Source: Chitinibacter sp. SCUT-21 (GTDB lineage: Bacteria > Pseudomonadota > Gammaproteobacteria > Burkholderiales > Chitinibacteraceae). Taken from it: a stretch of DNA of 64,000 nucleotides. The DNA is taken from contig CP102611.1 of NCBI GenBank assembly GCA_041874755.1, positions 1,984,001-2,048,000 of the forward strand, given 5' to 3'. The notes under the pieces are model-generated. The model had not been told where the DNA came from and made no database searches. It saw only the letters and a program-made list of their open reading frames with translations. Positions 1 to 64,000 of this stretch are shown here, one piece after another (position 1 is the first letter of the stretch; every line of letters begins with the position of its first letter). The translations under genes and the position numbers were made by a program.

Positions 1-657
1 ATCCGAAAAATCGCGCTCTGCCAATTCAAATTGCTGCGCCCAGTTTGGGTCGTGCCGCCATGCTTTTCGGCGCGCAATTAGGTCGGGAAATTCTGGCACC
101 GAAAACTGTTTGGCCAGCGGGCTGCGGCAAAATTGATCGAACAAAGCCAAATCAAACTTTGCACCCAATAGCGCTAACGCGCTGTATGCGCCGATCGAAA
201 AGCCGATTGCATCAATGCGCGCGGCGTCGATGGCAAATTCTTGCAGCGCAAAATCAAGCACTCGGCTTAAATCGAGCGGCCGTTGCCACCAAAACAAGCA
301 ACCCTCTAAGGTGTAGGCTTCGGTAGCGCAATTGCCATGATGATTCACTGCGATTGCGATATATCCTTGCCGTGCCAACATCGAACCCAGCCAGCCCAAC
401 TGCAAGGCCGAGCCACCAAAACCATGTGATAGCAATACGCAGGGCCAGCGCCCCTCGACGATGGCGCCGTCTTTCACGACTTTGCTGCCGACAAAACTCG
501 CGCTTGCGGCATCCGCGCCGCCAAAGCCATAGATCTCTTCGTTGGTATCGTGGGTGGGGTACCAGATTTCACACGCTAAAGGCCGAGCCGCATCACCCGC
601 CCAATTGCGGCGTGATGGGTCTTGCCAAAGCCGCTGACTCCAAGCTGCTTGATACAT
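1..657 (-). CDS. alpha/beta hydrolase, C-terminus cut by window edge
   Basis: The first 219 codons of a hydrolase read without a stop to the window edge. A SHGFGG stretch near residues 77-82 fits the oxyanion-hole loop, and GFSIG near 152-156 is a nucleophile elbow with Ser154. The tract between them (GYIAIAVNHHG) fits a dienelactone hydrolase or PAF-acetylhydrolase-like fold. No signal peptide is visible, so it is probably cytosolic. The ATG at 657 is chosen because the other nearby ATG (661) is in another frame. The acid and His of the triad would lie beyond the edge. The substrate cannot be predicted. Confidence 0.7.
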   Translation of the reverse strand, partial: MYQAAWSQRLWQDPSRRNWAGDAARPLACEIWYPTHDTNEEIYGFGGADAASASFVGSKVVKDGAIVEGRWPCVLLSHGFGGSALQLGWLGSMLARQGYIAIAVNHHGNCATEAYTLEGCLFWWQRPLDLSRVLDFALQEFAIDAARIDAIGFSIGAYSALALLGAKFDLALFDQFCRSPLAKQFSVPEFPDLIARRKAWRHDPNWAQQFELAERDFSD

Positions 658-806
658 GCATGACTCCTTCAGAGCCTCGCAGCATACTGAATCAGTGCGG
701 TAAATTTCAATTCAAATTGTGTTGATAGGGGAAAATGGCTGCGATTTTTGGCCGCCAAATGCACAATTTAGCCACGAGCAAAATCCATGGCCTTGTTCCC
801 TGTGCT

Positions 807-1223
807 TTATTCTTTTGCAAAGTACAGTACTTGGCTGCGCGGCTGTTTTGCTTTGAGTTTAAGCGTGCTGGTCAGCGTTTCGCCTTCATACGTTGCAGCG
901 ACTTTGTATTGACCTGCGGCCAGATTCACAAACAAAAACGGCCCTGGCACTTGGACTTCGAGCAGAGCGCTTTTCTCGCCCACTTTGGTAACAACGACTT
1001 TGACATCTGCCAAATAAGCGCCGCTGGTTTTGGCAGCAAAGGTCAGCCGCAGATTGTAGTTTTTGCTTTGCTCAGCAAATTCGCTTTGCGACATTTCACC
1101 GATGCCACCCGCCATATACTGCACGCCCGTAGCATTGGTTTGCGCCATCTCGGCAGCGTGTAGCGGGCTCATCGCCGCCAAACTAACAAAGAACGTGAAC
1201 GCGATGGTTTTAAGGTTAAACAT
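807..1223 (-). CDS. small secreted protein, carboxypeptidase-regulatory-like fold
   Basis: A 138-residue protein with a clear Sec signal peptide (about residues 1-23, cleavage after PLHA). The rest is rich in beta-type alternation and ends in KAKQPRSQVLYFAKE, resembling small periplasmic proteins with a carboxypeptidase-regulatory-like or transthyretin-like domain. No catalytic motif is seen. A strong Shine-Dalgarno (AAGGAG) precedes the ATG. It stands alone between the truncated hydrolase and the cyclase gene. The function is unknown, and the fold assignment is tentative. Confidence 0.65.
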   Translation of the reverse strand: MFNLKTIAFTFFVSLAAMSPLHAAEMAQTNATGVQYMAGGIGEMSQSEFAEQSKNYNLRLTFAAKTSGAYLADVKVVVTKVGEKSALLEVQVPGPFLFVNLAAGQYKVAATYEGETLTSTLKLKAKQPRSQVLYFAKE

Positions 1224-1420
1224 ATTTACTCCTTAAATTGATAGCGATAGTAGATCTTTCAATGTAGTTCGCTGTGCCATACCGATGGCATTTAGCATTA
1301 ATAATTGGCCAGATAATAAGACATACGGCCGGATTACAAATCCGAACACAATAGATACATGCCAATGTATTCATCCAAAAACATTGATATAATTGGCATA
1401 CGAGCAAATACCCAGCAAGC

Positions 1421-2656
1421 TTAGTCACTACAGACTTGATTTCGGCCATTGTGTTTAGCGCGGTAAAGCAATTGATCGGCGCGCTCGCACAATTGCGTTG
1501 CATTTTCTGCGTCCAATTGCTGCGCAACGCCAAAGCTGGCGGTGATGCTATAGGCTTGCTGGCGAAAATCAAATGAAAGCGCGGCGATACTCAGGCGCAA
1601 ACGTTCGGCAACTTGTAACGCTTCAGGCAACGGCGTTTTGGGTAAAACCACTAAAAATTCTTCACCGCCAAAACGCGCAACCCAATCGCTATCAGTACGC
1701 AAGCCTTCACGCAAAATTTGGCCGCAACGATTGAGCACTTCATCACCCGCTTTATGACCAAATGTGTCGTTGATACGTTTAAAAAAATCGATATCACAAA
1801 AAATCAACGAGATCGGTTGCTGCGCTTGGCTGGCAAAAATCAACTCCAGCTGATTATTTAAATAATGGCGGTTATAGCAGCCAGTGAGTGGGTCGGTGAT
1901 ATACAGTTGCTGGATTGAGGCCAAGGCAGCCTCTAGCTGCGTGGTACGCTCGGCGACCATCTGATCTAGATGATTAATATGCCGGCTAAGCTCGGTTTGC
2001 AGCGTATCAAAACCCGCAACCACCAAATCGATTTCATTAGGCGTGATGTTTTCCCGATTGCTCAAACGGAGCGGCGTTAATAAGCGTTCGGCGTCGAGTG
2101 TTTGGGCAAACTGGGCGATTTCTTTCAGTGGTTTTTGTAAATGTTGGCGCAAAACCCAACGCACCAATTGGCAAATCAAAAAGGTAAGCAACACATAGCC
2201 GAGCAAGCTGGTGGCTAAATTAAATGCCAGATGTTGATAAAACGCTTTAGCATTTGGGTACACCTTCAAAGACCCAATCACATGCTCGGTGGTACCCGGT
2301 TCATAGAGTGTGAACGTTTTCGCCGGCAATCGCCCCACATCCGAAAGTTGGCCCGCAACAAATTGATAGCCAGAGAGCAAATCCAGCTGCACGTAGCCAA
2401 TATTATCGTTGTTCTCGACCATCCCGTTGATGGTGGCTGCCACATTCGCGGGCTCAATATCCCACACCGAGGTGGCCAACTGGGGTACATACACAGCGCC
2501 AATCGTGGTCATCGTATCAAACAGATGATCTTCACTTTGCAAAAAAACCGTGTACGCATTGATCGCGGCAACCAATAGCGCACCCAACATCGCCAACCAG
2601 ACGATTTTCCGGATCAATAAACGCGTAATGGATTGGAACTTAGGAAATCGCATCAT
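1421..2656 (-). CDS. membrane diguanylate cyclase (GGDEF)
   Basis: A 411-residue c-di-GMP synthase. Two membrane segments (about 17-35 and 145-165) flank a periplasmic sensor domain of about 100 residues. A HAMP-like and coiled-coil linker leads into a C-terminal GGDEF domain. The signature is GGEEF at residue 330, and the metal-binding DIDFFKRIND stretch is intact, so it should be active. The position of the inhibitory RxxD site reads TDSD, so product inhibition may be absent. Its ATG follows the stop codon of the upstream periplasmic binding protein with no gap, so the two are co-transcribed and probably translationally coupled. Confidence 0.9.
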   Translation of the reverse strand: MMRFPKFQSITRLLIRKIVWLAMLGALLVAAINAYTVFLQSEDHLFDTMTTIGAVYVPQLATSVWDIEPANVAATINGMVENNDNIGYVQLDLLSGYQFVAGQLSDVGRLPAKTFTLYEPGTTEHVIGSLKVYPNAKAFYQHLAFNLATSLLGYVLLTFLICQLVRWVLRQHLQKPLKEIAQFAQTLDAERLLTPLRLSNRENITPNEIDLVVAGFDTLQTELSRHINHLDQMVAERTTQLEAALASIQQLYITDPLTGCYNRHYLNNQLELIFASQAQQPISLIFCDIDFFKRINDTFGHKAGDEVLNRCGQILREGLRTDSDWVARFGGEEFLVVLPKTPLPEALQVAERLRLSIAALSFDFRQQAYSITASFGVAQQLDAENATQLCERADQLLYRAKHNGRNQVCSD

Positions 2657-3763
2657 TTAACGCAACCAAGACGCCAGAGTGAAAACGTATTTTTGATTTT
2701 TCGGGTTTTCATATTTGCTATACGCCTTGAAATTAATCTGGCTAAAGTCGTGAAAACCATACTTCTTCTGATATTTTGCAGCCATCTGCGGCGAAATAAG
2801 GCCAAACATCGGCGCCTCTAACTCTATGGACTCACGTGCAAAATCCAGCCCATGTGAATAATCGTAAATCATCACCAATGCAAATGCGCCGTTCATATGA
2901 TGCCCGCCAGCCAGGGCGCTTAAACGTCCATTTTGTATTGCCGCCATCGCAGCCGGAGATGTATTAATCGCGCTAAATACGGCCGTTTTTCCCACTTGGC
3001 CGCCAGCTTGCTCCCAACTTTGCATGGCACCAAACGCCATCATGTCGCTGCCACTCCACACCAGCCTGGCCTCTGGGTAGCGCGCAAATAACCAGCGGCT
3101 TTGCTCCGCGGCTTTTTCTTGCTGCCACTTGGCGTACACCATTTGCTTGAGCACTGCGTCTGGGCTTTCCGCTATCGCGCGCTGCAAGCCTTGATTTCGT
3201 AGCACCGAGCTAGGCGTGGAGCGATCACCCGCGATGGCAATCACCTGCAAACGCCGATCCGGGCCATACAGCTGCGCTTGCCGCGCTGCAGTTAGCAGCT
3301 GTTTCGCAGACAGATACCCAGCTTGCTCGGCATCGGGCACCAAAGAGCCAATCCAATTGGGATATTTTTGTCGAGGCCCTTGAGTTTGCTCCCGCTCTTG
3401 CGGCGTTGCCATTGTGCTAAATGCTAAAAATGTTTTACTGCGCGTTTTAGCCAGTATTTTCAAAATCTCGGGGCCCGTACCATGGTCATTACTAAAAATA
3501 ATATAGTCAGGCTGGTTTTGCGCTGGGCGGGCGGCAATTAAGCGCGCAATTTCGATCGCACGCAGCGGATCGCGCTGGGCATAGCTGATTTCGAGTGAAA
3601 AGCCCAATTGCTTGGCTGCATCTTGCATGGCCGAGCTGGCAGTCGACCAGTAAAGCTCGTTGTGCTTTCCTGGATTAATAAACGCCACGGTCGCAGCAGC
3701 TGCCGACGCGATACTAAGCAGGATGAAATAGAGCCCTAACAACAGTTGCAAACGACAGCGCAT
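2657..3763 (-). CDS. periplasmic sugar-type substrate-binding protein (PBP-I fold)
   Basis: A 368-residue protein with an N-terminal signal peptide (about 1-23). The opening VAFINPGKHNELYW and later stretches such as YIIFSNDHGTG and RLVWSGSDMMAFGAMQSW resemble type-1 periplasmic binding proteins (LacI/RbsB-like). No ABC permease or ATPase lies nearby. The next gene, with no gap, is a membrane diguanylate cyclase, so a likely role is to bind a small ligand and signal to the cyclase sensor domain rather than feed a transporter. That role is inferred from synteny and from precedents such as NspS/MbaA. The ligand is unknown. Confidence 0.75.
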   Translation of the reverse strand: MRCRLQLLLGLYFILLSIASAAAATVAFINPGKHNELYWSTASSAMQDAAKQLGFSLEISYAQRDPLRAIEIARLIAARPAQNQPDYIIFSNDHGTGPEILKILAKTRSKTFLAFSTMATPQEREQTQGPRQKYPNWIGSLVPDAEQAGYLSAKQLLTAARQAQLYGPDRRLQVIAIAGDRSTPSSVLRNQGLQRAIAESPDAVLKQMVYAKWQQEKAAEQSRWLFARYPEARLVWSGSDMMAFGAMQSWEQAGGQVGKTAVFSAINTSPAAMAAIQNGRLSALAGGHHMNGAFALVMIYDYSHGLDFARESIELEAPMFGLISPQMAAKYQKKYGFHDFSQINFKAYSKYENPKNQKYVFTLASWLR

Positions 3764-3950
3764 TACCGATATTTTCCAAATGAATCAGTCAATTAGATCG
3801 AAGTATTAGCTCATACTAGCACTCGCGCCATCCAACGGTGAAGAATCAAGGGCACATCTTAAAAAACCTAACGTTATGACATTTGATTTAACAATTTAAC
3901 CTGACCTAAGGGCGAAGAAATTCCAAGCAAACGCCGACGCCTGCCATAAA

Positions 3951-3979
3951 AAAAGGCCAAATCAGAAATTTGGCCTTTT
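3951..3979 (-). terminator. rho-independent terminator of the DsbA-like isomerase gene
   Basis: AAAAGGCCAAAT and ATTTGGCCTTTT form a 12-bp stem around CAGAA. Read on the minus strand it is followed by a T tract, and it lies 26 bases beyond the stop of the isomerase gene. Confidence 0.85.
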
Positions 3980-4004
3980 CGCTTTAGCTGGATATTCGGA
4001 TCAA

Positions 4005-4607
4005 TTAGAAGGGGCCCGAAGACAACCAACGCTCTAACTGTGGCAAGCGATCATTACCCCAGAAACGCTCACCATCCACAATAAAGAACGGTGAACCAAA
4101 GACTCCACGCGCCTCAGCCATATCAATTTCCGCTTTCACCCGAGCACGGCTAGCAGGGTTGCCACTGATTTCGTTGAACTCTTCGGTTGAAATATCGACT
4201 TCACTCGCAATTTGCTGCAATTCTTCAAGCACTGCGATATTACGGTTTTCAACGAAGTAGGCTTTTAATACCAGGCTAGCAAAGGCTTTACCTTGAGATG
4301 GGCTGCGGTCTTGAATCGAGAGAAATAAGCGCGATGCCATCTCAGTATTCACTCCCAGCAAAGTGGGCGTGTTAAAAGGAATGCCATAATACGCCGCCAG
4401 CCGCTCTGCATCGCGGCGAATGTAATCAGTTCGCATCAAGTTTTGCGGAATTTTAATGCGCTCAATCGATTGGAAGTGCGCATCAAGCACGATGGCATGC
4501 CAGTTAGCCACGCGCTCGTACTTGCTAGCCATATCGTCGATCAAGCAAGACGCGATATAGCCATACGGTGAAGAGAAATCAAAATAAAAATCAATTGGCG
4601 TACTCAT
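4005..4607 (-). CDS. 2-hydroxychromene-2-carboxylate isomerase / DsbA-family protein
   Basis: A 200-residue cytosolic thioredoxin-fold protein of the HCCA isomerase / DsbA-like kappa-GST family. The N-terminus IDFYFDFSSPYGYIAS carries the family Ser-Pro pair instead of CxxC, so glutathione-linked isomerase chemistry is more likely than disulfide oxidation. The C-terminus shows GVFGSPFFIVDGERFWG followed by NDRL, the usual family end. The ATG at 4607 is preferred; extending upstream would need a TTG at 4619. It is a single-gene unit ending at a clear terminator. The physiological substrate is unknown. Confidence 0.85.
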   Translation of the reverse strand: MSTPIDFYFDFSSPYGYIASCLIDDMASKYERVANWHAIVLDAHFQSIERIKIPQNLMRTDYIRRDAERLAAYYGIPFNTPTLLGVNTEMASRLFLSIQDRSPSQGKAFASLVLKAYFVENRNIAVLEELQQIASEVDISTEEFNEISGNPASRARVKAEIDMAEARGVFGSPFFIVDGERFWGNDRLPQLERWLSSGPF

Positions 4608-4911
4608 AGCAGGATCCAATTCTTACATTGCGTCTAGCAAATACTTGCCAAACTTTGTTTTCGATTTGCCAATTCTAATTTGAATTTGACGTTCAAGGTT
4701 ATTTTTACACATATAAATGTGCAACTGTGCACGTCTTCGGCGGCTTTGTAATTCTGGGAGAAGTCGCGGCAATTCACATTCACGCAGCAAGGGTATGACA
4801 ACAACACCCCAACCCTTGCTGTGGATAAGTTTGTGGGCAAGTTATTAACAAGCTGTGTGTCTGCTGTGGGCCTGATCTGTATAAGCGGTGGGCAAGGCGG
4901 TATAAATTGCA
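4608..4911. other. intergenic region with one DnaA-box match
   Basis: I see no credible gene here. The left part is AT-rich, with the dyad CACAT-ATAA-ATGTG near 4708-4721. A perfect DnaA-box 9-mer (TGTGGATAA, minus orientation) lies at 4820-4828. Only one exact box is present, so it could be chance. Confidence 0.4.
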
Positions 4912-5355
4912 TTAAGCAGGCGTTGCGGTGAAGTCGAGCCCCGCTGGGTTATCGCGCACCATCATGCGTTCTGGCGTTGGGTATTCAACAAATCCAAATT
5001 GCTTGTACAAGCCCTGCGCATCGCCAGTTTGCAAAAAGCAGCGCGATACTTTGGTCAGTATGGGCTCAGACATCAATCTAGCAATCATCCGCTTTGATAT
5101 ACCCCTGGCTCGATACGCTTCATCGACAATCACATCGGCCAAATAAGCAAAGCGCACCGTATCGCTAATCACGCGCGCGTAGCCGACTTGCTGCTCACCA
5201 ATAAACGCGCCGATCACCACCGTTGAGCCGCGCGCGGCTTGCTCGACGTAATACTGGCTAATCCCCGGCGACCAATAACTCGCCGCCAACCACGCGGTAA
5301 TGCGCGGCCAATCGAGCGTGGATAAGTCGGTGCGAAAGACTAATTCATCGTTCAT
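4912..5355 (-). CDS. GNAT-family N-acetyltransferase
   Basis: A 147-residue acetyltransferase of the GNAT fold. The region FAYLADVIVDEAYRARGISK includes the acetyl-CoA-binding motif A (R-x-x-G-I-S). FLQTGDAQGLYKQFGF is the typical motif B, in which the acceptor side ends in a Tyr-Phe-Gly-Phe turn. It probably acetylates a small amine, but the substrate cannot be told. Its ATG overlaps the TGA of the upstream kinase gene (ATGA), so the two are translationally coupled at the end of a small-enzyme operon. Confidence 0.85.
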   Translation of the reverse strand: MNDELVFRTDLSTLDWPRITAWLAASYWSPGISQYYVEQAARGSTVVIGAFIGEQQVGYARVISDTVRFAYLADVIVDEAYRARGISKRMIARLMSEPILTKVSRCFLQTGDAQGLYKQFGFVEYPTPERMMVRDNPAGLDFTATPA

Positions 5356-5957
5356 ATAATTCTCGCTTGCGCCGTTTCAGTCGAAGCAAATAGCGCCGGC
5401 CATTGCGCGATAATGCGCTCGGCAGCTTGCGCTGGCTGGCATTGCTCGGTGTCGATCAGCATCCAATCGTCGGGCCACGGAAATTGGCCCAGACTTTGGT
5501 CTTGATATCGGCTGGCGACAAACTCCAAACGTCTACGCGCCGATTCAACATCACGCTTAGCCGGCTTCATCTGCAAGCGCTGCGGCGTACCTTCGCGCGC
5601 CATGCGCGTGGCTAAATCGGCGCTGAGTTCAACAAAGCGGATGCGGCAGCCGTGCGACAAGCATAATTCCCGCAGCGCGTGCATGCGCTCGCCATCCTCG
5701 GCGACATTAAACGCCCAGACAAAAGTAAAAATCACGCCTGGATGCGATTGATCGGCCAGCGCGGCGCGAAACAGCTGCATGCGCAAAGACCAGCTTAAAT
5801 CTTGAAACTGCGGATGATCCCAGCCCAAAAGCTGGGCCACCGGGTCGGTCGTTAGATGGTTATGAAATAAGCGAAACCCCGTCTTTTCTGCCAGCGCTTG
5901 CCCCACGCTGGCCTTGCCCACTGCACCGGGGCCAAAGATGACGATTAAATCAGCCAT
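5352..5957 (-). CDS. P-loop kinase-like protein (AAA / shikimate-kinase-like)
   Basis: A 201-residue cytosolic protein that starts with a hydrophobic strand and the Walker A loop GPGAVGKAS (about residues 9-17), followed by a helix and FHNHLT, as in small nucleotide or metabolite kinases. The middle contains an FVWAFNV strand and an Arg-rich lid region (ARRRLEFVASRYQD). It probably phosphorylates a small molecule. The closest relatives are annotated only as AAA-family ATPase or shikimate-kinase-like proteins. It lies 3 bases after the lipocalin-like gene and overlaps the GNAT gene. Confidence 0.75.
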   Translation of the reverse strand: MADLIVIFGPGAVGKASVGQALAEKTGFRLFHNHLTTDPVAQLLGWDHPQFQDLSWSLRMQLFRAALADQSHPGVIFTFVWAFNVAEDGERMHALRELCLSHGCRIRFVELSADLATRMAREGTPQRLQMKPAKRDVESARRRLEFVASRYQDQSLGQFPWPDDWMLIDTEQCQPAQAAERIIAQWPALFASTETAQARII

Positions 5958-5960
5958 GTT

Positions 5961-6311
5961 TTACCCCGCAATCTTTTGCCAAATTTCGTATTCGATCACG
6001 CGCTCGCCCTCATAACGGCGGTTGTGCCACAGATCGCCGATGAGCTGGAATTCAAATTCATACGCCTGCCCAACCATAGGCGCGTAGGACGCCATATCGG
6101 GCCGCTCGGTATACCGAGTGCCATCGATGGTGTAAGAGCCGCTGGCCGACGAATAAAACGCGCCATCTTTTAGCGTTAAAAACATAAAATGCTGCTCGCT
6201 AATCACTTTGCGCGAGCGCAGCGCATTCATGTCATACACCTGCACCGCTTGCCCCGGCTCACCACATTCGCCAGAAACCAATTGCCATACGCCAATTAGG
6301 GGATTGCTCAT
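5961..6311 (-). CDS. small lipocalin-like protein
   Basis: A 116-residue protein without a signal peptide. It opens with NPLIGVWQLVSGE, the usual first strand of lipocalin-like small proteins, in which GxW closes the barrel. Later strands (HFMFLTLKDGAFYSSASGSY, then AYEFEFQLIGDLWHNRR) and the end VIEYEIWQKI fit that fold. A hydrophobic ligand is likely but unknown. AAGGA precedes the ATG. It is co-directional and nearly contiguous with the kinase and GNAT genes. Confidence 0.65.
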   Translation of the reverse strand: MSNPLIGVWQLVSGECGEPGQAVQVYDMNALRSRKVISEQHFMFLTLKDGAFYSSASGSYTIDGTRYTERPDMASYAPMVGQAYEFEFQLIGDLWHNRRYEGERVIEYEIWQKIAG

Positions 6312-6417
6312 TACTGATCCTTTAAAAAACTTTAAAATTTTCGTCCATACGCCATAAAAACCCGATGCGGAATCAATAGCGGGTCGGCGCTAAAATCTCG
6401 CCCCCCCCATATCGCGC

Positions 6418-6711
6418 TCAACGACGGCGATAGCGCCAAATCAGCGCTAGGGTCGCGATGACACAAAGCCATGTTGCGGTCGTCGAGACCAATAATGGCC
6501 AAACTTGATCATTAATGCGCCACTGAATCAGCGCGTAAAAGCATGCAAACGACGACGCGAGCAGCCAAATGAGCCACGTTCGCAATGAGAAATCCTGAGC
6601 TGAGCGCGTGCGCCATAACTTGCGCCATTGCGGCAAATAACCACACAGACTCAACGCTGGCACACACACTTGCAAAAAATTGGCCGTTTTAATTAACCAC
6701 AGCTCAGGCAT
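6418..6711 (-). CDS. PQ-loop / SemiSWEET-like membrane protein
   Basis: A 97-residue membrane protein with three predicted helices. Helix 1 ends in the PQ motif (LCGYLPQWRKLWRTRSAQDFS), the hallmark of the PQ-loop/SemiSWEET family. Such half-transporters dimerise and move sugars or other small solutes down a gradient. The first 8 bases overlap the end of the upstream APH-like kinase gene, so translation is coupled. The link to that kinase might indicate import and phosphorylation of one solute, but this is inference. Confidence 0.8.
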   Translation of the reverse strand: MPELWLIKTANFLQVCVPALSLCGYLPQWRKLWRTRSAQDFSLRTWLIWLLASSFACFYALIQWRINDQVWPLLVSTTATWLCVIATLALIWRYRRR

Positions 6712-7660
6712 GCTTTAACTCCGTATCTAATGCACTTAGCCAGCTTCCGTATTGCTCGTCGAGCTGAACAAGTTGGTTAAACTTTTCGTCAAACCATTGC
6801 TGGTCGTACCACGCCAAATTGCGACTGTGTTTGGCATCATCCCACAAGGAAAAAAACCAGCGCCGTGCGGGAAAACCGGCGGGGGGCGTGTAGTGCTGTA
6901 AATAGGTTTCGAGCAGATTCAGTTCGGGCGAGACGTCGGCCAGATGGAAAATATCCTGCTCACGATGGCGAAAAGCGACGTCACACGGATCGAGCACAGC
7001 AGTGAGCGCGCCGCTATGCTCGTCAAACAGGAAATTACCCGCGTGCGGATCGTCGTGCACCAAGCTCGACGGCATGCCAGCTAGTGGCGCGAGCAGACGA
7101 TGGCGCGCTTGCCATAATTGTGCGTAGGCGTATTTCTGCCATGGCGTAAATGGTGAGGTTTTGCTTTGTACATAGCAATGCAAAGGCTCGGTCCACGCTT
7201 CAAAGGCCGTGATGAGATCTGCGGCGAACTCGCCATTGGGCAATTCAAACCCGCGCGGATCGCTCACGGCGTGCCAGCCGAGCAATACGTCAACCACTTG
7301 CTGCGCTGTTTGTGCCGGATTGGCCCATGGCTTGGCGACATCCCACGGAGCCACACCGGGCAGGCGATCTAGCAGCAAAATCTCTAAAGACTGATGATCC
7401 AGCTCGATGTTTTTTTGCAAAAGCACCTGCGGAAAAGCCACCGTGGTATGCGGGCGTAAACGTGCCAAACCTGCTACTTCACGATGAGTGCGTCCAGCTT
7501 GAGCGGTGGCTTTAACGACTACATCACCCGCGGGGCCTTGCAAAATCACCGCGCAACCGTAGAAACCGGCGATCGATTTGACGATGTGGGCTTGCTGCCC
7601 AAAATGCACCTGATAGCAGGCAAGGGCGGCTTGTTCGGCGATAAAGAGTGAGCTGGACAT
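6704..7660 (-). CDS. APH-family phosphotransferase (small-molecule kinase)
   Basis: A 318-residue cytosolic kinase of the aminoglycoside-phosphotransferase / choline kinase / fructosamine kinase fold. An N-lobe strand VVVKA carries the ATP lysine. The catalytic loop is SLVHDDPHAGNFLFD, and the metal-binding Asp lies in VLDPCDVAFRHRE. Length and motifs are complete. The substrate is unknown, and nothing marks it as a resistance gene. It is divergent from the AraC-family regulator at 7767 and is first in the run that continues with the PQ-loop gene. Confidence 0.85.
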   Translation of the reverse strand: MSSSLFIAEQAALACYQVHFGQQAHIVKSIAGFYGCAVILQGPAGDVVVKATAQAGRTHREVAGLARLRPHTTVAFPQVLLQKNIELDHQSLEILLLDRLPGVAPWDVAKPWANPAQTAQQVVDVLLGWHAVSDPRGFELPNGEFAADLITAFEAWTEPLHCYVQSKTSPFTPWQKYAYAQLWQARHRLLAPLAGMPSSLVHDDPHAGNFLFDEHSGALTAVLDPCDVAFRHREQDIFHLADVSPELNLLETYLQHYTPPAGFPARRWFFSLWDDAKHSRNLAWYDQQWFDEKFNQLVQLDEQYGSWLSALDTELKHA

Positions 7661-7766
7661 TTGCTGACCGCAGGCTGAATATTTGCATTCATTTAACCAG
7701 CTTGCAGCCTGTCTTGGAATGACCGAATATATCCGTCATTTGTCTAAAAACATCATATAAATCGCC

Positions 7767-8636
7767 ATGCCCCAAATTTACTACGAACGTTTTGATTGCG
7801 ATGAAAACGGCTGGAATCGGCAAGTGGGTGCACACGTGTTTCATCAGGCCTCGCACCCTGCGATCCGTGATAAGGGGATATTTATGTGCGGCATTTCTGA
7901 AGCCGCAGGCCAATGCGAGATTGAGCGCATCGACTTTGGTTTTCATGTACTTATTTTCTGCCTGAGCGGGCAGGGCGAATTATTTGAAGGCGAGCAAACG
8001 TGGCCGTTTCACGCCGGACAAATGGCATTTCAACCCGCGCGCGGCCAGCGCGGCTATCGCCGCATCGGCAGTGAGCCGCTGCATATTGCGTGGTTATTGC
8101 TGTGTGACGACGCACGCTGGGCGCATTTGCTACAGCAGCATTGCTACATAAAAGATCACGCTTCGGGCTGGCATATTCATGATGCAATCTCGCTGTATCA
8201 ACGTGAAGCCCTGTTGCACAATGCCGGTCAGAGCCATACCCTGGTCATGCCTGCCTTAGAAATGCTCAGCCTGCAATTGGAGCGCGCAGTTGGCAGCCCC
8301 AATTCACACAGCGGTTGGTCACAGCAGATCCACGCTTTATTTCAGCGCGTTGCCAGCGATTTACGCCGCGAATGGCGAGTGGATGAATTGGCACAGCAAC
8401 TGCAGATTACGCCAGCGCATTTTCACCGCCTATGTATGAATCACCTCGGGCAAGCGCCGGGCCAGTATGTATTTGCTTTGCGTATGCAACAGGCGCACCG
8501 GCTACTAAGCCAAGGCATGAGCGTGGGCGCGGTGGCGAGCGCAGTCGGCTATCAGGAAATGGCCAGTTTTTCCCGCCGCTTTCGCCAGCATTTTGCAATT
8601 GCACCTAGCCAAATCAAACAAGCCACATGTATATGA
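7767..8636 (+). CDS. AraC-family transcriptional regulator
   Basis: A 289-residue regulator. The N-terminal half is a cupin-like ligand domain (FHVLIFCLSGQGELFEGE, then FHAGQMAFQPARGQRGYRR). The C-terminal half (about 195-285) has two helix-turn-helix motifs, the first in WRVDELAQQLQITPAHFHRL and the second in VGAVASAVGYQEMASFSRRF, which is typical of AraC/XylS. It is transcribed away from the APH-like kinase operon across about 100 bases, so it may control that operon. The inducer is unknown. Confidence 0.9.
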   Translation: MPQIYYERFDCDENGWNRQVGAHVFHQASHPAIRDKGIFMCGISEAAGQCEIERIDFGFHVLIFCLSGQGELFEGEQTWPFHAGQMAFQPARGQRGYRRIGSEPLHIAWLLLCDDARWAHLLQQHCYIKDHASGWHIHDAISLYQREALLHNAGQSHTLVMPALEMLSLQLERAVGSPNSHSGWSQQIHALFQRVASDLRREWRVDELAQQLQITPAHFHRLCMNHLGQAPGQYVFALRMQQAHRLLSQGMSVGAVASAVGYQEMASFSRRFRQHFAIAPSQIKQATCI

Positions 8637-8674
8637 TCACAGCGAATATTTAATCCAGCCTTTAAGCAAATACC

Positions 8675-9151
8675 CTAGGCCAGCATATTGCGGATTTTGG
8701 CGAGTGTGCGTAACTCTTGGCGCGCAAACTCAAGTACATCGTCTTCGTCGATAACGGTATCGCTGGCGATAGCGCTAAGATCTAATCCCAATTTGGCAGC
8801 CAAACGCGCCGCGGCTGGGCTGACGCTAAAAGGGGCGGCGCTGACCGCTTGATGTGCTTCGACAGTGGAGGAAGTGGGTTCCAAGCCCCATTCCGCAGTG
8901 GGCTTTTCAGCGATTTCCATCATCAACAATAAATCATTGCTGTTCACAAAATCGCCATGCGCCACCATCAAACTGCTGATTTGTCCGTCGTCGGGCGCAT
9001 GAACCGGCCATTCCTGATCGGCGGCAAGCAGCGTAATGAGCACCGAGTCGGCCAGAACTTGCTGACCGGGTTTCACGTGAAACAACACGACTTCAGCAGA
9101 TTCGGGAAGATCAGGGGCGCATATCAGGTGCGTGGTGTAACTGATTGTCAT
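8675..9151 (-). CDS. stand-alone lipoyl-like plus E3-binding-like domain protein
   Basis: A 158-residue protein that looks like the front half of a 2-oxoacid dehydrogenase E2 without the catalytic domain. Residues 1-75 follow the biotinyl/lipoyl barrel pattern (VKPGQQVLADSVLITL, then VHAPDDGQISSL). However, the hairpin that should hold the modified Lys reads LLAADQEWPV and has no Lys. Residues about 108-143 (VSPAAARLAAKLGLDL, then IDEDDVLEFA) match the peripheral subunit-binding domain. It has no E1, E2 or E3 neighbour. It may be a regulatory or scaffold protein. A parS-like site lies inside its 5' part. Confidence 0.7.
   Translation of the reverse strand: MTISYTTHLICAPDLPESAEVVLFHVKPGQQVLADSVLITLLAADQEWPVHAPDDGQISSLMVAHGDFVNSNDLLLMMEIAEKPTAEWGLEPTSSTVEAHQAVSAAPFSVSPAAARLAAKLGLDLSAIASDTVIDEDDVLEFARQELRTLAKIRNMLA
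9069..9084. promoter_or_regulatory. parS-like ParB-binding site A
   Basis: The 16-mer GGTTTCACGTGAAACA matches the parS consensus TGTTTCACGTGAAACA at 15 of 16 positions, and the 14-bp palindromic core is intact. It lies inside the coding region of the lipoyl-like protein. Confidence 0.8.
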
Positions 9152-9315
9152 TATTTACGATCCAAATAATATCCAAGCATTGATATTCGCCAATAAGATA
9201 TGCTGCAACGCAAACTAGACTATGCTGCATTCGCAGTAGTATCAATTAAATAAAGCGCAGCAGGCAAGGCTTATGCCTATGGGGCTGCGATTTTCACTGA
9301 ATTTAGGAGTTTTCC

Positions 9316-10506
9316 ATGAGCGATCTGGTCTTAGTCATTAATGCTGGTTCTTCAAGCATCAAGTTTTCTTTATTCGAAACCGCTGGCGCAGCCGATCCTA
9401 AAGTCTTGTTCAAGGGCCAAATGGAAGGGCTTTATGTAGAACCTAAATTCACGGCAAAAGACGCGGACGATAATAAGCTGGTCAGCGAAACCCTACCAGC
9501 CGACAAACCTAAAAACCACGACTATGCTTTGCGCCATATGTTGGCTTGGTTGCAAGAACGTCTGGGTGGCCGCGAGATCAAAGTAATTGGTCACCGCGTG
9601 GTGCACGGCGGCACGCAATACTCTAAACCTGAATTGGTAACGCCAGAATTGCTGGCGGGCTTAGAAGCGCTGATCCCATTGGCGCCATTGCACGAGCCGC
9701 ACAATATTGCCCCGATCAAGATCTTGCAGGATTTGCTGCCTAATGCACCGCAAGTAACGTGCTTTGATACGGCTTTCCACACCACGCAGCCTGAGTTGAA
9801 CCAACTGTTCGCGCTGCCGTACGAATTTGCGCAAAAAGAAGGCATCCGTCGTTACGGCTTCCACGGTCTGTCGTACGAATATATCGCCAGCGTTTTGCCA
9901 CAAATCGACACGCGCGCCGCTGAAGGCCGCACTGTGGTGGCGCACTTGGGTAATGGCTCATCAATGGCAGCCTTGCTCGGTGGCGTTTGCCAAGCCACCA
10001 CTATGGGCTTTACCGCGCTCGAAGGTCTACCGATGGGCACACGTTGCGGCAGCATCGACGGCGGCGTATTGCTGCACTTGATGAACCATCTAAAAATGGA
10101 CGCGAAACAAATCGAGACGCTACTGTATAAAGAATCTGGTTTGCTGGGCTTGTCGGGCATTTCTAGCGATATGCGCGATCTGGAAGCGTCCAACGATCCG
10201 CGCGCAAAATTGGCGATCGATTATTTCGCCCGCCGCGTAGTGCGCGAAACTGCGTCTTTGGCAGCAGCAATTGGCGGCCTTGATTGCCTCGTGTTTACCG
10301 CGGGTATCGGTGAAAACGACGCGCTGACTCGCGCTAATGTGTGTCACCAATTGCGTTGGTTAGGCGTTGAGCTTGATGAAGCCGCGAATGCGGTACGCTC
10401 TGGCGAACCACGCCGCATCACACTGGCCGACAGTAAAGTGGCCGTGTATGTGATCCCAACCAATGAAGAGTTGATGATTGCTCGCCAAGCGCTGGCGACT
10501 TTATAA
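9316..10506 (+). CDS. ackA: acetate kinase
   Basis: A full-length, 396-residue acetate kinase converting acetyl phosphate and ADP to acetate and ATP (reversible) in the cytosol. The ASKHA signatures are present: LVINAGSSSIKFSL at the N-terminus, HRVVHGG, CFDTAFHTTQP, YGFHGLSYEY, AHLGNGSSMAA (adenosine/phosphate loop) and FTAGIGEND near the C-terminus. AGGAG lies 7 bases upstream of the ATG. No pta is adjacent in this window. A 145-bp upstream region presumably holds its promoter, and a strong terminator follows. Confidence 0.97.
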   Translation: MSDLVLVINAGSSSIKFSLFETAGAADPKVLFKGQMEGLYVEPKFTAKDADDNKLVSETLPADKPKNHDYALRHMLAWLQERLGGREIKVIGHRVVHGGTQYSKPELVTPELLAGLEALIPLAPLHEPHNIAPIKILQDLLPNAPQVTCFDTAFHTTQPELNQLFALPYEFAQKEGIRRYGFHGLSYEYIASVLPQIDTRAAEGRTVVAHLGNGSSMAALLGGVCQATTMGFTALEGLPMGTRCGSIDGGVLLHLMNHLKMDAKQIETLLYKESGLLGLSGISSDMRDLEASNDPRAKLAIDYFARRVVRETASLAAAIGGLDCLVFTAGIGENDALTRANVCHQLRWLGVELDEAANAVRSGEPRRITLADSKVAVYVIPTNEELMIARQALATL

Positions 10507-10522
10507 GCTTGATTGCAGCACA

Positions 10523-10560
10523 AACCGCTGGACGATCAATGATCGACAGCGGTTTTTTTT
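10523..10560 (+). terminator. rho-independent terminator of ackA
   Basis: AACCGCTG (10523-10530) pairs with CAGCGGTT (10547-10554), followed by a run of T to 10560. It lies 17 bases after the ackA stop. Confidence 0.9.
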
Positions 10561-10678
10561 ATGCCTAGCGCCAATGTGGGATACCTTCATTCAGGCTTCA
10601 TACTGTTGATGAAAAATATCCTCAAGGCCAGTGCTTGCTGCTAGCATTGAGTTCTATTGCCAATTTCTTGGGTACACC

Positions 10679-11431
10679 ATGCAAGAACAGGATGAAATCA
10701 TCGATTTAGCCATTGAACCACGCAGCCTGCCGACGAGCAGTGGTTGGCAGTGGATCACACGCGCCTTCGCATTATTTCGCCAAGCGCCAACCGCGTGGGT
10801 GGGGATTACCGGCCTTTTTGTTGTGTTGATGCTGGCGATTAATTTTGTACCGATTCTGGGTGGGTTTGTTGGTACATTGCTCGGCCCAGTGATGCTGGGC
10901 GGCTTAATGATTGCCGCACAAAAAACCGATCAGGGTGAAAAACCTCAAATTAGCGATTTATTTGCCGGCTTTAAATATCGCACCATTGATTTAATCAAAG
11001 TGGGTGCTTATTACATGCTGGGTACCATGGTATTGCTATTTTTACTCTCGGGCATCGTGGGTGCGCTGGAGTTCTTAGGTGTGATTGATGCGCTGCCCGA
11101 ACAAATCACCGCGGTGGATCAAGTTAAGCATTTATGGCCTTTGGGTGTTCTCATACTGGGCTGTTTTTTGCTGGTGTATAGCGCCTATTTTTACGCGCCA
11201 GCCTTGGTGATATTGGCCAATATGAGCGCCACCGAAGCGATGAAATTATCGGCCTTGGCTTTTTGGCGCAACTGGTCACCGATTTTGCTAATGTCATTAC
11301 TCGGCGCGCTAATACTGATGCTGTTGATGTTGCCATTTTTTCTAGGGTTATTGATCGGCCTGCCCGTTGCTTTGATTACCAGTTATGTGTGTTACGTTGA
11401 CGTATTCCCGCCGCAAGGAGAGCAGCAGTGA
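10679..11431 (+). CDS. BPSS1780-family multi-pass membrane protein
   Basis: A 250-residue inner-membrane protein. After an N-terminal cytosolic part ending in the family motif SSGWQWITRAFALFRQAP, it shows about five to six hydrophobic segments (for example VGITGLFVVLMLAINFVPIL and ILLMSLLGALILMLLMLPFF). This matches the betaproteobacterial family named after BPSS1780, whose function is unknown. The ATG at 10679 is preferred over an upstream GTG at 10631. Its stop overlaps the dgkA start (ATGA), so the two are coupled, which suggests a link to envelope lipid turnover. Confidence 0.8.
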   Translation: MQEQDEIIDLAIEPRSLPTSSGWQWITRAFALFRQAPTAWVGITGLFVVLMLAINFVPILGGFVGTLLGPVMLGGLMIAAQKTDQGEKPQISDLFAGFKYRTIDLIKVGAYYMLGTMVLLFLLSGIVGALEFLGVIDALPEQITAVDQVKHLWPLGVLILGCFLLVYSAYFYAPALVILANMSATEAMKLSALAFWRNWSPILLMSLLGALILMLLMLPFFLGLLIGLPVALITSYVCYVDVFPPQGEQQ

Positions 11432-11799
11432 ACGAAAGTCCATTTAAAGGCAAAACCGGCATCCAGCGTGTTTTCAATGCGCTCGGCTACTCGCTTGACG
11501 GTTTAAGTGCGGGTTGGAAAAATGAAGCGGCATTTCGGCAAGTGTTAATTTTGGCCATTGTCGGCATTCCAGTGGCTCTGTATTTATCAGTGCCAATCTG
11601 GGGCAAAGGCTTGTTGATTATCAGCCATTTGGCCTGTGTAATTGTTGAATTACTTAATTCGGCCATTGAAGCGGCCGTTGATCACACTTCGCTGGAAAAG
11701 CATCATTTAGCCAAGCGTGCTAAAGATCTGGGCAGTGCCGCACAATTAATCGGCTTGATTAATCTCACCGCGATGTGGGCGCTGGTGCTGCTAGCTTAA
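11428..11799 (+). CDS. dgkA: diacylglycerol kinase (prokaryotic, trimeric)
   Basis: A 123-residue integral membrane kinase that phosphorylates diacylglycerol to phosphatidate, recycling the lipid released by osmoregulated glucan or LPS modification. The family motifs are clear: KNEAAFRQ near the first helix, ELLNSAIEAAVDHTS (catalytic Glu and metal site) and KRAKDLGSAAQ before the last helix. There are three membrane helices, and the length is normal. It overlaps the BPSS1780-type gene by four bases and ends before a strong terminator. Confidence 0.96.
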   Translation: MNESPFKGKTGIQRVFNALGYSLDGLSAGWKNEAAFRQVLILAIVGIPVALYLSVPIWGKGLLIISHLACVIVELLNSAIEAAVDHTSLEKHHLAKRAKDLGSAAQLIGLINLTAMWALVLLA

Positions 11800-11817
11800 G
11801 CTAACAACCCACAACGC

Positions 11818-11847
11818 AAAAGGCCACGGTATTGCACCGTGGCCTTT
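11818..11847 (+). terminator. rho-independent terminator after dgkA
   Basis: AAAGGCCACGGT pairs with ACCGTGGCCTTT around a 5-base loop. The A and T flanks allow it to work for dgkA and also for the convergent DUF2721 transcript. Confidence 0.88.
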
Positions 11848-11898
11848 ATTATTTCATCGCTTCAGCGCAATACCAAGCTAGGTATTGAAAAGTATCAT

Positions 11899-12309
11899 TC
11901 AGTGTTTGCGAATATCATCTTCGATATCGGCCAGCAAAATCTTCAGCGCGGCATCCGACATCATTACTTCCATTAAACACAGCACCAGCGAGCCGACCAT
12001 CAAAATCAGACTGCCGATAAATAAAATTTGCGCCCAATCGGCATGTGAAATCGAGACCAAAACCATAGACACAATGCACAGCAGCAAGCTGCTGATGCCA
12101 AACGCCTGCATATAGCGAATCAGCCAGACGCGCATCTTCAGGTTGCCTAGCTGGCGCAAAATATTTTCGTGAGGATTGGCGCGGTGGTGTTCGTAAAGCT
12201 GGCGAATAATGCCTGAAATCGCCAGGAAACGATTGGTATACGCCAGCATGAGCAGGGAAATAGCGGGAAATAGCAGGGATGGGGTGTTGATACTGAAATT
12301 ATCCATCAT
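11899..12309 (-). CDS. DUF2721 membrane protein
   Basis: A 136-residue protein with the DUF2721 opening LLFPAISLLMLAYTNRFLAISGIIRQL and two later membrane helices (about 68-88 and 94-116). The family has no known function. It overlaps the end of the LytTR response regulator gene by 11 bases and is therefore probably part of the same message as the two-component system. It could be a target or an accessory of that system. Confidence 0.8.
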   Translation of the reverse strand: MMDNFSINTPSLLFPAISLLMLAYTNRFLAISGIIRQLYEHHRANPHENILRQLGNLKMRVWLIRYMQAFGISSLLLCIVSMVLVSISHADWAQILFIGSLILMVGSLVLCLMEVMMSDAALKILLADIEDDIRKH

Positions 12310-13072
12310 GGCCTTTCTTAAATTCTTTGATCACATGCTGCTGCCGCCGACTGACCGGTAAACGCTCGGGCACATCACGTAAAATCACCACCCAATGCCC
12401 ATCTGCCCCATTCAGCGTAGCGCGCTCGAATCCTGCAATACTATCGCGCGCCACCAAACAATTGCGGTGAATTCGCACAAACTTTGATCCAAATTCATCT
12501 TCGAGTTTGGTTAAAGAGTCTTCCAGTAGATATTCTCGATCGTGGGTACGTAGCGTGATGTATTTTTGTTCCGCCTTTAAAAAGCGGGCTTCAGCCACCG
12601 GAATCAAGTGCACACGACCACGCTCAGACACGCTGAAATGACTGCGTGCGCCATCGTTGATTGGCGTGCTGGCCGCAGCCTCATTCGGGCCATGGCGCAA
12701 CTCGAGCACGCGTTTGAGCGCAGCGAGCAAACGTTCCGGGCGGATCGGTTTAAGCAAGTAATCAATCGCCCGCACATCGAAGGCGGCAACGCCATAGTCT
12801 TCAAATGCCGTGGCGAAAATCACCGCAGGCGGACGAGATAGATTCAATAACTTGCGCGCGACTTCAATCCCACTCATTTGCGGCATTTGAATGTCTAAAA
12901 TCACGACGTCGATGTCGTGCTCGGCAATTTGCGGTAGGGCTGTCATCCCATTGGTCGCAGTACCCACCACGGTATGAGGACACTCATGAGCGCAGTCGCC
13001 CAGCAAGTCTTGCAAGCGCGTGAGCGCTGGCAATTCATCATCAACTAAAAATAGGCGCAACGGTTTGTTCAT
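12299..13072 (-). CDS. LytTR-family response regulator (AlgR/LytR-like)
   Basis: A 257-residue response regulator. A receiver domain (about 1-120) has the acidic pair DDE near 11-13, the phospho-acceptor Asp in VVILDIQMPQMSG, and the KPI switch Lys in YLLKPIRPERLL. The C-terminal LytTR DNA-binding domain (about 145-250) includes KYITLRTHDREYLLEDSL and FVRIHRNCLVARDSI. It overlaps the sensor kinase gene by 32 bases. Target sites would be pairs of direct repeats; none was identified. Confidence 0.93.
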   Translation of the reverse strand: MNKPLRLFLVDDELPALTRLQDLLGDCAHECPHTVVGTATNGMTALPQIAEHDIDVVILDIQMPQMSGIEVARKLLNLSRPPAVIFATAFEDYGVAAFDVRAIDYLLKPIRPERLLAALKRVLELRHGPNEAAASTPINDGARSHFSVSERGRVHLIPVAEARFLKAEQKYITLRTHDREYLLEDSLTKLEDEFGSKFVRIHRNCLVARDSIAGFERATLNGADGHWVVILRDVPERLPVSRRQQHVIKEFKKGHDG

Positions 13073-14099
13073 TGTTTAGCTCCCGATATGGCAGCACGAT
13101 ATGTATTTGATAATAGTCGCTTCCACGCTGAATGCTTAAATTTGCCTCAGCATCAAAATACAGCAACAACCTTTCTCGCACATTGTCTTGGGCCATACCA
13201 TTGCCGATTCTCTGTACCGCAGTTTCGACGATTGGATTGCGAATATTAATATGCACCTCATTTCGAGAACGAAAAATATCAATCTGTATCGTTCCCGTTT
13301 CGATGCTTGGCTCAATACCATGGTAGACGGCATTTTCCAAAAGTGGCTGTAAAATCAGTGGTGGAATTGACGCTTTTACTGGCATCTTCTCAATATGCCA
13401 TTCCACATGCAGTCGTTCACCTAACCGGACCTTTTCGATTTCTAAGTAGCCCCGCGCCAACTCAACTTCACGCTGCAAGGTGGATAACGACGATTGCGTT
13501 CCCATTGCCACCCGAAATAATTCCGATAGATTTTGCAACAGATGTTCAGCTAGTTTTGGCTGACTGCGAATTAAAGATAGCACCGCATTCAAACTATTGA
13601 AGAAAAAATGTGGCCGAATTCTCGCTTGCAAAGCAACTAGCCGCGCTTCTGCTAAGCGTGGCGATAAGGTTTTCAACCACAATTGGTAATGCCACAACAT
13701 GAAACTGGTCGCCATCAAGACCAAGAGCAGCATTTGCATCACATCGGGCTGTATGGCATCAAACAAAATTTTGCTCAAACCACGATAAACAATCGCAGTC
13801 CACGACAGTACCAACGCATACACCACAAGCACGCTGCGTCGAAATGGCCACTGTCGCAAAAAAGGTGCAATTAATGCCAACAAGCCCATCGCCCCCATCA
13901 GAATGGGCTCAACCCAAAAAGCAGCATCCGTCAAACGCACCGCCCACTCTGACCATTGATTAAGCGATGCGATGACGTAGAGTACCAGCCCAAGATGGAC
14001 AAGCAATAGTGCACGGAAAATAACGCCAAAATTACGAAAATCCGGCATTAACGGCATTTTTTGATCCATTTTTCCCAAAAATCCTTCGCAAACCTTCAT
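13041..14099 (-). CDS. LytS/AlgZ-type sensor histidine kinase
   Basis: A sensor kinase of 352 residues if the ATG at 14099 is used; the ATG at 14069 is equally plausible and has a GGGA upstream. Four to five membrane helices fill the N-terminal half. The phospho-acceptor is in the LytS-type box ARIRPHFFFNSLNAVLSLI, and the ATP-binding domain starts at IPPLILQPLLENAVYHGIEP. It partners with the overlapping LytTR regulator. Its 5' end is divergent from comM, with only about 37-67 bases between the start codons. The stimulus is unknown. Confidence 0.92.
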   Translation of the reverse strand: MKVCEGFLGKMDQKMPLMPDFRNFGVIFRALLLVHLGLVLYVIASLNQWSEWAVRLTDAAFWVEPILMGAMGLLALIAPFLRQWPFRRSVLVVYALVLSWTAIVYRGLSKILFDAIQPDVMQMLLLVLMATSFMLWHYQLWLKTLSPRLAEARLVALQARIRPHFFFNSLNAVLSLIRSQPKLAEHLLQNLSELFRVAMGTQSSLSTLQREVELARGYLEIEKVRLGERLHVEWHIEKMPVKASIPPLILQPLLENAVYHGIEPSIETGTIQIDIFRSRNEVHINIRNPIVETAVQRIGNGMAQDNVRERLLLYFDAEANLSIQRGSDYYQIHIVLPYRELNNEQTVAPIFS

Positions 14100-14136
14100 A
14101 CACTAAAATCCAGCATAGCATTAGCAAGGTCAAAAC

Positions 14137-15648
14137 ATGTCATTAGCGGTGGTGTATTCGCGTGCTTTAGACGGTATGCAAGCACAGCAGGTTTGCGTCG
14201 AAGTCCATTTAGCCAATGGTTTACCCGCGTTTAATTTAGTCGGATTGGCCGATACTGAGGTTCGCGAATCCCGCGAACGAGTGCGGGCGGCCATTCAAGT
14301 GGCCGGTTTTGAATTTCCATCCCGCCGCATCACTGTTAATCTCGCCCCCGCAGATTTACCGAAAGGCGCAGGGCATTATGATTTGGCGATTGCGATCGGT
14401 ATTTTAGCCGCAAGTGAGCAAATCCCGAGTGAGCACTTGGCCGAGTATGAGTTTGCAGGTGAACTAGGTCTCACTGGTCAACTTCGGGCTGTTCGCGGAG
14501 CATTGGCGCTGGCTTTGGCGGCGCGTCATGCTGGTCGAGCTTTAGTCATCAGTGCATGTAGCAGTACGGAAGCCGCCTTGATTAAAGAGGCCACGGTATT
14601 GGCCGCAGAGCACTTGCTGCAGGTTTGTCAGCATTTTAGCTCCCAGCAAACCGACTCACTGCATGCGGCGCAGCCACCCGTACACCAATCCGCCCCCATC
14701 TATCCCGATCTTGCCGATGTCAAAGGGCAACTCGCTGCACGCCGCGCCCTCGAAATTGCCGCGGCCGGAGGTCATTCGATCTTACTGATCGGGCCGCCAG
14801 GCACCGGTAAATCTATGCTGGCTCAAAGATTCCCTGGTCTGCTACCGCCTTTAAGCGAACATGAAGCATTAGAAGCAGCGACAATCCAATCTCTGGGGGC
14901 TAAAGGTTTAGACCCTCACCGCTTTGGGCAAAGGCCATTTCGCTCACCTCATCACACCGCATCCAGTGTTGCCCTAGTGGGCGGCGGCAGTGTGCCTCAG
15001 CCTGGAGAAATCTCGTTGGCTCACCACGGGGTGTTGTTTCTGGATGAGCTCCCTGAGTTTGACCGCAAAGTACTGGAGGTGCTGCGCGAGCCCTTAGAAA
15101 ACGGCAAGATTCATATTTCTCGCGCGGCGCAGCAAGCCGAATTTCCAGCGCAATTTCAATTGATCGCGGCAATGAATCCATGTCCATGCGGTTATTTGGG
15201 GCACGGCAAGAAAGCCTGCCGTTGTACACCCGAACAGATCGCACGTTATCGCGGCAAAATTTCTGGCCCCTTGCTGGATCGAATTGATATGGTGGTTGAA
15301 GTGGGAGCTCTCTCCGATGAAGCGCTCCTAAACCGTACACAGGGTGAGAGCAGCCAGCATGTACGACAACGTGTTGCTCAGGCCAGAGCCAAACAAATGA
15401 AGCGCCAAGCTCAGCACAATGCCAAGCTACATAGCCAAACGCTAGATACTCATTGCCAACCCGATCAAGAAGGGCTGGAGTTGCTCCAAAAAGCAGTCAA
15501 TCAACTCGCTTGGTCTGCGCGGGCGTATCACCGTGTTCTACGTGTAGCCCGAACCATCGCGGATTTAGCGAACAGCGAGCAAATTCATCGCCAGCATATT
15601 GCCGAAGCCATCCAATATAGACGTGGCATCGAATCACACAGTCATTAG
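14137..15648 (+). CDS. comM: YifB/ComM family Mg-chelatase-like AAA+ ATPase
   Basis: A 503-residue protein with the N-terminal ChlI-like domain (residues 1-170, from LAVVYSRALDG), a Walker A loop GPPGTGKSMLAQ near 223-234, a Walker B stretch GVLFLDELPEF, and the conserved C-terminal Cys cluster CPCGYLGHGKKACRC. ComM proteins act as hexameric helicases that promote branch migration during natural transformation, which fits a bacterium carrying type IV pilus genes. Its stop overlaps the stop of the convergent GGDEF-EAL gene by three bases. Confidence 0.95.
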   Translation: MSLAVVYSRALDGMQAQQVCVEVHLANGLPAFNLVGLADTEVRESRERVRAAIQVAGFEFPSRRITVNLAPADLPKGAGHYDLAIAIGILAASEQIPSEHLAEYEFAGELGLTGQLRAVRGALALALAARHAGRALVISACSSTEAALIKEATVLAAEHLLQVCQHFSSQQTDSLHAAQPPVHQSAPIYPDLADVKGQLAARRALEIAAAGGHSILLIGPPGTGKSMLAQRFPGLLPPLSEHEALEAATIQSLGAKGLDPHRFGQRPFRSPHHTASSVALVGGGSVPQPGEISLAHHGVLFLDELPEFDRKVLEVLREPLENGKIHISRAAQQAEFPAQFQLIAAMNPCPCGYLGHGKKACRCTPEQIARYRGKISGPLLDRIDMVVEVGALSDEALLNRTQGESSQHVRQRVAQARAKQMKRQAQHNAKLHSQTLDTHCQPDQEGLELLQKAVNQLAWSARAYHRVLRVARTIADLANSEQIHRQHIAEAIQYRRGIESHSH

Positions 15649-17696
15649 CGCGCCAATAAAGATCGGTCCGGTGGAATCATCAATGCCTCGAAATCTGCGG
15701 CGGGCATCGGTTTTGACATGTAATAGCCTTGCAACTGATGGCAATTAAGACTGGCGAGAAATTCGGCCTCACTTTCGTTCTCCACGCCTTCGGCAATTAG
15801 CTGTAAATCTAAATTAAGCGCAATACCAATGATGGCCCGTACGATCGCGGCATTACTCGCATCATGCGGCAAACCCCGCACAAAACTTTGATCAATCTTC
15901 AAATAATCGAGCGGAAAGGCGTGCAAATAACCCAAATTAGAATAGCCTGTCCCAAAATCGTCGAGCGCCAAACTAAAACCCACTGCATGCAGCTCATCAA
16001 GCACCGTTTTAATATCCTGATCGGCCTTCATCAATAAAGTTTCGGTGATTTCAAGTTCGAGATACTCGGCTGGGATATCGTATTGATCGATTAAGGCCGT
16101 TAAATCTTGTGCCAAGTCACGACTAAATTGGCGTGGCGATAAATTAACCGCAAGCCGCTCTAGCACCAAGCCCTTAGCACGCCAAGCCGCCATTTGCTGG
16201 CAGGCAGCATTCAACACCCAATTACCAATTGGCACAATCAAGCCAGACTCCTCGGCAAAGGGGATAAACTCGCCGGGCGGCACCATACCACGCTGTGGGT
16301 GACGCCAACGGACTAGCGCTTCCGCACCACATATTTGCCCGGTCTTAGCATTCACCTGCGGCTGATAATGCAGCTCGAATTCATTGCGTTCCAAAGCATG
16401 GTGCAAATCGGTAGAGAGTTTTAGCCTAGCTAGCGAGCGCTGGTTCATATCGCTGGAATAAAACAGCACCGACTGCCGACCTTGTTTGGCCCGATTCATC
16501 GCGACCGCGGCTAAATTAATTAGCTTATCCGCGTCTCGACCGTCGTCGGGGTACACGCTCACGCCGATATGCGCTTTGATCACGATCTCTTCTTGCTGGA
16601 TGTAATACGGCGCAGCAACCTCAGCCAAAATCCGCTCGGCCACAATCGCAGCATCTTCACGCTGGCGAATTTCAAATAAGCCAATACAAAACTCATCACC
16701 ACCGAAGCGTGATAAAACATCTTCATCGCGCAAACATGAGCGGATTCGCTCGGATACCGCCAGCAAAATCTGATCGCCACCACGGTGGGTAAACGAATCA
16801 TTCATTGCCTTAAAGCCTGCAATGTTGAAGCACAGTAAAGCACCGCTGCGTTGCTGGCGTCTCGCCTCGCTAAGCGCTTGCTCAAGCAAGGAAAACAAAT
16901 GGCTGCGATTGGGTAATTTGGTTAAGGAATCAAAATACGCCAAGCGAAAAATTTGCTCTTCAGCAGCCTTGCGCTCGCTTAAATCAGCCATCACCGCAAA
17001 ATAGTTTTGTAATTGATTTTGTCGCCCGTGGACGGTACTTAACGTTAGCCAAGCTGGAAAAGGCTCACCATTGGTGCGACGCGACCACAATTCGCCTTCC
17101 CAATGCCCCATGCTTTTCAGATGAGCCTCAATACTTTTCGCTTCGTCCGTCTCAGGCTGATCAGCGTTGGCCAGAAAATAGGGTACTTTGCCGACAACAT
17201 GGCTCAGTTGATCGCCAATCAGGCGCAAATAGGCCGGATTACATTCGATCAATTGGCGTGATTCATTGGTAATCACAATCGCATCAGGCGTTTGCCGGAA
17301 AACGGATGCCAATAGCCGCGCTCGCAAGCGATCGGCAATTTGAGTGCTAATGTCTTGCAATAAACCAATCATGCGAATCGGTTTGCCCTGTTCATCGCGC
17401 ACTAAATTAAGATGAATTTGCACCCAAAAATCTCGGCCGTTTTTATGGCGTCGTTTTACTTCCAGCGTCGATTGCCCGTGGCTTAATACCCGATTAAACA
17501 ATTCAATATCATCGTCGGTCTCATCGGCGTAGAGCAACAACACGTGCTGGCCCAATACCTCATCGGCTTGGTATCCAAATAAACGCTCGGCCCCGCCATT
17601 CCAACCGGTGATATAGCCTTCCAGATCGAGCGCAATCAGCGATGCATTAATATCCCCGAGGATATGGAGCGCTGGTTCGAGCTCGTTGTAGCTCAT
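15645..17696 (-). CDS. PAS-PAS-GGDEF-EAL protein, probably a c-di-GMP phosphodiesterase
   Basis: A 683-residue soluble protein. Two PAS domains (about 8-120 and 125-245) precede GGDEF (about 250-410) and EAL (about 420-675). The EAL residues look complete: EALVRW, VNLSPRQF, EITETLLM, DDFGTGYS, LKIDQSFV and AEGVE. The GGDEF motif itself and an RxxD inhibitory site (RDED) are present, but the first metal-binding Asp stretch reads FNIAGFK instead of the usual D-x-D-x-F-K. It is therefore probably a phosphodiesterase with a sensory GGDEF. Its ATG overlaps the stop of the HDOD gene. Confidence 0.93.
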   Translation of the reverse strand: MSYNELEPALHILGDINASLIALDLEGYITGWNGGAERLFGYQADEVLGQHVLLLYADETDDDIELFNRVLSHGQSTLEVKRRHKNGRDFWVQIHLNLVRDEQGKPIRMIGLLQDISTQIADRLRARLLASVFRQTPDAIVITNESRQLIECNPAYLRLIGDQLSHVVGKVPYFLANADQPETDEAKSIEAHLKSMGHWEGELWSRRTNGEPFPAWLTLSTVHGRQNQLQNYFAVMADLSERKAAEEQIFRLAYFDSLTKLPNRSHLFSLLEQALSEARRQQRSGALLCFNIAGFKAMNDSFTHRGGDQILLAVSERIRSCLRDEDVLSRFGGDEFCIGLFEIRQREDAAIVAERILAEVAAPYYIQQEEIVIKAHIGVSVYPDDGRDADKLINLAAVAMNRAKQGRQSVLFYSSDMNQRSLARLKLSTDLHHALERNEFELHYQPQVNAKTGQICGAEALVRWRHPQRGMVPPGEFIPFAEESGLIVPIGNWVLNAACQQMAAWRAKGLVLERLAVNLSPRQFSRDLAQDLTALIDQYDIPAEYLELEITETLLMKADQDIKTVLDELHAVGFSLALDDFGTGYSNLGYLHAFPLDYLKIDQSFVRGLPHDASNAAIVRAIIGIALNLDLQLIAEGVENESEAEFLASLNCHQLQGYYMSKPMPAADFEALMIPPDRSLLAR

Positions 17697-18628
17697 GATT
17701 GAAAGCTCTCCGCCAAGCTCGCCACCCAGCGATACACCTCAACCTCCGATTTCACCCAAATTGCCTCGGCGCTAAATGGCCGTATCGCCCATGAGTCATC
17801 ATCCCAGTATGCCTCCATAAGCTTTGTTTGTTCTAGCGCAGCGCCCAATACCCCTTCAGATTTTAACAGCGCAGCCATCATTTTTTCATTGAGCGGTAAA
17901 TTGCTGATTAATTCAGGCATTGGCTTATGAAACAGACGATCCAACAAGGACAGCATGCCCAATAAAAACGCCGAATCAGGCGTGGTATTGAGCCAGCCAT
18001 GCTGCGCCCAAGATTCCAATCGGCGCGCACGAATCAAGGCGGCCAGCAGCAACGGCGACATGGCAGAGGATTCGCCAAATTGTTCGGCATACATCAAGAG
18101 CTGCACCCAGCGTTGTAACTGTGTGCGGCCTAAAACCGTAATCGCGTGCCGAATGCTGCTAATTTCAATGCGTGAGCGCATCCCCACTGAATTCACCAAG
18201 CGCAGCAGCCGAAAAGTGAGATCGGGGGCACGGGAAAAAACCCGTTCTAGAGTTGCAGTCTCGGCATCGGCAGCCACCAAGGAAATCAGCTCCAGCAGTT
18301 CCGGTTTCGCAGGTGCTGTTTGCGCACTGCTGCCATTTAAATACCAAGCGCCGCAGGCGTAGACCTCGGGTGCAAGAGCCGCCAATTGCTCGCTTTGATT
18401 GATATCCAGCGCCAATTGCGCCGCGGGCAGCACCGATAGGGCGGGCCATTGCGAGTTTTGGGCAGGAATAAAACACGGCATCGTGGCTGAAATCGGCTGC
18501 TCGCTGAGTAAATCTTGCAAGCATTGCAACTGACTCTCTGCGCCAATCGCCAAAAGGCCTTGCCACTGCTGCTGTCGCCATAGCGGGGAAAGTTGAATCA
18601 AGTGCATAGCCGGATGCCCAAGTTGCAT
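17693..18628 (-). CDS. HDOD-domain signalling protein
   Basis: A protein of about 311 residues. The C-terminal two thirds match the HDOD domain (LISLVAADAETATLERVFSR, then LTFRLLRLVNSVGM and SIRHAITVLGRTQLQRWV), which lacks the catalytic HD residues. The N-terminal part may be a degenerate EAL-like domain. The start is uncertain: a GTG at 18712, an ATG at 18628 and an ATG at 18607 are in frame, and 18628 is preferred because GAGAGG lies just before it. The ATGA overlap with the GGDEF-EAL gene suggests the two proteins work together. Confidence 0.8.
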   Translation of the reverse strand: MQLGHPAMHLIQLSPLWRQQQWQGLLAIGAESQLQCLQDLLSEQPISATMPCFIPAQNSQWPALSVLPAAQLALDINQSEQLAALAPEVYACGAWYLNGSSAQTAPAKPELLELISLVAADAETATLERVFSRAPDLTFRLLRLVNSVGMRSRIEISSIRHAITVLGRTQLQRWVQLLMYAEQFGESSAMSPLLLAALIRARRLESWAQHGWLNTTPDSAFLLGMLSLLDRLFHKPMPELISNLPLNEKMMAALLKSEGVLGAALEQTKLMEAYWDDDSWAIRPFSAEAIWVKSEVEVYRWVASLAESFQS

Positions 18629-18764
18629 CCTCTCAAAGTAGACGCTGGCCAAGCCCGCAGCAAGGCCGATCGCAGATCCTGCGCTTTTATCGGTGTGCGC
18701 TGCAGCACACACTGACTCAACTCAACATTTAGCGCGAAGCATGTCAAAGGTATACATCAGCAAA

Positions 18765-19691
18765 TTAACCCTGCCAAGGCTCGGAAACAGATACCCCGCT
18801 CACAAAAGCCGCCATTTGCTGCTGACTGTGTTCAGCCTGCGCTTTTATCCAGCTCATAAAATGGTGCAATTTCACGCTACCATCGAGCCGCGGCGGCCAC
18901 ACCAGCCAATATCGATTCGGGTGCGGCGCAAACACCCCGCCAACCGCGACCAATTCACCCGCCAGCAGCGCATCAAACACTATCGATAGCCGCGTCAGCG
19001 CCACGCCTTGCCCCAAGCGCACCGCCTGCATCGCCAGATTATTGTCATTGCAAAACAGTGCAAAATTAGGCGACCAATCGCCCAAATCAGCCGCTTTGCT
19101 CCAGCTGCTCCATTTTTCCAGCGTGCCAATAATGCGCGCATCTTTGACCTCGGCCGCAGTTTTCGGTGCTTTGGGATCATTGCTGGCGGCGACCACCAGC
19201 AGCATGTCGTCCATTAAGAGCTCAGACTTTAAGCCTTCCCAATCACCAGCGCCCATCCGAATTGCTAAATCAAGCTGGCCAGAGCTGAGATCGTCAAAAC
19301 CTAAGTTGGCCCGAATATCGAGCTTGTACTGCGGAAAATGCGCCTGAAAATCGGGCAAACGCGCAATCAACCAGCCCAAACCAAACGAGGGCATGGTGGT
19401 GATTTTAATTTCATTCGGCTTAGGCCGCGCCCGCACCATGCGCGTCGCCTCGGCCATATCGCCCAAGGCCATGCGAATTTGCAGCGCGTAATGACGGCCA
19501 TCTTCAGTCAGCACCAGCTTGCGCCCGCTGCGCTCAAACAAGGGCAGACCCAAATAGTCTTCCAAAGCGTGCAACTGATGGCTAATCGCGCTGTGCGTCA
19601 CCGAGAGCGCATCTGCAGCTTTAACCACGCTGCCCAGCCGCGCAACCGCTTCGAATGCCCGCAAAGCGGGTAAGGGTGGTAAGGGATTCAT
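18765..19691 (-). CDS. LysR-family regulator (GcvA-like)
   Basis: A 308-residue LysR regulator. The winged helix is at the N-terminus (ALRAFEAVARLGSVVKAADA, then HSAISHQLHALEDYLGLPLF). The effector domain starts near 90 with TTMPSFGLGWLIARLP, typical of the GcvA/AmpR-like branch. It is divergent from the YfcF-like glutathione transferase gene, about 100 bases away, so it probably regulates that cassette. The effector is unknown. Confidence 0.93.
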   Translation of the reverse strand: MNPLPPLPALRAFEAVARLGSVVKAADALSVTHSAISHQLHALEDYLGLPLFERSGRKLVLTEDGRHYALQIRMALGDMAEATRMVRARPKPNEIKITTMPSFGLGWLIARLPDFQAHFPQYKLDIRANLGFDDLSSGQLDLAIRMGAGDWEGLKSELLMDDMLLVVAASNDPKAPKTAAEVKDARIIGTLEKWSSWSKAADLGDWSPNFALFCNDNNLAMQAVRLGQGVALTRLSIVFDALLAGELVAVGGVFAPHPNRYWLVWPPRLDGSVKLHHFMSWIKAQAEHSQQQMAAFVSGVSVSEPWQG

Positions 19692-19793
19692 CAGCTTCTT
19701 ATGTTAAAAAAATTCACATTTCTAGATAAAAATCGTCAGTAATCACAGTCTAAATATTCGTTATAGTGAATGCAAATGACATGGGAGAAAACG

Positions 19794-20423
19794 ATGAACA
19801 CGAATACCTTACAACTTTATGTGGATCACCAGTTTCTCAGCCCGTACGCGCTGTCGGCGTTTGTGGCGCTGCAGGTCAAGCAAATCCCATTCACACTCCA
19901 TACGCTCAATCTGGCGGCTGGCGAACATCAACAAGCTGCTTTTGCCCATGATTCACTGTCTGCACGCGTGCCGATGTTACAGCATGGCGATTTTTGCCTG
20001 AGCGAGTCGAGCGCGATTGCCGAATATTTGGATGAAAATTGGCCTGGCGCCGCCTTATATCCGCGTGATCCGCAACAAAAAGCGCGGGCACGACAAATTC
20101 AGGCTTGGTTGCGCAGTGATTTAATGCCCATCCGTAACGAGCGCTCGACCGAAGTCGTTTTTATTCAGCCCAGCACTCAGCCTTTGAGTAACAGCGCGCA
20201 GCAAGCCGCCGCCAAATTATTTGCCGCCGCCGAACAATTAATCGACGAGGCAGGCGGGCCGCTGTTTGGGCAATGGTGTATTGCCGATGTTGACTTAGCC
20301 TTGATGCTCAAGCGCCTGATCAATAATGGTGACGCCGTACCAGAAAAATTAGCTCGCTACGCCGCACAACAATGGCAACACCCAGCGATTGCGCTGTGGT
20401 TACAACAGCAGCGCGGAGGATAA
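19794..20423 (+). CDS. yfcF: glutathione S-transferase, YfcF-like
   Basis: A 209-residue cytosolic GST. The N-terminal thioredoxin domain begins LYVDHQFLSPYALSAFVAL, where the Ser-Pro pair is the YfcF-type active site. FCLSESSAIAEYLDENWPG is the glutathione-binding helix. The helical C-terminal domain is complete. The ATG at 19794 is chosen because GGGAG lies 7 bases upstream; a start at 19770 would lack a ribosome site. It opens a four-gene cassette facing the LysR regulator. The likely role is peroxide or electrophile detoxification. Confidence 0.9.
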   Translation: MNTNTLQLYVDHQFLSPYALSAFVALQVKQIPFTLHTLNLAAGEHQQAAFAHDSLSARVPMLQHGDFCLSESSAIAEYLDENWPGAALYPRDPQQKARARQIQAWLRSDLMPIRNERSTEVVFIQPSTQPLSNSAQQAAAKLFAAAEQLIDEAGGPLFGQWCIADVDLALMLKRLINNGDAVPEKLARYAAQQWQHPAIALWLQQQRGG

Positions 20424-20427
20424 GCGC

Positions 20428-20691
20428 ATGGAACGCTATTTACGTTTGCAATTACACGCCGATGAATTACTCCTGGCCCGCTTGGGGCGCGATGCACAGC
20501 TCAGCTGCGAAAGCGGCCAGCTCTGGTTAGCGAGCAACCGCAATAACAAAGATATTGTGCTGAATGCCGGTGAGCAGCATGCGATTGGCGCGGGACATGT
20601 ACTGATCGAAGGGCAGGGCGAATTGCGCTTTTCGGGCGAAGAACTCGATATTCGCCCCTATTATCAATCCTTAATGCGGAATCAACGCTGA
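20428..20691 (+). CDS. DUF2917 small protein
   Basis: An 87-residue protein. The signature ESGQLWLASNRNNKDIVLNAGEQ, with a Gly-x-Leu-Trp turn, matches DUF2917, a small cupin-like domain of unknown function common in Betaproteobacteria. The AGGA in the end of the yfcF gene gives its ribosome site, 4 bases after that gene. Its TGA overlaps the ATG of the next GST gene by one base. Confidence 0.8.
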   Translation: MERYLRLQLHADELLLARLGRDAQLSCESGQLWLASNRNNKDIVLNAGEQHAIGAGHVLIEGQGELRFSGEELDIRPYYQSLMRNQR

Positions 20692-21368
20692 TGTTGCAAC
20701 TGTATATTGGTTATCAAAATTACTCCTCATGGTCGCTGCGCCCATGGTTGTTGCTCAAGCATTTCAATATCCCATTTGAACAAACCGTGGTGCCCGTGGA
20801 TGGCAAAGGCATTAAAGCCAGCCATCGCATGTATTCCGATAATGGTCTAGTCCCTTGCCTGCACGACAATCACTTTAGGGTATGGGACTCTATGGCAATC
20901 TGCGAATATCTTGCAGAGCAATACCCGCAGATGTGGCCTAGCCATGTAGCACTGCGGGCGCGCGCACGCAGCATTTGCGCTGAAATGCATTCCGGCTTTG
21001 GCGCGCTGCGCAGCCAATTGCCGATGAATATCCGCCTGCGCGCTAAGGGGAAAGAAAATACTCCCGAAGTCGCCGCCGATTTAACGCGCATTTTTGCCAT
21101 TTGGCGCAATGCCCGCGAGTTCGCGGCCAAGCTCAACGTCGCCGGCGATTATTTATTTGGTCAGTTTTCCATCGCCGACGCGATGTTTGCGCCAGTGATT
21201 TGGCGACTTTTCTGCTATGGCGTTGCGCTGCCAAGCGATATTCAAAACTATGTGACAACCATGTTGGCACACCCAGCAATGCAGGAATGGGAAGCGGCGG
21301 CCTTCGCGGAGGAAAGCACATTACCGCACGACACGTTGATCAACATATTCGGTGGGGCACGCGTATGA
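20691..21368 (+). CDS. glutathione S-transferase family protein
   Basis: A 225-residue GST. The thioredoxin half has the motif YSSWSLRPWLLLKHFNIPFE with the Ser-Ser-Trp-Ser-Leu-Arg-Pro active-site stretch. VWDSMAICEYLAEQYP is the glutathione-binding segment. The C-terminal domain carries AGDYLFGQFSIADAMFAPV, the N-capping box of the GST hydrophobic core. It is close to the YfcG-like or GstB-like branch. It overlaps both neighbours in a TGATG/ATGA cassette with DUF2917 and DUF3291. Confidence 0.92.
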   Translation: MLQLYIGYQNYSSWSLRPWLLLKHFNIPFEQTVVPVDGKGIKASHRMYSDNGLVPCLHDNHFRVWDSMAICEYLAEQYPQMWPSHVALRARARSICAEMHSGFGALRSQLPMNIRLRAKGKENTPEVAADLTRIFAIWRNAREFAAKLNVAGDYLFGQFSIADAMFAPVIWRLFCYGVALPSDIQNYVTTMLAHPAMQEWEAAAFAEESTLPHDTLINIFGGARV

Positions 21369-21838
21369 GCCAATGGCATCTGGCCCAATTGAATATCGGC
21401 CGCGCCATCGCCCCGCTGGACGACCCGCTGATGCACGGCTTTACCAGCCAGCTCGATGCCATCAACCAACTGGCCGAACAAAGCCAGGGCTTTGTTTGGC
21501 GCTTGCAAAGCGACTCGGGCAACGCCACGGATATCGCGTATGATGCCGATCCATTATTGATAGCCAATTTATCGGTGTGGGAATCGGTCGAGGCGCTACA
21601 GCAATATGTGTATTCCGGCGCGCATCTGGCCAGCCTCAAACAGCGCCGCGCTTGGTTTAGCAAAATTGACGGGCCTTCGCTGGTGCTGTGGTGGATTCCG
21701 GCAGGGCATCAACCTAGCTTGAGCGAAGCCAACGCGGCGTTGGATTTACTGCGGCTCAACGGCCCGAGCAGCCTGGCATTTACTTTTGCTCAGCCTTTTC
21801 CAATGCCAGCAAACACCGAAATACCATGCCGGGTATAA
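21365..21838 (+). CDS. DUF3291 protein
   Basis: A 157-residue protein with the DUF3291 pattern: WHLAQLNIGRAIAPLDDPLM, an acidic middle, WESVEALQQYVYSGAHLASL and HQPSLSEANAALDLL. The ferredoxin-like fold resembles antibiotic-biosynthesis monooxygenase-type proteins, but no function is known. The start at 21365 gives the ATGA overlap with the GST gene; longer starts would lie inside that gene. It is the last member of the GST cassette. Confidence 0.85.
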   Translation: MSQWHLAQLNIGRAIAPLDDPLMHGFTSQLDAINQLAEQSQGFVWRLQSDSGNATDIAYDADPLLIANLSVWESVEALQQYVYSGAHLASLKQRRAWFSKIDGPSLVLWWIPAGHQPSLSEANAALDLLRLNGPSSLAFTFAQPFPMPANTEIPCRV

Positions 21839-21898
21839 GGATTAAAGCTAGTCAATAATTGATATAAAACTGAATACCCTTCGACTCCAGCAAGGGGG

Positions 21899-21940
21899 CG
21901 CTGAAAACTAGATTAACAATGGTTAATCCGGGCTTCAGCG
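21899..21940. promoter_or_regulatory. nested inverted repeats upstream of the Asr-like gene
   Basis: An outer pair CGCTGAA/TTCAGCG encloses the dyad ATTAAC-AATG-GTTAAT at 21912-21927. It lies about 90-130 bases upstream of the repeat-protein gene and could be an operator or a stem-loop. No factor can be named. Confidence 0.35.
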
Positions 21941-22026
21941 TTTTGCAATCTAGATTTGCGCATAATGACCTGCATCCACTCAGCACAGCGCTGAATGGCA
22001 TATGGACAAAACTCGGAGTCTTTGAA

Positions 22027-22368
22027 ATGAAATTGGTAAAACACGTTGTATTGGCACTGGCTTTGGCTGGCTTCGGCACTGCGGCTTTTGCAGCTACACC
22101 AGCAAAACACAAAGCTTCACACGTAGCATCTAAAGCTTCAACTGCACAAAAAGCGCAAGCTAAAAAAGCTTCTCACGTAGCTTCTAAAGCCTCAACTGCA
22201 CAAAAAGCACAAGCTAAAAAAGCTTCTCACGCAGCTTCTAAAGCCTCTACTGCACAAAAAGCACAAGCTAAAAAAGCATCGCACGTAGCATCTAAAGCTT
22301 CTACCGCGCAAAAAGCACAAGCCAAAAAAGCCTCCGCCGCTGCATCAAAAGCTTCAGCCGCTAAATAA
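22027..22368 (+). CDS. Asr-like periplasmic Ala/Lys repeat protein
   Basis: A 113-residue protein with a signal peptide (about 1-22, cleavage AFA/ATP). The mature part is four nearly identical 18-residue units, each starting KASHVASKAS and ending QKAQAK, followed by a shorter unit. It is extremely rich in Ala, Lys and Ser, with one His per unit and no Cys. Composition and the QKAQAK element resemble the enterobacterial acid-shock protein Asr, which is proposed to chaperone or buffer in the periplasm. That function is inference. A terminator follows. Confidence 0.75.
   Translation: MKLVKHVVLALALAGFGTAAFAATPAKHKASHVASKASTAQKAQAKKASHVASKASTAQKAQAKKASHAASKASTAQKAQAKKASHVASKASTAQKAQAKKASAAASKASAAK
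22111..22326 (+). repeat. four tandem 54-bp coding repeats
   Basis: Units start at 22111, 22165, 22219 and 22273, each encoding 18 residues; a partial fifth unit runs to 22365. Differences are mostly silent, plus one Val-to-Ala change in unit 3, which suggests recent amplification or gene conversion. Confidence 0.95.
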
Positions 22369-22395
22369 CCCTATCTCCTCCTCAGGGTGTGTTGA

Positions 22396-22429
22396 ATGCC
22401 TTGCTGAGAGATCGGCAAGGCATTTTTTT
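22396..22429 (+). terminator. rho-independent terminator of the Asr-like gene
   Basis: GCCTTGC (22398-22404) pairs with GCAAGGC (22415-22421), with flanking A-T pairs, followed by seven T. Confidence 0.9.
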
Positions 22430-22440
22430 CTGGAGCATTT

Positions 22441-22815
22441 ATGTTGATTTCTGCGACACTAGCCCTCGCAGTTGCAACGGCCGCCACGCCCGTTGCCGAA
22501 CGCGATCAACTGCGCCAATCCGAGCATATGTATTGGCGTGCCATTAACGCCACCCAATTTGATTTATGGTTGGGTAAAGAAGAAGCATGGCGCCTTACCG
22601 TCAGCGCGCTATGCCCAGCCTGGCCTAGCACGCATCTCACGCTCATAACCCAACAAGGCCACCTCAAACGTCAACAAGAAATCATTGCCAAAGCAAGTGC
22701 GCAATGTCGGCTTTTACGCATTGAACCCTTGCCCAGCAATGCCGACCACACTTTGCCAATACAAAAAGTGATTACAGTTGATGCTGCCAAATTAAAAGGC
22801 AACAATAAGCACTAA
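22441..22815 (+). CDS. hypothetical secreted protein
   Basis: A 124-residue protein with a probable signal peptide (LISATLALAVATAATPVA). The mature part has two Cys (near 60 and 83) that could form a disulfide. Its pattern loosely recalls DUF6491-type small proteins, but this is weak. GGAG precedes the ATG. It lies 22 bases before the OmpR-type regulator gene and probably shares its message, so it may be an accessory to that two-component system. I do not recognise a function. Confidence 0.6.
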   Translation: MLISATLALAVATAATPVAERDQLRQSEHMYWRAINATQFDLWLGKEEAWRLTVSALCPAWPSTHLTLITQQGHLKRQQEIIAKASAQCRLLRIEPLPSNADHTLPIQKVITVDAAKLKGNNKH

Positions 22816-22837
22816 ACCCGCCCCAGAGATCAGCGCG

Positions 22838-23518
22838 ATGCGAATTCTATTGCTCGAAGACCAATTACAGCAGGCCCAATATACGATTAAAGCACTGCAA
22901 GAAGGTGGCCATACGGTGGACCACGCTGCAGAGGGAAGAACCGGGCTTTTCATGGCCACCACAGAAAAATACGATGCGTTGGTGCTAGATCGGATGCTGC
23001 CCTTGGTCGATGGGCTCACCATTTTGCGCACGCTGCGTGCCTCGGAGATTCATACCCCAGTGTTAATGTTATCGGCACTGGGTGAACCAGAAGATCGTGT
23101 AGATGGTCTGCGCGCGGGTGCGGATGATTATTTGGCCAAACCGTTTCACAGCGCTGAATTATTGGCACGGCTAGAAGTTATTACCCGTCGCATACCCAGC
23201 AGTAATAACGCCAACAACGCTAATTTACAAGTTGCCGATCTGGAGCTAGATCGCCTCGCGCGCACCGTGCGCCGCGATGGCAAACTCATTGATTTACAAC
23301 CACGCGAATATCAATTGCTCGAATATCTGATGCGCCACGCTGGCCAAGTGGTCACGCGCACCATGCTGCTGGAAGGCGTGTGGAATTACCATTTCGACCC
23401 CAATACCAATGTGATCGACGTACACATCAGTAAATTGCGCGCCAAAATCGATGCAGCAGGCCAAAAACCGCTACTGCACACTGTACGTGGTGCGGGTTAT
23501 CGCATGGCCGAGCTATGA
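22838..23518 (+). CDS. OmpR/PhoB-family response regulator
   Basis: A 226-residue regulator. The receiver domain (1-115) has LLLEDQ at the acidic pocket, the phospho-acceptor Asp in ALVLDRMLPLVDG and the KPF switch in YLAKPFHSAELL. The winged-helix DNA-binding domain (about 130-222) contains LQPREYQLLEYLMRHAGQVV, NVIDVHISKLRAKID and a final TVRGAGYRM. It overlaps the kinase gene by four bases (ATGA). Proximity suggests it may control the Asr-like gene upstream, as RstA and PhoB do for asr in E. coli; this is inference. Confidence 0.95.
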   Translation: MRILLLEDQLQQAQYTIKALQEGGHTVDHAAEGRTGLFMATTEKYDALVLDRMLPLVDGLTILRTLRASEIHTPVLMLSALGEPEDRVDGLRAGADDYLAKPFHSAELLARLEVITRRIPSSNNANNANLQVADLELDRLARTVRRDGKLIDLQPREYQLLEYLMRHAGQVVTRTMLLEGVWNYHFDPNTNVIDVHISKLRAKIDAAGQKPLLHTVRGAGYRMAEL

Positions 23519-24837
23519 ACTTTGTGGGCCTTGCTCGTGCTTGGCGCAGCCCGTTTACCCGCTGGGCCGTTGCCTTGCCGGTGTTGATGTGTATTGTCGT
23601 CACCTTTTTTGGCTCACTAGCATTTAAAGAAACCCAACAAGCATTGATTGGTGAGTTTTACACCGCGCTGCGCGAAGAAGTCGTCATTCTGGAACTTATC
23701 TACCGCGAAGACGGATTTAACGCTTTGCAATCAGCAGTTGCGTTACGCAGTAATCGACAAGAAACCCAAAGGGTGTATTTATTAACCGACGCACAAGGCC
23801 GCTATTTAGCTGGCAATTTAAGCGAATGGCCAAGTACGGTCCCCGTTAAAGATGAATCATCGGCATTGTTTGCCGATCCAGAAACCGGTGAAACCATCGC
23901 CGCCGAGGTCTTCCTGCTATTTGGTGATAATCGCCTGCTGGTTGGCCGGCGCGCCATTTACGAGCAAGTGGCGCAACATCTGATCCAAAACTATCTGGCC
24001 TTGTGCGCCGTGATGTTGCTTGCCGCATTGATTGCTGGTTTTGTGTTTTCTCGCCTGATTCAGCGCCGCCTCAATACCATCAGCCAAACCGCGCATCACA
24101 TTCGCATCGGCAATGAGGATTCGCGTATTCCCTTGGCAGGCAGTCAGGATGAAATTGATGGGGTCATTGTCGAGCTGAATGCCTTGCTCGACCAACAGCA
24201 CAAATTATTATCGTACGCACGGCAAACCTCATCGGCCATCGCACACGATATGCGTCAGCCTTTATCGCTGTTACGCGGCAAATTATTGGAGCTTTCCGAA
24301 AGCGAACATGACGGCCCAATCAAACACGCCGCACTGGAGCAACTCGAGCAAATTCAAGCGCTATTTTCGGCTGTTCTGCGATTAGGTCGGCTCGAATCGG
24401 GGGCGCAGGTGTTGCGCAGCGAGATGCAATCGCTCAGTACCATCGTGCACGACGTCGCTGAACTTTATCAACCACTACTGGAAGATGATGGTTTTCAAAT
24501 TCGCCTCAGTGGTGGCGAAGTGAGCAAACAGGTCGATCGCGAGCTATTGTTTTCAGCGCTGTGCAATTTAATTGAAAACGTTTTGCGTTACGCTCCCGGA
24601 CATGTCGATATCGCGATCAGCGAAGCAGGAATTAGCGTGCGCGACTATGGCACAGGGGTCAGTGAAGACGAGCTGGAGCGACTGATCGAGCCGTTTTACA
24701 AAACCGAAACCAGCCGCAATAGCGCTGGCCACGGTCTGGGTTTGGCGCTGGTGAAAGCGATTACCGAGCTACACGGCGGACAGCTGCAATTGAGTAATCA
24801 AAATCCTGGTTTTATGGTCAGTATTGCACTGCCATAA
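23515..24837 (+). CDS. OmpR-partner sensor histidine kinase
   Basis: A 440-residue membrane kinase. Helix 1 (about 19-38) and helix 2 (about 160-180) flank a periplasmic sensor domain. A HAMP linker follows, then the phospho-acceptor box SSAIAHDMRQPLSLLRGKLL. The ATP-binding domain has the N box ALCNLIENVLRYAPG, the G1 box VRDYGTGVS and GHGLGLALVKAI. It is the partner of the preceding regulator. The stimulus is unknown; the sensor region has no Cys or His cluster. Confidence 0.95.
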   Translation: MNFVGLARAWRSPFTRWAVALPVLMCIVVTFFGSLAFKETQQALIGEFYTALREEVVILELIYREDGFNALQSAVALRSNRQETQRVYLLTDAQGRYLAGNLSEWPSTVPVKDESSALFADPETGETIAAEVFLLFGDNRLLVGRRAIYEQVAQHLIQNYLALCAVMLLAALIAGFVFSRLIQRRLNTISQTAHHIRIGNEDSRIPLAGSQDEIDGVIVELNALLDQQHKLLSYARQTSSAIAHDMRQPLSLLRGKLLELSESEHDGPIKHAALEQLEQIQALFSAVLRLGRLESGAQVLRSEMQSLSTIVHDVAELYQPLLEDDGFQIRLSGGEVSKQVDRELLFSALCNLIENVLRYAPGHVDIAISEAGISVRDYGTGVSEDELERLIEPFYKTETSRNSAGHGLGLALVKAITELHGGQLQLSNQNPGFMVSIALP

Positions 24838-24894
24838 ACGTCAACTTCAACGAAGTTGCGGTTCTCTGCTAGACTTAGCCGCAATTCATCATCT

Positions 24895-24910
24895 GGTTTC
24901 ACGTGAAACA
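24895..24910. promoter_or_regulatory. parS-like ParB-binding site B, abutting parE
   Basis: The 16-mer GGTTTCACGTGAAACA matches the parS consensus at 15 of 16 positions. It ends on the base immediately before the parE ATG and so occupies the place where a ribosome-binding site would be. Confidence 0.8.
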
Positions 24911-26884
24911 ATGGCAGCTCCTAAATACGACGAATCCTCGGTCAAGGTTTTAAAAGGCCTTGATCCTGTCCGCCACCGCCCCGGCATGTACACGCGCACC
25001 GATAACCCTTTGCACATCTGCCAAGAGGTCATCGACAACGCCGCCGACGAGGCCTTGGGCGGCCACGCCACGCAAATTGAAGTGACGCTGTATCGCAATC
25101 AGTCGATGCGCGTAACGGATAACGGGCGCGGGATTCCGGTGGGTTTACACCCCGAAGAGGGCGTACCAACGGTGCAAGTCGTTTTCACGCAGCTGCACGC
25201 TGGCGGTAAATTCGACAAGAAAGACGGCGGCGCGTACGCGTTCTCCGGCGGTTTGCACGGCGTTGGCGTATCAGTCACCAATGCCTTGGCTACGCGGCTT
25301 GAAGTTGAAGTGCGCCGTGAAGGCCAGATCAATCAATTGGTCTTTGCCGGCGGCGAAGTGATTTCCCCGCTGACCGTATTGGGCAGCACCACGAAGAAAG
25401 ACACTGGTACGCGCGTCTTCGTGCAGCCCGATGCGCAGTATTTTGATAGCCCAACGATTCCACAAGCCGAACTCGAACACCTGCTCAAATCCAAAGCCGT
25501 GCTATTGCCCGGCTTGGTGGTGATTTTGAATGTCGAGCAAGCCAATGGCGAGTTGCTCGAAAAACGCTGGTGCTACCCAGATGGCTTGCAAGGCTATTTG
25601 AACGAGCAGGTCACCGGCTACACGCAAATCGTGCCGATTTTGCAGGGCGAGAAATACATTGAAGGCGAAGACGACACCTTCAGCCGCGGCGAAGGCTGCG
25701 CGTGGGCGCTAACGTGGACCGAAGATGGCCTCGTTAACCGCGAATCGTACGTCAATCTGATTCCAACGCCAGCAGGTGGCACGCACGAAAGCGGCTTGCG
25801 CGATGGCGTGTTCCAAGTTGTGAAAACCTTTATCGATTTTCACAACCTGTTGCCCAAGGGCGTGAAACTACTGCCAGAAGACTTGTTCAGCCGTTGCTCG
25901 TTTGTGCTCTCGGCCAAAGTGCTCGACCCGCAATTTCAAGGCCAAACCAAGGACAAACTGACCAGCCGCGACGGCCTCAAACTTGTTTCAGCGATGGTAC
26001 GTGCACCGTTTGAATTGTGGCTCAATGAACACGTTGACCTCGGTAAAAAACTGGCTGAATTGGCGATTCGCGCCGCTCAATCGCGGCAGAAAAACGCGCA
26101 GAAAGTTGAAAAGAAAAAATCATCTGGCGTCGCGGTATTACCGGGCAAGCTGACCGATTGCGCATCGGATGAAACCGAGCGCTGCGAGTTGTTCCTCGTC
26201 GAGGGTGATTCGGCCGGTGGCTCGGCCAAGCTGGGTCGCGATAAAGACTTCCAAGCGATTTTGCCGCTGCGCGGTAAGGTGCTGAACACGTGGGAAGTCG
26301 ATAAAGATCAGATTTTCGCCAATAACGAAGTGCACGATATGGCCGTCGCGATCGGCGTCGACCCGCACACTTTGGACAGCCCTGCCGATTTATCCGGCCT
26401 GCGCTACGGCAAAGTCATCATCATGTCCGATGCCGACGTCGATGGCTCGCACATTCAAGTGCTGCTGCTCACCTTGTTCTACCGACATTTCCCGCAGTTG
26501 ATCGCGGGTGGCCACATTTACGTCGCACAACCGCCGCTGTATCGCGTTGACGTGGCGGGCAGCGGTAAAAATAAACCGCCGCGCAAATTCTACGCGCTCG
26601 ACGAAGGCGAACTCACCGCCATTCTGGATAAGCTACGCGGCGAAAAAATCCGCGAAGGCGCGTGGAGCATTTCGCGCTTCAAGGGTCTAGGCGAGATGAA
26701 CGCCGAACAATTGTTCGACACCACGATGAACCCCGACACCCGCCGCGTGATGCGCGTCTCGATTCCAAACGACGTCAGTACCAACACGCGCGATGTGATG
26801 AATATGCTGATGGGGAAGGGCGAAGCAAGCTCACGCCGCGCATGGCTGGAAGCGCGGGGGAATGAAGTGGAAGCGGACCTTTAA
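24911..26884 (+). CDS. parE: DNA topoisomerase IV subunit B
   Basis: A full-length, 657-residue GHKL ATPase subunit of topoisomerase IV, which decatenates daughter chromosomes. The ATPase domain has VLKGLDPVRHRPGMYT, the Asn/Gly motifs EVIDNAADEALGG and VTDNGRGIPVG, and GGLHGVGVSVTNAL. The TOPRIM part shows LVEGDSAGGSAKLGRD and IIMSDADVDGSHI. The ATG at 24911 aligns with ParE starts of other bacteria. Upstream of it stands a parS-like palindrome rather than a Shine-Dalgarno. parC lies 3.7 kb downstream on the same strand. Confidence 0.97.
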   Translation: MAAPKYDESSVKVLKGLDPVRHRPGMYTRTDNPLHICQEVIDNAADEALGGHATQIEVTLYRNQSMRVTDNGRGIPVGLHPEEGVPTVQVVFTQLHAGGKFDKKDGGAYAFSGGLHGVGVSVTNALATRLEVEVRREGQINQLVFAGGEVISPLTVLGSTTKKDTGTRVFVQPDAQYFDSPTIPQAELEHLLKSKAVLLPGLVVILNVEQANGELLEKRWCYPDGLQGYLNEQVTGYTQIVPILQGEKYIEGEDDTFSRGEGCAWALTWTEDGLVNRESYVNLIPTPAGGTHESGLRDGVFQVVKTFIDFHNLLPKGVKLLPEDLFSRCSFVLSAKVLDPQFQGQTKDKLTSRDGLKLVSAMVRAPFELWLNEHVDLGKKLAELAIRAAQSRQKNAQKVEKKKSSGVAVLPGKLTDCASDETERCELFLVEGDSAGGSAKLGRDKDFQAILPLRGKVLNTWEVDKDQIFANNEVHDMAVAIGVDPHTLDSPADLSGLRYGKVIIMSDADVDGSHIQVLLLTLFYRHFPQLIAGGHIYVAQPPLYRVDVAGSGKNKPPRKFYALDEGELTAILDKLRGEKIREGAWSISRFKGLGEMNAEQLFDTTMNPDTRRVMRVSIPNDVSTNTRDVMNMLMGKGEASSRRAWLEARGNEVEADL

Positions 26885-26893
26885 TACTTAGAC

Positions 26894-26942
26894 AGGGTAT
26901 TGCCACAAGAGATTTATTCTGATTATCTTGATGGCAATACCC
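26894..26942 (+). terminator. stem-loop after parE
   Basis: AGGGTATTGCCACAAGA (26894-26910) pairs with the tract ending at 26942, with one bulged base. It lies 10 bases after the parE stop and has no T run, so it may be a weak terminator or an RNA-stabilising hairpin. Confidence 0.5.
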
Positions 26943-26945
26943 CTT

Positions 26946-26976
26946 GGTGCAATTCGCTACGCTCAGTGCACCCTAC
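26946..26976. repeat. REP-like intergenic hairpin
   Basis: GGTGCA and TGCACC flank a spacer containing AATTCGCTACGCTCAG, and CTAC follows. This resembles intergenic elements scattered in many proteobacterial genomes. A related half (AATTCGCTGCGCTCA) is seen near 34419-34435. Confidence 0.45.
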
Positions 26977-26993
26977 AATGAATAAAGGCAACA

Positions 26994-27221
26994 ATGAGCC
27001 CCATCCTCCAACAAAAAATCCTCGCCGTCTGCGAGCAAAAAATCGCACAGAAAGGCGAGGGCGTGGGCTTATCGTTTTATGCTTTTTTCGCTAATAAAAA
27101 CGACGACCCTGAATTATTGATGGAAGCGGCGACGTGGTGGATACAGACTCATCAACTCGATCATTTTGAAAAAGCAGTTAAAATCAAATCGCTGGTTTTG
27201 GCAGAAGTCCAGACTAACTAA
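26994..27221 (+). CDS. small hypothetical protein
   Basis: A 75-residue, mostly helical protein with no membrane segment or signal peptide. It has a Trp-Trp pair (ATWWIQTHQLDHFEKAVKI). AAAGG lies 7 bases before the ATG, supporting translation. I do not recognise a family. It stands between parE and a small membrane protein gene on the same strand. Confidence 0.55.
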   Translation: MSPILQQKILAVCEQKIAQKGEGVGLSFYAFFANKNDDPELLMEAATWWIQTHQLDHFEKAVKIKSLVLAEVQTN

Positions 27222-27293
27222 TATACATCGGCCGGTATTAGATCAGAACCATTTCTTAATATGGCTTTTGGCCCTATACCCAACAAGAAAATC

Positions 27294-27755
27294 ATGCTTA
27301 AGTACTTATTTGAATTTTGCTTGGGCTTATTGATGATTTGGATTTTGGTCGGCCAAATCATACAACATCAACTCCCTGATCAAGATGAGCTGCACTGGGT
27401 GCATGGCAAAGTGTTGTCAGCCGATTGGGTAAAGCCAAAACGAGGTGATGAATATTTGAGTATTCAGCTGATTGAAAATCCGTATCGCCTTAGCAGCGTT
27501 ACGACGCGTGTTGCGGATAATCCGAATGATTTTGTAAAAGATGAATTAATTAGCGTGGCAATCTACAACAATGAAGCGTGGCAAATTCAAGTGGGCGAAC
27601 AGATGGTGCAAAGTTTTGACGAGACCATGCAGGCGCGAAAACAAGCGTATCGTCGGCAGCAGTATTTAACTTCACTCATGGTGGCACTATTGCTGTTATT
27701 TATGGCCAATCGCGCTAAGAATTGGTACCAAGATTCTCGTTGGCGCGTTATATAA
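27294..27755 (+). CDS. hypothetical membrane protein, two helices
   Basis: A 153-residue protein. An N-terminal helix (about 3-22, LKYLFEFCLGLLMIWILVGQ) and a C-terminal helix (about 128-144) enclose a soluble region rich in beta strands, in the way of DUF3592-like proteins. The ATG at 27294 gives a normal start before helix 1; an in-frame ATG at 27261 would add 11 residues. The function is unknown. A terminator follows the stop directly. Confidence 0.55.
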   Translation: MLKYLFEFCLGLLMIWILVGQIIQHQLPDQDELHWVHGKVLSADWVKPKRGDEYLSIQLIENPYRLSSVTTRVADNPNDFVKDELISVAIYNNEAWQIQVGEQMVQSFDETMQARKQAYRRQQYLTSLMVALLLLFMANRAKNWYQDSRWRVI

Positions 27756-27759
27756 CAAT

Positions 27760-27788
27760 AAAAATCCCGCCACTGCTGCGGGATTTTT
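27760..27788. terminator. bidirectional terminator
   Basis: AAAAATCCCGC pairs with GCGGGATTTTT around a 7-base loop. It serves the + strand membrane protein gene and the convergent chemoreceptor gene. Confidence 0.92.
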
Positions 27789-27814
27789 TATTGCGGCTCG
27801 TCGAGCTTCTAAAA

Positions 27815-28897
27815 TTAGCCAGCAATCCGATCCAAAATTGACACCATTTTGGCGCTGGTGTGCTCCATGCGATTAAGCGCGTCGAGCACCTGATTTTTTT
27901 GCCCTGCTTGCCATGCATTGACTGCGGCTGTGCCGGCTTGGTGAATTTCGTTATGCGGTGTTTCCATTTCGCGGTAGGCGGGGTGCTTGCCGACCAAGGA
28001 TTGGCCTTCGCCATCATAGTACCAATGGCCAAAGCGGCATTGATGCGGATCGCTCACCACTTGCGAGCTCAATTTACTAACGCCCGATACGCTTTCGTAG
28101 ACTTTGAATTTGAATAATAAATGGTCGATTTTGGCGACTTCAACAAAGCTGTGCAGCATATTTTGCGCGACTAATTCTTCCATCTCACCCGATACGGTAA
28201 TCAGTAATTCCATATCGTTGGCCGCATCACGCCCCATGCTGCTGTATTGCGCAGTTTGCTCGGCCATGGCGTTCATGGTTTGTTTCACGGATTGGGTTTC
28301 TTGGCGAATTTCGCCGACCAATTGGGTGATGTCTTTGGTGGCATTGCCGGTGCGTTCCGCCAGTTTGCGCACTTCATCGGCCACCACAGCAAAGCCGCGC
28401 CCTTGCTCGCCAGCGCGGGCGGCTTCGATCGCGGCATTAAGGGCGAGCAGATTGGTTTGATCGGCGATTTCTTTAATCAATTGAACGATGCCGCTAATTT
28501 GATCCGATTGCTGATCGAGCTTGTCGACTTCGGTGACCGATTGCGCTGCGGTATTGGAAAGGGCGGTTAAGTTTTCCGCAATACTACTGATCGTTTGGCT
28601 GTTGTCGCCCGCCACACGGCTCAGTGCTGCGGCGCAGCGACGCTCTTCTTTCATTTTTTCGCTAACATGCCCAAGCGAATGCGCAGAGGCATCAAGCGTT
28701 TCGCCAAATTGGCCTAAGGATTCAAAAAGAGACTGATAGTATTTGCTATCGCCGTTATCTTGGTTTTGCAGCGTACTGATAAAGTCTTGGTCTTTACTCA
28801 GCTTGGTATTTTCTTTTTTTAGAGCTTGATTTTCTTGCTCTAGCTTGGCGATTTGCTCGTAAAGGCTCGCAATCAGCTTTTTTTGACCAAAAAACAT
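27815..28897 (-). CDS. soluble chemoreceptor with C-terminal CZB domain
   Basis: A 360-residue cytosolic methyl-accepting protein. An N-terminal coiled coil (about 8-45) leads into the signalling hairpin, whose tip reads [20 protein letters not shown] followed by [20 protein letters not shown]. The C-terminal CZB domain (about 250-335) has [22 protein letters not shown] and a later His, the zinc-binding Cys/His set that senses hypochlorous acid or zinc in other bacteria. There is no membrane segment. It stands alone between two + strand genes. Confidence 0.92.
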
Positions 28898-28982
28898 CTC
28901 AGTCCCCTGCGCTACTTAGTAATCTAAGCAGTATAGTCAACTCAAACTAGAACTGCCTTGACTGATCCACAATAGGTGCAAA

Positions 28983-29489
28983 ATGCAGACGATCTATTTA
29001 GCGGGGCCTGGCGTTTTTCGCCCCGATGCGCACGCATGGGGGCAAGACCTACAACAATATTGTGCCGAATTTGGTTTACGTGGGCTCTATCCACTCGATC
29101 AGGCCGCGCCAGCTGATTTAACTGCGGCGCAGGCTGCGGCTTGGATTTTCCAAGCTAATTGCGATCTGATTCGCCAATCCGATGCCATCCTTGCCGATGT
29201 ACGGGCGTTTCGTAGCCGCAGCGAACCAGATAGCGGCACCGCTTTCGAAATTGGCTTTGCTCATGCACTGGGCAAACCTATTTTACTGTGGCTACCTGAC
29301 CTTGAAATAGGCGCGACGATGTTAGATCGTGTGGGCTCTCATCGAGATGAAGGTGGTTTAATGGTCGAAGATTTTGGCGCGCCTCTTAACTTAATGTTGT
29401 GGCAATGCGCCAGTGCTGTGATTTATCACACACATCCCAAATTGGCGCTTCAGGAGGCCTCATTTTTCCTTATAAATTCAAGTACCTAG
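28983..29489 (+). CDS. nucleoside 2-deoxyribosyltransferase family protein
   Basis: A 168-residue cytosolic protein. IYLAGPGVFRPDAHAW is the nucleotide-binding opening. DAILADVRAFRSRSEPDSGT followed by AFEIGFAHALGKPI carries the conserved Asp and the catalytic Glu (in FEIG) of this family. Members exchange bases on deoxynucleosides or hydrolyse N-glycosidic bonds in nucleotide salvage or sanitation. The length is normal. It is a single gene with its own upstream region. Confidence 0.88.
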   Translation: MQTIYLAGPGVFRPDAHAWGQDLQQYCAEFGLRGLYPLDQAAPADLTAAQAAAWIFQANCDLIRQSDAILADVRAFRSRSEPDSGTAFEIGFAHALGKPILLWLPDLEIGATMLDRVGSHRDEGGLMVEDFGAPLNLMLWQCASAVIYHTHPKLALQEASFFLINSST

Positions 29490-29574
29490 CATTAGCACTT
29501 AGGTGATTTCCCTAATGGTTTTCCTTACATTCTAGAGTACGATCAGTTTTTTTGTAAGAATTGCAGATTTACCA

Positions 29575-30420
29575 ATGAAAAAATTGCTCATCGGCGCCGT
29601 TGTTATCGCAGCGGGCGCAGCTGCTGCTTGGCAGTATCTTGGCCAAAACCAGTCAAAACAAGCTTTAGCGAGCAATACTGCCAGCGGAACCGTTGCTGCA
29701 GCGCCTGAGAAAACGCTAAGAATCGCATTGGAAGGTAAATATCCACCCTTTGAATATATCGATGCGAATAACCAACTCACTGGCTTTAACGTTGATTTAG
29801 CCAACGCGCTTTGTGCTGAAATGAAGGTGAAGTGCGAATTTACTCGTTTTGATTTCGACAAACTAATCCCATCGTTGAATGAAAACAAAGCCGACGCAGT
29901 CGTTGCATCGTTATCGATCACCGAAGAGCGCGAAAAGCTGGTGCAATTTACCGATGTGTATACTCGCGTACCTGGCACGTATGTCGCTAGCAAAAAATCA
30001 AAGATCATTTGGCCAGTGATTACTGCTGAACGTATTCGTGGCGAAACCATTGGTGTCGTAGCCAAAACAACCTTTGATGATTACCTCAGCAATGAAATGG
30101 ATCAAAGCAAAGTTACGATTAAACGCTTTAACAGTGCCGATGAGATGATGACAGCGCTGGAAAAAGACGAAGTAAAGCTGGTATTTGATGATAGTGCTGT
30201 GCTGGGCCACTTTTTGAAATCACCGGCCAATCAAGATCGCTTTGAAATGGTGGGCAACCGCATCGATTCCCCAAAATGGCTAGGTCGCGGCGAAGCGATT
30301 GCACTACGCAAAGATGATGTTGAACTGCGTAATCAATTTAATACCGCGTTGCAAAAATTGATTCAGAGTGGTGAACATCAGCAAATAGGTTATAAATACT
30401 TCACTTTGCGCGTGCTCTAA
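29575..30420 (+). CDS. periplasmic amino-acid-type binding protein (SBP family 3)
   Basis: A 281-residue protein. The N-terminal hydrophobic stretch (about 3-22) has no lipobox Cys and may be a signal anchor. From about residue 45 the sequence follows SBP_bac_3: LRIALEGKYPPFEYIDANNQ, GFNVDLANALCAEM, and ADAVVASLSITEEREKLVQF, typical of Lys/Arg/Orn or polar amino acid receptors. No permease or ATPase is adjacent. It could feed an ABC system encoded elsewhere. A GC-rich palindrome with a parS core follows. Confidence 0.85.
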   Translation: MKKLLIGAVVIAAGAAAAWQYLGQNQSKQALASNTASGTVAAAPEKTLRIALEGKYPPFEYIDANNQLTGFNVDLANALCAEMKVKCEFTRFDFDKLIPSLNENKADAVVASLSITEEREKLVQFTDVYTRVPGTYVASKKSKIIWPVITAERIRGETIGVVAKTTFDDYLSNEMDQSKVTIKRFNSADEMMTALEKDEVKLVFDDSAVLGHFLKSPANQDRFEMVGNRIDSPKWLGRGEAIALRKDDVELRNQFNTALQKLIQSGEHQQIGYKYFTLRVL

Positions 30421-30443
30421 TCACGCAAATTGTGGCTGAATCG

Positions 30444-30471
30444 GGGGGCTGTTTCACGTGAAACGGCCCCC
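30444..30471. promoter_or_regulatory. parS-like site C inside a 28-bp palindrome upstream of parC
   Basis: The 16-mer at 30450-30465 (TGTTTCACGTGAAACG) matches parS at 15 of 16 positions. G and C tracts extend the palindrome to 28 bases with one mismatched pair. It lies about 80 bases upstream of parC and could also act as a hairpin ending the preceding transcript. Confidence 0.82.
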
Positions 30472-30547
30472 TTATCATTTGTACTTGGATCAAACGCCCG
30501 ATTACCCGCTAAAATAACGCCACATTTAATCGCATACCACGGAAGCC

Positions 30548-32926
30548 ATGTCTGAAACCATAGACTTGTTAGACGACGAATCCACACCAGAGACCGCCAC
30601 GCCAAGTAGCGGTGGCGGGCAGGGTGGCCGCTTTATCGAAGCACAAACCTCAGCCACGCCTGACGATGGCGAGTCGGTTCAGCTTGGCCTGTATGCGGAA
30701 AAAAGCTATCTCGAATACGCGATGAGTGTGGTCAAAAGCCGCGCCTTGCCTCAAGTCGAAGACGGGCAGAAACCGGTACAACGCCGCATTTTGTACGCGA
30801 TGCACGAGCTCGGTTTAACGGCCACCGCCAAGCCAATGAAGTCGGCGCGTATCGTTGGTGACGTGCTGGGTAAATATCACCCACACGGCGACCAATCGGC
30901 GTACGACGCGTTGGTACGTATCGCGCAAGATTTCTCGCTGCGCTATCCATTGATCGATGGCCACGGTAACTTTGGTTCGCGCGACGGCGACGGTGCAGCC
31001 GCCTATCGTTACACCGAGGCGCGTTTAACGCCGGTGGCCGATTTGCTACTGGGCGAACTCGATCAAGGCACGACCGACTTTATCCCTAACTACGACGGTG
31101 CGTTTAAAGAGCCGGTCTTGCTGCCTGCACGTTTACCGATGCTGCTATTGAATGGCGCGTCGGGTATTGCCGTTGGTATGGCGACCGAGATGCCATCGCA
31201 CAATTTGGGCGAAGTGGCTGACGCCAGCGTTGCCTTAATTCGCAATCCAAACCTGACCACCGCCGAATTAATGGCCTATATCCAAGGCCCGGATTTACCA
31301 GGCGGCGGGCAAATTATTTCCTCACCGCGCGATATTACCGCGGCGTATGAAAATGGCCGTGGTAGCCTGAAAGTACGCGCTCGTTGGGAAAAAGAAGACC
31401 TCGCGCGTGGCCAGTGGCAATTGATTATTACTGAATTGCCGCACGGTGCTTCGAGCCAGAAGATCCTCGAAGAAATCGAAGATCTGACCAACCCTAAGGT
31501 TAAAAAAGGCAAAAAAGCGCTCAGCCAAGAGCAAATCCAGACCAAGCAATTGATCCTCAGCGTACTCGATCGTGTGCGCGATGAATCAGGCCGTGATTGC
31601 GATGTGCGTTTGGTATTCGAGCCCAAATCGTCGCGCCAAAATCCAGACGAGCTGATGAATCTGCTGATGGCGCACACCAGCCTGGAAACCAGCTTGTCGA
31701 TCAATATGGTGACGATTGGTCGCGATGGCCGTCCGGGGCAGAAAACGCTGCGCGATGTGATTGCTGAGTGGATCGACTTCCGCTTTGTCACCGTCACGCG
31801 CCGCGTTCAACACCGCCTTGGCCAAGTGAATGATCGCATCCATATTTTGGAAGGCCGCTTGCTGGTCTTGCTTAATATCGACGAAGTGATCCGCATTATC
31901 CGCAATGCCGATGATCCAAAAGCCGATTTGATGGCGGCGTTTAATTTGTCTGAGCGCCAAGCCGAAGACATATTAGAAATCCGTCTGCGCCAATTGGCAC
32001 GCCTCGAAGGTATTAAGATTGAGCAAGAACTGAGCAACTTGCGCAATGAAAAAGCCGAGCTGGAAAACCTGCTGTCTAATCCACAGGCGATGCAGCGCCA
32101 AATCATTAAAGAAATCGAAGCCGATAAGAAAAAATACGCCGATCCACGCCGCACGCTGATTGAACACGCCGAACGGGCTTCGGTCGAAATCGCCGTCGTC
32201 GACGAGCCGTGCACGATTATCTTGTCGGAAAAGGGCTGGCTGCGTTCGCGCCAAGGTCATGGCCTTGATTTGCAAAATCTGACCTTTAAAGACGGCGATA
32301 GCCAACTGGCGGCGATTGAATGCCGTACCGTCGATCAACTGGCGCTGTTTGGCAGCGATGGCCGTGTGTACACGATACAAGCCTCCGTCGTACCGGGCGG
32401 ACGTGGTGATGGCGTGCCGGTGACAACCTTGGTTGATCTGGTCGCGAAAACGCGTATCACGCAAATGATCGTCGCCCGCACAGGCGAATGGCTGGTGATC
32501 GCCAATTCGTCTGGCTATGGCTTTGCGTGTCAGGCCGATAATCTGATGAGCCGCCAAAAAGCGGGTAAGAGCTTTATTACGCTCGAAGGTAACGAAAGCC
32601 TGCTGCGCGTCATGCCGTTTACGCCGAGCGCCAATGCGATGGTCGCGTGTCTGTCATCTGCGGGTAAATTGCATATCTTTGCCTACAGCGAATTTAAGCA
32701 GCTTGCAGGCGGCGGTCGCGGTGTGATTACGATGGCGCTCGATGATAAAGACACATTGGCAGCGATTACCGTTTGCGATGGTGAAACGCTGAAATTATCA
32801 GGTACGGGTCGAGGCGGCGTGGCAAAAGAAATGGTGCTCGATGCCAATGAAATGGCACCGTACATCGGTAAGCGCGCCCGCAAAGGCAAGCCGATTAACG
32901 CCGGTTTGAAGTTCCCGGGGTTCTAA
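30548..32926 (+). CDS. parC: DNA topoisomerase IV subunit A
   Basis: A full-length, 792-residue cleavage subunit. The 5Y-CAP region has [36 protein letters not shown] and [19 protein letters not shown], with the catalytic Tyr in [10 protein letters not shown]. The C-terminal domain has beta-pinwheel repeats ([28 protein letters not shown]). The N-terminus has about 40 extra residues rich in Ser, Thr and Gly. GGAAG precedes the ATG. It pairs with ParE in chromosome decatenation. The next gene starts one base after its stop. Confidence 0.97.
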
Positions 32927-32927
32927 G

Positions 32928-33572
32928 ATGGCGCTAAAACTGCTGGTGTTGGCGCTGATTGCGGCGATGATTTATCGCTATTACAAATCGCGCCGACAAC
33001 AGGAGCAGTTTTACTATTTGAATCACTACCAATTTCCCAGCGGCATACGACGCAGATTAAGCCGCAAATATCCGCAGCTGAATGACCAGCAATGGGAATT
33101 GGTAGCGAAAGCAATGCGGCAATATTTCCGCCTACATCGCCACAGCAAACGTGCCACACTGGCGATGCCTTCGCGCGTTGTTGATGATTTCTGGCACGAA
33201 TTTATTTTGCACACCGCGGTGTACCAAGAGTTCTGCCAAAAAGCTTTGGGCCGCTTTATTCATCACACGCCGGCAGAAAGCACCGTGCAAAGCAAATCAG
33301 TACGCAGAACATGGGTGCTCTCTTGCCGCGACGAAGGAATAAAAGCTGGGCAATTTGCCACCATGCCTTTGTTGTTTACGATCGATCAGCAATTACACAT
33401 TACTGATGGTTTTGTGTTTAAGGCCAGCGATTTTTACAGTCTAACCAACGAGAAGAATTCATCCAGCTGCAGTGGCAGCAGCTGCGGATCAGGCTCTTCG
33501 TGCAGCAGCAACGATTGTAATGACAGTAGCTGTAGCAGTTGTAGTAGCTGCGGCGGCGGTGGTGGAGACTAA
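32928..33572 (+). CDS. GRDP-like WHEF-motif protein with Cys/Ser-rich tail
   Basis: A 214-residue protein. An N-terminal hydrophobic helix (about 3-16) anchors it. The middle has VVDDFWHEFILHTAVYQEFC, then FIHHTP, as in the GRDP-like (glycine-rich protein-like) family of unknown function. From about residue 167 the tail is a low-complexity run of Ser, Cys, Gly, Asp and Asn with ten Cys, ending in five Gly and an Asp. Such tails occur on TIGR04222-type neighbours. The start lies one base after parC. Confidence 0.72.
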   Translation: MALKLLVLALIAAMIYRYYKSRRQQEQFYYLNHYQFPSGIRRRLSRKYPQLNDQQWELVAKAMRQYFRLHRHSKRATLAMPSRVVDDFWHEFILHTAVYQEFCQKALGRFIHHTPAESTVQSKSVRRTWVLSCRDEGIKAGQFATMPLLFTIDQQLHITDGFVFKASDFYSLTNEKNSSSCSGSSCGSGSSCSSNDCNDSSCSSCSSCGGGGGD

Positions 33573-33573
33573 A

Positions 33574-34098
33574 ATGCATTTACCCGAACATTTACAAACT
33601 ATCTGGCTGCAATTAGGTATCGCGCCGGAAGTGCTGCAGCAAAAATCTTTATGCGTTTTTGATGAAGCGAACGAACTCGTAGACGTTGAAACCGCCGCTG
33701 ATGGTCGAGTGTGGCAGCTAGTTCCAGCTGCGGCGCAAGCTTGGCAAGCGATGCAAACTGCTGCCTTAGCCGATGGCATTGAGCTAAAAATCGCATCCGC
33801 GTACCGCGCCAGCTCGCGCCAAGTAGAGCTGATTGAGCGCAAATTGAGCATGGGGCAAACCATTGATGACATCTTGCAAGTACTCGCCCCCCCTGGTTGC
33901 AGTGAGCATCATACAGGCCGCGCGATTGATATTTTCCAGCCGGGCGGCCCGATTGTTGAAGAAAGCTTTGAATTAACAAGCGCTTTTAGCTGGCTCAATC
34001 ACAATGCGGCGCGCTTTGGTTTTCGCTTATCTTTTCCACGCAACAACCCCTTTGGCTATGTGTATGAGCCATGGCATTGGTGCTGGCACCCTGCGTGA
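33574..34098 (+). CDS. D-alanyl-D-alanine carboxypeptidase, VanY/M15B family
   Basis: A 174-residue zinc peptidase domain. IASAYRASSRQVELI is the family opening. CSEHHTGRAIDIFQPG carries the SxHxxGxAxD zinc ligands, and VYEPWHWCWH has the third ligand. It should cleave the terminal D-Ala of peptidoglycan stem peptides. No signal peptide is seen at the ATG chosen; a longer upstream frame exists but reads a Val/Ala-rich overlap of the previous gene and is unlikely. The ATG is one base after the stop of the Cys-tail gene. Confidence 0.85.
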   Translation: MHLPEHLQTIWLQLGIAPEVLQQKSLCVFDEANELVDVETAADGRVWQLVPAAAQAWQAMQTAALADGIELKIASAYRASSRQVELIERKLSMGQTIDDILQVLAPPGCSEHHTGRAIDIFQPGGPIVEESFELTSAFSWLNHNAARFGFRLSFPRNNPFGYVYEPWHWCWHPA

Positions 34099-34123
34099 TA
34101 CTTTTTTCCTAGGAAAAAAGTAT
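34098..34123. repeat. perfect 26-bp palindrome
   Basis: The two 13-base arms are ATACTTTTTTCCT and AGGAAAAAAGTAT with no spacer. It begins on the last base of the VanY stop codon. It lacks the GC-rich stem and T run of a usual terminator. Confidence 0.8.
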
Positions 34124-34222
34124 TAGGGTTTACTCGGTACTTCATTTTTTAGCGAATGGGACGATATTGGCTTTAAGGGAATAGAAAAACTGCATCTGCA
34201 GCACACCCTAAAGAAGCTCATC

Positions 34223-34393
34223 ATGACCTACGCTATCCACCCCGTTTGGGCCACCACCCAAAAACCCGAATCTTTGCGCTATGGACTGTATCAAGTGAGT
34301 AGCCATGGCGAAGTAGAAATTGCGCGCGCAAATCGACTTGAATCGATAGAAAGCCTGCGTCAGCACTTACTAAGTCATCAAAAAGGCAAATAA
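34223..34393 (+). CDS. small hypothetical protein (56 residues)
   Basis: A short frame from ATG to TAA encodes 56 residues (start MTYAIHPVWATTQKPESLRY). It contains GLYQVSSHGEVEIARANRL and a basic tail. AAAGAAG lies upstream of the ATG. The composition is protein-like with no low-complexity bias. I know no family. It may be a real small cytosolic protein. Confidence 0.5.
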   Translation: MTYAIHPVWATTQKPESLRYGLYQVSSHGEVEIARANRLESIESLRQHLLSHQKGK

Positions 34394-34753
34394 TCTGTAA
34401 GTGTAGCGATTTTGACTACAATTCGCTGCGCTCAAGCACTAAGCCATAACTCATTGAAGCTGCATTGATTTTGGTGAAATAACTCACAATGCATATTGAT
34501 TATGCTTACAACTTCCATCCTATGCATTTATCTTATCTACAACACCCAGTTGTCGGACCCTGCATAAAAATAAGTGTTTTCCCGAACAAAAAGCCTTAAA
34601 CATCAACAATATTTACATTTAATTAATGTGTAATTTACTTTTTACTTTCTTTTTTATTTCTAGTAGTAAGTTTATATTTGAGTACAGTGAGTTATTTCAT
34701 TGACAATACCCAGGTTAATTTTGACTAAAAAAGTCAGAAAATCAGGGGAAAGA
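34394..34753. other. AT-rich intergenic region before the metallopeptidase
   Basis: About 360 bases without a credible gene. The part from 34500 on is strongly AT-rich, with TATTT/ATTTA runs, and probably holds the promoter of the chitin-binding metallopeptidase. An element related to the REP-like hairpin (AATTCGCTGCGCTCA) lies near 34419-34435. Confidence 0.5.
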
Positions 34754-37153
34754 ATGAAGAATAAACTGAAATTGGCCGCAATCGCGGCCTTTGTTATTGG
34801 GGCTTTACCTAGCGTAGCTAGTGCCGCCTCATGCGCCGCAACTTGGCAAGCAACTAAAGCCTATGTGGCAGGAAATACGGTGAATTATCAGGGTAAAGAT
34901 TACCGTGCCAAATGGTGGACTCAAGGTGAAGACCCCGCGAATAATGCAATCGCTGGAAAACCATGGGAAGTCATCGCAATTTGCTCACCCACAGCAAGCA
35001 GTCCAATACCTACCCCAAGTGTAACGCCAACAATCAAGCCAACCATTGCCCCTACGGCAATACCCAATAGCCCGATTCCTAGCTCTAAGCCAAGCGCCAG
35101 CCCAAGCCCAGCGCCAACGAATACGTCGAGCCCAACTAGCACACCAAATCCAACGCTTATTCCAACCCCCACAAGCACAGCAACGCCAAATAGCGCTAGC
35201 TGCAATCCAATATGGAGCAGCAGTGCGACTTACACAGCGGGCCAAAAAGTCACACATCAAGGAATCAACTATCAAGCCAAATGGTGGACACAAGGCAATG
35301 ATCCTGCAACTAACTCAGGTGATGCACAGCCATGGCAAAAGCTCGGCACATGCGGAAATGCCGTGACGCCAAGCCCTTCGAGTAACCCAAGTACACCCGT
35401 ACCATCGACACCAACACCAGCTCCGATCACAACACCAGCCGTTCCCCCAGCCAATAGCGGGCTCGATCACTTAGTGATCAATGAAATTGCAAGCGATGCT
35501 TATTCACAAGGTAGCTGGTTTGAAATTTATAACCCAACGTCGCAAAGTATTTCACTGAATGACATCAGCGCGCGGATTCAAAGCAAAACACAAAATAGCG
35601 CAAATCTTTACCCGCTTAGCGGCGTCATTGAAGCGAATTCTTACCTAGTCATCGCCGCCAATACCGAAGCCGTGGCGCCGAAAAAAACCAATCAGATCCA
35701 ATACATCGGTAATTATCAAGATTGGCCAGTTTGGGGTAATGACAATGGCGCGATTGAATTGGTACGCAATGGGCAAACCATTGATTTTGTGCGCTTTGGC
35801 AATAACAACACCTCACCATTGACGGCCAATGCTTGGCTAGGTGGTGCAGCACCAGCACTCACTGGCACTGCCAATTACGCCTTGGTGCGCTACTACACCC
35901 AAACCAGCGATAACAATACCGCCGCAGATTGGCGCATCGTGCCGTTTGGTACACCAGCGGGTCGCAATGACGTCGATAGTAATGCTAGCGATGAAGACAA
36001 AGACGGAATCCCAACGAGCGCCAAAAAGCCCGGTGGTACTTACGCGGGATTAGATTTATACGCGATGGGTGCGCGCGCAGGTCGGCCGACGATTTTAGTG
36101 CATATTGATTGGATGCAAACTGCGACCGATGAAGGCATCAAGCCGCGTAAAGAAGCACTGCAAATGGTGCGCGAAGCCTTTAACCGCAAGGGCATTGATC
36201 TACTGTTTGACGCGGGCCAACTGCACAGCCCAAGCTTTAACCCGGCCGATTTTAACCTCGGCGGCGGGCAGGAAGTACCATTTGCGCGCTGCGTAACACT
36301 GTATAAAAACAATGATTGCGCCGACGTGATGGCCTACAAACAAAGCAGTATGGATGTACGCCGCCGCTTGATCTTTCACTATATGTTGATGGGATCAACG
36401 CAAAACACCAATGGTTATGGCGGCTCGTCGGGGCTAGCCGAAATTAATGGTAATGATCTATTAGTGAGCCTAGGTTTCTGGGGCCTCAATAGCAGCAGCG
36501 CCAGCAATCTGTACACGCTGATCAATTACCAAGCGGGTACGATCATGCATGAGCTAGGACACAATTTGGGCTTGCAACATGGCGGGAATGAGGCAACAAA
36601 CGACAAAACCAATTATTTGAGCGTGATGAATTACCTGTATCAACTCAACGGTGTGCCTAGTGATGCAAAAGGGCAAAGTATGAGTGAGCGGATTTATTAC
36701 AATCTGAACAATCGCGGCAAAGCAACGCCTGGCCGTGCCGCGAACAGTTATGGGGTCTGCGATTTGCTGGATGGGCCTTGCGGCAATCGCTTTGTGATTG
36801 ATTATTCCAATGGCAGCAGTGCACCACTGAATGAAAGTGCGCTGAACGAAGCGAGCCTCGTCGGTCGTGGCACCAGCGGCGGCGCTTTTGCCGATTGGAA
36901 CACCAATGGGTTTATCGATCAGCAAGTTGCCTTTGATATTAATAATGATGGCAGCACGCAAACTGCTCTAAGTGATTATGATGATTGGGGCAAAATTCAA
37001 TTGTCGTTTAATGGTGGAATGGTGAGCGTATTTGGATCGAGCATCGCTGCAGAGCAGAATTCAAAAATGAATCGTTCACTCAAAGACGAGCAATTAGAAA
37101 CTGCGCTAGAAAATCCACCACCGGCACATATGCTGCCGATCAACCAACGCTAA
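34754..37153 (+). CDS. secreted zinc metallopeptidase with two chitin-binding modules and a lamin-tail domain
   Basis: A 799-residue exported protein. Signal peptide about 1-24 (ends SVASAA). Two CBM5/12 modules (about 25-76 and 150-205) each have YxAKWWTQGxDP and a closing Trp. Pro/Thr/Ser linkers follow both. A lamin-tail-type domain (about 228-385) starts LDHLVINEIASDAYSQGSWF. The peptidase part has HELGHNLGLQH (His599, Glu600, His603, His609) and a Met-turn near 625, a metzincin arrangement. It probably binds chitin and digests associated protein. GGGGAAAG supports the ATG at 34754. Confidence 0.88.
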   Translation: MKNKLKLAAIAAFVIGALPSVASAASCAATWQATKAYVAGNTVNYQGKDYRAKWWTQGEDPANNAIAGKPWEVIAICSPTASSPIPTPSVTPTIKPTIAPTAIPNSPIPSSKPSASPSPAPTNTSSPTSTPNPTLIPTPTSTATPNSASCNPIWSSSATYTAGQKVTHQGINYQAKWWTQGNDPATNSGDAQPWQKLGTCGNAVTPSPSSNPSTPVPSTPTPAPITTPAVPPANSGLDHLVINEIASDAYSQGSWFEIYNPTSQSISLNDISARIQSKTQNSANLYPLSGVIEANSYLVIAANTEAVAPKKTNQIQYIGNYQDWPVWGNDNGAIELVRNGQTIDFVRFGNNNTSPLTANAWLGGAAPALTGTANYALVRYYTQTSDNNTAADWRIVPFGTPAGRNDVDSNASDEDKDGIPTSAKKPGGTYAGLDLYAMGARAGRPTILVHIDWMQTATDEGIKPRKEALQMVREAFNRKGIDLLFDAGQLHSPSFNPADFNLGGGQEVPFARCVTLYKNNDCADVMAYKQSSMDVRRRLIFHYMLMGSTQNTNGYGGSSGLAEINGNDLLVSLGFWGLNSSSASNLYTLINYQAGTIMHELGHNLGLQHGGNEATNDKTNYLSVMNYLYQLNGVPSDAKGQSMSERIYYNLNNRGKATPGRAANSYGVCDLLDGPCGNRFVIDYSNGSSAPLNESALNEASLVGRGTSGGAFADWNTNGFIDQQVAFDINNDGSTQTALSDYDDWGKIQLSFNGGMVSVFGSSIAAEQNSKMNRSLKDEQLETALENPPPAHMLPINQR

Positions 37154-37160
37154 CAAGCCT

Positions 37161-37182
37161 GAAGCCGCAGAAATGCGGCTTC
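37161..37182. terminator. terminator between convergent genes
   Basis: GAAGCCGCA pairs with TGCGGCTTC around GAAA, followed by TTTC. It lies 7 bases after the metallopeptidase stop and 12 before the convergent HD-GYP gene end. Confidence 0.75.
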
Positions 37183-37194
37183 TTTCATGAATGA

Positions 37195-38313
37195 TTAGCC
37201 ATGTACTTCATCGTAAGGGTCAGCAAACTCAATCGCTATCTGTTCAAAACGATCGGCTACCGAGAGAAAAGCATCGGTTAAGGCTGGATCAAAATGAGTT
37301 TCTCGACCTGCGCTGATAATCTCAACCGCTTTGGCATGACTGAAAGGGGGCTTGTAGACGCGGCGGCTGAGTAGGGCGTCATACACATCGGCAATCGCCA
37401 TTAAACGCGCAGAAACTGGAATCTGCTCGCCACTCAAACCTTGCGGGTAACCGCTACCATCCCATTTTTCCTGATGCCCGTAGGCAATTTCACGGGCGTA
37501 ATGCAGAAAAATACTATCTTCGCCCAACACGTTTTCCACTTCCAAAATGATGTTGCGCCCATAGGTAGGGTGGTTTTTCATGATCGCGAATTCTTCATCG
37601 GTCAATTTTGCGGGTTTATGCAAAATTGCATCAGGAATGCCGACTTTGCCGATATCGTGCAATGGCGCCGATTTAGCCATCCATTCAATATTGGCTGCAG
37701 TGAGTTCGCCGCTAAACCGCGGATGGGATGCCACTGCTTGGGCCAAAATACGTAAATACTCTTGCGTGCGTTTCAGGTGCAAGCCCGTTTCTTCATCGCG
37801 CAACTCAGCCATCACGCCCATGGCTAAAATAGTTGCATCTTGCATCTTCAGCAATTCAGCCGTGCGCTGCGCCACGCGCTCTTCCAAAGTTTGGTTGTGT
37901 AGTTTGAGCGCCGTTTTTAAATCCTGCATTTGCAAATGCGTGCGGATACGCGTTTGCACAATCACTGGCATCAAGGGCTTGTGAATGTAATCCGCCGCCC
38001 CCGCCTCAAAGCCAATCACCTCATCCGATTCTTGCGTTTTAGCCGTTAGAAAAATAATTGGAATATCGGCCGTGATTGGATTGGCTTTTAAACGCTGGCA
38101 AACCTCAATCCCATCCATATCAGGCATCATCACATCGAGCAAAATCAAATCGGGGATCGGCTCGCGCTGCGCGAGTTCAAGCGCTAATTGGCCATGCGTG
38201 GCAATCCGCAATTTGTATTGATCTTTCAAAATGGCGTTGAGTAGCGCCAAATTGGTCGGCGTATCATCCACGATCAGTAAAGTACGCCGATAAGCCTGAT
38301 AAAAATCATCCAT
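37195..38313 (-). CDS. response regulator with HD-GYP phosphodiesterase output
   Basis: A 372-residue protein. The receiver domain (about 8-125) has DDTPTN, the phospho-acceptor in LILLDVMMPDMDG, and the HKPL switch. A coiled coil leads to an HD-GYP domain (about 165-360): PLHDIGKVGIPDAIL, KNHPTYG, GHQEKWDGSGYPQGL and IADVYDALLSRR. HD-GYP domains hydrolyse c-di-GMP. The usual His-His pair before EKWDG reads Gly-His, as in a subgroup of these proteins. It overlaps the hybrid kinase gene by 8 bases and is the likely output of that relay. Confidence 0.92.
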   Translation of the reverse strand: MDDFYQAYRRTLLIVDDTPTNLALLNAILKDQYKLRIATHGQLALELAQREPIPDLILLDVMMPDMDGIEVCQRLKANPITADIPIIFLTAKTQESDEVIGFEAGAADYIHKPLMPVIVQTRIRTHLQMQDLKTALKLHNQTLEERVAQRTAELLKMQDATILAMGVMAELRDEETGLHLKRTQEYLRILAQAVASHPRFSGELTAANIEWMAKSAPLHDIGKVGIPDAILHKPAKLTDEEFAIMKNHPTYGRNIILEVENVLGEDSIFLHYAREIAYGHQEKWDGSGYPQGLSGEQIPVSARLMAIADVYDALLSRRVYKPPFSHAKAVEIISAGRETHFDPALTDAFLSVADRFEQIAIEFADPYDEVHG

Positions 38314-40528
38314 CGACCGCCCCCAACACGCTGGTTTTCAGTGCAGTTAAATCGATTAAGGCTTGGTCAAAATTAAAATCATAGCTCACCGCTCGGCTAA
38401 GCCGCTCGATCAATGGCTGCTCAGGTCGATGCGCAAGCCGCGATTTTAGCAATTCAATTTCATCTACCGCGTCGCCATCACAATTGCGAATCAGGGTTTC
38501 TAAGCGCTGGAACTGCGCCATTAACTGCGATGTATCTTCTTTCAATGCTTGATTTGATTGCTCTTCGGACGGATACACCTTGGCAATTGCATCCAACATT
38601 TGCGCAATGGCTTCGGCGAACTCTGTTTGCAGCGAGCTAGTTTGTCCAGGATGTAAGCGTAAAAATTGCTCCAATTCCATTGCCACAGCACTCAAACGCG
38701 TCATGCCTAAGGTGCCAGCCACGCCTTTGATGGAATGTACCAAGCGCTCGGCGGCGCGCGGATCTGTGACTAAATAGGCTTCAAATTGGGTATATGCTGT
38801 TTGGTAGTCATTCAAAAACTGCCGGAAAAGCGCTTCGTAAAGTTGAGCGTCACCCATTAATCTCGCTAATACATCTTGGGTATCTACTCCTGCAATAATC
38901 GGAACAATGCTTTTATCTAGATACTCCAATTGGGTATTAAATTGCTCAGGTGCGGTAATTTTGTCGCCGACCCATTTGGCAATCGTGTTAAACAACACAT
39001 CAGGTTGAATCGGTTTAGTAACATAGTCATTCATTCCGCTATCCAAACAACGCTGCCTTTCATCCGACATCGCGTGTGCGGTCATAGCAATAATCGGAAT
39101 CTGCTGCAGGCGAGGATCACATCGAATTAAGCGCGTCGCTTCATTGCCATCGAGTACAGGCATTTGCAAATCCATCAAGATCACATCGCAGGGCAAAGGC
39201 TCAATCGATAGCCAGCCTAAAGCCTCACCACCATGCTGGGCGAGGATCACGCTGGCGCCAACGCCGCTAAGTAATTCGCTCGCTACCTGTTGATTTAATG
39301 GATTGTCTTCGACTAACAAAACCCGTAACCCATGCAAAAACTGCGCATCAATCGGTGTATGACTATCCATTTGCGCGGCGAGCGCTTCTGATTTTTCAAG
39401 CAATAAAGTGAAATGAAAGATACTGCCCACATCAGGGGTGCTTTCAACCCAGATATCACCTTCCATTAAATTCACCAAGCGTTTACAAATCGACAAACCC
39501 AAACCCGTGCCGCCAAATTTACGCGTGGTTGAGCCATCGGCTTGAATAAATGGCTTAAATAAGCGAGTAATCTGTTCTGGTTTTAAGCCAATTCCAGAAT
39601 CTTGCACGGTGAAATGCAAGCGCACTTGCGAGCCCAGCTGTGCCACCCGTTCGATTTGCACCTTCACTTCGCCTTGCGGGGTAAATTTGATTGCATTGCT
39701 CACCAGATTATTTAACACCTGACCGATGCGCAGTGGGTCACCAACCAAGGCGGTGGGGCAATCGCTCGCCACCTTTACCGTAAGTTTGAGACCTTTTTCT
39801 TCTGCTTTAACTTGATGCAATGCACACAATTGATCGGTTATCGACGCCAAGCGAAATGGTACTAATTCGATTTGTAGCCGATTAGCTTCGATTTTAGAAA
39901 AATCGAGAATATCGTTCAGTATATGTAATAAGGATTCAGCGGCGAAGCTGGTTTTTTGCAGATAATCACGCTGCTTTTGGCTCAACTCTGTTTTGAGCAT
40001 TAAATGCGTCATCCCCAAAATGGCATTCATCGGGGTACGAATTTCATGGCTCATATTGGCCAAAAAATCACTTTTTAAGCGATTGGCCTGATCAGCCGCA
40101 TCTTTGGCGGCCAAAAGCTGTACTTCGACTTGTTTTTTTTCCTCAACCAAGCCACGCAATAAATTACTCAATTGCTCAAGGCTGGTGTGGTCTTGTTGGA
40201 TTTCTTTGTGCCCCAAATCTTTCAATAAAACATTGGCCGTATCCCACAGCGAATCCAATACGCGTTGCCTTGCAACCGCTTCTGCGCGTAAATCTTGGTT
40301 CGCTTGGGTTAATTCGGCGGAGCTTAATTCTAGGCTACGCGAACGCAATTCCAGATCACGTTCGGCTTGTTGATACGATTCATCTATTGCTAACAAGAAA
40401 CGCCGCATTTGTTCATGCGAAATCAGCGACGAATCACCCGCTTCAAGCGCCGACAAAGCAGCCTCACAAGCGGCTTCATCCTGCCAGCCAAAATGGCGTT
40501 TTAATTGCCTAAGCAGCAAGCGATTCAT
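38306..40528 (-). CDS. hybrid sensor histidine kinase with receiver and Hpt domains
   Basis: A cytosolic kinase of about 740 residues. An N-terminal coiled-coil region (about 20-150) precedes the HisKA box FLANMSHEIRTPMNAILGM, an ATPase domain (LRIGQVLNNLVSNAIKF, FGGTGLGLSICKRLV), a receiver domain (VLLVEDNPLNQQVASELL, DVILMDLQMPVLDG) and a C-terminal Hpt domain with His in RLVHSIKGVAGTLGM. There is no membrane segment, so the signal probably comes from the FIST protein. The ATG at 40528 is preferred over a TTG six bases upstream. The operon is FIST, this kinase, HD-GYP. Confidence 0.92.
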   Translation of the reverse strand: MNRLLLRQLKRHFGWQDEAACEAALSALEAGDSSLISHEQMRRFLLAIDESYQQAERDLELRSRSLELSSAELTQANQDLRAEAVARQRVLDSLWDTANVLLKDLGHKEIQQDHTSLEQLSNLLRGLVEEKKQVEVQLLAAKDAADQANRLKSDFLANMSHEIRTPMNAILGMTHLMLKTELSQKQRDYLQKTSFAAESLLHILNDILDFSKIEANRLQIELVPFRLASITDQLCALHQVKAEEKGLKLTVKVASDCPTALVGDPLRIGQVLNNLVSNAIKFTPQGEVKVQIERVAQLGSQVRLHFTVQDSGIGLKPEQITRLFKPFIQADGSTTRKFGGTGLGLSICKRLVNLMEGDIWVESTPDVGSIFHFTLLLEKSEALAAQMDSHTPIDAQFLHGLRVLLVEDNPLNQQVASELLSGVGASVILAQHGGEALGWLSIEPLPCDVILMDLQMPVLDGNEATRLIRCDPRLQQIPIIAMTAHAMSDERQRCLDSGMNDYVTKPIQPDVLFNTIAKWVGDKITAPEQFNTQLEYLDKSIVPIIAGVDTQDVLARLMGDAQLYEALFRQFLNDYQTAYTQFEAYLVTDPRAAERLVHSIKGVAGTLGMTRLSAVAMELEQFLRLHPGQTSSLQTEFAEAIAQMLDAIAKVYPSEEQSNQALKEDTSQLMAQFQRLETLIRNCDGDAVDEIELLKSRLAHRPEQPLIERLSRAVSYDFNFDQALIDLTALKTSVLGAVDG

Positions 40529-40530
40529 GA

Positions 40531-41670
40531 TCAAGCTTCACGCAAAATGCTGATCGTCATCGTTTGATTGTGTAATTTACAATCAGTTGAATTCACAAAG
40601 GGGCTGATTTCACCGTAGGAATAAAAACCCGTTAGCGTTGCACCTTGCCCCAACACTTCACCGACAGCCTCGACCTCTTCATCGACACGCCCCCCCATTA
40701 CCAATTTGCGGCCAACACAACTGACCAAAATAGCTAAAGATTCATCGGTGTCTTGCAACATTTGATGCGCAGCATTCGCAGCGGCTTCAGCGCCTTCAAT
40801 CAATGCATCATTGCTAGCGTGCATCAGACGCAAATAGCCATCCAGCACAATATCGCCAGCCAAAATCAGCGAACCCGCTGCTTCATCGACACCTAAAATG
40901 GTGCGAACCAAGCCCATTTCACTATGATCCTGGCCCAACATTTCGAAGGGAAACAATAAACCCGAGGTTGGCAATTGCGCTGCATAGCTTCCTAAGTAAC
41001 GTTTATAAACCTCTAGCGCCGATTCACCATCCAGTTCATACAAAATATTGCCAGCACAACGGGTCACTTTGCGCGCTGGGCCAAACGGTTTCCAGCCGCC
41101 GAATGATCCATGACCAATCGCAATCCCTTTGGGTAAACCTAACGCCAAAACAGCGTGATCGTTCACGCCATCATTGGTCATTACCCCCGTTTGTTTAAAG
41201 GCACCACCATCACCAGCCAAACCACCAATAATCGGTAAACCCGCGGGCAATTGGCTGGCTAGCCCTTCAATCAAGGCACTACCATTGATATTGACGCCTT
41301 GCCCCAGCACCAGCACCCCCGCTAATTCATGTGTGGCTAACTGCGAGCCTAAACGCTGCCCTGCCGCCAGGCTATCCTCCATATTTTTTAACTCGGTACT
41401 CGCCAACGGGGGTTTGCCATACTCCCAACTCACCGTTGTAATAATGGCCGAACCATCATTCACGCCATCTGCACTGATTTCCCCTGCGGTCGAACAACCA
41501 ACAAGAACTGCATCTGGAAAAGCTTGGCGCACTTGGGCGTAAAACACTGGGTTTTTGAGCAAATCAATCCCAGCAAAAACCAGCACCCAATCGGGAAAAT
41601 GGTTGCTAAATTGTTGTAGCGCGGGATGCAGTTCATTAATGGCATGAATCTGTTGTTGGGCAATCTGCAT
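40531..41670 (-). CDS. FIST-domain sensory protein
   Basis: A protein of about 379 residues with FIST N and C domains: VFAGIDLLKNPVFYAQVRQA then VLVGCSTAGEISADGV in the N part, and LLVSC-like/VMGGRVDEEVEAV and TGFYSYGEISPF in the C part. FIST proteins are predicted small-ligand (possibly amino acid) sensors linked to signal transduction. No membrane segment is present. The ATG at 41670 is chosen because GAGG lies 8 bases before it; GTG 41679 and ATG 41676 are alternatives. The stop is two bases from the hybrid kinase start. Confidence 0.88.
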   Translation of the reverse strand: MQIAQQQIHAINELHPALQQFSNHFPDWVLVFAGIDLLKNPVFYAQVRQAFPDAVLVGCSTAGEISADGVNDGSAIITTVSWEYGKPPLASTELKNMEDSLAAGQRLGSQLATHELAGVLVLGQGVNINGSALIEGLASQLPAGLPIIGGLAGDGGAFKQTGVMTNDGVNDHAVLALGLPKGIAIGHGSFGGWKPFGPARKVTRCAGNILYELDGESALEVYKRYLGSYAAQLPTSGLLFPFEMLGQDHSEMGLVRTILGVDEAAGSLILAGDIVLDGYLRLMHASNDALIEGAEAAANAAHQMLQDTDESLAILVSCVGRKLVMGGRVDEEVEAVGEVLGQGATLTGFYSYGEISPFVNSTDCKLHNQTMTISILREA

Positions 41671-41766
41671 GGCCATCACCTCACGAGTCTAATGCGATAA
41701 GTCTAGACAAGTAGAGGCCATAATTCAGGGAGAATCTGCAGATTTTTGCGCTTTGCATCGCGCAAA

Positions 41767-41797
41767 AAAACCGCCGTTACTTTCGCAAGGCGGTTTT
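41767..41797 (-). terminator. rho-independent terminator for a minus-strand transcript
   Basis: AAAACCGCC pairs with GGCGGTTTT. Read on the minus strand the stem is followed by a T run. No long gene ends here, so it implies a short minus-strand transcript covering 41800-42061. Confidence 0.8.
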
Positions 41798-41876
41798 ATG
41801 TTGGTGTTGCCTCAGCAGCAGCTTCAGCCGCTTGCTGTACTTTGCGCTCATTGGCCACTTTTTTTGATGTGCTCAT
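41796..41876 (-). CDS. putative 26-residue peptide
   Basis: A short frame (MSTSKKVANERKVQQAAEAA and six more residues) that would be an Ala/Glu/Lys-rich helix. Its ATG overlaps the TGA of the putative membrane protein upstream (ATGA), and its stop lies in the terminator stem. The overlap and the terminator are the only support, and it could be non-coding. Confidence 0.35.
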   Translation of the reverse strand: MSTSKKVANERKVQQAAEAAAEATPT

Positions 41877-42061
41877 GCAAGCTCAATGCGAGCCATCAAA
41901 TAAACTTGCCAGCAGTAACGCCGCCAAAGCAATGCTAGAAAAGAGTTACAAAGCCATACCCCAAAACACGAAATCGACCAAGCTCCAACAGAAAGTGCAA
42001 TCAGACCTCGACCTGCATCAAACAGAGCGCACAAAACTACCCAACTCACATAGACCAGCAT
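41873..42061 (-). CDS. putative small membrane protein (62 residues)
   Basis: A minus-strand frame from the ATG at 42061 encodes 62 residues with two or three hydrophobic segments (LVYVSWVVLCALFDAGRGLI, then WSISCFGVWLCNSFLALLW) and four Cys. It is divergent from the binding-protein gene at 42188. The downstream ATGA overlap and terminator suggest a short transcript. I know no homologue, and it could equally be the template of a small RNA. Confidence 0.4.
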   Translation of the reverse strand: MLVYVSWVVLCALFDAGRGLIALSVGAWSISCFGVWLCNSFLALLWRRYCWQVYLMARIELA

Positions 42062-42187
42062 AGCGCATTGGCAGCACGCTCTACGAGACCCCACCAACAG
42101 CTAGGCCTTCAGCTGTCGATCTGCACCACTTTCGGGCTGGGTTTTGTCTATATTGCCAATGATTCAGCAATTCGGATGGTTAAACAT

Positions 42188-42865
42188 ATGCTCAGCAAAA
42201 TCCTACTGGCCTTTTTTTTGCTGCACAGCACATGGCTGTATGCTGAATCTAAAATCATTACCCTAACTCGATTTGGCGAACAAGGTACACTAGAAAAGAG
42301 TGCAGAAGCCAAACTCACTCAAGCCTACGCCCAACTGGGCTATCAACTGCGATTTTCCAATTTACCCGGCAAACGCGCCCTCATTGAATCGAACGAAGGC
42401 ATTTATGATGGTGAATTAATCCGCAAACCAGGCTTAAGCACGGAATACCCTAACCTCATTCAGGTAAATGTCCCCATCGCGTCGATTTCAATCGTCGCCT
42501 ATGCCCGTGACCCATCAATACAGCTGGAACAGGGCTGGACCAGTTTACGTGCACACTCATTTGCTTATGAACGCGGCACCCAGCTGATTGAAAATAATAT
42601 CAAAGGCTTTGCTCGGAGCTTGGCCACTAGCGACAATCAAATCGCTTTTCAAAACCTACTGCTGCATCGCGTTGATTTGGTCATTAGCCATCAAGCAGGC
42701 GCGCTGGAGATCCTGCAAAAACTACCCAATTCTCCCAAGCTATACCAACTCAGTCCGCCACTGGTCGTGTCACCGCTTTATCACTATGTGCATAAAAAAC
42801 ATGCCGATTTGGTTGCCCCACTGGAAGCCAAACTCAGACAATTAGAAGGACAAATTCCACAATAA
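42188..42865 (+). CDS. periplasmic solute-binding-like protein (SBP family 3 type)
   Basis: A 225-residue exported protein. The signal peptide is LSKILLAFFLLHSTWLYAES. The mature part (IITLTRFGEQGTLEKSAEAK, YAQLGYQLRFSNLPGKRALI, GELIRKPGLSTEYPNLIQVN) follows the short SBP_bac_3-like proteins common in Neisseriales and Vibrionales that lie alone, without ABC partners, and may act as sensors. GGATGG upstream supports the ATG at 42188; 42176 is an alternative. The ligand is unknown. Confidence 0.78.
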   Translation: MLSKILLAFFLLHSTWLYAESKIITLTRFGEQGTLEKSAEAKLTQAYAQLGYQLRFSNLPGKRALIESNEGIYDGELIRKPGLSTEYPNLIQVNVPIASISIVAYARDPSIQLEQGWTSLRAHSFAYERGTQLIENNIKGFARSLATSDNQIAFQNLLLHRVDLVISHQAGALEILQKLPNSPKLYQLSPPLVVSPLYHYVHKKHADLVAPLEAKLRQLEGQIPQ

Positions 42866-42897
42866 CCGAGACATGGCTTTTAACGGTATTTCGCTCT

Positions 42898-43395
42898 TTA
42901 GATTGGTCCCAAATAATCCATTTTTCCAATCTCAACGCCGTTATTGCGCAGCAAGGCGTACGCCATCGAGACGTGGAAATATAAATTGGGCGCGACAAAT
43001 TGCAGTAAATACACATCAGCGCTCATCGGGTTAGGCATATACGGTAGCTGAATAGTTTTCGCTGCCGCATTGGCAAAGCTCGCCTCGGGTACGCTTTGGA
43101 TAAATTTCAGTGTATCGGCAATGCGCTCTTTTAATTCGGCCAAGGTTTTTTCATTGTCTTCGTGTTTGGGCGCGGCGGTGTCGCTAAGGCGCGCAACGGC
43201 AAATTTACTGGTATCACAGGCGATCTGGATTTGCTTCACAAACGGCAACATATCTGGCGCCAAGCGTAAACCCAGCATTGTGTCGTCGCTGACTTTTTTC
43301 GCCAGCGCATAGTCACTGGCTTTATCCAGCAGATGCGAAAGCTGCTGCAAAGCGCGTGTATACACAGGAACAGATAATTGATAGTAGCTAAACAT
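42898..43395 (-). CDS. DUF1993 protein
   Basis: A 165-residue four-helix-type protein. The DUF1993 pattern is clear: YYQLSVPVYTRALQQLSHLL, LRLAPDMLPFVKQIQIACD, and the end LYFHVSMAYALLRNNGVEIG followed by KMDYLG. These proteins resemble the DinB-like helical fold and have no known function. It stands alone, convergent with the binding-protein gene. An AGGAG-like element (GGAGAG) precedes the ATG. Confidence 0.88.
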   Translation of the reverse strand: MFSYYQLSVPVYTRALQQLSHLLDKASDYALAKKVSDDTMLGLRLAPDMLPFVKQIQIACDTSKFAVARLSDTAAPKHEDNEKTLAELKERIADTLKFIQSVPEASFANAAAKTIQLPYMPNPMSADVYLLQFVAPNLYFHVSMAYALLRNNGVEIGKMDYLGPI

Positions 43396-43461
43396 CGGAC
43401 TCTCCTAATGAGTTGCGGCCAGAATCGATTAAAGGCATATGCCTTTAAGCAGCATTGCGGC

Positions 43462-44046
43462 TTAGCCCAACATATTCAAGTACTCGAGTGTCTCGATTGC
43501 GCCATTTAAAATACAGCCATCCTGTATATACTTATAGATCAATTGGGCGTTTTCTTCTGGCGATATACCCATGGTGGAAATTTGCAAGTCATAGCTTATT
43601 TCTTGGTGAACTCGCTCAAATTCCCACGCCGCCATACCGATCGCACGATCACCGCGCGCCTGTTCGCGTGCGGCTAATTCGTCCAGCTCGCAGTGCACGC
43701 CAACCAGCAACACCCGGTATCCCGCCAGCTCGGTAAGCAATTCACGTTTTTCGCCGCGTTCGCACCACGCATTATCCAAAATCAAATGGCAACCCGCTTG
43801 CAGCAAACCCGGAATCGCATAATGGTACGCTCGCACCAATTGGCCAAAATCATGGCCGCGCCGTTGGATAGGCTCACCGCGCTGCATTGCGGCAAGATCG
43901 CTAAGTGGCAAAGCGTAGAGCACCGAATCAATGCTGAAATTCAGGTATTGCTGCGGCAAGATTTCTTGCAGCGCTTTGGCGATACTGGTTTTGCCCGAGC
44001 TGCTACAACCATTCAAAATAATAACTTGGGGAAGGTGACTCATCAT
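43462..44046 (-). CDS. chloramphenicol-phosphotransferase-like P-loop kinase
   Basis: A 194-residue kinase. IILNGCSSSGKTSIAKALQE is the Walker A region, and FSIDSVLYALP follows with the conserved Asp of the CPT family. A lid with Arg residues lies near 125-140. The family includes Streptomyces chloramphenicol 3-O-phosphotransferase, but most members phosphorylate unknown metabolites, so no resistance role should be assumed. Two adjacent ATG codons (44046 and 44043) can start it. It is downstream of thiD in the same direction. Confidence 0.82.
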   Translation of the reverse strand: MMSHLPQVIILNGCSSSGKTSIAKALQEILPQQYLNFSIDSVLYALPLSDLAAMQRGEPIQRRGHDFGQLVRAYHYAIPGLLQAGCHLILDNAWCERGEKRELLTELAGYRVLLVGVHCELDELAAREQARGDRAIGMAAWEFERVHQEISYDLQISTMGISPEENAQLIYKYIQDGCILNGAIETLEYLNMLG

Positions 44047-44092
44047 CCGGCCTAAAAAACCAAATAGAACTCGGTGTTTTTACATTAATAAA

Positions 44093-44968
44093 TCATTGGA
44101 TCGATTTTTTTCCGTCTTGATCGGCGTCGAATTCAATCACAGTAGGGGGTACTTCTTCAGCAGGTGGGCGGGCCCAAAACAAGCGATCTGGAATCATTTG
44201 CCCCATGCCCGGCCGGTAGGCATTCGATAAGGCTTGGAAGGTGTAATCCTGCGCTTCTTGCATGGCAGTGGTGATATCAGCGCCATTGGCCATTGCCCCC
44301 GCAATCGCAGATGCTAAGGTTGCACCAGCACCATGGAAGCTACCCGGCAAGCGATCCCAATTATCACTGCGAACCCGACCTAGGGCGCTATACAGCGTGT
44401 TCACAACTTTCGGCGTTTTTTCATGTGGTCCAGCGATCAGCACATATTCGCACCCGCATTGCAAAATCCGCTGCGCAGCGGCATCAAGCGGCAAATCTTC
44501 TTGCTCTTCAGGGTCTTCGCTACCCAATTTACGCGCATCATTGCTATTGCAGCTCACCAAATAGGTATGCGGAAACAATAGTTCGCGCATCGCGCTATAG
44601 AGGTCTTCATCAGCCAATTCTTCACCGCGCCCCATGCTAAACACCGGCTCTAGAATCAGCGGAATATCAGGGTAATCCGACGCAATTTCGGCGATCACGG
44701 CCAGGTTTTCTACTGAACCAACCATGCCCACTTTAATCGCATCAATTTTGATGTCTTCCAGAATAAAGCGGGCTTGTTCATCCAAAAACTCGCTATCAAC
44801 CGACTGAAAACTTTGCACGCCGGCCGTATCTTGCACCGTCATTGCAGTCACAATCGGTAGCGCATGGCAGCCTAGCGAAGCCAAGGTCAAAATATCGGCC
44901 ATCAGGCCTGCACCGCCTGAGGGATCATTGGCGGCAAAGACCAATACAGTGGGCGGAGTTGAAATCAT
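44093..44968 (-). CDS. thiD: hydroxymethylpyrimidine/phosphomethylpyrimidine kinase
   Basis: A 291-residue ribokinase-fold enzyme that phosphorylates HMP and HMP-P in thiamine biosynthesis. VFAANDPSGGAGLMADILTL is the substrate-binding opening, and VVTAMTVQDTAGVQ-like and DAIKVGMVGS stretches follow. The anion-hole tract reads HGAGATLASAIA, in which the Cys usual in ThiD (GxGC) is Ala. The C-terminus is about 20 residues longer than in E. coli. The ATG at 44968 is preferred over a TTG at 44977. It is divergent from rubredoxin, a common betaproteobacterial arrangement. Confidence 0.92.
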   Translation of the reverse strand: MISTPPTVLVFAANDPSGGAGLMADILTLASLGCHALPIVTAMTVQDTAGVQSFQSVDSEFLDEQARFILEDIKIDAIKVGMVGSVENLAVIAEIASDYPDIPLILEPVFSMGRGEELADEDLYSAMRELLFPHTYLVSCNSNDARKLGSEDPEEQEDLPLDAAAQRILQCGCEYVLIAGPHEKTPKVVNTLYSALGRVRSDNWDRLPGSFHGAGATLASAIAGAMANGADITTAMQEAQDYTFQALSNAYRPGMGQMIPDRLFWARPPAEEVPPTVIEFDADQDGKKSIQ

Positions 44969-45040
44969 AAGTAGCAATGAACCAGAATAAGTTTAAAATC
45001 AGTCCTTGAATTCTAAACCACTCTGGATGGATTAACGCGA

Positions 45041-45205
45041 ATGAAAAAATATATGTGCCTGATTTGTGCGTTTATTTACGATGAAGCCGCTGGTCGCCCA
45101 GAAGACAATATTGCGCCAGGTACCAAATGGGAAGACGTACCGGTCAATTGGACCTGTCCAGACTGCGGTGCACGCAAAGATGACTTTGAAATGGTTGAAA
45201 TTTAA
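45041..45205 (+). CDS. rubredoxin
   Basis: A 54-residue electron carrier with an Fe(SCys)4 centre. Cys6 and Cys9 ([14 protein letters not shown]) and Cys39 and Cys42 ([17 protein letters not shown]) are the four ligands at the standard spacing. The length is typical. It is divergent from thiD, with about 70 bases between the starts, and directly upstream of the M48 peptidase gene. Confidence 0.97.
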
Positions 45206-45214
45206 AGGTTAAGC

Positions 45215-46093
45215 ATGAAAACAACGCTTATTGTTAGCACTCTGGCTTTAGCATTGCTGGCAGGCTGTCAGCAAGTTAATACCACCCAAGGCGGAACTGT
45301 GGGAGCCAATCGCAAGCAAAATATGAGCACCCTGCTACCGAGCGAGCAGGTTGATCAAATGGCCGCTGCCGCGTATGCCGACACCATCAACCAAGCCAGA
45401 CAAAAAAATGCACTACTCCCCGCCAATCACCCCACCACCGTACGTGTCAAAAATATCGCTGCACGTTTAATCCCGCAAACCACGGTATTTCGCCCTGAGG
45501 CGGCCAATTGGAAATGGGAAGTGAATGTTGAGCAAAATAAACAGCTCAACGCTTATTGCATGGCCGGCGGCAAAATTATGTTTTACACCGGCATCATCGA
45601 GCAATTGCAACTCACCGACGATGAAATCGCGCAAATTATGGGGCATGAAATCAGCCACGCCTTGCGCGAACACAGCCGCGAGCGCATGAGCGAGGAATAC
45701 AATAAACAGATGGGCATGCAGGGCATTTCGATTGCAGCCTCGATTCTGAGCGGCGGTAAATATGCCGATCTCACCAATACCGCGCTCGGCGTTGGTAGCC
45801 AAGCGTATGACGTAGCTTTAGCTTTGCCCAATAGCCGTACGCATGAATCAGAAGCCGACGTCATGGGCTTGGAATTGGCAGCGCGCGCCGGTTACAACCC
45901 ACAAGCAGCAGTGACCCTATGGCAAAAGATGGCAGCGGCGAGCAAAGGCGCACCGCCTGAGTTCCTGTCGACTCACCCATCCAATCAAAGCCGAATTGCC
46001 GAGCTACAAGCAAAAATTCCTATGGTGCAACCATTGTATGAAGCCGCCAAAAAAACACAGCCCCCCGCCAGCACGAAAAAGAAAAAAGGCTGA
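45215..46093 (+). CDS. M48-family metallopeptidase, lipoprotein
   Basis: A 292-residue periplasmic peptidase. The lipobox LLAGC (Cys near 18) anchors it to a membrane. IMGHEISHALREHSRERM holds the HExxH zinc site (His144 and His148), and NSRTHESEADVMGLEL supplies the third ligand Glu. The C-terminus is Pro/Lys-rich. It resembles LoiP/YcaL-type proteases of envelope protein quality control. It starts 9 bases after rubredoxin with its own AAAGG ribosome site. Confidence 0.93.
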   Translation: MKTTLIVSTLALALLAGCQQVNTTQGGTVGANRKQNMSTLLPSEQVDQMAAAAYADTINQARQKNALLPANHPTTVRVKNIAARLIPQTTVFRPEAANWKWEVNVEQNKQLNAYCMAGGKIMFYTGIIEQLQLTDDEIAQIMGHEISHALREHSRERMSEEYNKQMGMQGISIAASILSGGKYADLTNTALGVGSQAYDVALALPNSRTHESEADVMGLELAARAGYNPQAAVTLWQKMAAASKGAPPEFLSTHPSNQSRIAELQAKIPMVQPLYEAAKKTQPPASTKKKKG

Positions 46094-46118
46094 TCTAGGC
46101 TAAGGTTGAACTTGCAAG

Positions 46119-46157
46119 CAGCACCTACAGTGTTAAGCACTTTGGTGCTGTTTTTTT
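46119..46157 (+). terminator. rho-independent terminator of the M48 peptidase gene
   Basis: CAGCACC (46119-46125) pairs with GGTGCTG (46144-46150) around an 18-base loop with a small inner stem, followed by seven T. Confidence 0.85.
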
Positions 46158-46213
46158 AACACGCCAGCACTATCTGATCTTGCCCCTTTTTTTACCTTGC
46201 ACTGGAAATCATC

Positions 46214-46636
46214 ATGCTCTGGGTTAAAGCATTTCACCTTATTTTTGTTATCAGCTGGTTTGCCGGTTTATTTTATTTACCCCGCATTTTCGTCAATCAA
46301 GCGATGGCAACCGAGCCAGCAGAGATCGAGCGCCTTGGGCTGATGGCCCGCAAGTTGTATCGCTTTATGACACCGATTGCCGGCTTAGCGCTGATTTTTG
46401 GCATTTGGACTTGGGGCTATTACGATTTTTATATTGGGCCGGGCTGGATTTGGATGCACATCAAGCTGACACTGGTGGCGCTTTTAATTGCGTATCACGC
46501 TTGGTGTGGCAAAATCTATCGCGACTTTGCGGCTGGGAAAAACACACGTAGTCACGTTTGGTATCGCGTGTTTAACGAATTGCCAGTTCTGGTTTTATTC
46601 GCGGTCGTCATCTTAGTGATCGTCAAACCTTTTTAA
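46214..46636 (+). CDS. hemJ: HemJ protoporphyrinogen IX oxidase
   Basis: A 140-residue membrane protein with four helices. The HemJ opening WVKAFHLIFVISWFAGLFYL contains the conserved His, followed by LPRIFVNQAM, and WMHIKLTLVALLIAYHAWCG carries further conserved Lys and His. HemJ oxidises protoporphyrinogen IX to protoporphyrin IX late in heme synthesis. hemL, another heme gene, lies about 1 kb downstream on the same strand. Confidence 0.9.
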   Translation: MLWVKAFHLIFVISWFAGLFYLPRIFVNQAMATEPAEIERLGLMARKLYRFMTPIAGLALIFGIWTWGYYDFYIGPGWIWMHIKLTLVALLIAYHAWCGKIYRDFAAGKNTRSHVWYRVFNELPVLVLFAVVILVIVKPF

Positions 46637-46734
46637 AGCTGTCTGGTTCAACGCAGGCAGTTGGTAGCATTAGTTTTCCTCGCCCAGCAAGGCGGGCCTA
46701 GCGACAACTTTTGCCTTACGAATTAGAGAGAACT

Positions 46735-47121
46735 ATGAAAACACTCCTACTAGCCACCAGCTTGGCCGCACTTTTAAGCGCCTGCGGTGAACCCAAAGCC
46801 CAATGCGGTGTTTACGCGATTGGCCCGAATCAAATTAAAGAATTTCTGAAAGAAAACAAAGCTGAACCTGCACCAGGTCGTACTGAAAAAGCCAAACTAC
46901 CCGCCGACTTTCCACCGCAGCTCATCGATAAAGATGGCTATTACCGCGGCATGCAGGTCTTTTGCAAAATCGACGAAGCCAAAGCTGCGATTACTACCCA
47001 AGGCCATCAGAATTGGGGCGTTTACGAGCTCAATACAGAATGGGATAAAGGTGTATATCAAGCAGACGATCAAGCCTATCACCTGAAAGACATCACCACC
47101 ATTAAGCAGGCCATCGAATAA
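46735..47121 (+). CDS. hypothetical lipoprotein
   Basis: A 128-residue exported lipoprotein. The lipobox LLSAC lies near 13-17 after a short hydrophobic signal. Two further Cys (near 24 and 83) could form a disulfide in the periplasm. No domain is recognised. AGAGAG lies just before the ATG at 46735. Its TAA shares one base with the ATG of the CYTH gene. Confidence 0.7.
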   Translation: MKTLLLATSLAALLSACGEPKAQCGVYAIGPNQIKEFLKENKAEPAPGRTEKAKLPADFPPQLIDKDGYYRGMQVFCKIDEAKAAITTQGHQNWGVYELNTEWDKGVYQADDQAYHLKDITTIKQAIE

Positions 47122-47582
47122 TGGCAACGGAAATCGAACGGAAATTTCTGTTAAAAAACAGCGATTGGCGCTCTTTAGTAGCTAAAAGCACGCGGATTGC
47201 ACAAGGCTATCTGAATGCCGAGCCAGAGCGCACGGTAAGGGTAAGGGTCAAAGGCGACGCAGGCTTTTTAACCATTAAAGGCAAAAACGACGGCATTAGT
47301 CGGCTGGAATTTGAATACCCAATTCCTGTAGCCGATGCGCTGGAAATGCTGAAACAGTGCCCGAACGTGCTCGATAAAACCCGCCATTTGGTTGAAATCG
47401 ACGGCCATACCTTTGAAATCGACGAGTTTCACGGCTTAAACGATGGCTTAATCGTCGCGGAAATCGAGCTGGCCAGCGAAGACGCCCGCTTCCCGCAACC
47501 CGAGTGGTTGGGCGATGAGGTCTCGGGCGATGCGCGCTATTACAATAGTGCGCTATCGGAAAAACCGTTTTCAAGCTGGTAA
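47121..47582 (+). CDS. CYTH-domain triphosphate tunnel protein
   Basis: A 153-residue protein. TEIERKFLL is the ExExK signature of the CYTH (triphosphate tunnel) fold. VRVRVKGDAGFLTIKGKN supplies the Arg and Lys of the tunnel, and FEIDEFHG and VAEIELASED supply the acidic metal ligands. Small bacterial members are inorganic triphosphatases. The ATG overlaps the preceding lipoprotein stop by one base, so translation is coupled. Confidence 0.92.
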   Translation: MATEIERKFLLKNSDWRSLVAKSTRIAQGYLNAEPERTVRVRVKGDAGFLTIKGKNDGISRLEFEYPIPVADALEMLKQCPNVLDKTRHLVEIDGHTFEIDEFHGLNDGLIVAEIELASEDARFPQPEWLGDEVSGDARYYNSALSEKPFSSW

Positions 47583-47600
47583 AATAGCAGAACACATCAG

Positions 47601-47625
47601 GGTCGACTTAGTCGGCCCCTTATTT
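47601..47625 (+). terminator. terminator-like hairpin after the CYTH gene
   Basis: GGGTCGAC pairs with GTCGGCCC, including one G-T pair, around TTA, followed by CTTATTTT. Confidence 0.65.
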
Positions 47626-47693
47626 TATCTAGGGTATATCTCTGTAATAAAATCCAGAATTATTCGCTAGATAAATACCATATAGAGGTATTT

Positions 47694-48977
47694 ATGAATC
47701 GCAATGAACAACTCTTCGCCGCCGCGCAGCAACACATCCCTGGCGGTGTCAATTCACCCGTGCGCGCATTTGGCTCGGTCGGCGGCACGCCGCGTTTTTT
47801 CAAAAAAGGCGAGGGCGCTTATGTTTGGGATGCTGACGGTAAAAAGTATATTGATTACGTTGGCTCTTGGGGCCCGCTAATTCTAGGCCACGCGCATCCA
47901 GCAGTGATCGAGGCGGTAACGCGCACAGCAAAAAACGGTATGAGCTTTGGTGCACCGACCGAAGGCGAAATCGAAATCGCCGACCTGCTGTGCCAAATGT
48001 TGCCTTCAATGCAGCAAGTACGCCTGGTATCCAGCGGTACCGAAGCGACGATGAGCGCGATTCGCCTCGCGCGCGGTTTTACTAGTCGCGATAAATTGAT
48101 CAAATTCGAAGGCTGCTACCACGGCCACGCTGATAGTTTACTGGTCAAAGCCGGCTCTGGCCTGCTGACCTTTGGTAATCCATCATCCGCGGGCGTACCT
48201 GCTGCCGTTGCCGCCGACACCATCGTGTTGCCGTACAACGACGTGGCCGCGCTAGAAGCCGTGTTTGCCGAACAAGGCGACCAAATCGCCGCGCTGATCG
48301 TCGAGCCGATCGCCGGCAATATGAATCTGGTGCAGCCAAGCAAAGAATTCGTCGCCGCTATGCGTAAATTAACGCAAGACCATGGCGCAGTACTGATTTA
48401 CGATGAAGTGATGACGGGGTTTCGCGTTGGACTGCAATGCGCACAAGGCCTACACGGCATTACCCCTGATTTAACTTGCTTGGGTAAAGTGGTTGGCGGT
48501 GGTTTGCCACTGGCGGCATTTGGTGGCCGCGCCGACATCATGGCCAAGCTCGCGCCACTTGGCCCTGTTTATCAAGCCGGCACTTTATCAGGCAACCCAC
48601 TCGCCGTCGCCGCGGGAATGGCGACATTGCAAGAAATCAGCAAACCGGGCTTTTTTGAAGCTTTGAGCGCCAAAACCAAAGCCTTCGCCGATGGCCTCAA
48701 CGCGATTGGAGCACAATTGCCAAACGACAAAACCATCAGCGCACAAGCCGTTGGCGGCATGTTCGGAATTTACTGCAGCCCAAGCGTACCGCACAGCTAC
48801 AACGACGTGATGAACAGCGAACGCGCCCGCTTCAACGCCTTCTTCCACGCCATGCTCGACGAAGGCATTTACCTAGCGCCATCCGCGTTTGAAGCAGGTT
48901 TTGTCAGCGCAGCGCATGATGAAACCGATATCAGCTACACCCTGCATTCAGCCGCGAGCGTGTTGCAGCGCATCTAA
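47694..48977 (+). CDS. hemL: glutamate-1-semialdehyde 2,1-aminomutase
   Basis: A full-length, 427-residue PLP enzyme converting glutamate-1-semialdehyde to 5-aminolevulinate, the first tetrapyrrole precursor. [17 protein letters not shown] opens the protein. [34 protein letters not shown] and [13 protein letters not shown] are the PLP region, and [16 protein letters not shown] holds the Schiff-base Lys. AGAGG lies before the ATG. A long stem-loop follows the stop. Confidence 0.97.
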
Positions 48978-48996
48978 GTAGTCTTCAATACCATAT

Positions 48997-49047
48997 TGGG
49001 TATATTGATACAGCCATTATTGATAAATAGCTGTACCAATATACCCA
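48997..49047. terminator. long stem-loop after hemL
   Basis: TGGGTATATTGATACAGC pairs with GCTGTACCAATATACCCA (17 of 18 pairs) around a 15-base loop, followed by TTTTAT. It is probably the hemL terminator. Confidence 0.7.
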
Positions 49048-49316
49048 TTTTATCTGCCAAAACAGACCTTTCATCTTCAGCACTTCCCGCCTTTCGTACG
49101 TTGCAATGCAACGTTAGTCTAGCTAACAAGACAATTTCCTAAATCTGAACTATTTTAGTAAAGCTAGTTGAAATAAAAATCAACATTGATATGTAACCAA
49201 TTAGCTACATCAAACTAACCGTTTATCCATTTAAATATACAGCACATCGTTTAAGGCAGTGGCCCTACCACAAAACAAAATACTATTACTGCAACAATAT
49301 TATTGGAGTGGAAAAG
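49048..49316. other. AT-rich region with dyads upstream of the minor pilin cluster
   Basis: No gene is seen. Two adjacent inverted repeats, CGTTGC-AAT-GCAACG (49099-49113) and GTTAG-TCTAG-CTAAC (49113-49127), could be operator sites. The rest is AT-rich and probably holds the promoter of the pilin genes. Confidence 0.45.
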
Positions 49317-49823
49317 ATGCTCGTGCGTGGTTTTACATTAATTGAAATGTTAGTAACACTGGCGATATTGGGTATATTAATGGCAATTGCAATTCCTTCG
49401 TACCTTGACTTAATTGACAGACAAAAATTAGTTGATGCAACAGAGAAAATTTATAGTGATTTGCAAATAATGCGGACTGCAACAAAGTCAAAAAGTGAAG
49501 ATGTTTATATTAATGTAAATAAGACTGGAAATAATTGGTGTATCGGTTCCAATTTAAAAACAAGCTGTGATTGCACTCAAGATACAGAATGTACAACAAC
49601 AAAAACAAAATCAGCAGAGTTTCCTTCCATTGATATTGATGGAATGTCATTAAATGGCCAGCAATTTGATCAAGTACGTGGGATATTAAGTTCAGGCTAT
49701 GGCGATATAACTTTAATCTCAAGCAGAGGAAAAAAAACAACTATTAAGTTAAATGCTGTTGGTGATATTTCAGTTTGCTCACCAAGTGGAACAACTAGAA
49801 TTGGAGATTATAAAGCATGTTAA
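49317..49823 (+). CDS. type IV minor pilin, FimT/GspH-like
   Basis: A 168-residue prepilin. The class III signal is very short: after MLVR comes the cleavage motif G/FTLIEMLV with Glu at +5 and a hydrophobic N-terminal helix. The C-terminal globular part has several Cys (CSPSG, YKAC) and a GspH/FimT-like strand pattern. GGAG lies 11 bases before the ATG at 49317; a GTG at 49308 is an alternative. It is the first gene of a four-gene minor pilin set, overlapping the next gene by 7 bases. Confidence 0.85.
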   Translation: MLVRGFTLIEMLVTLAILGILMAIAIPSYLDLIDRQKLVDATEKIYSDLQIMRTATKSKSEDVYINVNKTGNNWCIGSNLKTSCDCTQDTECTTTKTKSAEFPSIDIDGMSLNGQQFDQVRGILSSGYGDITLISSRGKKTTIKLNAVGDISVCSPSGTTRIGDYKAC

Positions 49824-50512
49824 AACAATCAGGATTTTCACTGATAGAATTAATGATCGCAATGGCAATTGGTATCTTTGCCTTATTAGCCATATCGACG
49901 GTAATGACAAACAATATTCAATTTGGAAAAAACACAATTGATTTATTAAAGCTAAACCAAACAATGAGAAGCACTATGAATATCATCAGTGATGATATTC
50001 GACGTGCAGGATATTGGAATAATGCGAGCAAATTATTAGATGGATCCGCAACACAAAATCCACATGCCTATCCAAATTCTCCGGTGACAATCGGAACCAA
50101 TTGCATCATCTTTTCCTATGATAGGGATAATGTTGGCGATACGGTGAATGATAGTGAGAAATTTGGTTATGCCCTAATCAATAATACAATCTATATGCGA
50201 ACACCAGGTTCATATTATGGCTGTGATCCAAGCTTAATCAGCAGTAGTAATCCTGCATGGCAAGCAATTACAGATCCAGCAAAAATTAAAGTTACAACTT
50301 TCACTTTTACAAAAACTGCACCAACTGATTCAAGCCATCAAGTTAGCTATAACTCATCAACTAATATTTGCATCACAGATATAAAAATTGAGATTAATGC
50401 AGAAACAAAAAGTATAAATAGTATCATTAAACAACCAATTCAAAAAATAATTAGAATACGGAACGACACAATCAGAACTGATACCGCATCAACCAGTAGA
50501 GTTTGTGCATAA
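49817..50512 (+). CDS. pilW: type IV minor pilin, PilW-like
   Basis: A 231-residue prepilin. Leader MLKQSG, cleavage before FSLIELMIAMAIGIFALLAI with Glu+5. The following LNQTMRSTMNIISDDIRRAG is the PilW signature (a helix ending in Asp-Ile-Arg-Arg-Ala-Gly). Minor pilins form the tip or priming complex of type IV pili and take part in adhesion, twitching and DNA uptake. It lies between the FimT-like and PilX-like genes. Confidence 0.85.
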   Translation: MLKQSGFSLIELMIAMAIGIFALLAISTVMTNNIQFGKNTIDLLKLNQTMRSTMNIISDDIRRAGYWNNASKLLDGSATQNPHAYPNSPVTIGTNCIIFSYDRDNVGDTVNDSEKFGYALINNTIYMRTPGSYYGCDPSLISSSNPAWQAITDPAKIKVTTFTFTKTAPTDSSHQVSYNSSTNICITDIKIEINAETKSINSIIKQPIQKIIRIRNDTIRTDTASTSRVCA

Positions 50513-50522
50513 GGAAAATAAA

Positions 50523-51707
50523 ATGATTAAACATCAAAAAGGAACAGCAACTCTATTTGTCTCAGTGGTTGCTTTATTAATAATGACTATTGTCGCATTC
50601 TTTGTAAATAGATCAACTATTTCTGATGTATTGAATGCTTTAACAATGAATCAGAGCAGTAAGTCATTTGAAGCGGCTGAAGCAGGGCTTAATTTTGCGC
50701 TAGCCAAAATTAATGATGAAACGTTGGTGACGATAGCAGGAGTTCAAACTCAGTCATTCAAACAATATTTTTGTACAGGTAATTATGTAAAAGATAGTAC
50801 TAATGGCTGCAATGCAACATTAACTAATAATTCCACTAACAAGTATATTTTTAACGAAAATGCACCTGATTCAGCATATGATTTTCAGGTCACTATGGAA
50901 AGTCCAGACCCTACCAAGGGTTTAATTATTACATCCATTGGTGGAAAAGATAATTGCTTATTTGGAATTAATTGCAATAAAAAAACAATAAAAACAACTT
51001 TTGCTATAGCACCTTTTCTAACTAAATTACCTCCTGATGCGATTTCCTCACCAGGTAGTGTAACTATTGGGGGTAGTACTTGTGCAGAAAACTCAACAGG
51101 GAATGGCGGATTTGCTGTTCGCGCAGGCTCAAGTGCCAGCACTACCAATAATCTAAACGGCACAGGCTGTACTGCTAGTGGTAATGGTTTTCATGGTGCA
51201 ATCTCAACCGTTGATGGCAGTTTACAAGGGATGCAGGGTGGATTGGGTGCCATGCCATTAAGCTCAAGTGCAAACGATCTTCAAACTTACTTCCAGTATG
51301 TTTTTGGCAAATCCCCGAACGAAATGTATGCCGAAGCCGATGTTAAAGCATCAGATTCTTTAAGTAATTATTCAGGCTGTGCTAAATCATGCGGCAAAAT
51401 TATCTGGCTTAATAATCCAGGTAATAATTTGGCTGGTACCTTTGGTACATTAGATGATCCAGTCATTGTAATTATTAATGGATCAGTCGATACGAGCTCA
51501 AATTTTACTATTAATGGTCTTTTATACGTATCAGGTTCTTTAACTACAAATGGTAATCAAACCGTGAATGGCGCTATTTCAGTAGCAGGTGCATATAATT
51601 CACAGGGTTCTATTGATATTAAATATGATAAGTCAATCTTTGATGCGGCCAAAAAAATTCACGCTGGTTATACTATGCTGGGTGGTGCTTGGCGTGATTG
51701 GCAATAA
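50523..51707 (+). CDS. PilX-like pilus assembly protein
   Basis: A 394-residue protein. The N-terminal hydrophobic helix (about 7-27, GTATLFVSVVALLIMTIVAF) matches PilX N-terminal domains, and SSKSFEAAEAGLNFALAKI contains the EAAEAG motif of this family. The helix lacks a Glu at the prepilin +5 place, as is usual for PilX. The C-terminal part, low in charge and rich in Asn, Ser, Gly and Thr, ends with a beta-rich repeat (SGSLTTNGNQTVNGAISVAG). AAGGAA supports 50523 as the start. Confidence 0.75.
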   Translation: MIKHQKGTATLFVSVVALLIMTIVAFFVNRSTISDVLNALTMNQSSKSFEAAEAGLNFALAKINDETLVTIAGVQTQSFKQYFCTGNYVKDSTNGCNATLTNNSTNKYIFNENAPDSAYDFQVTMESPDPTKGLIITSIGGKDNCLFGINCNKKTIKTTFAIAPFLTKLPPDAISSPGSVTIGGSTCAENSTGNGGFAVRAGSSASTTNNLNGTGCTASGNGFHGAISTVDGSLQGMQGGLGAMPLSSSANDLQTYFQYVFGKSPNEMYAEADVKASDSLSNYSGCAKSCGKIIWLNNPGNNLAGTFGTLDDPVIVIINGSVDTSSNFTINGLLYVSGSLTTNGNQTVNGAISVAGAYNSQGSIDIKYDKSIFDAAKKIHAGYTMLGGAWRDWQ

Positions 51708-51730
51708 TTGGTGGATATTGGAGCAGAATC

Positions 51731-53131
51731 ATGCATAAGTTAAATAAATCACTCGGATTTTCCCTCGTTGAGATGTTGGTCGCCTTAGTCATTCTCGCTG
51801 TAGGTTTACTAGGATTAGCTGGATTTCAAAGTAAAATGATGTCAGAAGCCACTCGTTCGAAAGAAACGAGCATCGCAGAAATGTTGGCAAAAGAGAAAAT
51901 GGAAGAATTGCGACAAAAAGGCTATGTAGCAGTGTCAGCAATGGCATCATCCGCTTCAGAAACAATTATTCAATCAAATTATTCGCAAGTAAATTTAATA
52001 CGAACAGTTTCTATTGCATCTGGCCCAGCCCCTGATTCAAGATTAGTTACTGTACTAATAACTTGGCAAAATAGTGCGGGAGATAATAAGTCATTTGAGC
52101 TGAAATCGTATATTGCTAAATATGATCCAAAAGATTTTGTGACATCAACGGCAGCGAATCAAGCTGCTAATGATCCTATTGCAACGATTAGAGAATGGAC
52201 TAAGGATAAAAGCTGGGGTAAAGATGTCATAGTTAAGTATAAAGATCCAACAACAGGAACAACTAAGTACTATATCTCCGAAAGTCAACATTACGATGAT
52301 ATAAATACTATTAGTAAGCCTTCTGATAGTAACCAATGGACTGAGGCCTATTTTTTAGAAGGTAAAGCACAATGGAGAACAAATAATCTTAGTGATGGTT
52401 CGATCTGTGAAATTCGGCTACAGGATGAAGCGACTGCTTTTGTAACTAAGCCAAAAAATCCAGGATCTGGAATTGATTATGATATTTCAAAAACAGTCCC
52501 TTCAACCACTGCACGTCGGTGTAGCCCTAACTTGATTTCTGGAAGTGGCATGTTGCAGGCTAATTTTGCTTGTGCATTGAAGGTTACTGAAATTAATCCT
52601 GGAAAAAGTATATTTTTAGGTTGTGGTATTGAAGGTGGACAAAATAATATTTTGAAATCGACTGTTGCCGGTGCTTATAAGGTTGCTACTAAGGATATTG
52701 TTTTATCTATTTGTGAAGGAAGCGGAACTTGTGCATTCCCAACACCATCACCAACACCATTAACAGCACCTAGTCCAACGCCTGTCCCAACCGTAACTCC
52801 AACGCCAGAACCTGGTACTACACCATTACCAACGGCTGAGCCGATTAGCCCGGCAACCATTAACATTAAGGTTAATTTAAGTGCAAATAATAAAGATGCA
52901 GCTACAAGTTGCACTATGAGTTATACCAATTCATGTTCGCAAACAACATATAGTACCGCGGTAAGTTCAAATAGTACTACCCGCGTTTATAGTGATTCTT
53001 GTTCAATTATTGCACCATATACAGAAGCTGTAGCGACTGCTGTTTGTAAAAGGGATAATAATAGTACAGAGACACAATCAATTACCATTAAAAATGGTGA
53101 AACATATTTAATAGATTTTAACATCTTATAG
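51731..53131 (+). CDS. pilV: type IV minor pilin, PilV-like, with long C-terminal extension
   Basis: A 466-residue prepilin. The leader MHKLNKSLG precedes FSLVEMLVALVILAVGLLGL with Glu+5, then AGFQSKMMSEATRSKE, the PilV pattern. Usual PilV proteins are about 150-200 residues. Here a long extension follows, with a Pro/Thr linker (PTPSPTPLTAPSPTPVPTVT) near 340-375 and a terminal beta domain of about 90 residues with four Cys. It may be a tip adhesin. GGAG lies before the ATG at 51731. Confidence 0.82.
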   Translation: MHKLNKSLGFSLVEMLVALVILAVGLLGLAGFQSKMMSEATRSKETSIAEMLAKEKMEELRQKGYVAVSAMASSASETIIQSNYSQVNLIRTVSIASGPAPDSRLVTVLITWQNSAGDNKSFELKSYIAKYDPKDFVTSTAANQAANDPIATIREWTKDKSWGKDVIVKYKDPTTGTTKYYISESQHYDDINTISKPSDSNQWTEAYFLEGKAQWRTNNLSDGSICEIRLQDEATAFVTKPKNPGSGIDYDISKTVPSTTARRCSPNLISGSGMLQANFACALKVTEINPGKSIFLGCGIEGGQNNILKSTVAGAYKVATKDIVLSICEGSGTCAFPTPSPTPLTAPSPTPVPTVTPTPEPGTTPLPTAEPISPATINIKVNLSANNKDAATSCTMSYTNSCSQTTYSTAVSSNSTTRVYSDSCSIIAPYTEAVATAVCKRDNNSTETQSITIKNGETYLIDFNIL

Positions 53132-53133
53132 AC

Positions 53134-53153
53134 AAAGGGGCTTCGGCCCCTTT
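53134..53153 (+). terminator. terminator of the minor pilin operon
   Basis: AAAGGGGC pairs with GCCCCTTT around the stable TTCG tetraloop, followed by AATATTTT, directly after the pilV stop. Confidence 0.88.
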
Positions 53154-53253
53154 AATATTTTATTAACTAATAATTTTGAATTTATCTAGATAGTTACCTA
53201 TAAAAATCAATAAATTAATTTAATATTTAAAGCTTGGTATAACTCATTAAGAT

Positions 53254-53733
53254 TTAAATCTTACTAATAATTTCAGCATAGTCTGGAATACCAATGTATT
53301 TCTTAACCAATTTCCCATCTTTACCTATTAAATAATTGGTCGGCGTTAATGTAACGCCTCCGTATTTCTTTGCAATTTCACCATCTGCATCATGAACTAT
53401 TTTAAATGGAATATTTTCTTTTTTATTATAGTTTTTAATGTATTCAATATTGTCGTAATTCATTGCTACTGCAATCGTTTGAAAACGGTTTTCACCATAT
53501 TTCAGTTGTAATTTTTTTAGCTCAGGCATCTCTTGCATACAGCCTGTACAGCTGGTTGCCCAAAAATTTACCAGTACTATCTTACCTTTGTAGTCAGATA
53601 ATTTGATCTTTTGACCATCTAAGGTAGTCATTAGGTGCTCTGCTGGTAGTTGATCTTCACTTGAAAGTACAAAGTAGCTAGCTATAGCAGTGGTCAGTAG
53701 GCAAGCAATGATCACTTGTAGACGGGTTTTCAT
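53254..53733 (-). CDS. TlpA/ResA-like membrane-anchored thioredoxin
   Basis: A 159-residue periplasmic protein. The N-terminal helix (about 5-23) anchors it or is a signal. LSDYKGKIVLVNFWATSC followed by TGC places the CxxC redox pair (Cys-Thr-Gly-Cys) near 62-65. VTLTPTNYLIGKDGK has the cis-Pro loop. Such proteins reduce cytochrome c apoproteins or metal-site Cys. AAGGAAAA precedes the ATG. It is AT-rich like the adjacent pilin cluster and is divergent from the DnaA-box region. Confidence 0.88.
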   Translation of the reverse strand: MKTRLQVIIACLLTTAIASYFVLSSEDQLPAEHLMTTLDGQKIKLSDYKGKIVLVNFWATSCTGCMQEMPELKKLQLKYGENRFQTIAVAMNYDNIEYIKNYNKKENIPFKIVHDADGEIAKKYGGVTLTPTNYLIGKDGKLVKKYIGIPDYAEIISKI

Positions 53734-53804
53734 AGGGTTTTCCTTCGTTCGTTGGGTATTTTATGGCATGTAGTCTGTTTTGCGTGTGCTTTTGTTCCGT
53801 AAAT

Positions 53805-53870
53805 CAAGGAAGGTTTTCTTTACATATATATTGATAAGAAAAGGATAGTAATAATAAATAAGGGCAGCTA
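53805..53870. other. AT-rich tract beside the DnaA-box cluster
   Basis: A stretch dominated by A and T (ACATATATATTGATAAG, AATAATAAATAAGG) lies directly left of the first DnaA box, the arrangement expected of a DNA-unwinding element. It could instead be simple promoter DNA. Confidence 0.5.
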
Positions 53871-53875
53871 AAACT

Positions 53876-54006
53876 TGTGGATAAGTCATTTTCTATAATT
53901 GATTCAATACTTTATACTATCCACAAGTCTTCTTACCTTTTCGGTATCCCCTGTGGGTAATTTGGTGAGGGTTTTATCCACAGATGATTTTATTGGATTA
54001 TCCACA
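53876..54006. promoter_or_regulatory. cluster of five DnaA-box-like sequences (candidate oriC or DnaA-binding locus)
   Basis: Three exact TTATCCACA 9-mers lie at 53876-53884 (minus), 53974-53982 (plus) and 53998-54006 (plus). One-mismatch boxes lie at 53917-53925 (CTATCCACA) and 53952-53960 (TTACCCACA, minus). The first two form a perfect 11-bp inverted repeat, ACTTGTGGATA and TATCCACAAGT. The region is gene-free. Confidence 0.7.
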
Positions 54007-54098
54007 GTGCGGGTCGTTCTTGCACACATGCCAAGTATCTGATTTGTTAAGACGTTTGTGAATAAGCGTATAATCGCGCTTTTTCTTGGGGGTGCATG

Positions 54099-55010
54099 AT
54101 GGCAATTCAGTGGTTTCCGGGACATATGCATGTGGCTCGCAAGAAAGTTGCTGAGACCTTGGCTAAGGTTGATGTGGTGATTGAGATTGTTGATGCACGT
54201 ATGCCTTTGTCGAGTAGCAACCCGATGATTGAGAAGTTGCGGATGCATCGACAGCGACCAGCGTTGAAGATTTTGAATAAGGCTGATTTAGCTGATCCAA
54301 CTCTGAACAAAGTCTGGTTAGAGTGGTTTCGCGCTCAGCCTGGTACCGAGGCGATTTTGCTGGGTGAAGATAACAAACAAGAAGCGTTAAAGAAGATTCC
54401 ACAGCTGTGTTTGAAGTTGGCCCCGTTTCGTACTGGGGTTGAAAAACCGCTGCGTGCGATGATTATGGGTATTCCTAACGTTGGTAAATCGACTTTGCTC
54501 AATACTTTGGCGCAACGCAAAGTTGCTAAAGTGGCTGATACGCCGGGGGTGACGAAATCTCAGCAACGGATTGAAACGTTGGGCGGCGTTATTTTGTATG
54601 ACACGCCGGGTTTGATGTGGCCTAAAGTCGAGCATGAGCCTTCCGGCTTTAGATTAGCGCTTGGTGGCTCGATTGGTCGTAATGCTTATGATGAAGTGGA
54701 AGTGGCGTACTTTGCGATTGAGGCTTTGAAAGCGCGCTATCCAGCCGAATTGATGAAGCGTTATAAATTGCCTGATTTGAATGGCGAAGTGGAAGAGTTG
54801 TTTGAGCGCATTGGCCGTAAGCGAGGCGCGGTGATGAGTGGCGGGATTATTGACGAGCAAAAAACGGCGGATTTGATTATTACCGATTACCGCACGAAAG
54901 CGATTGGTCGCATGACACTGGAAACGCCGGATGATTTCATTGGTGTTGACTTGGGCTCGGGTGATGATCTGGCTGAATCCGACGTTGCGGATAGCGAAGA
55001 AGCGCAATAA
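54099..55010 (+). CDS. ylqF: ribosome biogenesis GTPase YlqF/RbgA
   Basis: A 303-residue circularly permuted GTPase. The motifs come in the order G4 (ILNKADLAD), G1 (GIPNVGKSTLLNTL) and G3 (YDTPGLMWP), as in the YlqF/YawG family. The N-terminus IQWFPGHMHVARKKVAE is diagnostic. In Bacillus the protein matures the 50S subunit. GGGGG lies 4-9 bases before tandem ATG codons; the second, at 54099, gives the better spacing. It lies directly right of the DnaA-box cluster. The C-terminus is acidic. Confidence 0.94.
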   Translation: MAIQWFPGHMHVARKKVAETLAKVDVVIEIVDARMPLSSSNPMIEKLRMHRQRPALKILNKADLADPTLNKVWLEWFRAQPGTEAILLGEDNKQEALKKIPQLCLKLAPFRTGVEKPLRAMIMGIPNVGKSTLLNTLAQRKVAKVADTPGVTKSQQRIETLGGVILYDTPGLMWPKVEHEPSGFRLALGGSIGRNAYDEVEVAYFAIEALKARYPAELMKRYKLPDLNGEVEELFERIGRKRGAVMSGGIIDEQKTADLIITDYRTKAIGRMTLETPDDFIGVDLGSGDDLAESDVADSEEAQ

Positions 55011-55178
55011 TCATGAATAAATGAGATAGGTATTAATTTGAAGACTATGTTGGATATTGTTTTCAAGGCTATACCTATTGATGCTGTGGGTCGAGATTAG
55101 GAGTCGTTCAGATCTGAGCGCGAAATTGTTTAAAATGAGCTTAATATTGCTTGTTAAGTCCATGATTGGAAGAGTGAG

Positions 55179-55379
55179 ATGGAAGCAGAATTAGGAACGC
55201 TGGAAGAGAAAGTGAAGCAGCTGGCTGATCTATGTCGCCATTTGCGCAATGAAAATCGTGAGTTGCGCCAAGCTTTGTTGCAGGCAAATCATGATAATCT
55301 GCATTTGCAGCAAAAATTGGCGGGAACGAAAGAGCGAGTTGCAACCATCTTGGCAAAATTGCCGGAGGATATGGCATGA
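55179..55379 (+). CDS. ZapB-like / TIGR02449-type coiled-coil protein
   Basis: A 66-residue, nearly all-helical protein (LEEKVKQLADLCRHLRNENR, then ALLQANHDNLHLQQKLAGTK) forming a coiled coil. Small coiled-coil proteins of this type regularly precede zapA and are thought to act with it at the division ring. GGAAGAG stands before the ATG. The stop overlaps the zapA ATG (ATGA). Confidence 0.82.
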   Translation: MEAELGTLEEKVKQLADLCRHLRNENRELRQALLQANHDNLHLQQKLAGTKERVATILAKLPEDMA

Positions 55380-55687
55380 GCGATGCGATCAAGCAGTTAG
55401 ATATTTCAATCATGGGGCGCGAGTTCCGGGTTGCCTGCCCAGAAAGCGAAGAGGCGACGCTGCTGCAAGCAGTGCAGCTTCTTGATCAGCGTATGCACGA
55501 TATTCGCAGCAATGGCAAAGTGATCGGTTTGGAAAAGATTGCGATCATGGCTGCACTGAATATGACGCACGAGTTTCTACAAACCAAGGTGCCTGGTGGA
55601 ATTGACATCGGCGCTTTTCAGCGTAGAATCGATGGCATGAATTCAACGATTGATGCGGTCTTGCAAGAACAGACCGAGCTGTTTTAA
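55376..55687 (+). CDS. zapA: cell division protein ZapA
   Basis: A 103-residue protein. IKQLDISIMGREFRVACPES is the ZapA N-terminal domain, and LLDQRMHDIRSNGKVIGLEK followed by IAIMAALNMTHEFL is the conserved middle. The rest is a coiled coil. ZapA bundles FtsZ protofilaments at mid-cell. It is followed by the 6S RNA gene and the 5-FCL gene, the order known from many Gamma- and Betaproteobacteria. Confidence 0.95.
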   Translation: MSDAIKQLDISIMGREFRVACPESEEATLLQAVQLLDQRMHDIRSNGKVIGLEKIAIMAALNMTHEFLQTKVPGGIDIGAFQRRIDGMNSTIDAVLQEQTELF

Positions 55688-55705
55688 TCATCAATCGCAC
55701 CCTTT

Positions 55706-55901
55706 GCTTTCCTGCGGTGTTCGTAACGGCTCAGATTCTTTGAACCGATAAGCTGTATAGCATGTCCGCCGGGTCTCCCGACGCCTGTTGTGAGCATTCA
55801 CTCTGTTTCGGCAGTTTCCGAATGCACCTGATGGCATCGACTTGGTGGCAACTTGAACCATTGGGTTCAAGATGCGAGTCGGTACGGCATTCGCGGGAAG
55901 C
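55706..55901 (+). ncRNA. ssrS: 6S RNA
   Basis: The region between zapA and the 5-FCL gene folds like 6S RNA: the 5' part (CTTTCCTGCGGTG) pairs with the 3' part (CATTCGCGGGAAG), and the conserved tract TTGAACC...GGGTTCAAG lies in the 3' half as in E. coli. 6S RNA binds sigma-70 RNA polymerase through its central bubble in stationary phase. The ends are estimated from pairing. Confidence 0.9.
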
Positions 55902-55911
55902 CCCTCACTCT

Positions 55912-56517
55912 ATGTCTTCATTGACCATCTCCACCGCCAAAGCTGATTTAAGACGCTCATTGCGTCATGCTCGTGCTGCGATTTCAGTCGAGCAACGATT
56001 AGCTGCCGCCTGGGCGGTTTGCGCTTCCCCACAAATTCGCCAACGATTACGCCGCGGCAAGAAAATTGCAGTGTATGTGCCTGTGGGTGGCGAATTTCCA
56101 ACTTGGCCATTGATTCTCACTGCATTGCACCGTGGTTGTGAAGTCTATTTACCGCGTACTCCGCGCTTTGGTCGGCAATTGCAATTTGTGCGGCTAGATC
56201 AAAATTCAATTTGGCAGCTGGGAAAGTTTAATATCCCCGTTCCGTTTCATTCAGAACATTGCTCGGCCAAGAGCTTAGACACTGTATTTGTGCCATTGCT
56301 TGGCTTTGACACTCGTTGTGCTCGAATGGGGCAGGGTGGCGGTTACTACGATACGACGTTTGCATTTCGCCGTGTACGGAGAAGCTGGCAAAAACCTAAA
56401 TTGATTGGCTTAGGGTTTGCAGTTCAGCAAGTGGAAGCCTTACCAATAGAGCCGTGGGATTTATTGCTCGACGCGGTACAAACCGAATGTAAATATTTGC
56501 AACCTCTTCACCGATAG
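55912..56517 (+). CDS. ygfA: 5-formyltetrahydrofolate cyclo-ligase
   Basis: A 201-residue enzyme that converts 5-formyl-THF to 5,10-methenyl-THF with ATP. KADLRRSLRHARAAIS is the N-terminal basic helix, KKIAVYVPVGGEFPTWP the substrate strand, and ARMGQGGGYYDTTFAFRR the conserved Gly-rich ATP/Mg loop. The ATG at 55912 lies just after the end of 6S RNA, with which it is probably co-transcribed, as in E. coli. Confidence 0.95.
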   Translation: MSSLTISTAKADLRRSLRHARAAISVEQRLAAAWAVCASPQIRQRLRRGKKIAVYVPVGGEFPTWPLILTALHRGCEVYLPRTPRFGRQLQFVRLDQNSIWQLGKFNIPVPFHSEHCSAKSLDTVFVPLLGFDTRCARMGQGGGYYDTTFAFRRVRRSWQKPKLIGLGFAVQQVEALPIEPWDLLLDAVQTECKYLQPLHR

Positions 56518-56643
56518 TTTATTGATCAATACTGGTTATTCCGCAGGTACATCGGTGTAAAATTTCGCTATGATGTGTGCATGGTTATTTTCATGTCAGC
56601 TTTTTAGCTCTGGCTGCTTATCATTTTCACTGTAGAGGTTATC

Positions 56644-56919
56644 ATGGCTGCAATCGTATCTAACCCTGTTAGCATTGTGAACGCGACTGGCCTTCATGCT
56701 CGTCCCGCTGCCAATGTAGTGAATGTTGCTAAACAATATCAATCAGATATCAAACTGGTTTTCAAAACGATCGAAGCGAATGCCAAATCGGTGGTTTCAG
56801 TAATGGGGCTTGATGTTAGCTTGGGCGACAAGATTCAAATCAAAGCCGATGGCCCTGATGCTCAAGCGGCGATTAATGCCTTGATTCAGGTAATTAGTAG
56901 TGGTTGTGGCGAGAAATAA
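56644..56919 (+). CDS. ptsH: PTS phosphocarrier HPr
   Basis: A 91-residue HPr. The phospho-His lies in TGLHARPAANVVNVA (His near 19), and the regulatory Ser site in EANAKSVVSVMGLDV matches Ser46. It takes the phosphate from EI and passes it to IIA domains. The sequence is close to the HPr domain inside the downstream fusion protein (NAKSVVAIMGLEV), so two HPr modules are encoded within about 1.2 kb. It has its own terminator. Confidence 0.95.
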   Translation: MAAIVSNPVSIVNATGLHARPAANVVNVAKQYQSDIKLVFKTIEANAKSVVSVMGLDVSLGDKIQIKADGPDAQAAINALIQVISSGCGEK

Positions 56920-56934
56920 GCCATTTCAATCGAT

Positions 56935-56957
56935 AAGGGCAGCTCGCTGCCCTTTTT
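56935..56957 (+). terminator. rho-independent terminator of ptsH
   Basis: AAGGGCAGC pairs with GCTGCCCTT around TC, followed by T and G. It separates HPr from the fusion gene. Confidence 0.9.
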
Positions 56958-57230
56958 GTTTGCCCAATATTCTGTAATTCAGAATTAGAAATTGTAAATT
57001 TACGTAAATGCACGATCTAGTTTCACAAAGATTCTGATTAGAAACAATTTTTCGTGCAGCGCTTCGCGACACAATGCGCCGAGTGGATTTTAAACAATCA
57101 TCGAATGAGTAATTTTGGCAGCCCGTAAAGCAACTATTTACCCCCATGCAGATGGAATATCGTTTTAAACTCATTCCATCAATTGATGCATAGCTTTAGC
57201 CAGATATCGAACAAAAAACGAGGTATTTTT
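56958..57230. promoter_or_regulatory. upstream region of the IIA-HPr-EI fusion gene
   Basis: About 270 bases without a gene. A dyad ATTCTG-TAATT-CAGAAT lies at 56969-56985 and could be an operator. GAGG lies before the ATG at 57231. The promoter itself could not be assigned. Confidence 0.45.
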
Positions 57231-59775
57231 ATGTCGAGCAATCCTGTAAGCCAGATTGAACTCAAAGCGCCTATATCCGGTGTGATGGTGCCTTTAGAAA
57301 AAGTGCCTGATCCAGTTTTTGCCCAAAAAATGGTGGGTGATGGGATCTCGATTGATCCAACCAGTAATGTATTGGTAGCCCCGCTGACGGGTAAAGTCAC
57401 CCAGTTGCACTCGTCAAAACATGCTGTGACTGTGACCTCCCCAACGGGAATCGAAGTGTTGATGCACATTGGTCTTGATACCGTGATGCTCAAAGGCAAC
57501 GGTTTTACTGCCAAAGTAAAAGAAGGCGATATCGTTGATGCTGGCCAAGCATTGATTGAGTTTGATATGGATTTGGTGGCGCGCAAGGCGGTTTCGCTGC
57601 TGACCCAGATCGTGATTACCAATAGCGATCAGGTTGCTAAATTTACCCCTGCGACTGGCTTAGTCGTTGCAGGACAAAATACCGCATTAACATTGCAGTT
57701 AGCTGCTGGCGTTGCAGGCGCGACTCAAGCAACTACCGCATCGAGCGAAGCTTATTCTGATCCAATCAAGGTGCCTAACCATACTGGTTTGCACGCGCGC
57801 CCATCTGCTGTTTTGGCCAATGCGGCAAAAACATACCAATCAGAAATTAAATTGGTCCGCGCAGGTGAAGAAGCGAACGCGAAATCGGTCGTTGCGATTA
57901 TGGGTTTAGAAGTTCAGCATAATGATGAAATTCGTGTCCGCGCCGCAGGTCCAGATGCGGCTGCGGCGGTAAAAGCATTGTCTGAGTTGATTCTCACTGG
58001 TTGTGGTGAAGATGTTGGCGGTCCTGTGCCGAAAACCAAACCAGCGCCAATGAACATCAAAACGGCCAAGCCAAAACCAAAGTCAGATGATCCAAATGTC
58101 TTGACGGGGGTTTCTGCATCGCCCGGTTTGGCGGTGGGTAATGTGTTTCATGTGAAACAAGAAGAAATCGCCGTGGTTGAAAAAGGTGAAGGGCAAGCGG
58201 TTGAAAAGCGTCGTTTGGATAAAGCGCTGAAAGATGCTCATCAGCAATTGGAAAATCTAAAAGCTGAAATTTCCGACGCCAGCAAAGCTGAAATTTTCGC
58301 CGCTCATCAAGAGTTGTTGGAAGATCCAGATTTACTAGCGATTGCTATTGCCAACATCGGCCAAGAAAAAAGCGCCGCTTTTGCCTGGAAAATCGCATTC
58401 ACTACTTACGCCGACAAATTGGCAGGCTTGAAAAACGAAGTATTGGCTGGCCGTGCCAACGATATCCGCGACGTGGGTCGTCGCGGTATTGCGCTTGATC
58501 GCTGGTGTTGAAGAAGCGGCGATGGTTGTTCCTGAAAATGCGATTTTGATTGCGGAAGAACTCACGCCATCTGATACCGCCAGCATGGATCGCACCAAAG
58601 TATTGGGTTTCTGCACCACCGGTGGTGGCGCAACCAGCCACGTTGCCATCTTGGCGCGCTCGCTCAATATCCCTGCGATCTGTGGTATTGACGAAGACGT
58701 GTTGGAATTAGCCAATGGCACCCCTGTAATTCTGGATGGTACGCGCGGCACATTGCGCAAAAACCCATCGGAAGCTGAGGTGGCAGCGATTCGCGACAAA
58801 CAAGCTGCGCAAGCTACAAAACGTGCGGCTGAATTGGCTGCGGCGTTTGAACCTGCGGTGACTAAAGATGGTACGCACGTTGAAGTGGTTGCCAATATTG
58901 GTGGTTTGGACGACGCGGTTGATGGTGTGAAGTTGGGCAGTGAGGGTGTGGGTCTACTACGTAGCGAGTTCCTGTACCTAGAGCGCACCGACGCGCCAAC
59001 GGAAGAAGAACAAAGCCAAATTTATATCGATATTGCTAAAGCACTGGGCAACGATAAAACCTTCGTTGTACGTACGCTCGACGTCGGTGGCGACAAACCA
59101 TTGGCTTACTTGCCGATGCCAGTCGAAGAAAATCCATTCTTGGGGATTCGCGGTGTGCGTTTGTGCTTGGCTGAGCCAGAAATCTTGCACACCCAAGTTC
59201 GTGCGGTATTGCGCGCTGCGCCATATTCAAAATTGGCGATCATGTTCCCAATGATTACCAGCTTGGAAGAAGTGCGCGAAGTGAAACGCGTCGTGGCCGA
59301 AGAAAAAGCCGCACTCGGTATTACGCAAGACGTGCAAGTCGGCATTATGGTTGAAGTACCTGCCACTGCAGTGATGGCGGAGCAATTTGCGCGTGAAGTT
59401 GATTTCTTCTCGATCGGTACTAACGATTTAACGCAATACACTTTGGCGATGGATCGTGGTCACCCGAAATTGGCGAAACAAGCCGACGTGATGCACCCTG
59501 GTGTATTGAATCTGATCAATATGACGGTGCAAGGTGCGCACAAACACGGTAAGTGGGTTGGCGTGTGCGGCGGTATCGCGTCTGATCCAATGGCGATTCC
59601 ATTATTGCTCGGCATTGGTGTCGATGAATTGTCGGCCAGCGTGCCAACGATTCCGGCGATCAAAGCGCTGGTTCGCACTTTGGACAAAGCTGAATGCCAG
59701 AAACTGGCCGCAGAAATCTTGCAATTGGGTACCGCGGCTGAAGTGCGCGCCCGTTTATCTCAGCTGGTTGATTAA
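57231..59775 (+). pseudogene. PTS IIA-HPr-EI fusion protein, interrupted by an apparent one-base insertion
   Basis: Read as one gene this is a multiphosphoryl transfer protein of about 847 residues. IIA-Glc-type domain (about 1-150, phospho-His79 in LMHIGLD), HPr domain (about 180-265, His188 in GLHARPSAV), then EI (from about 290). A single extra G at 58485 or 58486 shifts the frame: the first part stops at 58511, and the rest continues from about 58487 in another frame with GGGATSHVAILARS (EI His) and GVCGGIASDP (EI Cys). Both parts are otherwise intact. It could be a sequencing error, a recent mutation, or less likely recoding. Confidence 0.9.
58144..58159. promoter_or_regulatory. weak parS-like sequence D
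   Basis: TGTTTCATGTGAAACA matches the parS consensus at 15 of 16 positions, but the change breaks the central palindrome. It lies inside the coding region of the IIA-HPr-EI fusion, so it may be chance. Confidence 0.45.
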
Positions 59776-59786
59776 GGAGAAGCACA

Positions 59787-60128
59787 ATGACAATGTTAAT
59801 CAGTTTTTTGGTGGGCTTAGTGCTTGGCGTCATTGGAATGAAGATGACACGCAAAGCGCCTGAAGCCACAGCGAGCAGCAACGCACCCATTGCACCCGCT
59901 GCGCCGAAAGCCATTGCTCAGCCATCGTCAGCAGTCAAGCCTGCTTGGCTCGTCGGCTTGGGTGGCGAAAGCAATGTACAAGAAGCCGAAACGATCGCCG
60001 TAACTCGTGTGCGAGTAACCTTGCAAGATGGTAGCCGACTCAATGAAGCGGCTCTCAAAGCTGCAGGTGTTCAGGCGGTAGCGCCGATTAATGCGAAAGT
60101 CTTTCACTTGATTGTCGGTCAGGCTTGA
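59787..60128 (+). CDS. membrane-anchored degenerate PTS IIB-like protein
   Basis: A 113-residue protein. An N-terminal membrane helix (about 3-19, LISFLVGLVLGVIGM) and an Ala/Pro-rich linker (about 25-50) lead to a IIB-Glc-like domain (about 52-113: WLVGLGGESNVQEAETIAVT, then RVRVTLQD, and FHLIVGQA). Where active IIB has Cys in xxCxTRLR, this one has Ala71 (IAVTRVRV), so it cannot carry phosphate there. AAGGAG and an 11-base gap couple it to the fusion gene. A regulatory or scaffold role is likely but unproven. Confidence 0.72.
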   Translation: MTMLISFLVGLVLGVIGMKMTRKAPEATASSNAPIAPAAPKAIAQPSSAVKPAWLVGLGGESNVQEAETIAVTRVRVTLQDGSRLNEAALKAAGVQAVAPINAKVFHLIVGQA

Positions 60129-60157
60129 TTTCATTCATGATCGTATCGCTTCATTTC

Positions 60158-60190
60158 AAAAGCCCACCGTGATCACGGTGGGCTTTTTTT
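60158..60190 (+). terminator. rho-independent terminator of the fusion/IIB-like operon
   Basis: A perfect 30-bp palindrome (AAAAGCCCACCGTGA and its complement) is followed by T to 60191. Confidence 0.93.
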
Positions 60191-60203
60191 TGATTTAAAT
60201 CAA
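60190..60203. promoter_or_regulatory. FNR/ANR-like box upstream of nagE
   Basis: TTGAT-TTAA-ATCAA is an exact match to the FNR/Anr half-site pair. It lies about 140 bases upstream of nagE and directly after a terminator, so it would act on nagE. Confidence 0.5.
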
Positions 60204-60227
60204 AAAATACTCCGTACTAGTATTTTT
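60203..60227. promoter_or_regulatory. 25-bp inverted repeat, candidate operator of nagE
   Basis: AAAAATACT and AGTATTTTT are perfect 9-base arms around CCGTACT. They overlap the last base of the FNR-like box. A sugar-responsive repressor is possible, but no regulator gene is seen in the window. Confidence 0.5.
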
Positions 60228-60339
60228 ATGTAGGACTTTTAATGTATTGCTTAGAGCGATATACCCAAGAATAATCGATCGAAATTAATCAAGTTTTAAT
60301 GCCTGTCTTTCGGCGAGGCTAAAAAACAGGAGAAAGTCG

Positions 60340-62073
60340 ATGTTTAAAAATGCTTTTGCTACGCTACAAAAAATCGGCAAGGCTTTAATGCTGCCGGTGG
60401 CGGTTTTACCCGTCGCAGGTTTACTGCTAGGGATTGGTGCCTCGCACTTTTCCTTTTTGCCGACCGTGGTCTCACAATTGATGGAAGCTGGTGGCGGTGC
60501 CATTTTTGGCCATCTGCCGTTGATCTTCGCGATTGGTGTCGCTTTGGGTTTAACTGAGAACGACGGTGTGGCCGCAATTGCGGCTTCGGTTGGTTTTGTC
60601 GTGTTGCTGGCGACGATGGGTGTGATGGCGCCCGTGATGGGCGTTGAGCCCGCGATGGTGATGGGCATGAAATCGATGGAAACTGGCGTCTTCGGCGGGA
60701 TTATCATCGGTGGCGTGGCCGCAACTTTATTCAACAAGTACTACCGCATCGAGCTGCCACCGTATCTGGGATTTTTTGCCGGCAAACGCTTTGTTCCGAT
60801 CGTAACTGGGATTGCCGCAATTTTTGTCGGTGTGATTATGTCGGTGGTGTGGCCATCGGTGCAGGGTGTGATTAATAGCTTCTCACAATGGGCTGCGCAT
60901 TCTGATCCGCGCATGGCGGCAACGGTGTACGGCTTTATTGAACGTCTATTGATCCCGTTTGGTTTGCACCATATTTGGAATGTGCCGTTCTTCTTTGAAA
61001 TTGGTAGCTTCACCGATGCAACGGGCAAAGTGGTGAATGGCGATATCGCGCGCTTCTTTGCTGGCGATCCAACGGCTGGGATTTTGTCGGGCGCGTTCTT
61101 CTTTAAAATGTTTGGTCTTCCAGCTGCGGCATTCGCAATTTGGCATACGGCAAAACCGGAAAACAAAGTGATGGTCGGCGGGATTATGGTGTCAGCTGCG
61201 CTGACCTCATTCCTAACCGGTATTACTGAGCCGATCGAATTTGCCTTTATGTTCGTAGCTCCGGTGCTGTATGTAATCCACGCCTTCTTAGCGGCAAGCG
61301 GCCAATTTATTGCCAATACACTCGATATGCATATGGGCTTTACCTTCTCGCAAGGTGGCATCGACTTTTTGATGTTTAATGCTTTGGGTAAATACGCGCA
61401 AAATTGGTGGTACGTGCTGATCATTGGCCCGATCTACGCGGCGATTTACTACAGCGTGTTTCGCTTCGTCATTGTGAAATGGAACCTGAAAACACCTGGT
61501 CGTGAAGATGTGAGTGCTGAAGTAGCGGGTACAAGCGCCAGTGCGGGTGGTATGGCCGAAGATTTGGTGCTGGCTTTCGGCGGTACAGGCAATATTCAAT
61601 CGCTGGATGCATGTATCACCCGCCTGCGGATTACTGTGGCGGATGTAGCCAAAGTCGATCAAGCTCGTTTAAAAGCCCTTGGTGCGGCAGGCGTCATGCA
61701 AGTGGGTAATAGCATGCAAGCGATTTTCGGGACGCGTTCCGAAAACCTGAAAACCGATATGGAATTGTTTATCAAACAAGGTGGAGGCCAACTTACAACT
61801 GCAAGTAGCCCAGTCAATCAGCAGAAGACCAGTAAAGTCACTCCACAGGATCGCAATCCTGCACTATTGGCGGCTTTGGGTGGCGCTGGCAATATTCGTA
61901 GTGCGGTTCCATTGGCCGTTACACGTGTTCGGGTTGAGCTTGCCGACGTCAAATTATTAGACTTGTCCGGTTTGCAAGAGCAGGGAATTGAAGCAGTCGC
62001 GCCACTGGCAGACGGGGTCGTGCACTTAATCGTCGGTGATCGGGCCGAACAAATCGCAGGCTCCTTGCTCTGA
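60340..62073 (+). CDS. nagE: PTS N-acetylglucosamine-type permease, IIC-IIB plus a second degenerate IIB domain
   Basis: A 577-residue inner-membrane permease. The IIC part (1-385) opens [20 protein letters not shown] and has [16 protein letters not shown] and [15 protein letters not shown], typical of NagE/PtsG. An active IIB domain follows (about 400-475) with phospho-Cys425 in [11 protein letters not shown]. The C-terminus (about 500-577) is a second IIB-like domain in which the Cys position is Ala526 ([11 protein letters not shown]). IIA comes from the upstream fusion. AGGAG supports the start. GlcNAc is the likely substrate, in line with a chitinolytic life. Confidence 0.93.
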
Positions 62074-62091
62074 GTGGTATGTGACAGAGAG

Positions 62092-62118
62092 GCCATCGCA
62101 AATTGCGATGGCTTTTTT
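62092..62118 (+). terminator. rho-independent terminator of nagE
   Basis: GCCATCGCAA pairs with TTGCGATGGC around a single base, followed by six T. Confidence 0.93.
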
Positions 62119-62182
62119 ACTTTGGGAAGCAGATCCGCGAATTTTTCTGGCTAGTCGTTCTACTTTCAGCCACACTTTCGAT

Positions 62183-63181
62183 ATGGCGCGTGAAAAGCAT
62201 TTAGACCTACCTTCATATCATTCTGCATCTTGGCTTCCCGGTGGACATGCCCAGACGATTTATCCTGCCACGCTATTCTGGCAACGGCCATTGCACTACA
62301 AACGAGAGCATTGGATTACCCCTGATTTAGATTCGATTGGTTTGGATTGGACTGAAGGTCGCGCGGGAACCCCGTTGATTGTGTTATTTCATGGTTTGGA
62401 AGGCAGCTCCCGTAGTCACTATGCCGTGTCATTATTCCATCATGCATATCGCAAAGGGTGGCGCGGCGTGGTGCCGCATTTTCGAACTTGCGGCAATGTG
62501 CCTAATCGTTTGCCACGTAGTTACCACGCCGGTGATTCAGAAGAGATCGATTGGATTTTGCAGCGCTTTAAAAAACTTTACCCCGATACCCCGTTGTTTG
62601 CGGTGGGCTACTCGCTGGGCGGCAATGCTTTATTAAAATGGCTGGGTGAGCAGGGCGAAGGGGCTACGCAAATTATCCACGCCGCCGCCGCAATTTCTGC
62701 GCCGATGGATTTAGCCGCTTGTGGCAATACGCTGGATATCGGCATCAATCGCCATCTGTACACGCGCGAATTTCTGAGTACCATGCGAAAAAAAGCGCAA
62801 TACAAGCTGAAGATGTCAGAAAATCCCTTTATTGACTGGCAGCAGGTAAAAAAAGTAAAAAGCCTGCGCGAGTTTGATGATTTGGTGACTGCGCCGCTAC
62901 ATGGATTTTTTGGCGTTGAAGATTATTGGAAGCGTGCGAGTAGCAAGGCCGTGTTGCAACACATCACAACGCCCACCTTAATCATCAACGCCTTAAACGA
63001 CCCATTTATGCCCGCTCATAGCCTGCCTACCGTGCGCGATGTGTCTGAATCGGTTCGTTTGATTCAGCCACGCGAAGGCGGGCATGTGGGTTTTATGTCT
63101 GGCCCTCCGCCAGGGCGTTTGAGTTGGTTGCCTGAAACACTAATGAAGTTTTTCCAATACCACCTGCCTTTGGTGAGATAA
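62183..63181 (+). CDS. yheT: YheT-family alpha/beta hydrolase
   Basis: A 332-residue hydrolase. The family opening SASWLPGGHAQTIYPATLFW is clear. LIVLFHGLEGSSRSHYA is the oxyanion-hole region, FAVGYSLGGNALLKWLGEQG holds the nucleophile Ser, and NALNDPFMP and EGGHVGFM supply the Asp and His. The natural substrate is unknown. The ATG at 62183 is chosen because earlier in-frame starts fall in or before the nagE terminator; no strong ribosome site is seen. It joins the mutase gene with no gap. Confidence 0.88.
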   Translation: MAREKHLDLPSYHSASWLPGGHAQTIYPATLFWQRPLHYKREHWITPDLDSIGLDWTEGRAGTPLIVLFHGLEGSSRSHYAVSLFHHAYRKGWRGVVPHFRTCGNVPNRLPRSYHAGDSEEIDWILQRFKKLYPDTPLFAVGYSLGGNALLKWLGEQGEGATQIIHAAAAISAPMDLAACGNTLDIGINRHLYTREFLSTMRKKAQYKLKMSENPFIDWQQVKKVKSLREFDDLVTAPLHGFFGVEDYWKRASSKAVLQHITTPTLIINALNDPFMPAHSLPTVRDVSESVRLIQPREGGHVGFMSGPPPGRLSWLPETLMKFFQYHLPLVR

Positions 63182-64000
63182 ATGAGCCGCATCCCAGCAG
63201 AAATTTTCAAAGCGTACGATGTTCGTGGCCCGGTGTCTTTATTGACGCCTGAGGTGGCGTATTGGGTGGGGCGCGCAGTGGGCGCGCAGGCCAAGCAAAG
63301 GCAGATTAAAACCATCGCTCTGGCGGGCGATGGGCGTTTATCCACGCCCGAATTAATGGCAGCCGCTGAAAAAGGCTTAGTCGAAGCAGGGGTATCGGTC
63401 TGTAACCTAGGAATGGCATGCACGCCATTGCTATACTTCGCCGCAAAATATTATGCCGATGCATCAGGGATGATGATTACCGGCTCGCATAATCCGCCCG
63501 AATATAATGGGATCAAGCTGGTGCTGGGTGGCGAAACCATTGATGGCGCTGCTTTGCAAGCCTTGCGCGAGCAAATTGAAGCGGACGAATTGCCACGCTC
63601 AGCTAGCGGTGTGGCGCAAACATACGATGTGTTTGCAGATTATTGCACGGCGGTGGCTCAAACCGTGCAGCTGGCACGGCCACTGAACATCGCCATCGAC
63701 TGTGGCAACGGTGCGCCGGGAGCGGTGGCGCCGCAGTTATTTCGCAATTTGGGTTGCGAGGTCAGCGAGTTGTATTGCGAAGTGGATGGCCATTTTCCGA
63801 ATCATCATCCCGATCCGCAAGTGCTCGATAATTTGCGCGAGTTGCGCGCTAAGGTTATCGAACTCAACGCCGATGTGGGCATTGCTTTTGACGGAGATGG
63901 TGATCGTTTGGGCGTGGTCACTCGCACGGGGCAAATGATTCCCGGCGATCGTTTGCTAATGATTTTCGCGACTTTGGCCTTGGCGCAGCAAAGCGGCCAT
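63182..64000 (+). CDS. phosphomannomutase/phosphoglucomutase, C-terminus cut by window edge
   Basis: The first 273 codons of an alpha-D-phosphohexomutase. IFKAYDVRGPVSLLTPEVAY is the N-terminal signature, MITGSHNPPEYNGIKLV holds the phospho-Ser, and IAFDGDGDRLGVV the metal-binding loop. Enzymes of this group (AlgC/ManB) interconvert 6- and 1-phosphates of mannose or glucose for exopolysaccharide and LPS sugars. The sugar-binding and C-terminal domains lie beyond the edge. The ATG follows the yheT stop directly. Confidence 0.92.
   Translation, partial: MSRIPAEIFKAYDVRGPVSLLTPEVAYWVGRAVGAQAKQRQIKTIALAGDGRLSTPELMAAAEKGLVEAGVSVCNLGMACTPLLYFAAKYYADASGMMITGSHNPPEYNGIKLVLGGETIDGAALQALREQIEADELPRSASGVAQTYDVFADYCTAVAQTVQLARPLNIAIDCGNGAPGAVAPQLFRNLGCEVSELYCEVDGHFPNHHPDPQVLDNLRELRAKVIELNADVGIAFDGDGDRLGVVTRTGQMIPGDRLLMIFATLALAQQSGH

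Follow-up and report, generated by a model that had tools for sequence, protein, structure and literature searches.

The replication origin of E. coli lies away from dnaA and combines an unwinding region, an R1 box in TGTGGATAA orientation, an IHF site and further DnaA boxes. For this origin a DNA unwinding element (DUE) and an IHF site have been described (PMC4285127), and its location is given as gidA-mioC (PMC10225481). The basal unwinding system of B. subtilis is described by a DnaA-trio rule, in which a run of NAN triplets lies within 16 bp of a DnaA box (PMC8287927). For Laribacter hongkongensis, which has been placed in the Neisseriaceae (PMC2652115), an oriC with eight DnaA boxes was predicted by Ori-Finder (PMC3135505). 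Origins away from dnaA are already known, and the oriC of Synechococcus lividus PCC 6715, an exception in its lineage, is recorded far from both dnaA and dnaN (DoriC 10.0, PMC6323995). As a default landmark, dnaA serves in an origin finder (PMC10225481) and in a genome-rotation study (PMC9584773). Among the papers listed in the literature searches, none was, judged by its title and abstract opening, on an origin in Chitinibacteraceae or at ylqF; a DoriC prediction may exist.

We analysed a window of 64,000 nucleotides (genome positions 1,984,001-2,048,000) from Chitinibacter sp. SCUT-21, whose genome is a single contig of 3,454,474 bp and 99.99% complete. Based on the sequence features described below, we propose with a probability of about 0.93 that window positions 53818-54065 represent the chromosomal replication origin (oriC). 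A box cluster, an AT-rich element beside a box, a change in the sign of the GC skew, nearby parS sites and conservation in relatives are all present at this site. Adjacency to dnaA, which is usual and not required, is absent, as dnaA-dnaN-gyrB is found at 2.44 Mb, 402 kb from the box cluster (dnaA by family match, dnaN and gyrB by eye from translations). Because exceptions are known, adjacency to dnaA is not a defining feature of an oriC. What is new is the address; in kind, the site would be a classical DnaA origin.

The exact DnaA box sequence is TTATCCACA, and the first five boxes together span 53876-54006, exactly 131 bp (Table 1). The anatomy described by the initial annotation held in all its parts. 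Three exact boxes and two with one mismatch were confirmed within 131 bp, a density beyond that of all 10 simulated genomes. The 11-bp inverted repeat is indeed perfect (ACTTGTGGATA at 53873-53883, its complement at 53918-53928), and its left arm is overlapped by the R1 box. The AT-rich tract beside the boxes was located at 53820-53864 with 80% AT, and no credible gene exists in the gap between the redoxin gene and ylqF; one mechanical ORF of 114 aa overlaps this gap.

As a null for box density we used 10 first-order Markov genomes of 3.45 Mb, six with the composition of the window and four with that of the AT-rich stretch at 49-54.1 kb. Their densest 131 bp contained 2-3 boxes with at most one mismatch and at most one exact box, versus 5 and 3 observed. 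The pattern TTATNCACA occurs at 89 places in the genome, 21 of them exact TTATCCACA, and its densest stretch is the proposed origin with 4 sites in 190 bp, followed by 3 sites in 212 bp at 646,693-646,904. One-mismatch boxes outside this pattern were counted in the window and in the other stretches analysed, and the claim of uniqueness is limited to TTATNCACA. Since the box density is beyond chance and, for TTATNCACA, unique in the genome, it argues for an oriC. Two minor groups of three DnaA boxes, each within about 330 bp, are located far from this site at genome positions 646,693-646,904 and 666,482-666,814; they are possible titration or regulatory sites.

The AT-rich tract at 53820-53864 has a dG/bp of -1.02, and by nearest-neighbour energy it belongs to the least stable 0.1% of 45-bp stretches in the window. 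The trio rule applies here with four NAN triplets at 53850-53861 and a spacer of 14 to R1. No GATC site is present in 53739-54100, so that sequestration of the SeqA/Dam type is not indicated. An Rfam search of 53000-55200 yielded nothing above gathering scores.

Table 1. Features of the proposed origin and its surroundings (window coordinates)
Feature	Position	Strand	Basis or remark
parS-like site	9069..9084	+	one mismatch
parS-like site	24895..24910	+	one mismatch
parS-like site	30450..30465	+	one mismatch
TlpA/ResA-like redoxin gene, left-hand neighbour	53254..53733	-	present in 6/10 named family loci
AT-rich DNA unwinding element (predicted)	53818..53864	+	ATATATATTGATAAG block common to Chitinibacter and Deefgea sequences (alignments)
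DnaA-trio-like run (TAG TAA TAA TAA A TAA)	53846..53861	+	family alignment and NAN-triplet rule
R1-type DnaA box, exact	53876..53884	-	TGTGGATAA on the + strand; adjoins the unwinding element
IHF-binding-site-like sequence ATTCAATACTTTA (predicted)	53902..53914	+	one mismatch; 17 bp after R1
DnaA box CTATCCACA	53917..53925	+	one mismatch; R1+41; offset kept in 15/31
DnaA box TTACCCACA	53952..53960	-	one mismatch; R1+76; offset kept in 25/31
DnaA box, exact	53974..53982	+	R1+98; offset kept in 6/31
DnaA box, exact	53998..54006	+	R1+122; at R1+122 or +123 in 22/31
Sigma-70-like ylqF promoter (TTAAGA-16-TATAAT; predicted)	54047..54074	+	10/12 consensus matches
Sixth DnaA box TTATTCACA	54057..54065	-	one mismatch; within the ylqF promoter spacer
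ylqF (ribosome biogenesis GTPase), conserved right-hand neighbour	54096..55010	+	TIGR03596 equivalog
parS-like site	58144..58159	+	one mismatch; 4.3 kb from R1

On its right-hand side the site is followed by housekeeping genes, namely ylqF, a ZapA-like gene and HPr. The ylqF product matches TIGR03596 with 309.9 bits (cut-off 208.2), and the family alignment favours a start at 54099. Among 10 named family loci, 6 have the redoxin gene within 3 kb, so that it is a less constant neighbour than ylqF. Promoter-like sites number two in the region versus 1.5 in shuffles, and the TATAAT of the predicted ylqF promoter shows a conservation of at least 90% over the 31 rows of the family alignment. In 15 of the 31 distinct family sequences, the stretch from -39 to -49 relative to ylqF holds a box with one mismatch or none. 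As judged from the rightmost box, which overlaps this conserved promoter, DnaA may influence ylqF.

Directly left of the redoxin gene and the proposed origin, an AT-rich group of pilin-like genes was recognized by eye at 49308-53131. One of its members gave a PilV-like match just below the cut-off, and one ORF has no match at all. The GC content of this group in two-kb bins is 0.35-0.44 vs about 0.46-0.54 in the rest of the window, and the group was possibly acquired.

For the family Chitinibacteraceae, 40 ylqF loci (30 from whole genomes, 10 from named records) were collected, and after removal of 9 duplicates 31 distinct upstream sequences remained; Chitinibacter sp. GC72 (L055) and G001, a genome of the same genus as the one studied, share an identical upstream region. 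All 31 contain R1, i.e. TGTGGATAA next to the unwinding tract, with one mismatch or none. A trio-like run, for which three or more NAN triplets no farther than 16 bp from R1 were required, is present in 25 of the 31; in a 30-row alignment (A1) the adenines of the trios recur at a three-base step, A30 and A36 being invariant and A33 at least 90% conserved, and are followed by a conserved ATAAGG. In some genera the trios are less regular. A site that deviates from the IHF consensus WATCAANNNNTTR by one base at most occurs within 45 bp of R1 in 24/31 sequences vs 1.4 expected from shuffles, and 23 of these sites start 17 bp after R1. One gene for IHF alpha scores above the NCBIfam cut-off in this genome. 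The offsets of the boxes from R1 are also kept, with +76 in 25, +122/+123 in 22, +144 in 17 and +41 in 15 of the 31 sequences.

A sequence-only model of the module (117 positions), trained on 30 family sequences, matches all 43 family genomes at E up to 0.001. The match lies upstream of ylqF in 42 of them, representing 11 genera. In 36 of the 37 genomes with ylqF coordinates it precedes ylqF by 164-189 bp in the same orientation, and ylqF is also beside the match in six further family genomes. The one genome that departs from this is G030, whose assembly is fragmented and 6% contaminated and whose sole match is on another contig than ylqF; we count this against an oriC at ylqF. The model matches its 30 training sequences by construction, and among the 13 family genomes outside the training set 12 have the module at ylqF. 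Because the module is kept at this gene in 42/43 genomes, its conservation argues for an oriC.

The sequence model replaced an earlier pattern of two exact inverted boxes, which was applied to 26 genomes and matched in 3. This strict pattern missed the site described here, since the box at R1+41 has a mismatch, and mainly picked up a palindromic repeat in G057, a relative from the same order (family f22). There, a MITE-like palindrome (AATAAGTGGGGTCAGACTCGACTTAATTT...TGTGGATAACTGG...) is interspersed in the genome, with two exact DnaA boxes in each copy; the pattern hit ten copies, and the eight loci viewed (e.g. L285-L292) comprise seven distinct copies. This palindrome could titrate DnaA.

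GC skew along the genome was read from sampled stretches and not continuously. Within the window, skew is negative in 17 of the 23 two-kb bins that precede 46 kb and positive in all five beyond 54 kb. The cumulative skew of the window rises steeply from 54 kb, with its minimum at 49,295 in a flat stretch, about 4.6 kb left of the box cluster, a displacement that we count against the proposed origin. On the chromosome scale, skew is negative in all 10 samples taken between 540 kb and 2,037 kb. Of the 13 samples that follow, from 2,038 kb past the end of the record and on to 366 kb, 12 have positive values (exception -0.016); in eleven extra samples the positive arm was again positive in 5/5. 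An opposite, noisy reversal occurs at about 0.24-0.44 Mb, where six samples at 240-486 kb are mixed (0.000, -0.054, -0.108, 0.070, -0.026, -0.144). The antipode of the box cluster falls at 0.31 Mb and that of dnaA at 0.71 Mb, inside the negative arm, and by the sampled skew dnaA-dnaN-gyrB is situated inside one arm. The reversal at this site, together with the opposite reversal near its antipode, argues for an oriC. A search of the genome for a dif site, with a consensus sequence and up to three mismatches, gave no match, and the placement of the terminus therefore follows from skew alone. The one exception on the positive arm, the mixed samples at the terminus and the missing dif match we count against the proposed origin.

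In 10 relatives, comparison of the 10-kb sides of ylqF revealed a change from negative to positive in 4 and a higher right side in 9, with the opposite in G016; for the 10-kb sides of dnaA such a change was seen in 0 of 10. That the change at ylqF is confined to 4 relatives we count against the proposed origin. Local skew over 10 kb is noisy in the relatives, and G005, G028 and G015 were sampled more widely. In G005, all 12 samples up to ylqF are negative, the adjoining stretch has -0.001, and 9 of the following 11 are positive, the exceptions being -0.024 at 3.0 Mb and -0.036 at 3.55 Mb. In G028, the 10 samples between 1.6 and 3.88 Mb all have negative skew and the other 14 positive skew. The change falls no more than 75 kb from ylqF, and the value is already positive (0.021) in the 10 kb to the left of this gene. 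The gene dnaA lies inside one skew arm in both genomes. Since their arms also change at or near ylqF, G005 and G028 argue for an oriC at this place. The skew of G015 is near zero from 2.96 to 3.16 Mb (>100 kb) and clearly positive at ylqF; it does not decide between ylqF and the second module of this genome, and we count it against the proposed origin.

Sites within one mismatch of the parS consensus number seven in the genome. All of them are located at 1,892,733-2,042,159, at most 146 kb from the cluster, and none is near dnaA, a distribution that likewise argues for an oriC at the cluster. Such sites were present in 13 of the 14 genomes searched, and in 10 of these 13 they are closer to ylqF than to dnaA; the distance to ylqF is 100 kb in G026 and, for one site, 211 kb in G011. 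In G012 and G029 dnaA is 27-30 kb from ylqF, and the sites, between both genes or nearer dnaA, are non-discriminating. This partly applies to G032 as well, where two of three sites are nearer ylqF. We count these three genomes, and the lack of any such site in G016, against the proposed origin.

In the 12 kb analysed at dnaA, the boxes amount to an exact one upstream of the gene and two isolated ones with one mismatch. For 10 relatives (nine single-contig genomes and G012 with two contigs), the 20 kb surrounding dnaA have a single box in their best 250 bp, in 10/10. Two boxes within 250 bp were found at 0 of 14 family dnaA loci, three of which start at a contig end. Because dnaA neighbourhoods without a cluster are common to this genome and all ten relatives, they argue for an oriC elsewhere, at the conserved module. 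Across 14 family genomes, ylqF and dnaA are separated by 27 to 413 kb (G002, G011 and G031 without wrap-round correction).

Other families of the order show a different arrangement. Among the 28 other-family dnaA loci returned from 60 genomes, 17 have at least 2 boxes per 250 bp and 3 have at least 4. Upstream of ylqF, 12 genomes of 12 other families have no cluster; 11 are without a box and one has a single one-mismatch box. In a search of the order with stricter filters, the family model matches 82/200 genomes at E up to 0.01, and seven of the 82 belong to the family. Of 57 other-family genomes with dnaA coordinates, 18 have a match among the matches listed. In 11 of these 18 it is located 0.6-1.0 kb from the dnaA match, where the dnaA-dnaN gap is situated; in the other 7 it lies elsewhere, and these we count against an oriC. 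The vicinity of dnaA is thus the commonest place of the module in other families, among the matches listed. That the family model also matches beside dnaA in 11/18 of these genomes supports the oriC reading, and as judged from these matches the module is probably homologous across the order and the origin of Chitinibacteraceae has probably moved from dnaA.

In G042, G062, G067, G075, G082, G083 and G087 all matches listed are away from dnaA, 15-347 kb from it (G042 counted across the record start) or on another contig. Matches away from dnaA are candidate origins only; detached origins may be commoner in this order, and detachment from dnaA may have happened more than once.

The initial annotation had regarded the site as either an origin away from dnaA or a titration site like datA, and had pointed to skew, to dnaA and to relatives as places to look. 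An origin away from dnaA is supported, since the sampled skew changes sign at the box cluster with no skew minimum found elsewhere, a single exact box instead of an equally dense cluster lies beside dnaA, and the box cluster is conserved next to ylqF in 42/43 family genomes. A datA-like or DARS-like site, with the true origin elsewhere, e.g. at dnaA, is not favoured and appears very unlikely to us. Dense boxes and an IHF-like site would also fit datA and DARS of E. coli, and the second modules in 13/43 family genomes make DnaA-binding hubs without origin function plausible; however, the skew reversal and the parS sites centre here rather than at dnaA, R1 is accompanied by an unwinding tract and a trio-like run, and the genome has no comparable TTATNCACA cluster elsewhere. 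Less probable still is a DnaA-regulated ylqF promoter that is not an origin. The overlap of the last box (54057) with the sigma-70-like promoter and its conserved TATAAT would be explained, but five to eight phased boxes with an unwinding element, in many members, are by general knowledge not needed for a DnaA-controlled promoter. Moreover, 12/12 ylqF upstream stretches of other families are without a cluster, and the chromosome-scale skew would be left unexplained.

The frequent position of the module in other families (dnaA vicinity in 11/18 listed) and the 17/28 dnaA loci there with at least 2 boxes per 250 bp could also point to an origin at dnaA-dnaN, from which a recent large inversion or translocation has displaced the skew reversal. 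Since 0/14 family dnaA loci have two boxes within 250 bp and dnaA is inside one arm in the three genomes with resolved arms, at differing distances from ylqF, we assign this explanation a slim chance, below that of a mere promoter. The chance is negligible that the site was left behind by an integrated plasmid or element that brought its own DnaA-dependent origin: a compact module beside variable left-hand genes would suit such a remnant, but not the same place in 42/43 genomes of 11 genera, the housekeeping genes to the right, or module matches beside dnaA in other families.

For the chromosomal origin at ylqF, the arrangement of the parts suggests how it would work. DnaA would bind R1, the exact box at 53876, together with the phased boxes on its right-hand side, and IHF would bend the DNA 17 bp beyond R1, so that the right-hand DnaA molecules are brought back to R1. 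From there, a DnaA filament would run leftward onto the DnaA-trio-like strand and open the AT-rich tract 53818-53864, where the helicase would be loaded and from which two forks would leave. The DnaA protein of this genome contains GGRDHTTVLHACR near its C-terminus, which we take to be the box-reading signature of DnaA. With the module at ylqF and not between dnaA and dnaN, initiator gene and origin would be unlinked.

A second match to the module occurs in 13/43 family genomes from four genera, at genus-typical places, and is counted against the proposed origin, as are the higher scores of the second copy in G021 and G022. These second modules may be DnaA reservoirs, second origins or decaying copies. 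In Deefgea (g11), all 7 genomes have a weak second match (E 1.7e-5 to 9.5e-10), which is 109-136 kb away in the three genomes with both on one contig. That of G015 (G015:C1:3,042,149-3,042,233, L338) lies 136 kb from ylqF and adjoins a glutamate-5-kinase-like gene (AA_kinase and PUA domains); it may, like those of Deefgea in general, represent a datA-like site, a second origin or a relic. All 3 genomes of genus g8 (G012, G021, G029) have a second module about 0.9-1.0 kb after the ylqF start, and in G021 this copy outscores the one upstream of ylqF. As it is located at or just past the ylqF end, ylqF is flanked by two copies in g8, reminiscent of bipartite origins around dnaA. Both genomes of g10 carry a second module 1.8 kb upstream of ylqF. 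In g9, one of 3 genomes (G022) has a second module 51 kb away that is stronger than the ylqF copy, and the origin may be moving again in this genus (G022, G030). Cells with a second module may use two DnaA-dependent origins or keep the extra copy as a DnaA reservoir.

The second copies in 13/43 family genomes suggest movement by duplication. Of the six genomes of family f21 that have listed matches, four (G056, G135, G165, G192) combine a copy at dnaA-dnaN with another at a different place, and for G099 and G216 a single match is listed; the placement at dnaA-dnaN was made by eye from the genes, for G056 by the distance to the dnaA match. The second copies of these four genomes keep the distance of 123 bp from R1 to the plus box. 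The same distance is seen in the dnaA-dnaN copies of G165, G192 and G099, and not in that of G135. Tentatively, and at somewhat less than even odds, we envisage that in this order the module moves by duplication, with a copy seeded elsewhere, a phase of coexistence and decay of the old copy, and that Chitinibacteraceae have completed such a move from dnaA-dnaN to ylqF.

In the 14 family genomes measured, dnaA as a landmark for the origin would be wrong by 27 to 413 kb, and a misplaced landmark distorts analyses of gene dosage, replication rate and strand bias. The family-wide shift, the dnaA-linked modules elsewhere and the genomes with two copies provide a testable case of a bacterial origin changing its address, and the family lets one ask whether the unlinking of dnaA and oriC alters the control of initiation.

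Compared with the known systems, the site resembles E. coli oriC in being detached from dnaA and in the order of its parts and the orientation of R1 (TGTGGATAA), and a predicted IHF-like site is likewise found next to R1. It differs from E. coli oriC in its neighbours, redoxin and ylqF, in its distance of 402 kb from dnaA and in having no GATC sites for Dam/SeqA in 53739-54100. With the basal unwinding system of B. subtilis it shares the NAN run beside a DnaA box in 25/31 sequences, but the trios of Chitinibacteraceae are deduced from sequence and 6/31 miss the rule. The predicted oriC of Laribacter hongkongensis is also a cluster of DnaA boxes, a likeness that covers the boxes and not the genome address. 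The site also resembles the oriC-like modules beside dnaA in other families of the order: R1 and the plus box are 122-123 bp apart in 22/31 family sequences and 123 bp apart in the dnaA-dnaN copies of G165, G192 and G099. Unlike in those families, the dnaA loci of Chitinibacteraceae have no cluster and the module is at ylqF. In Synechococcus lividus the boxes are of the cyanobacterial type TTTTCCACA and the detached origin is an exception of its lineage, whereas the detached site described here is common to 42/43 genomes of its family.
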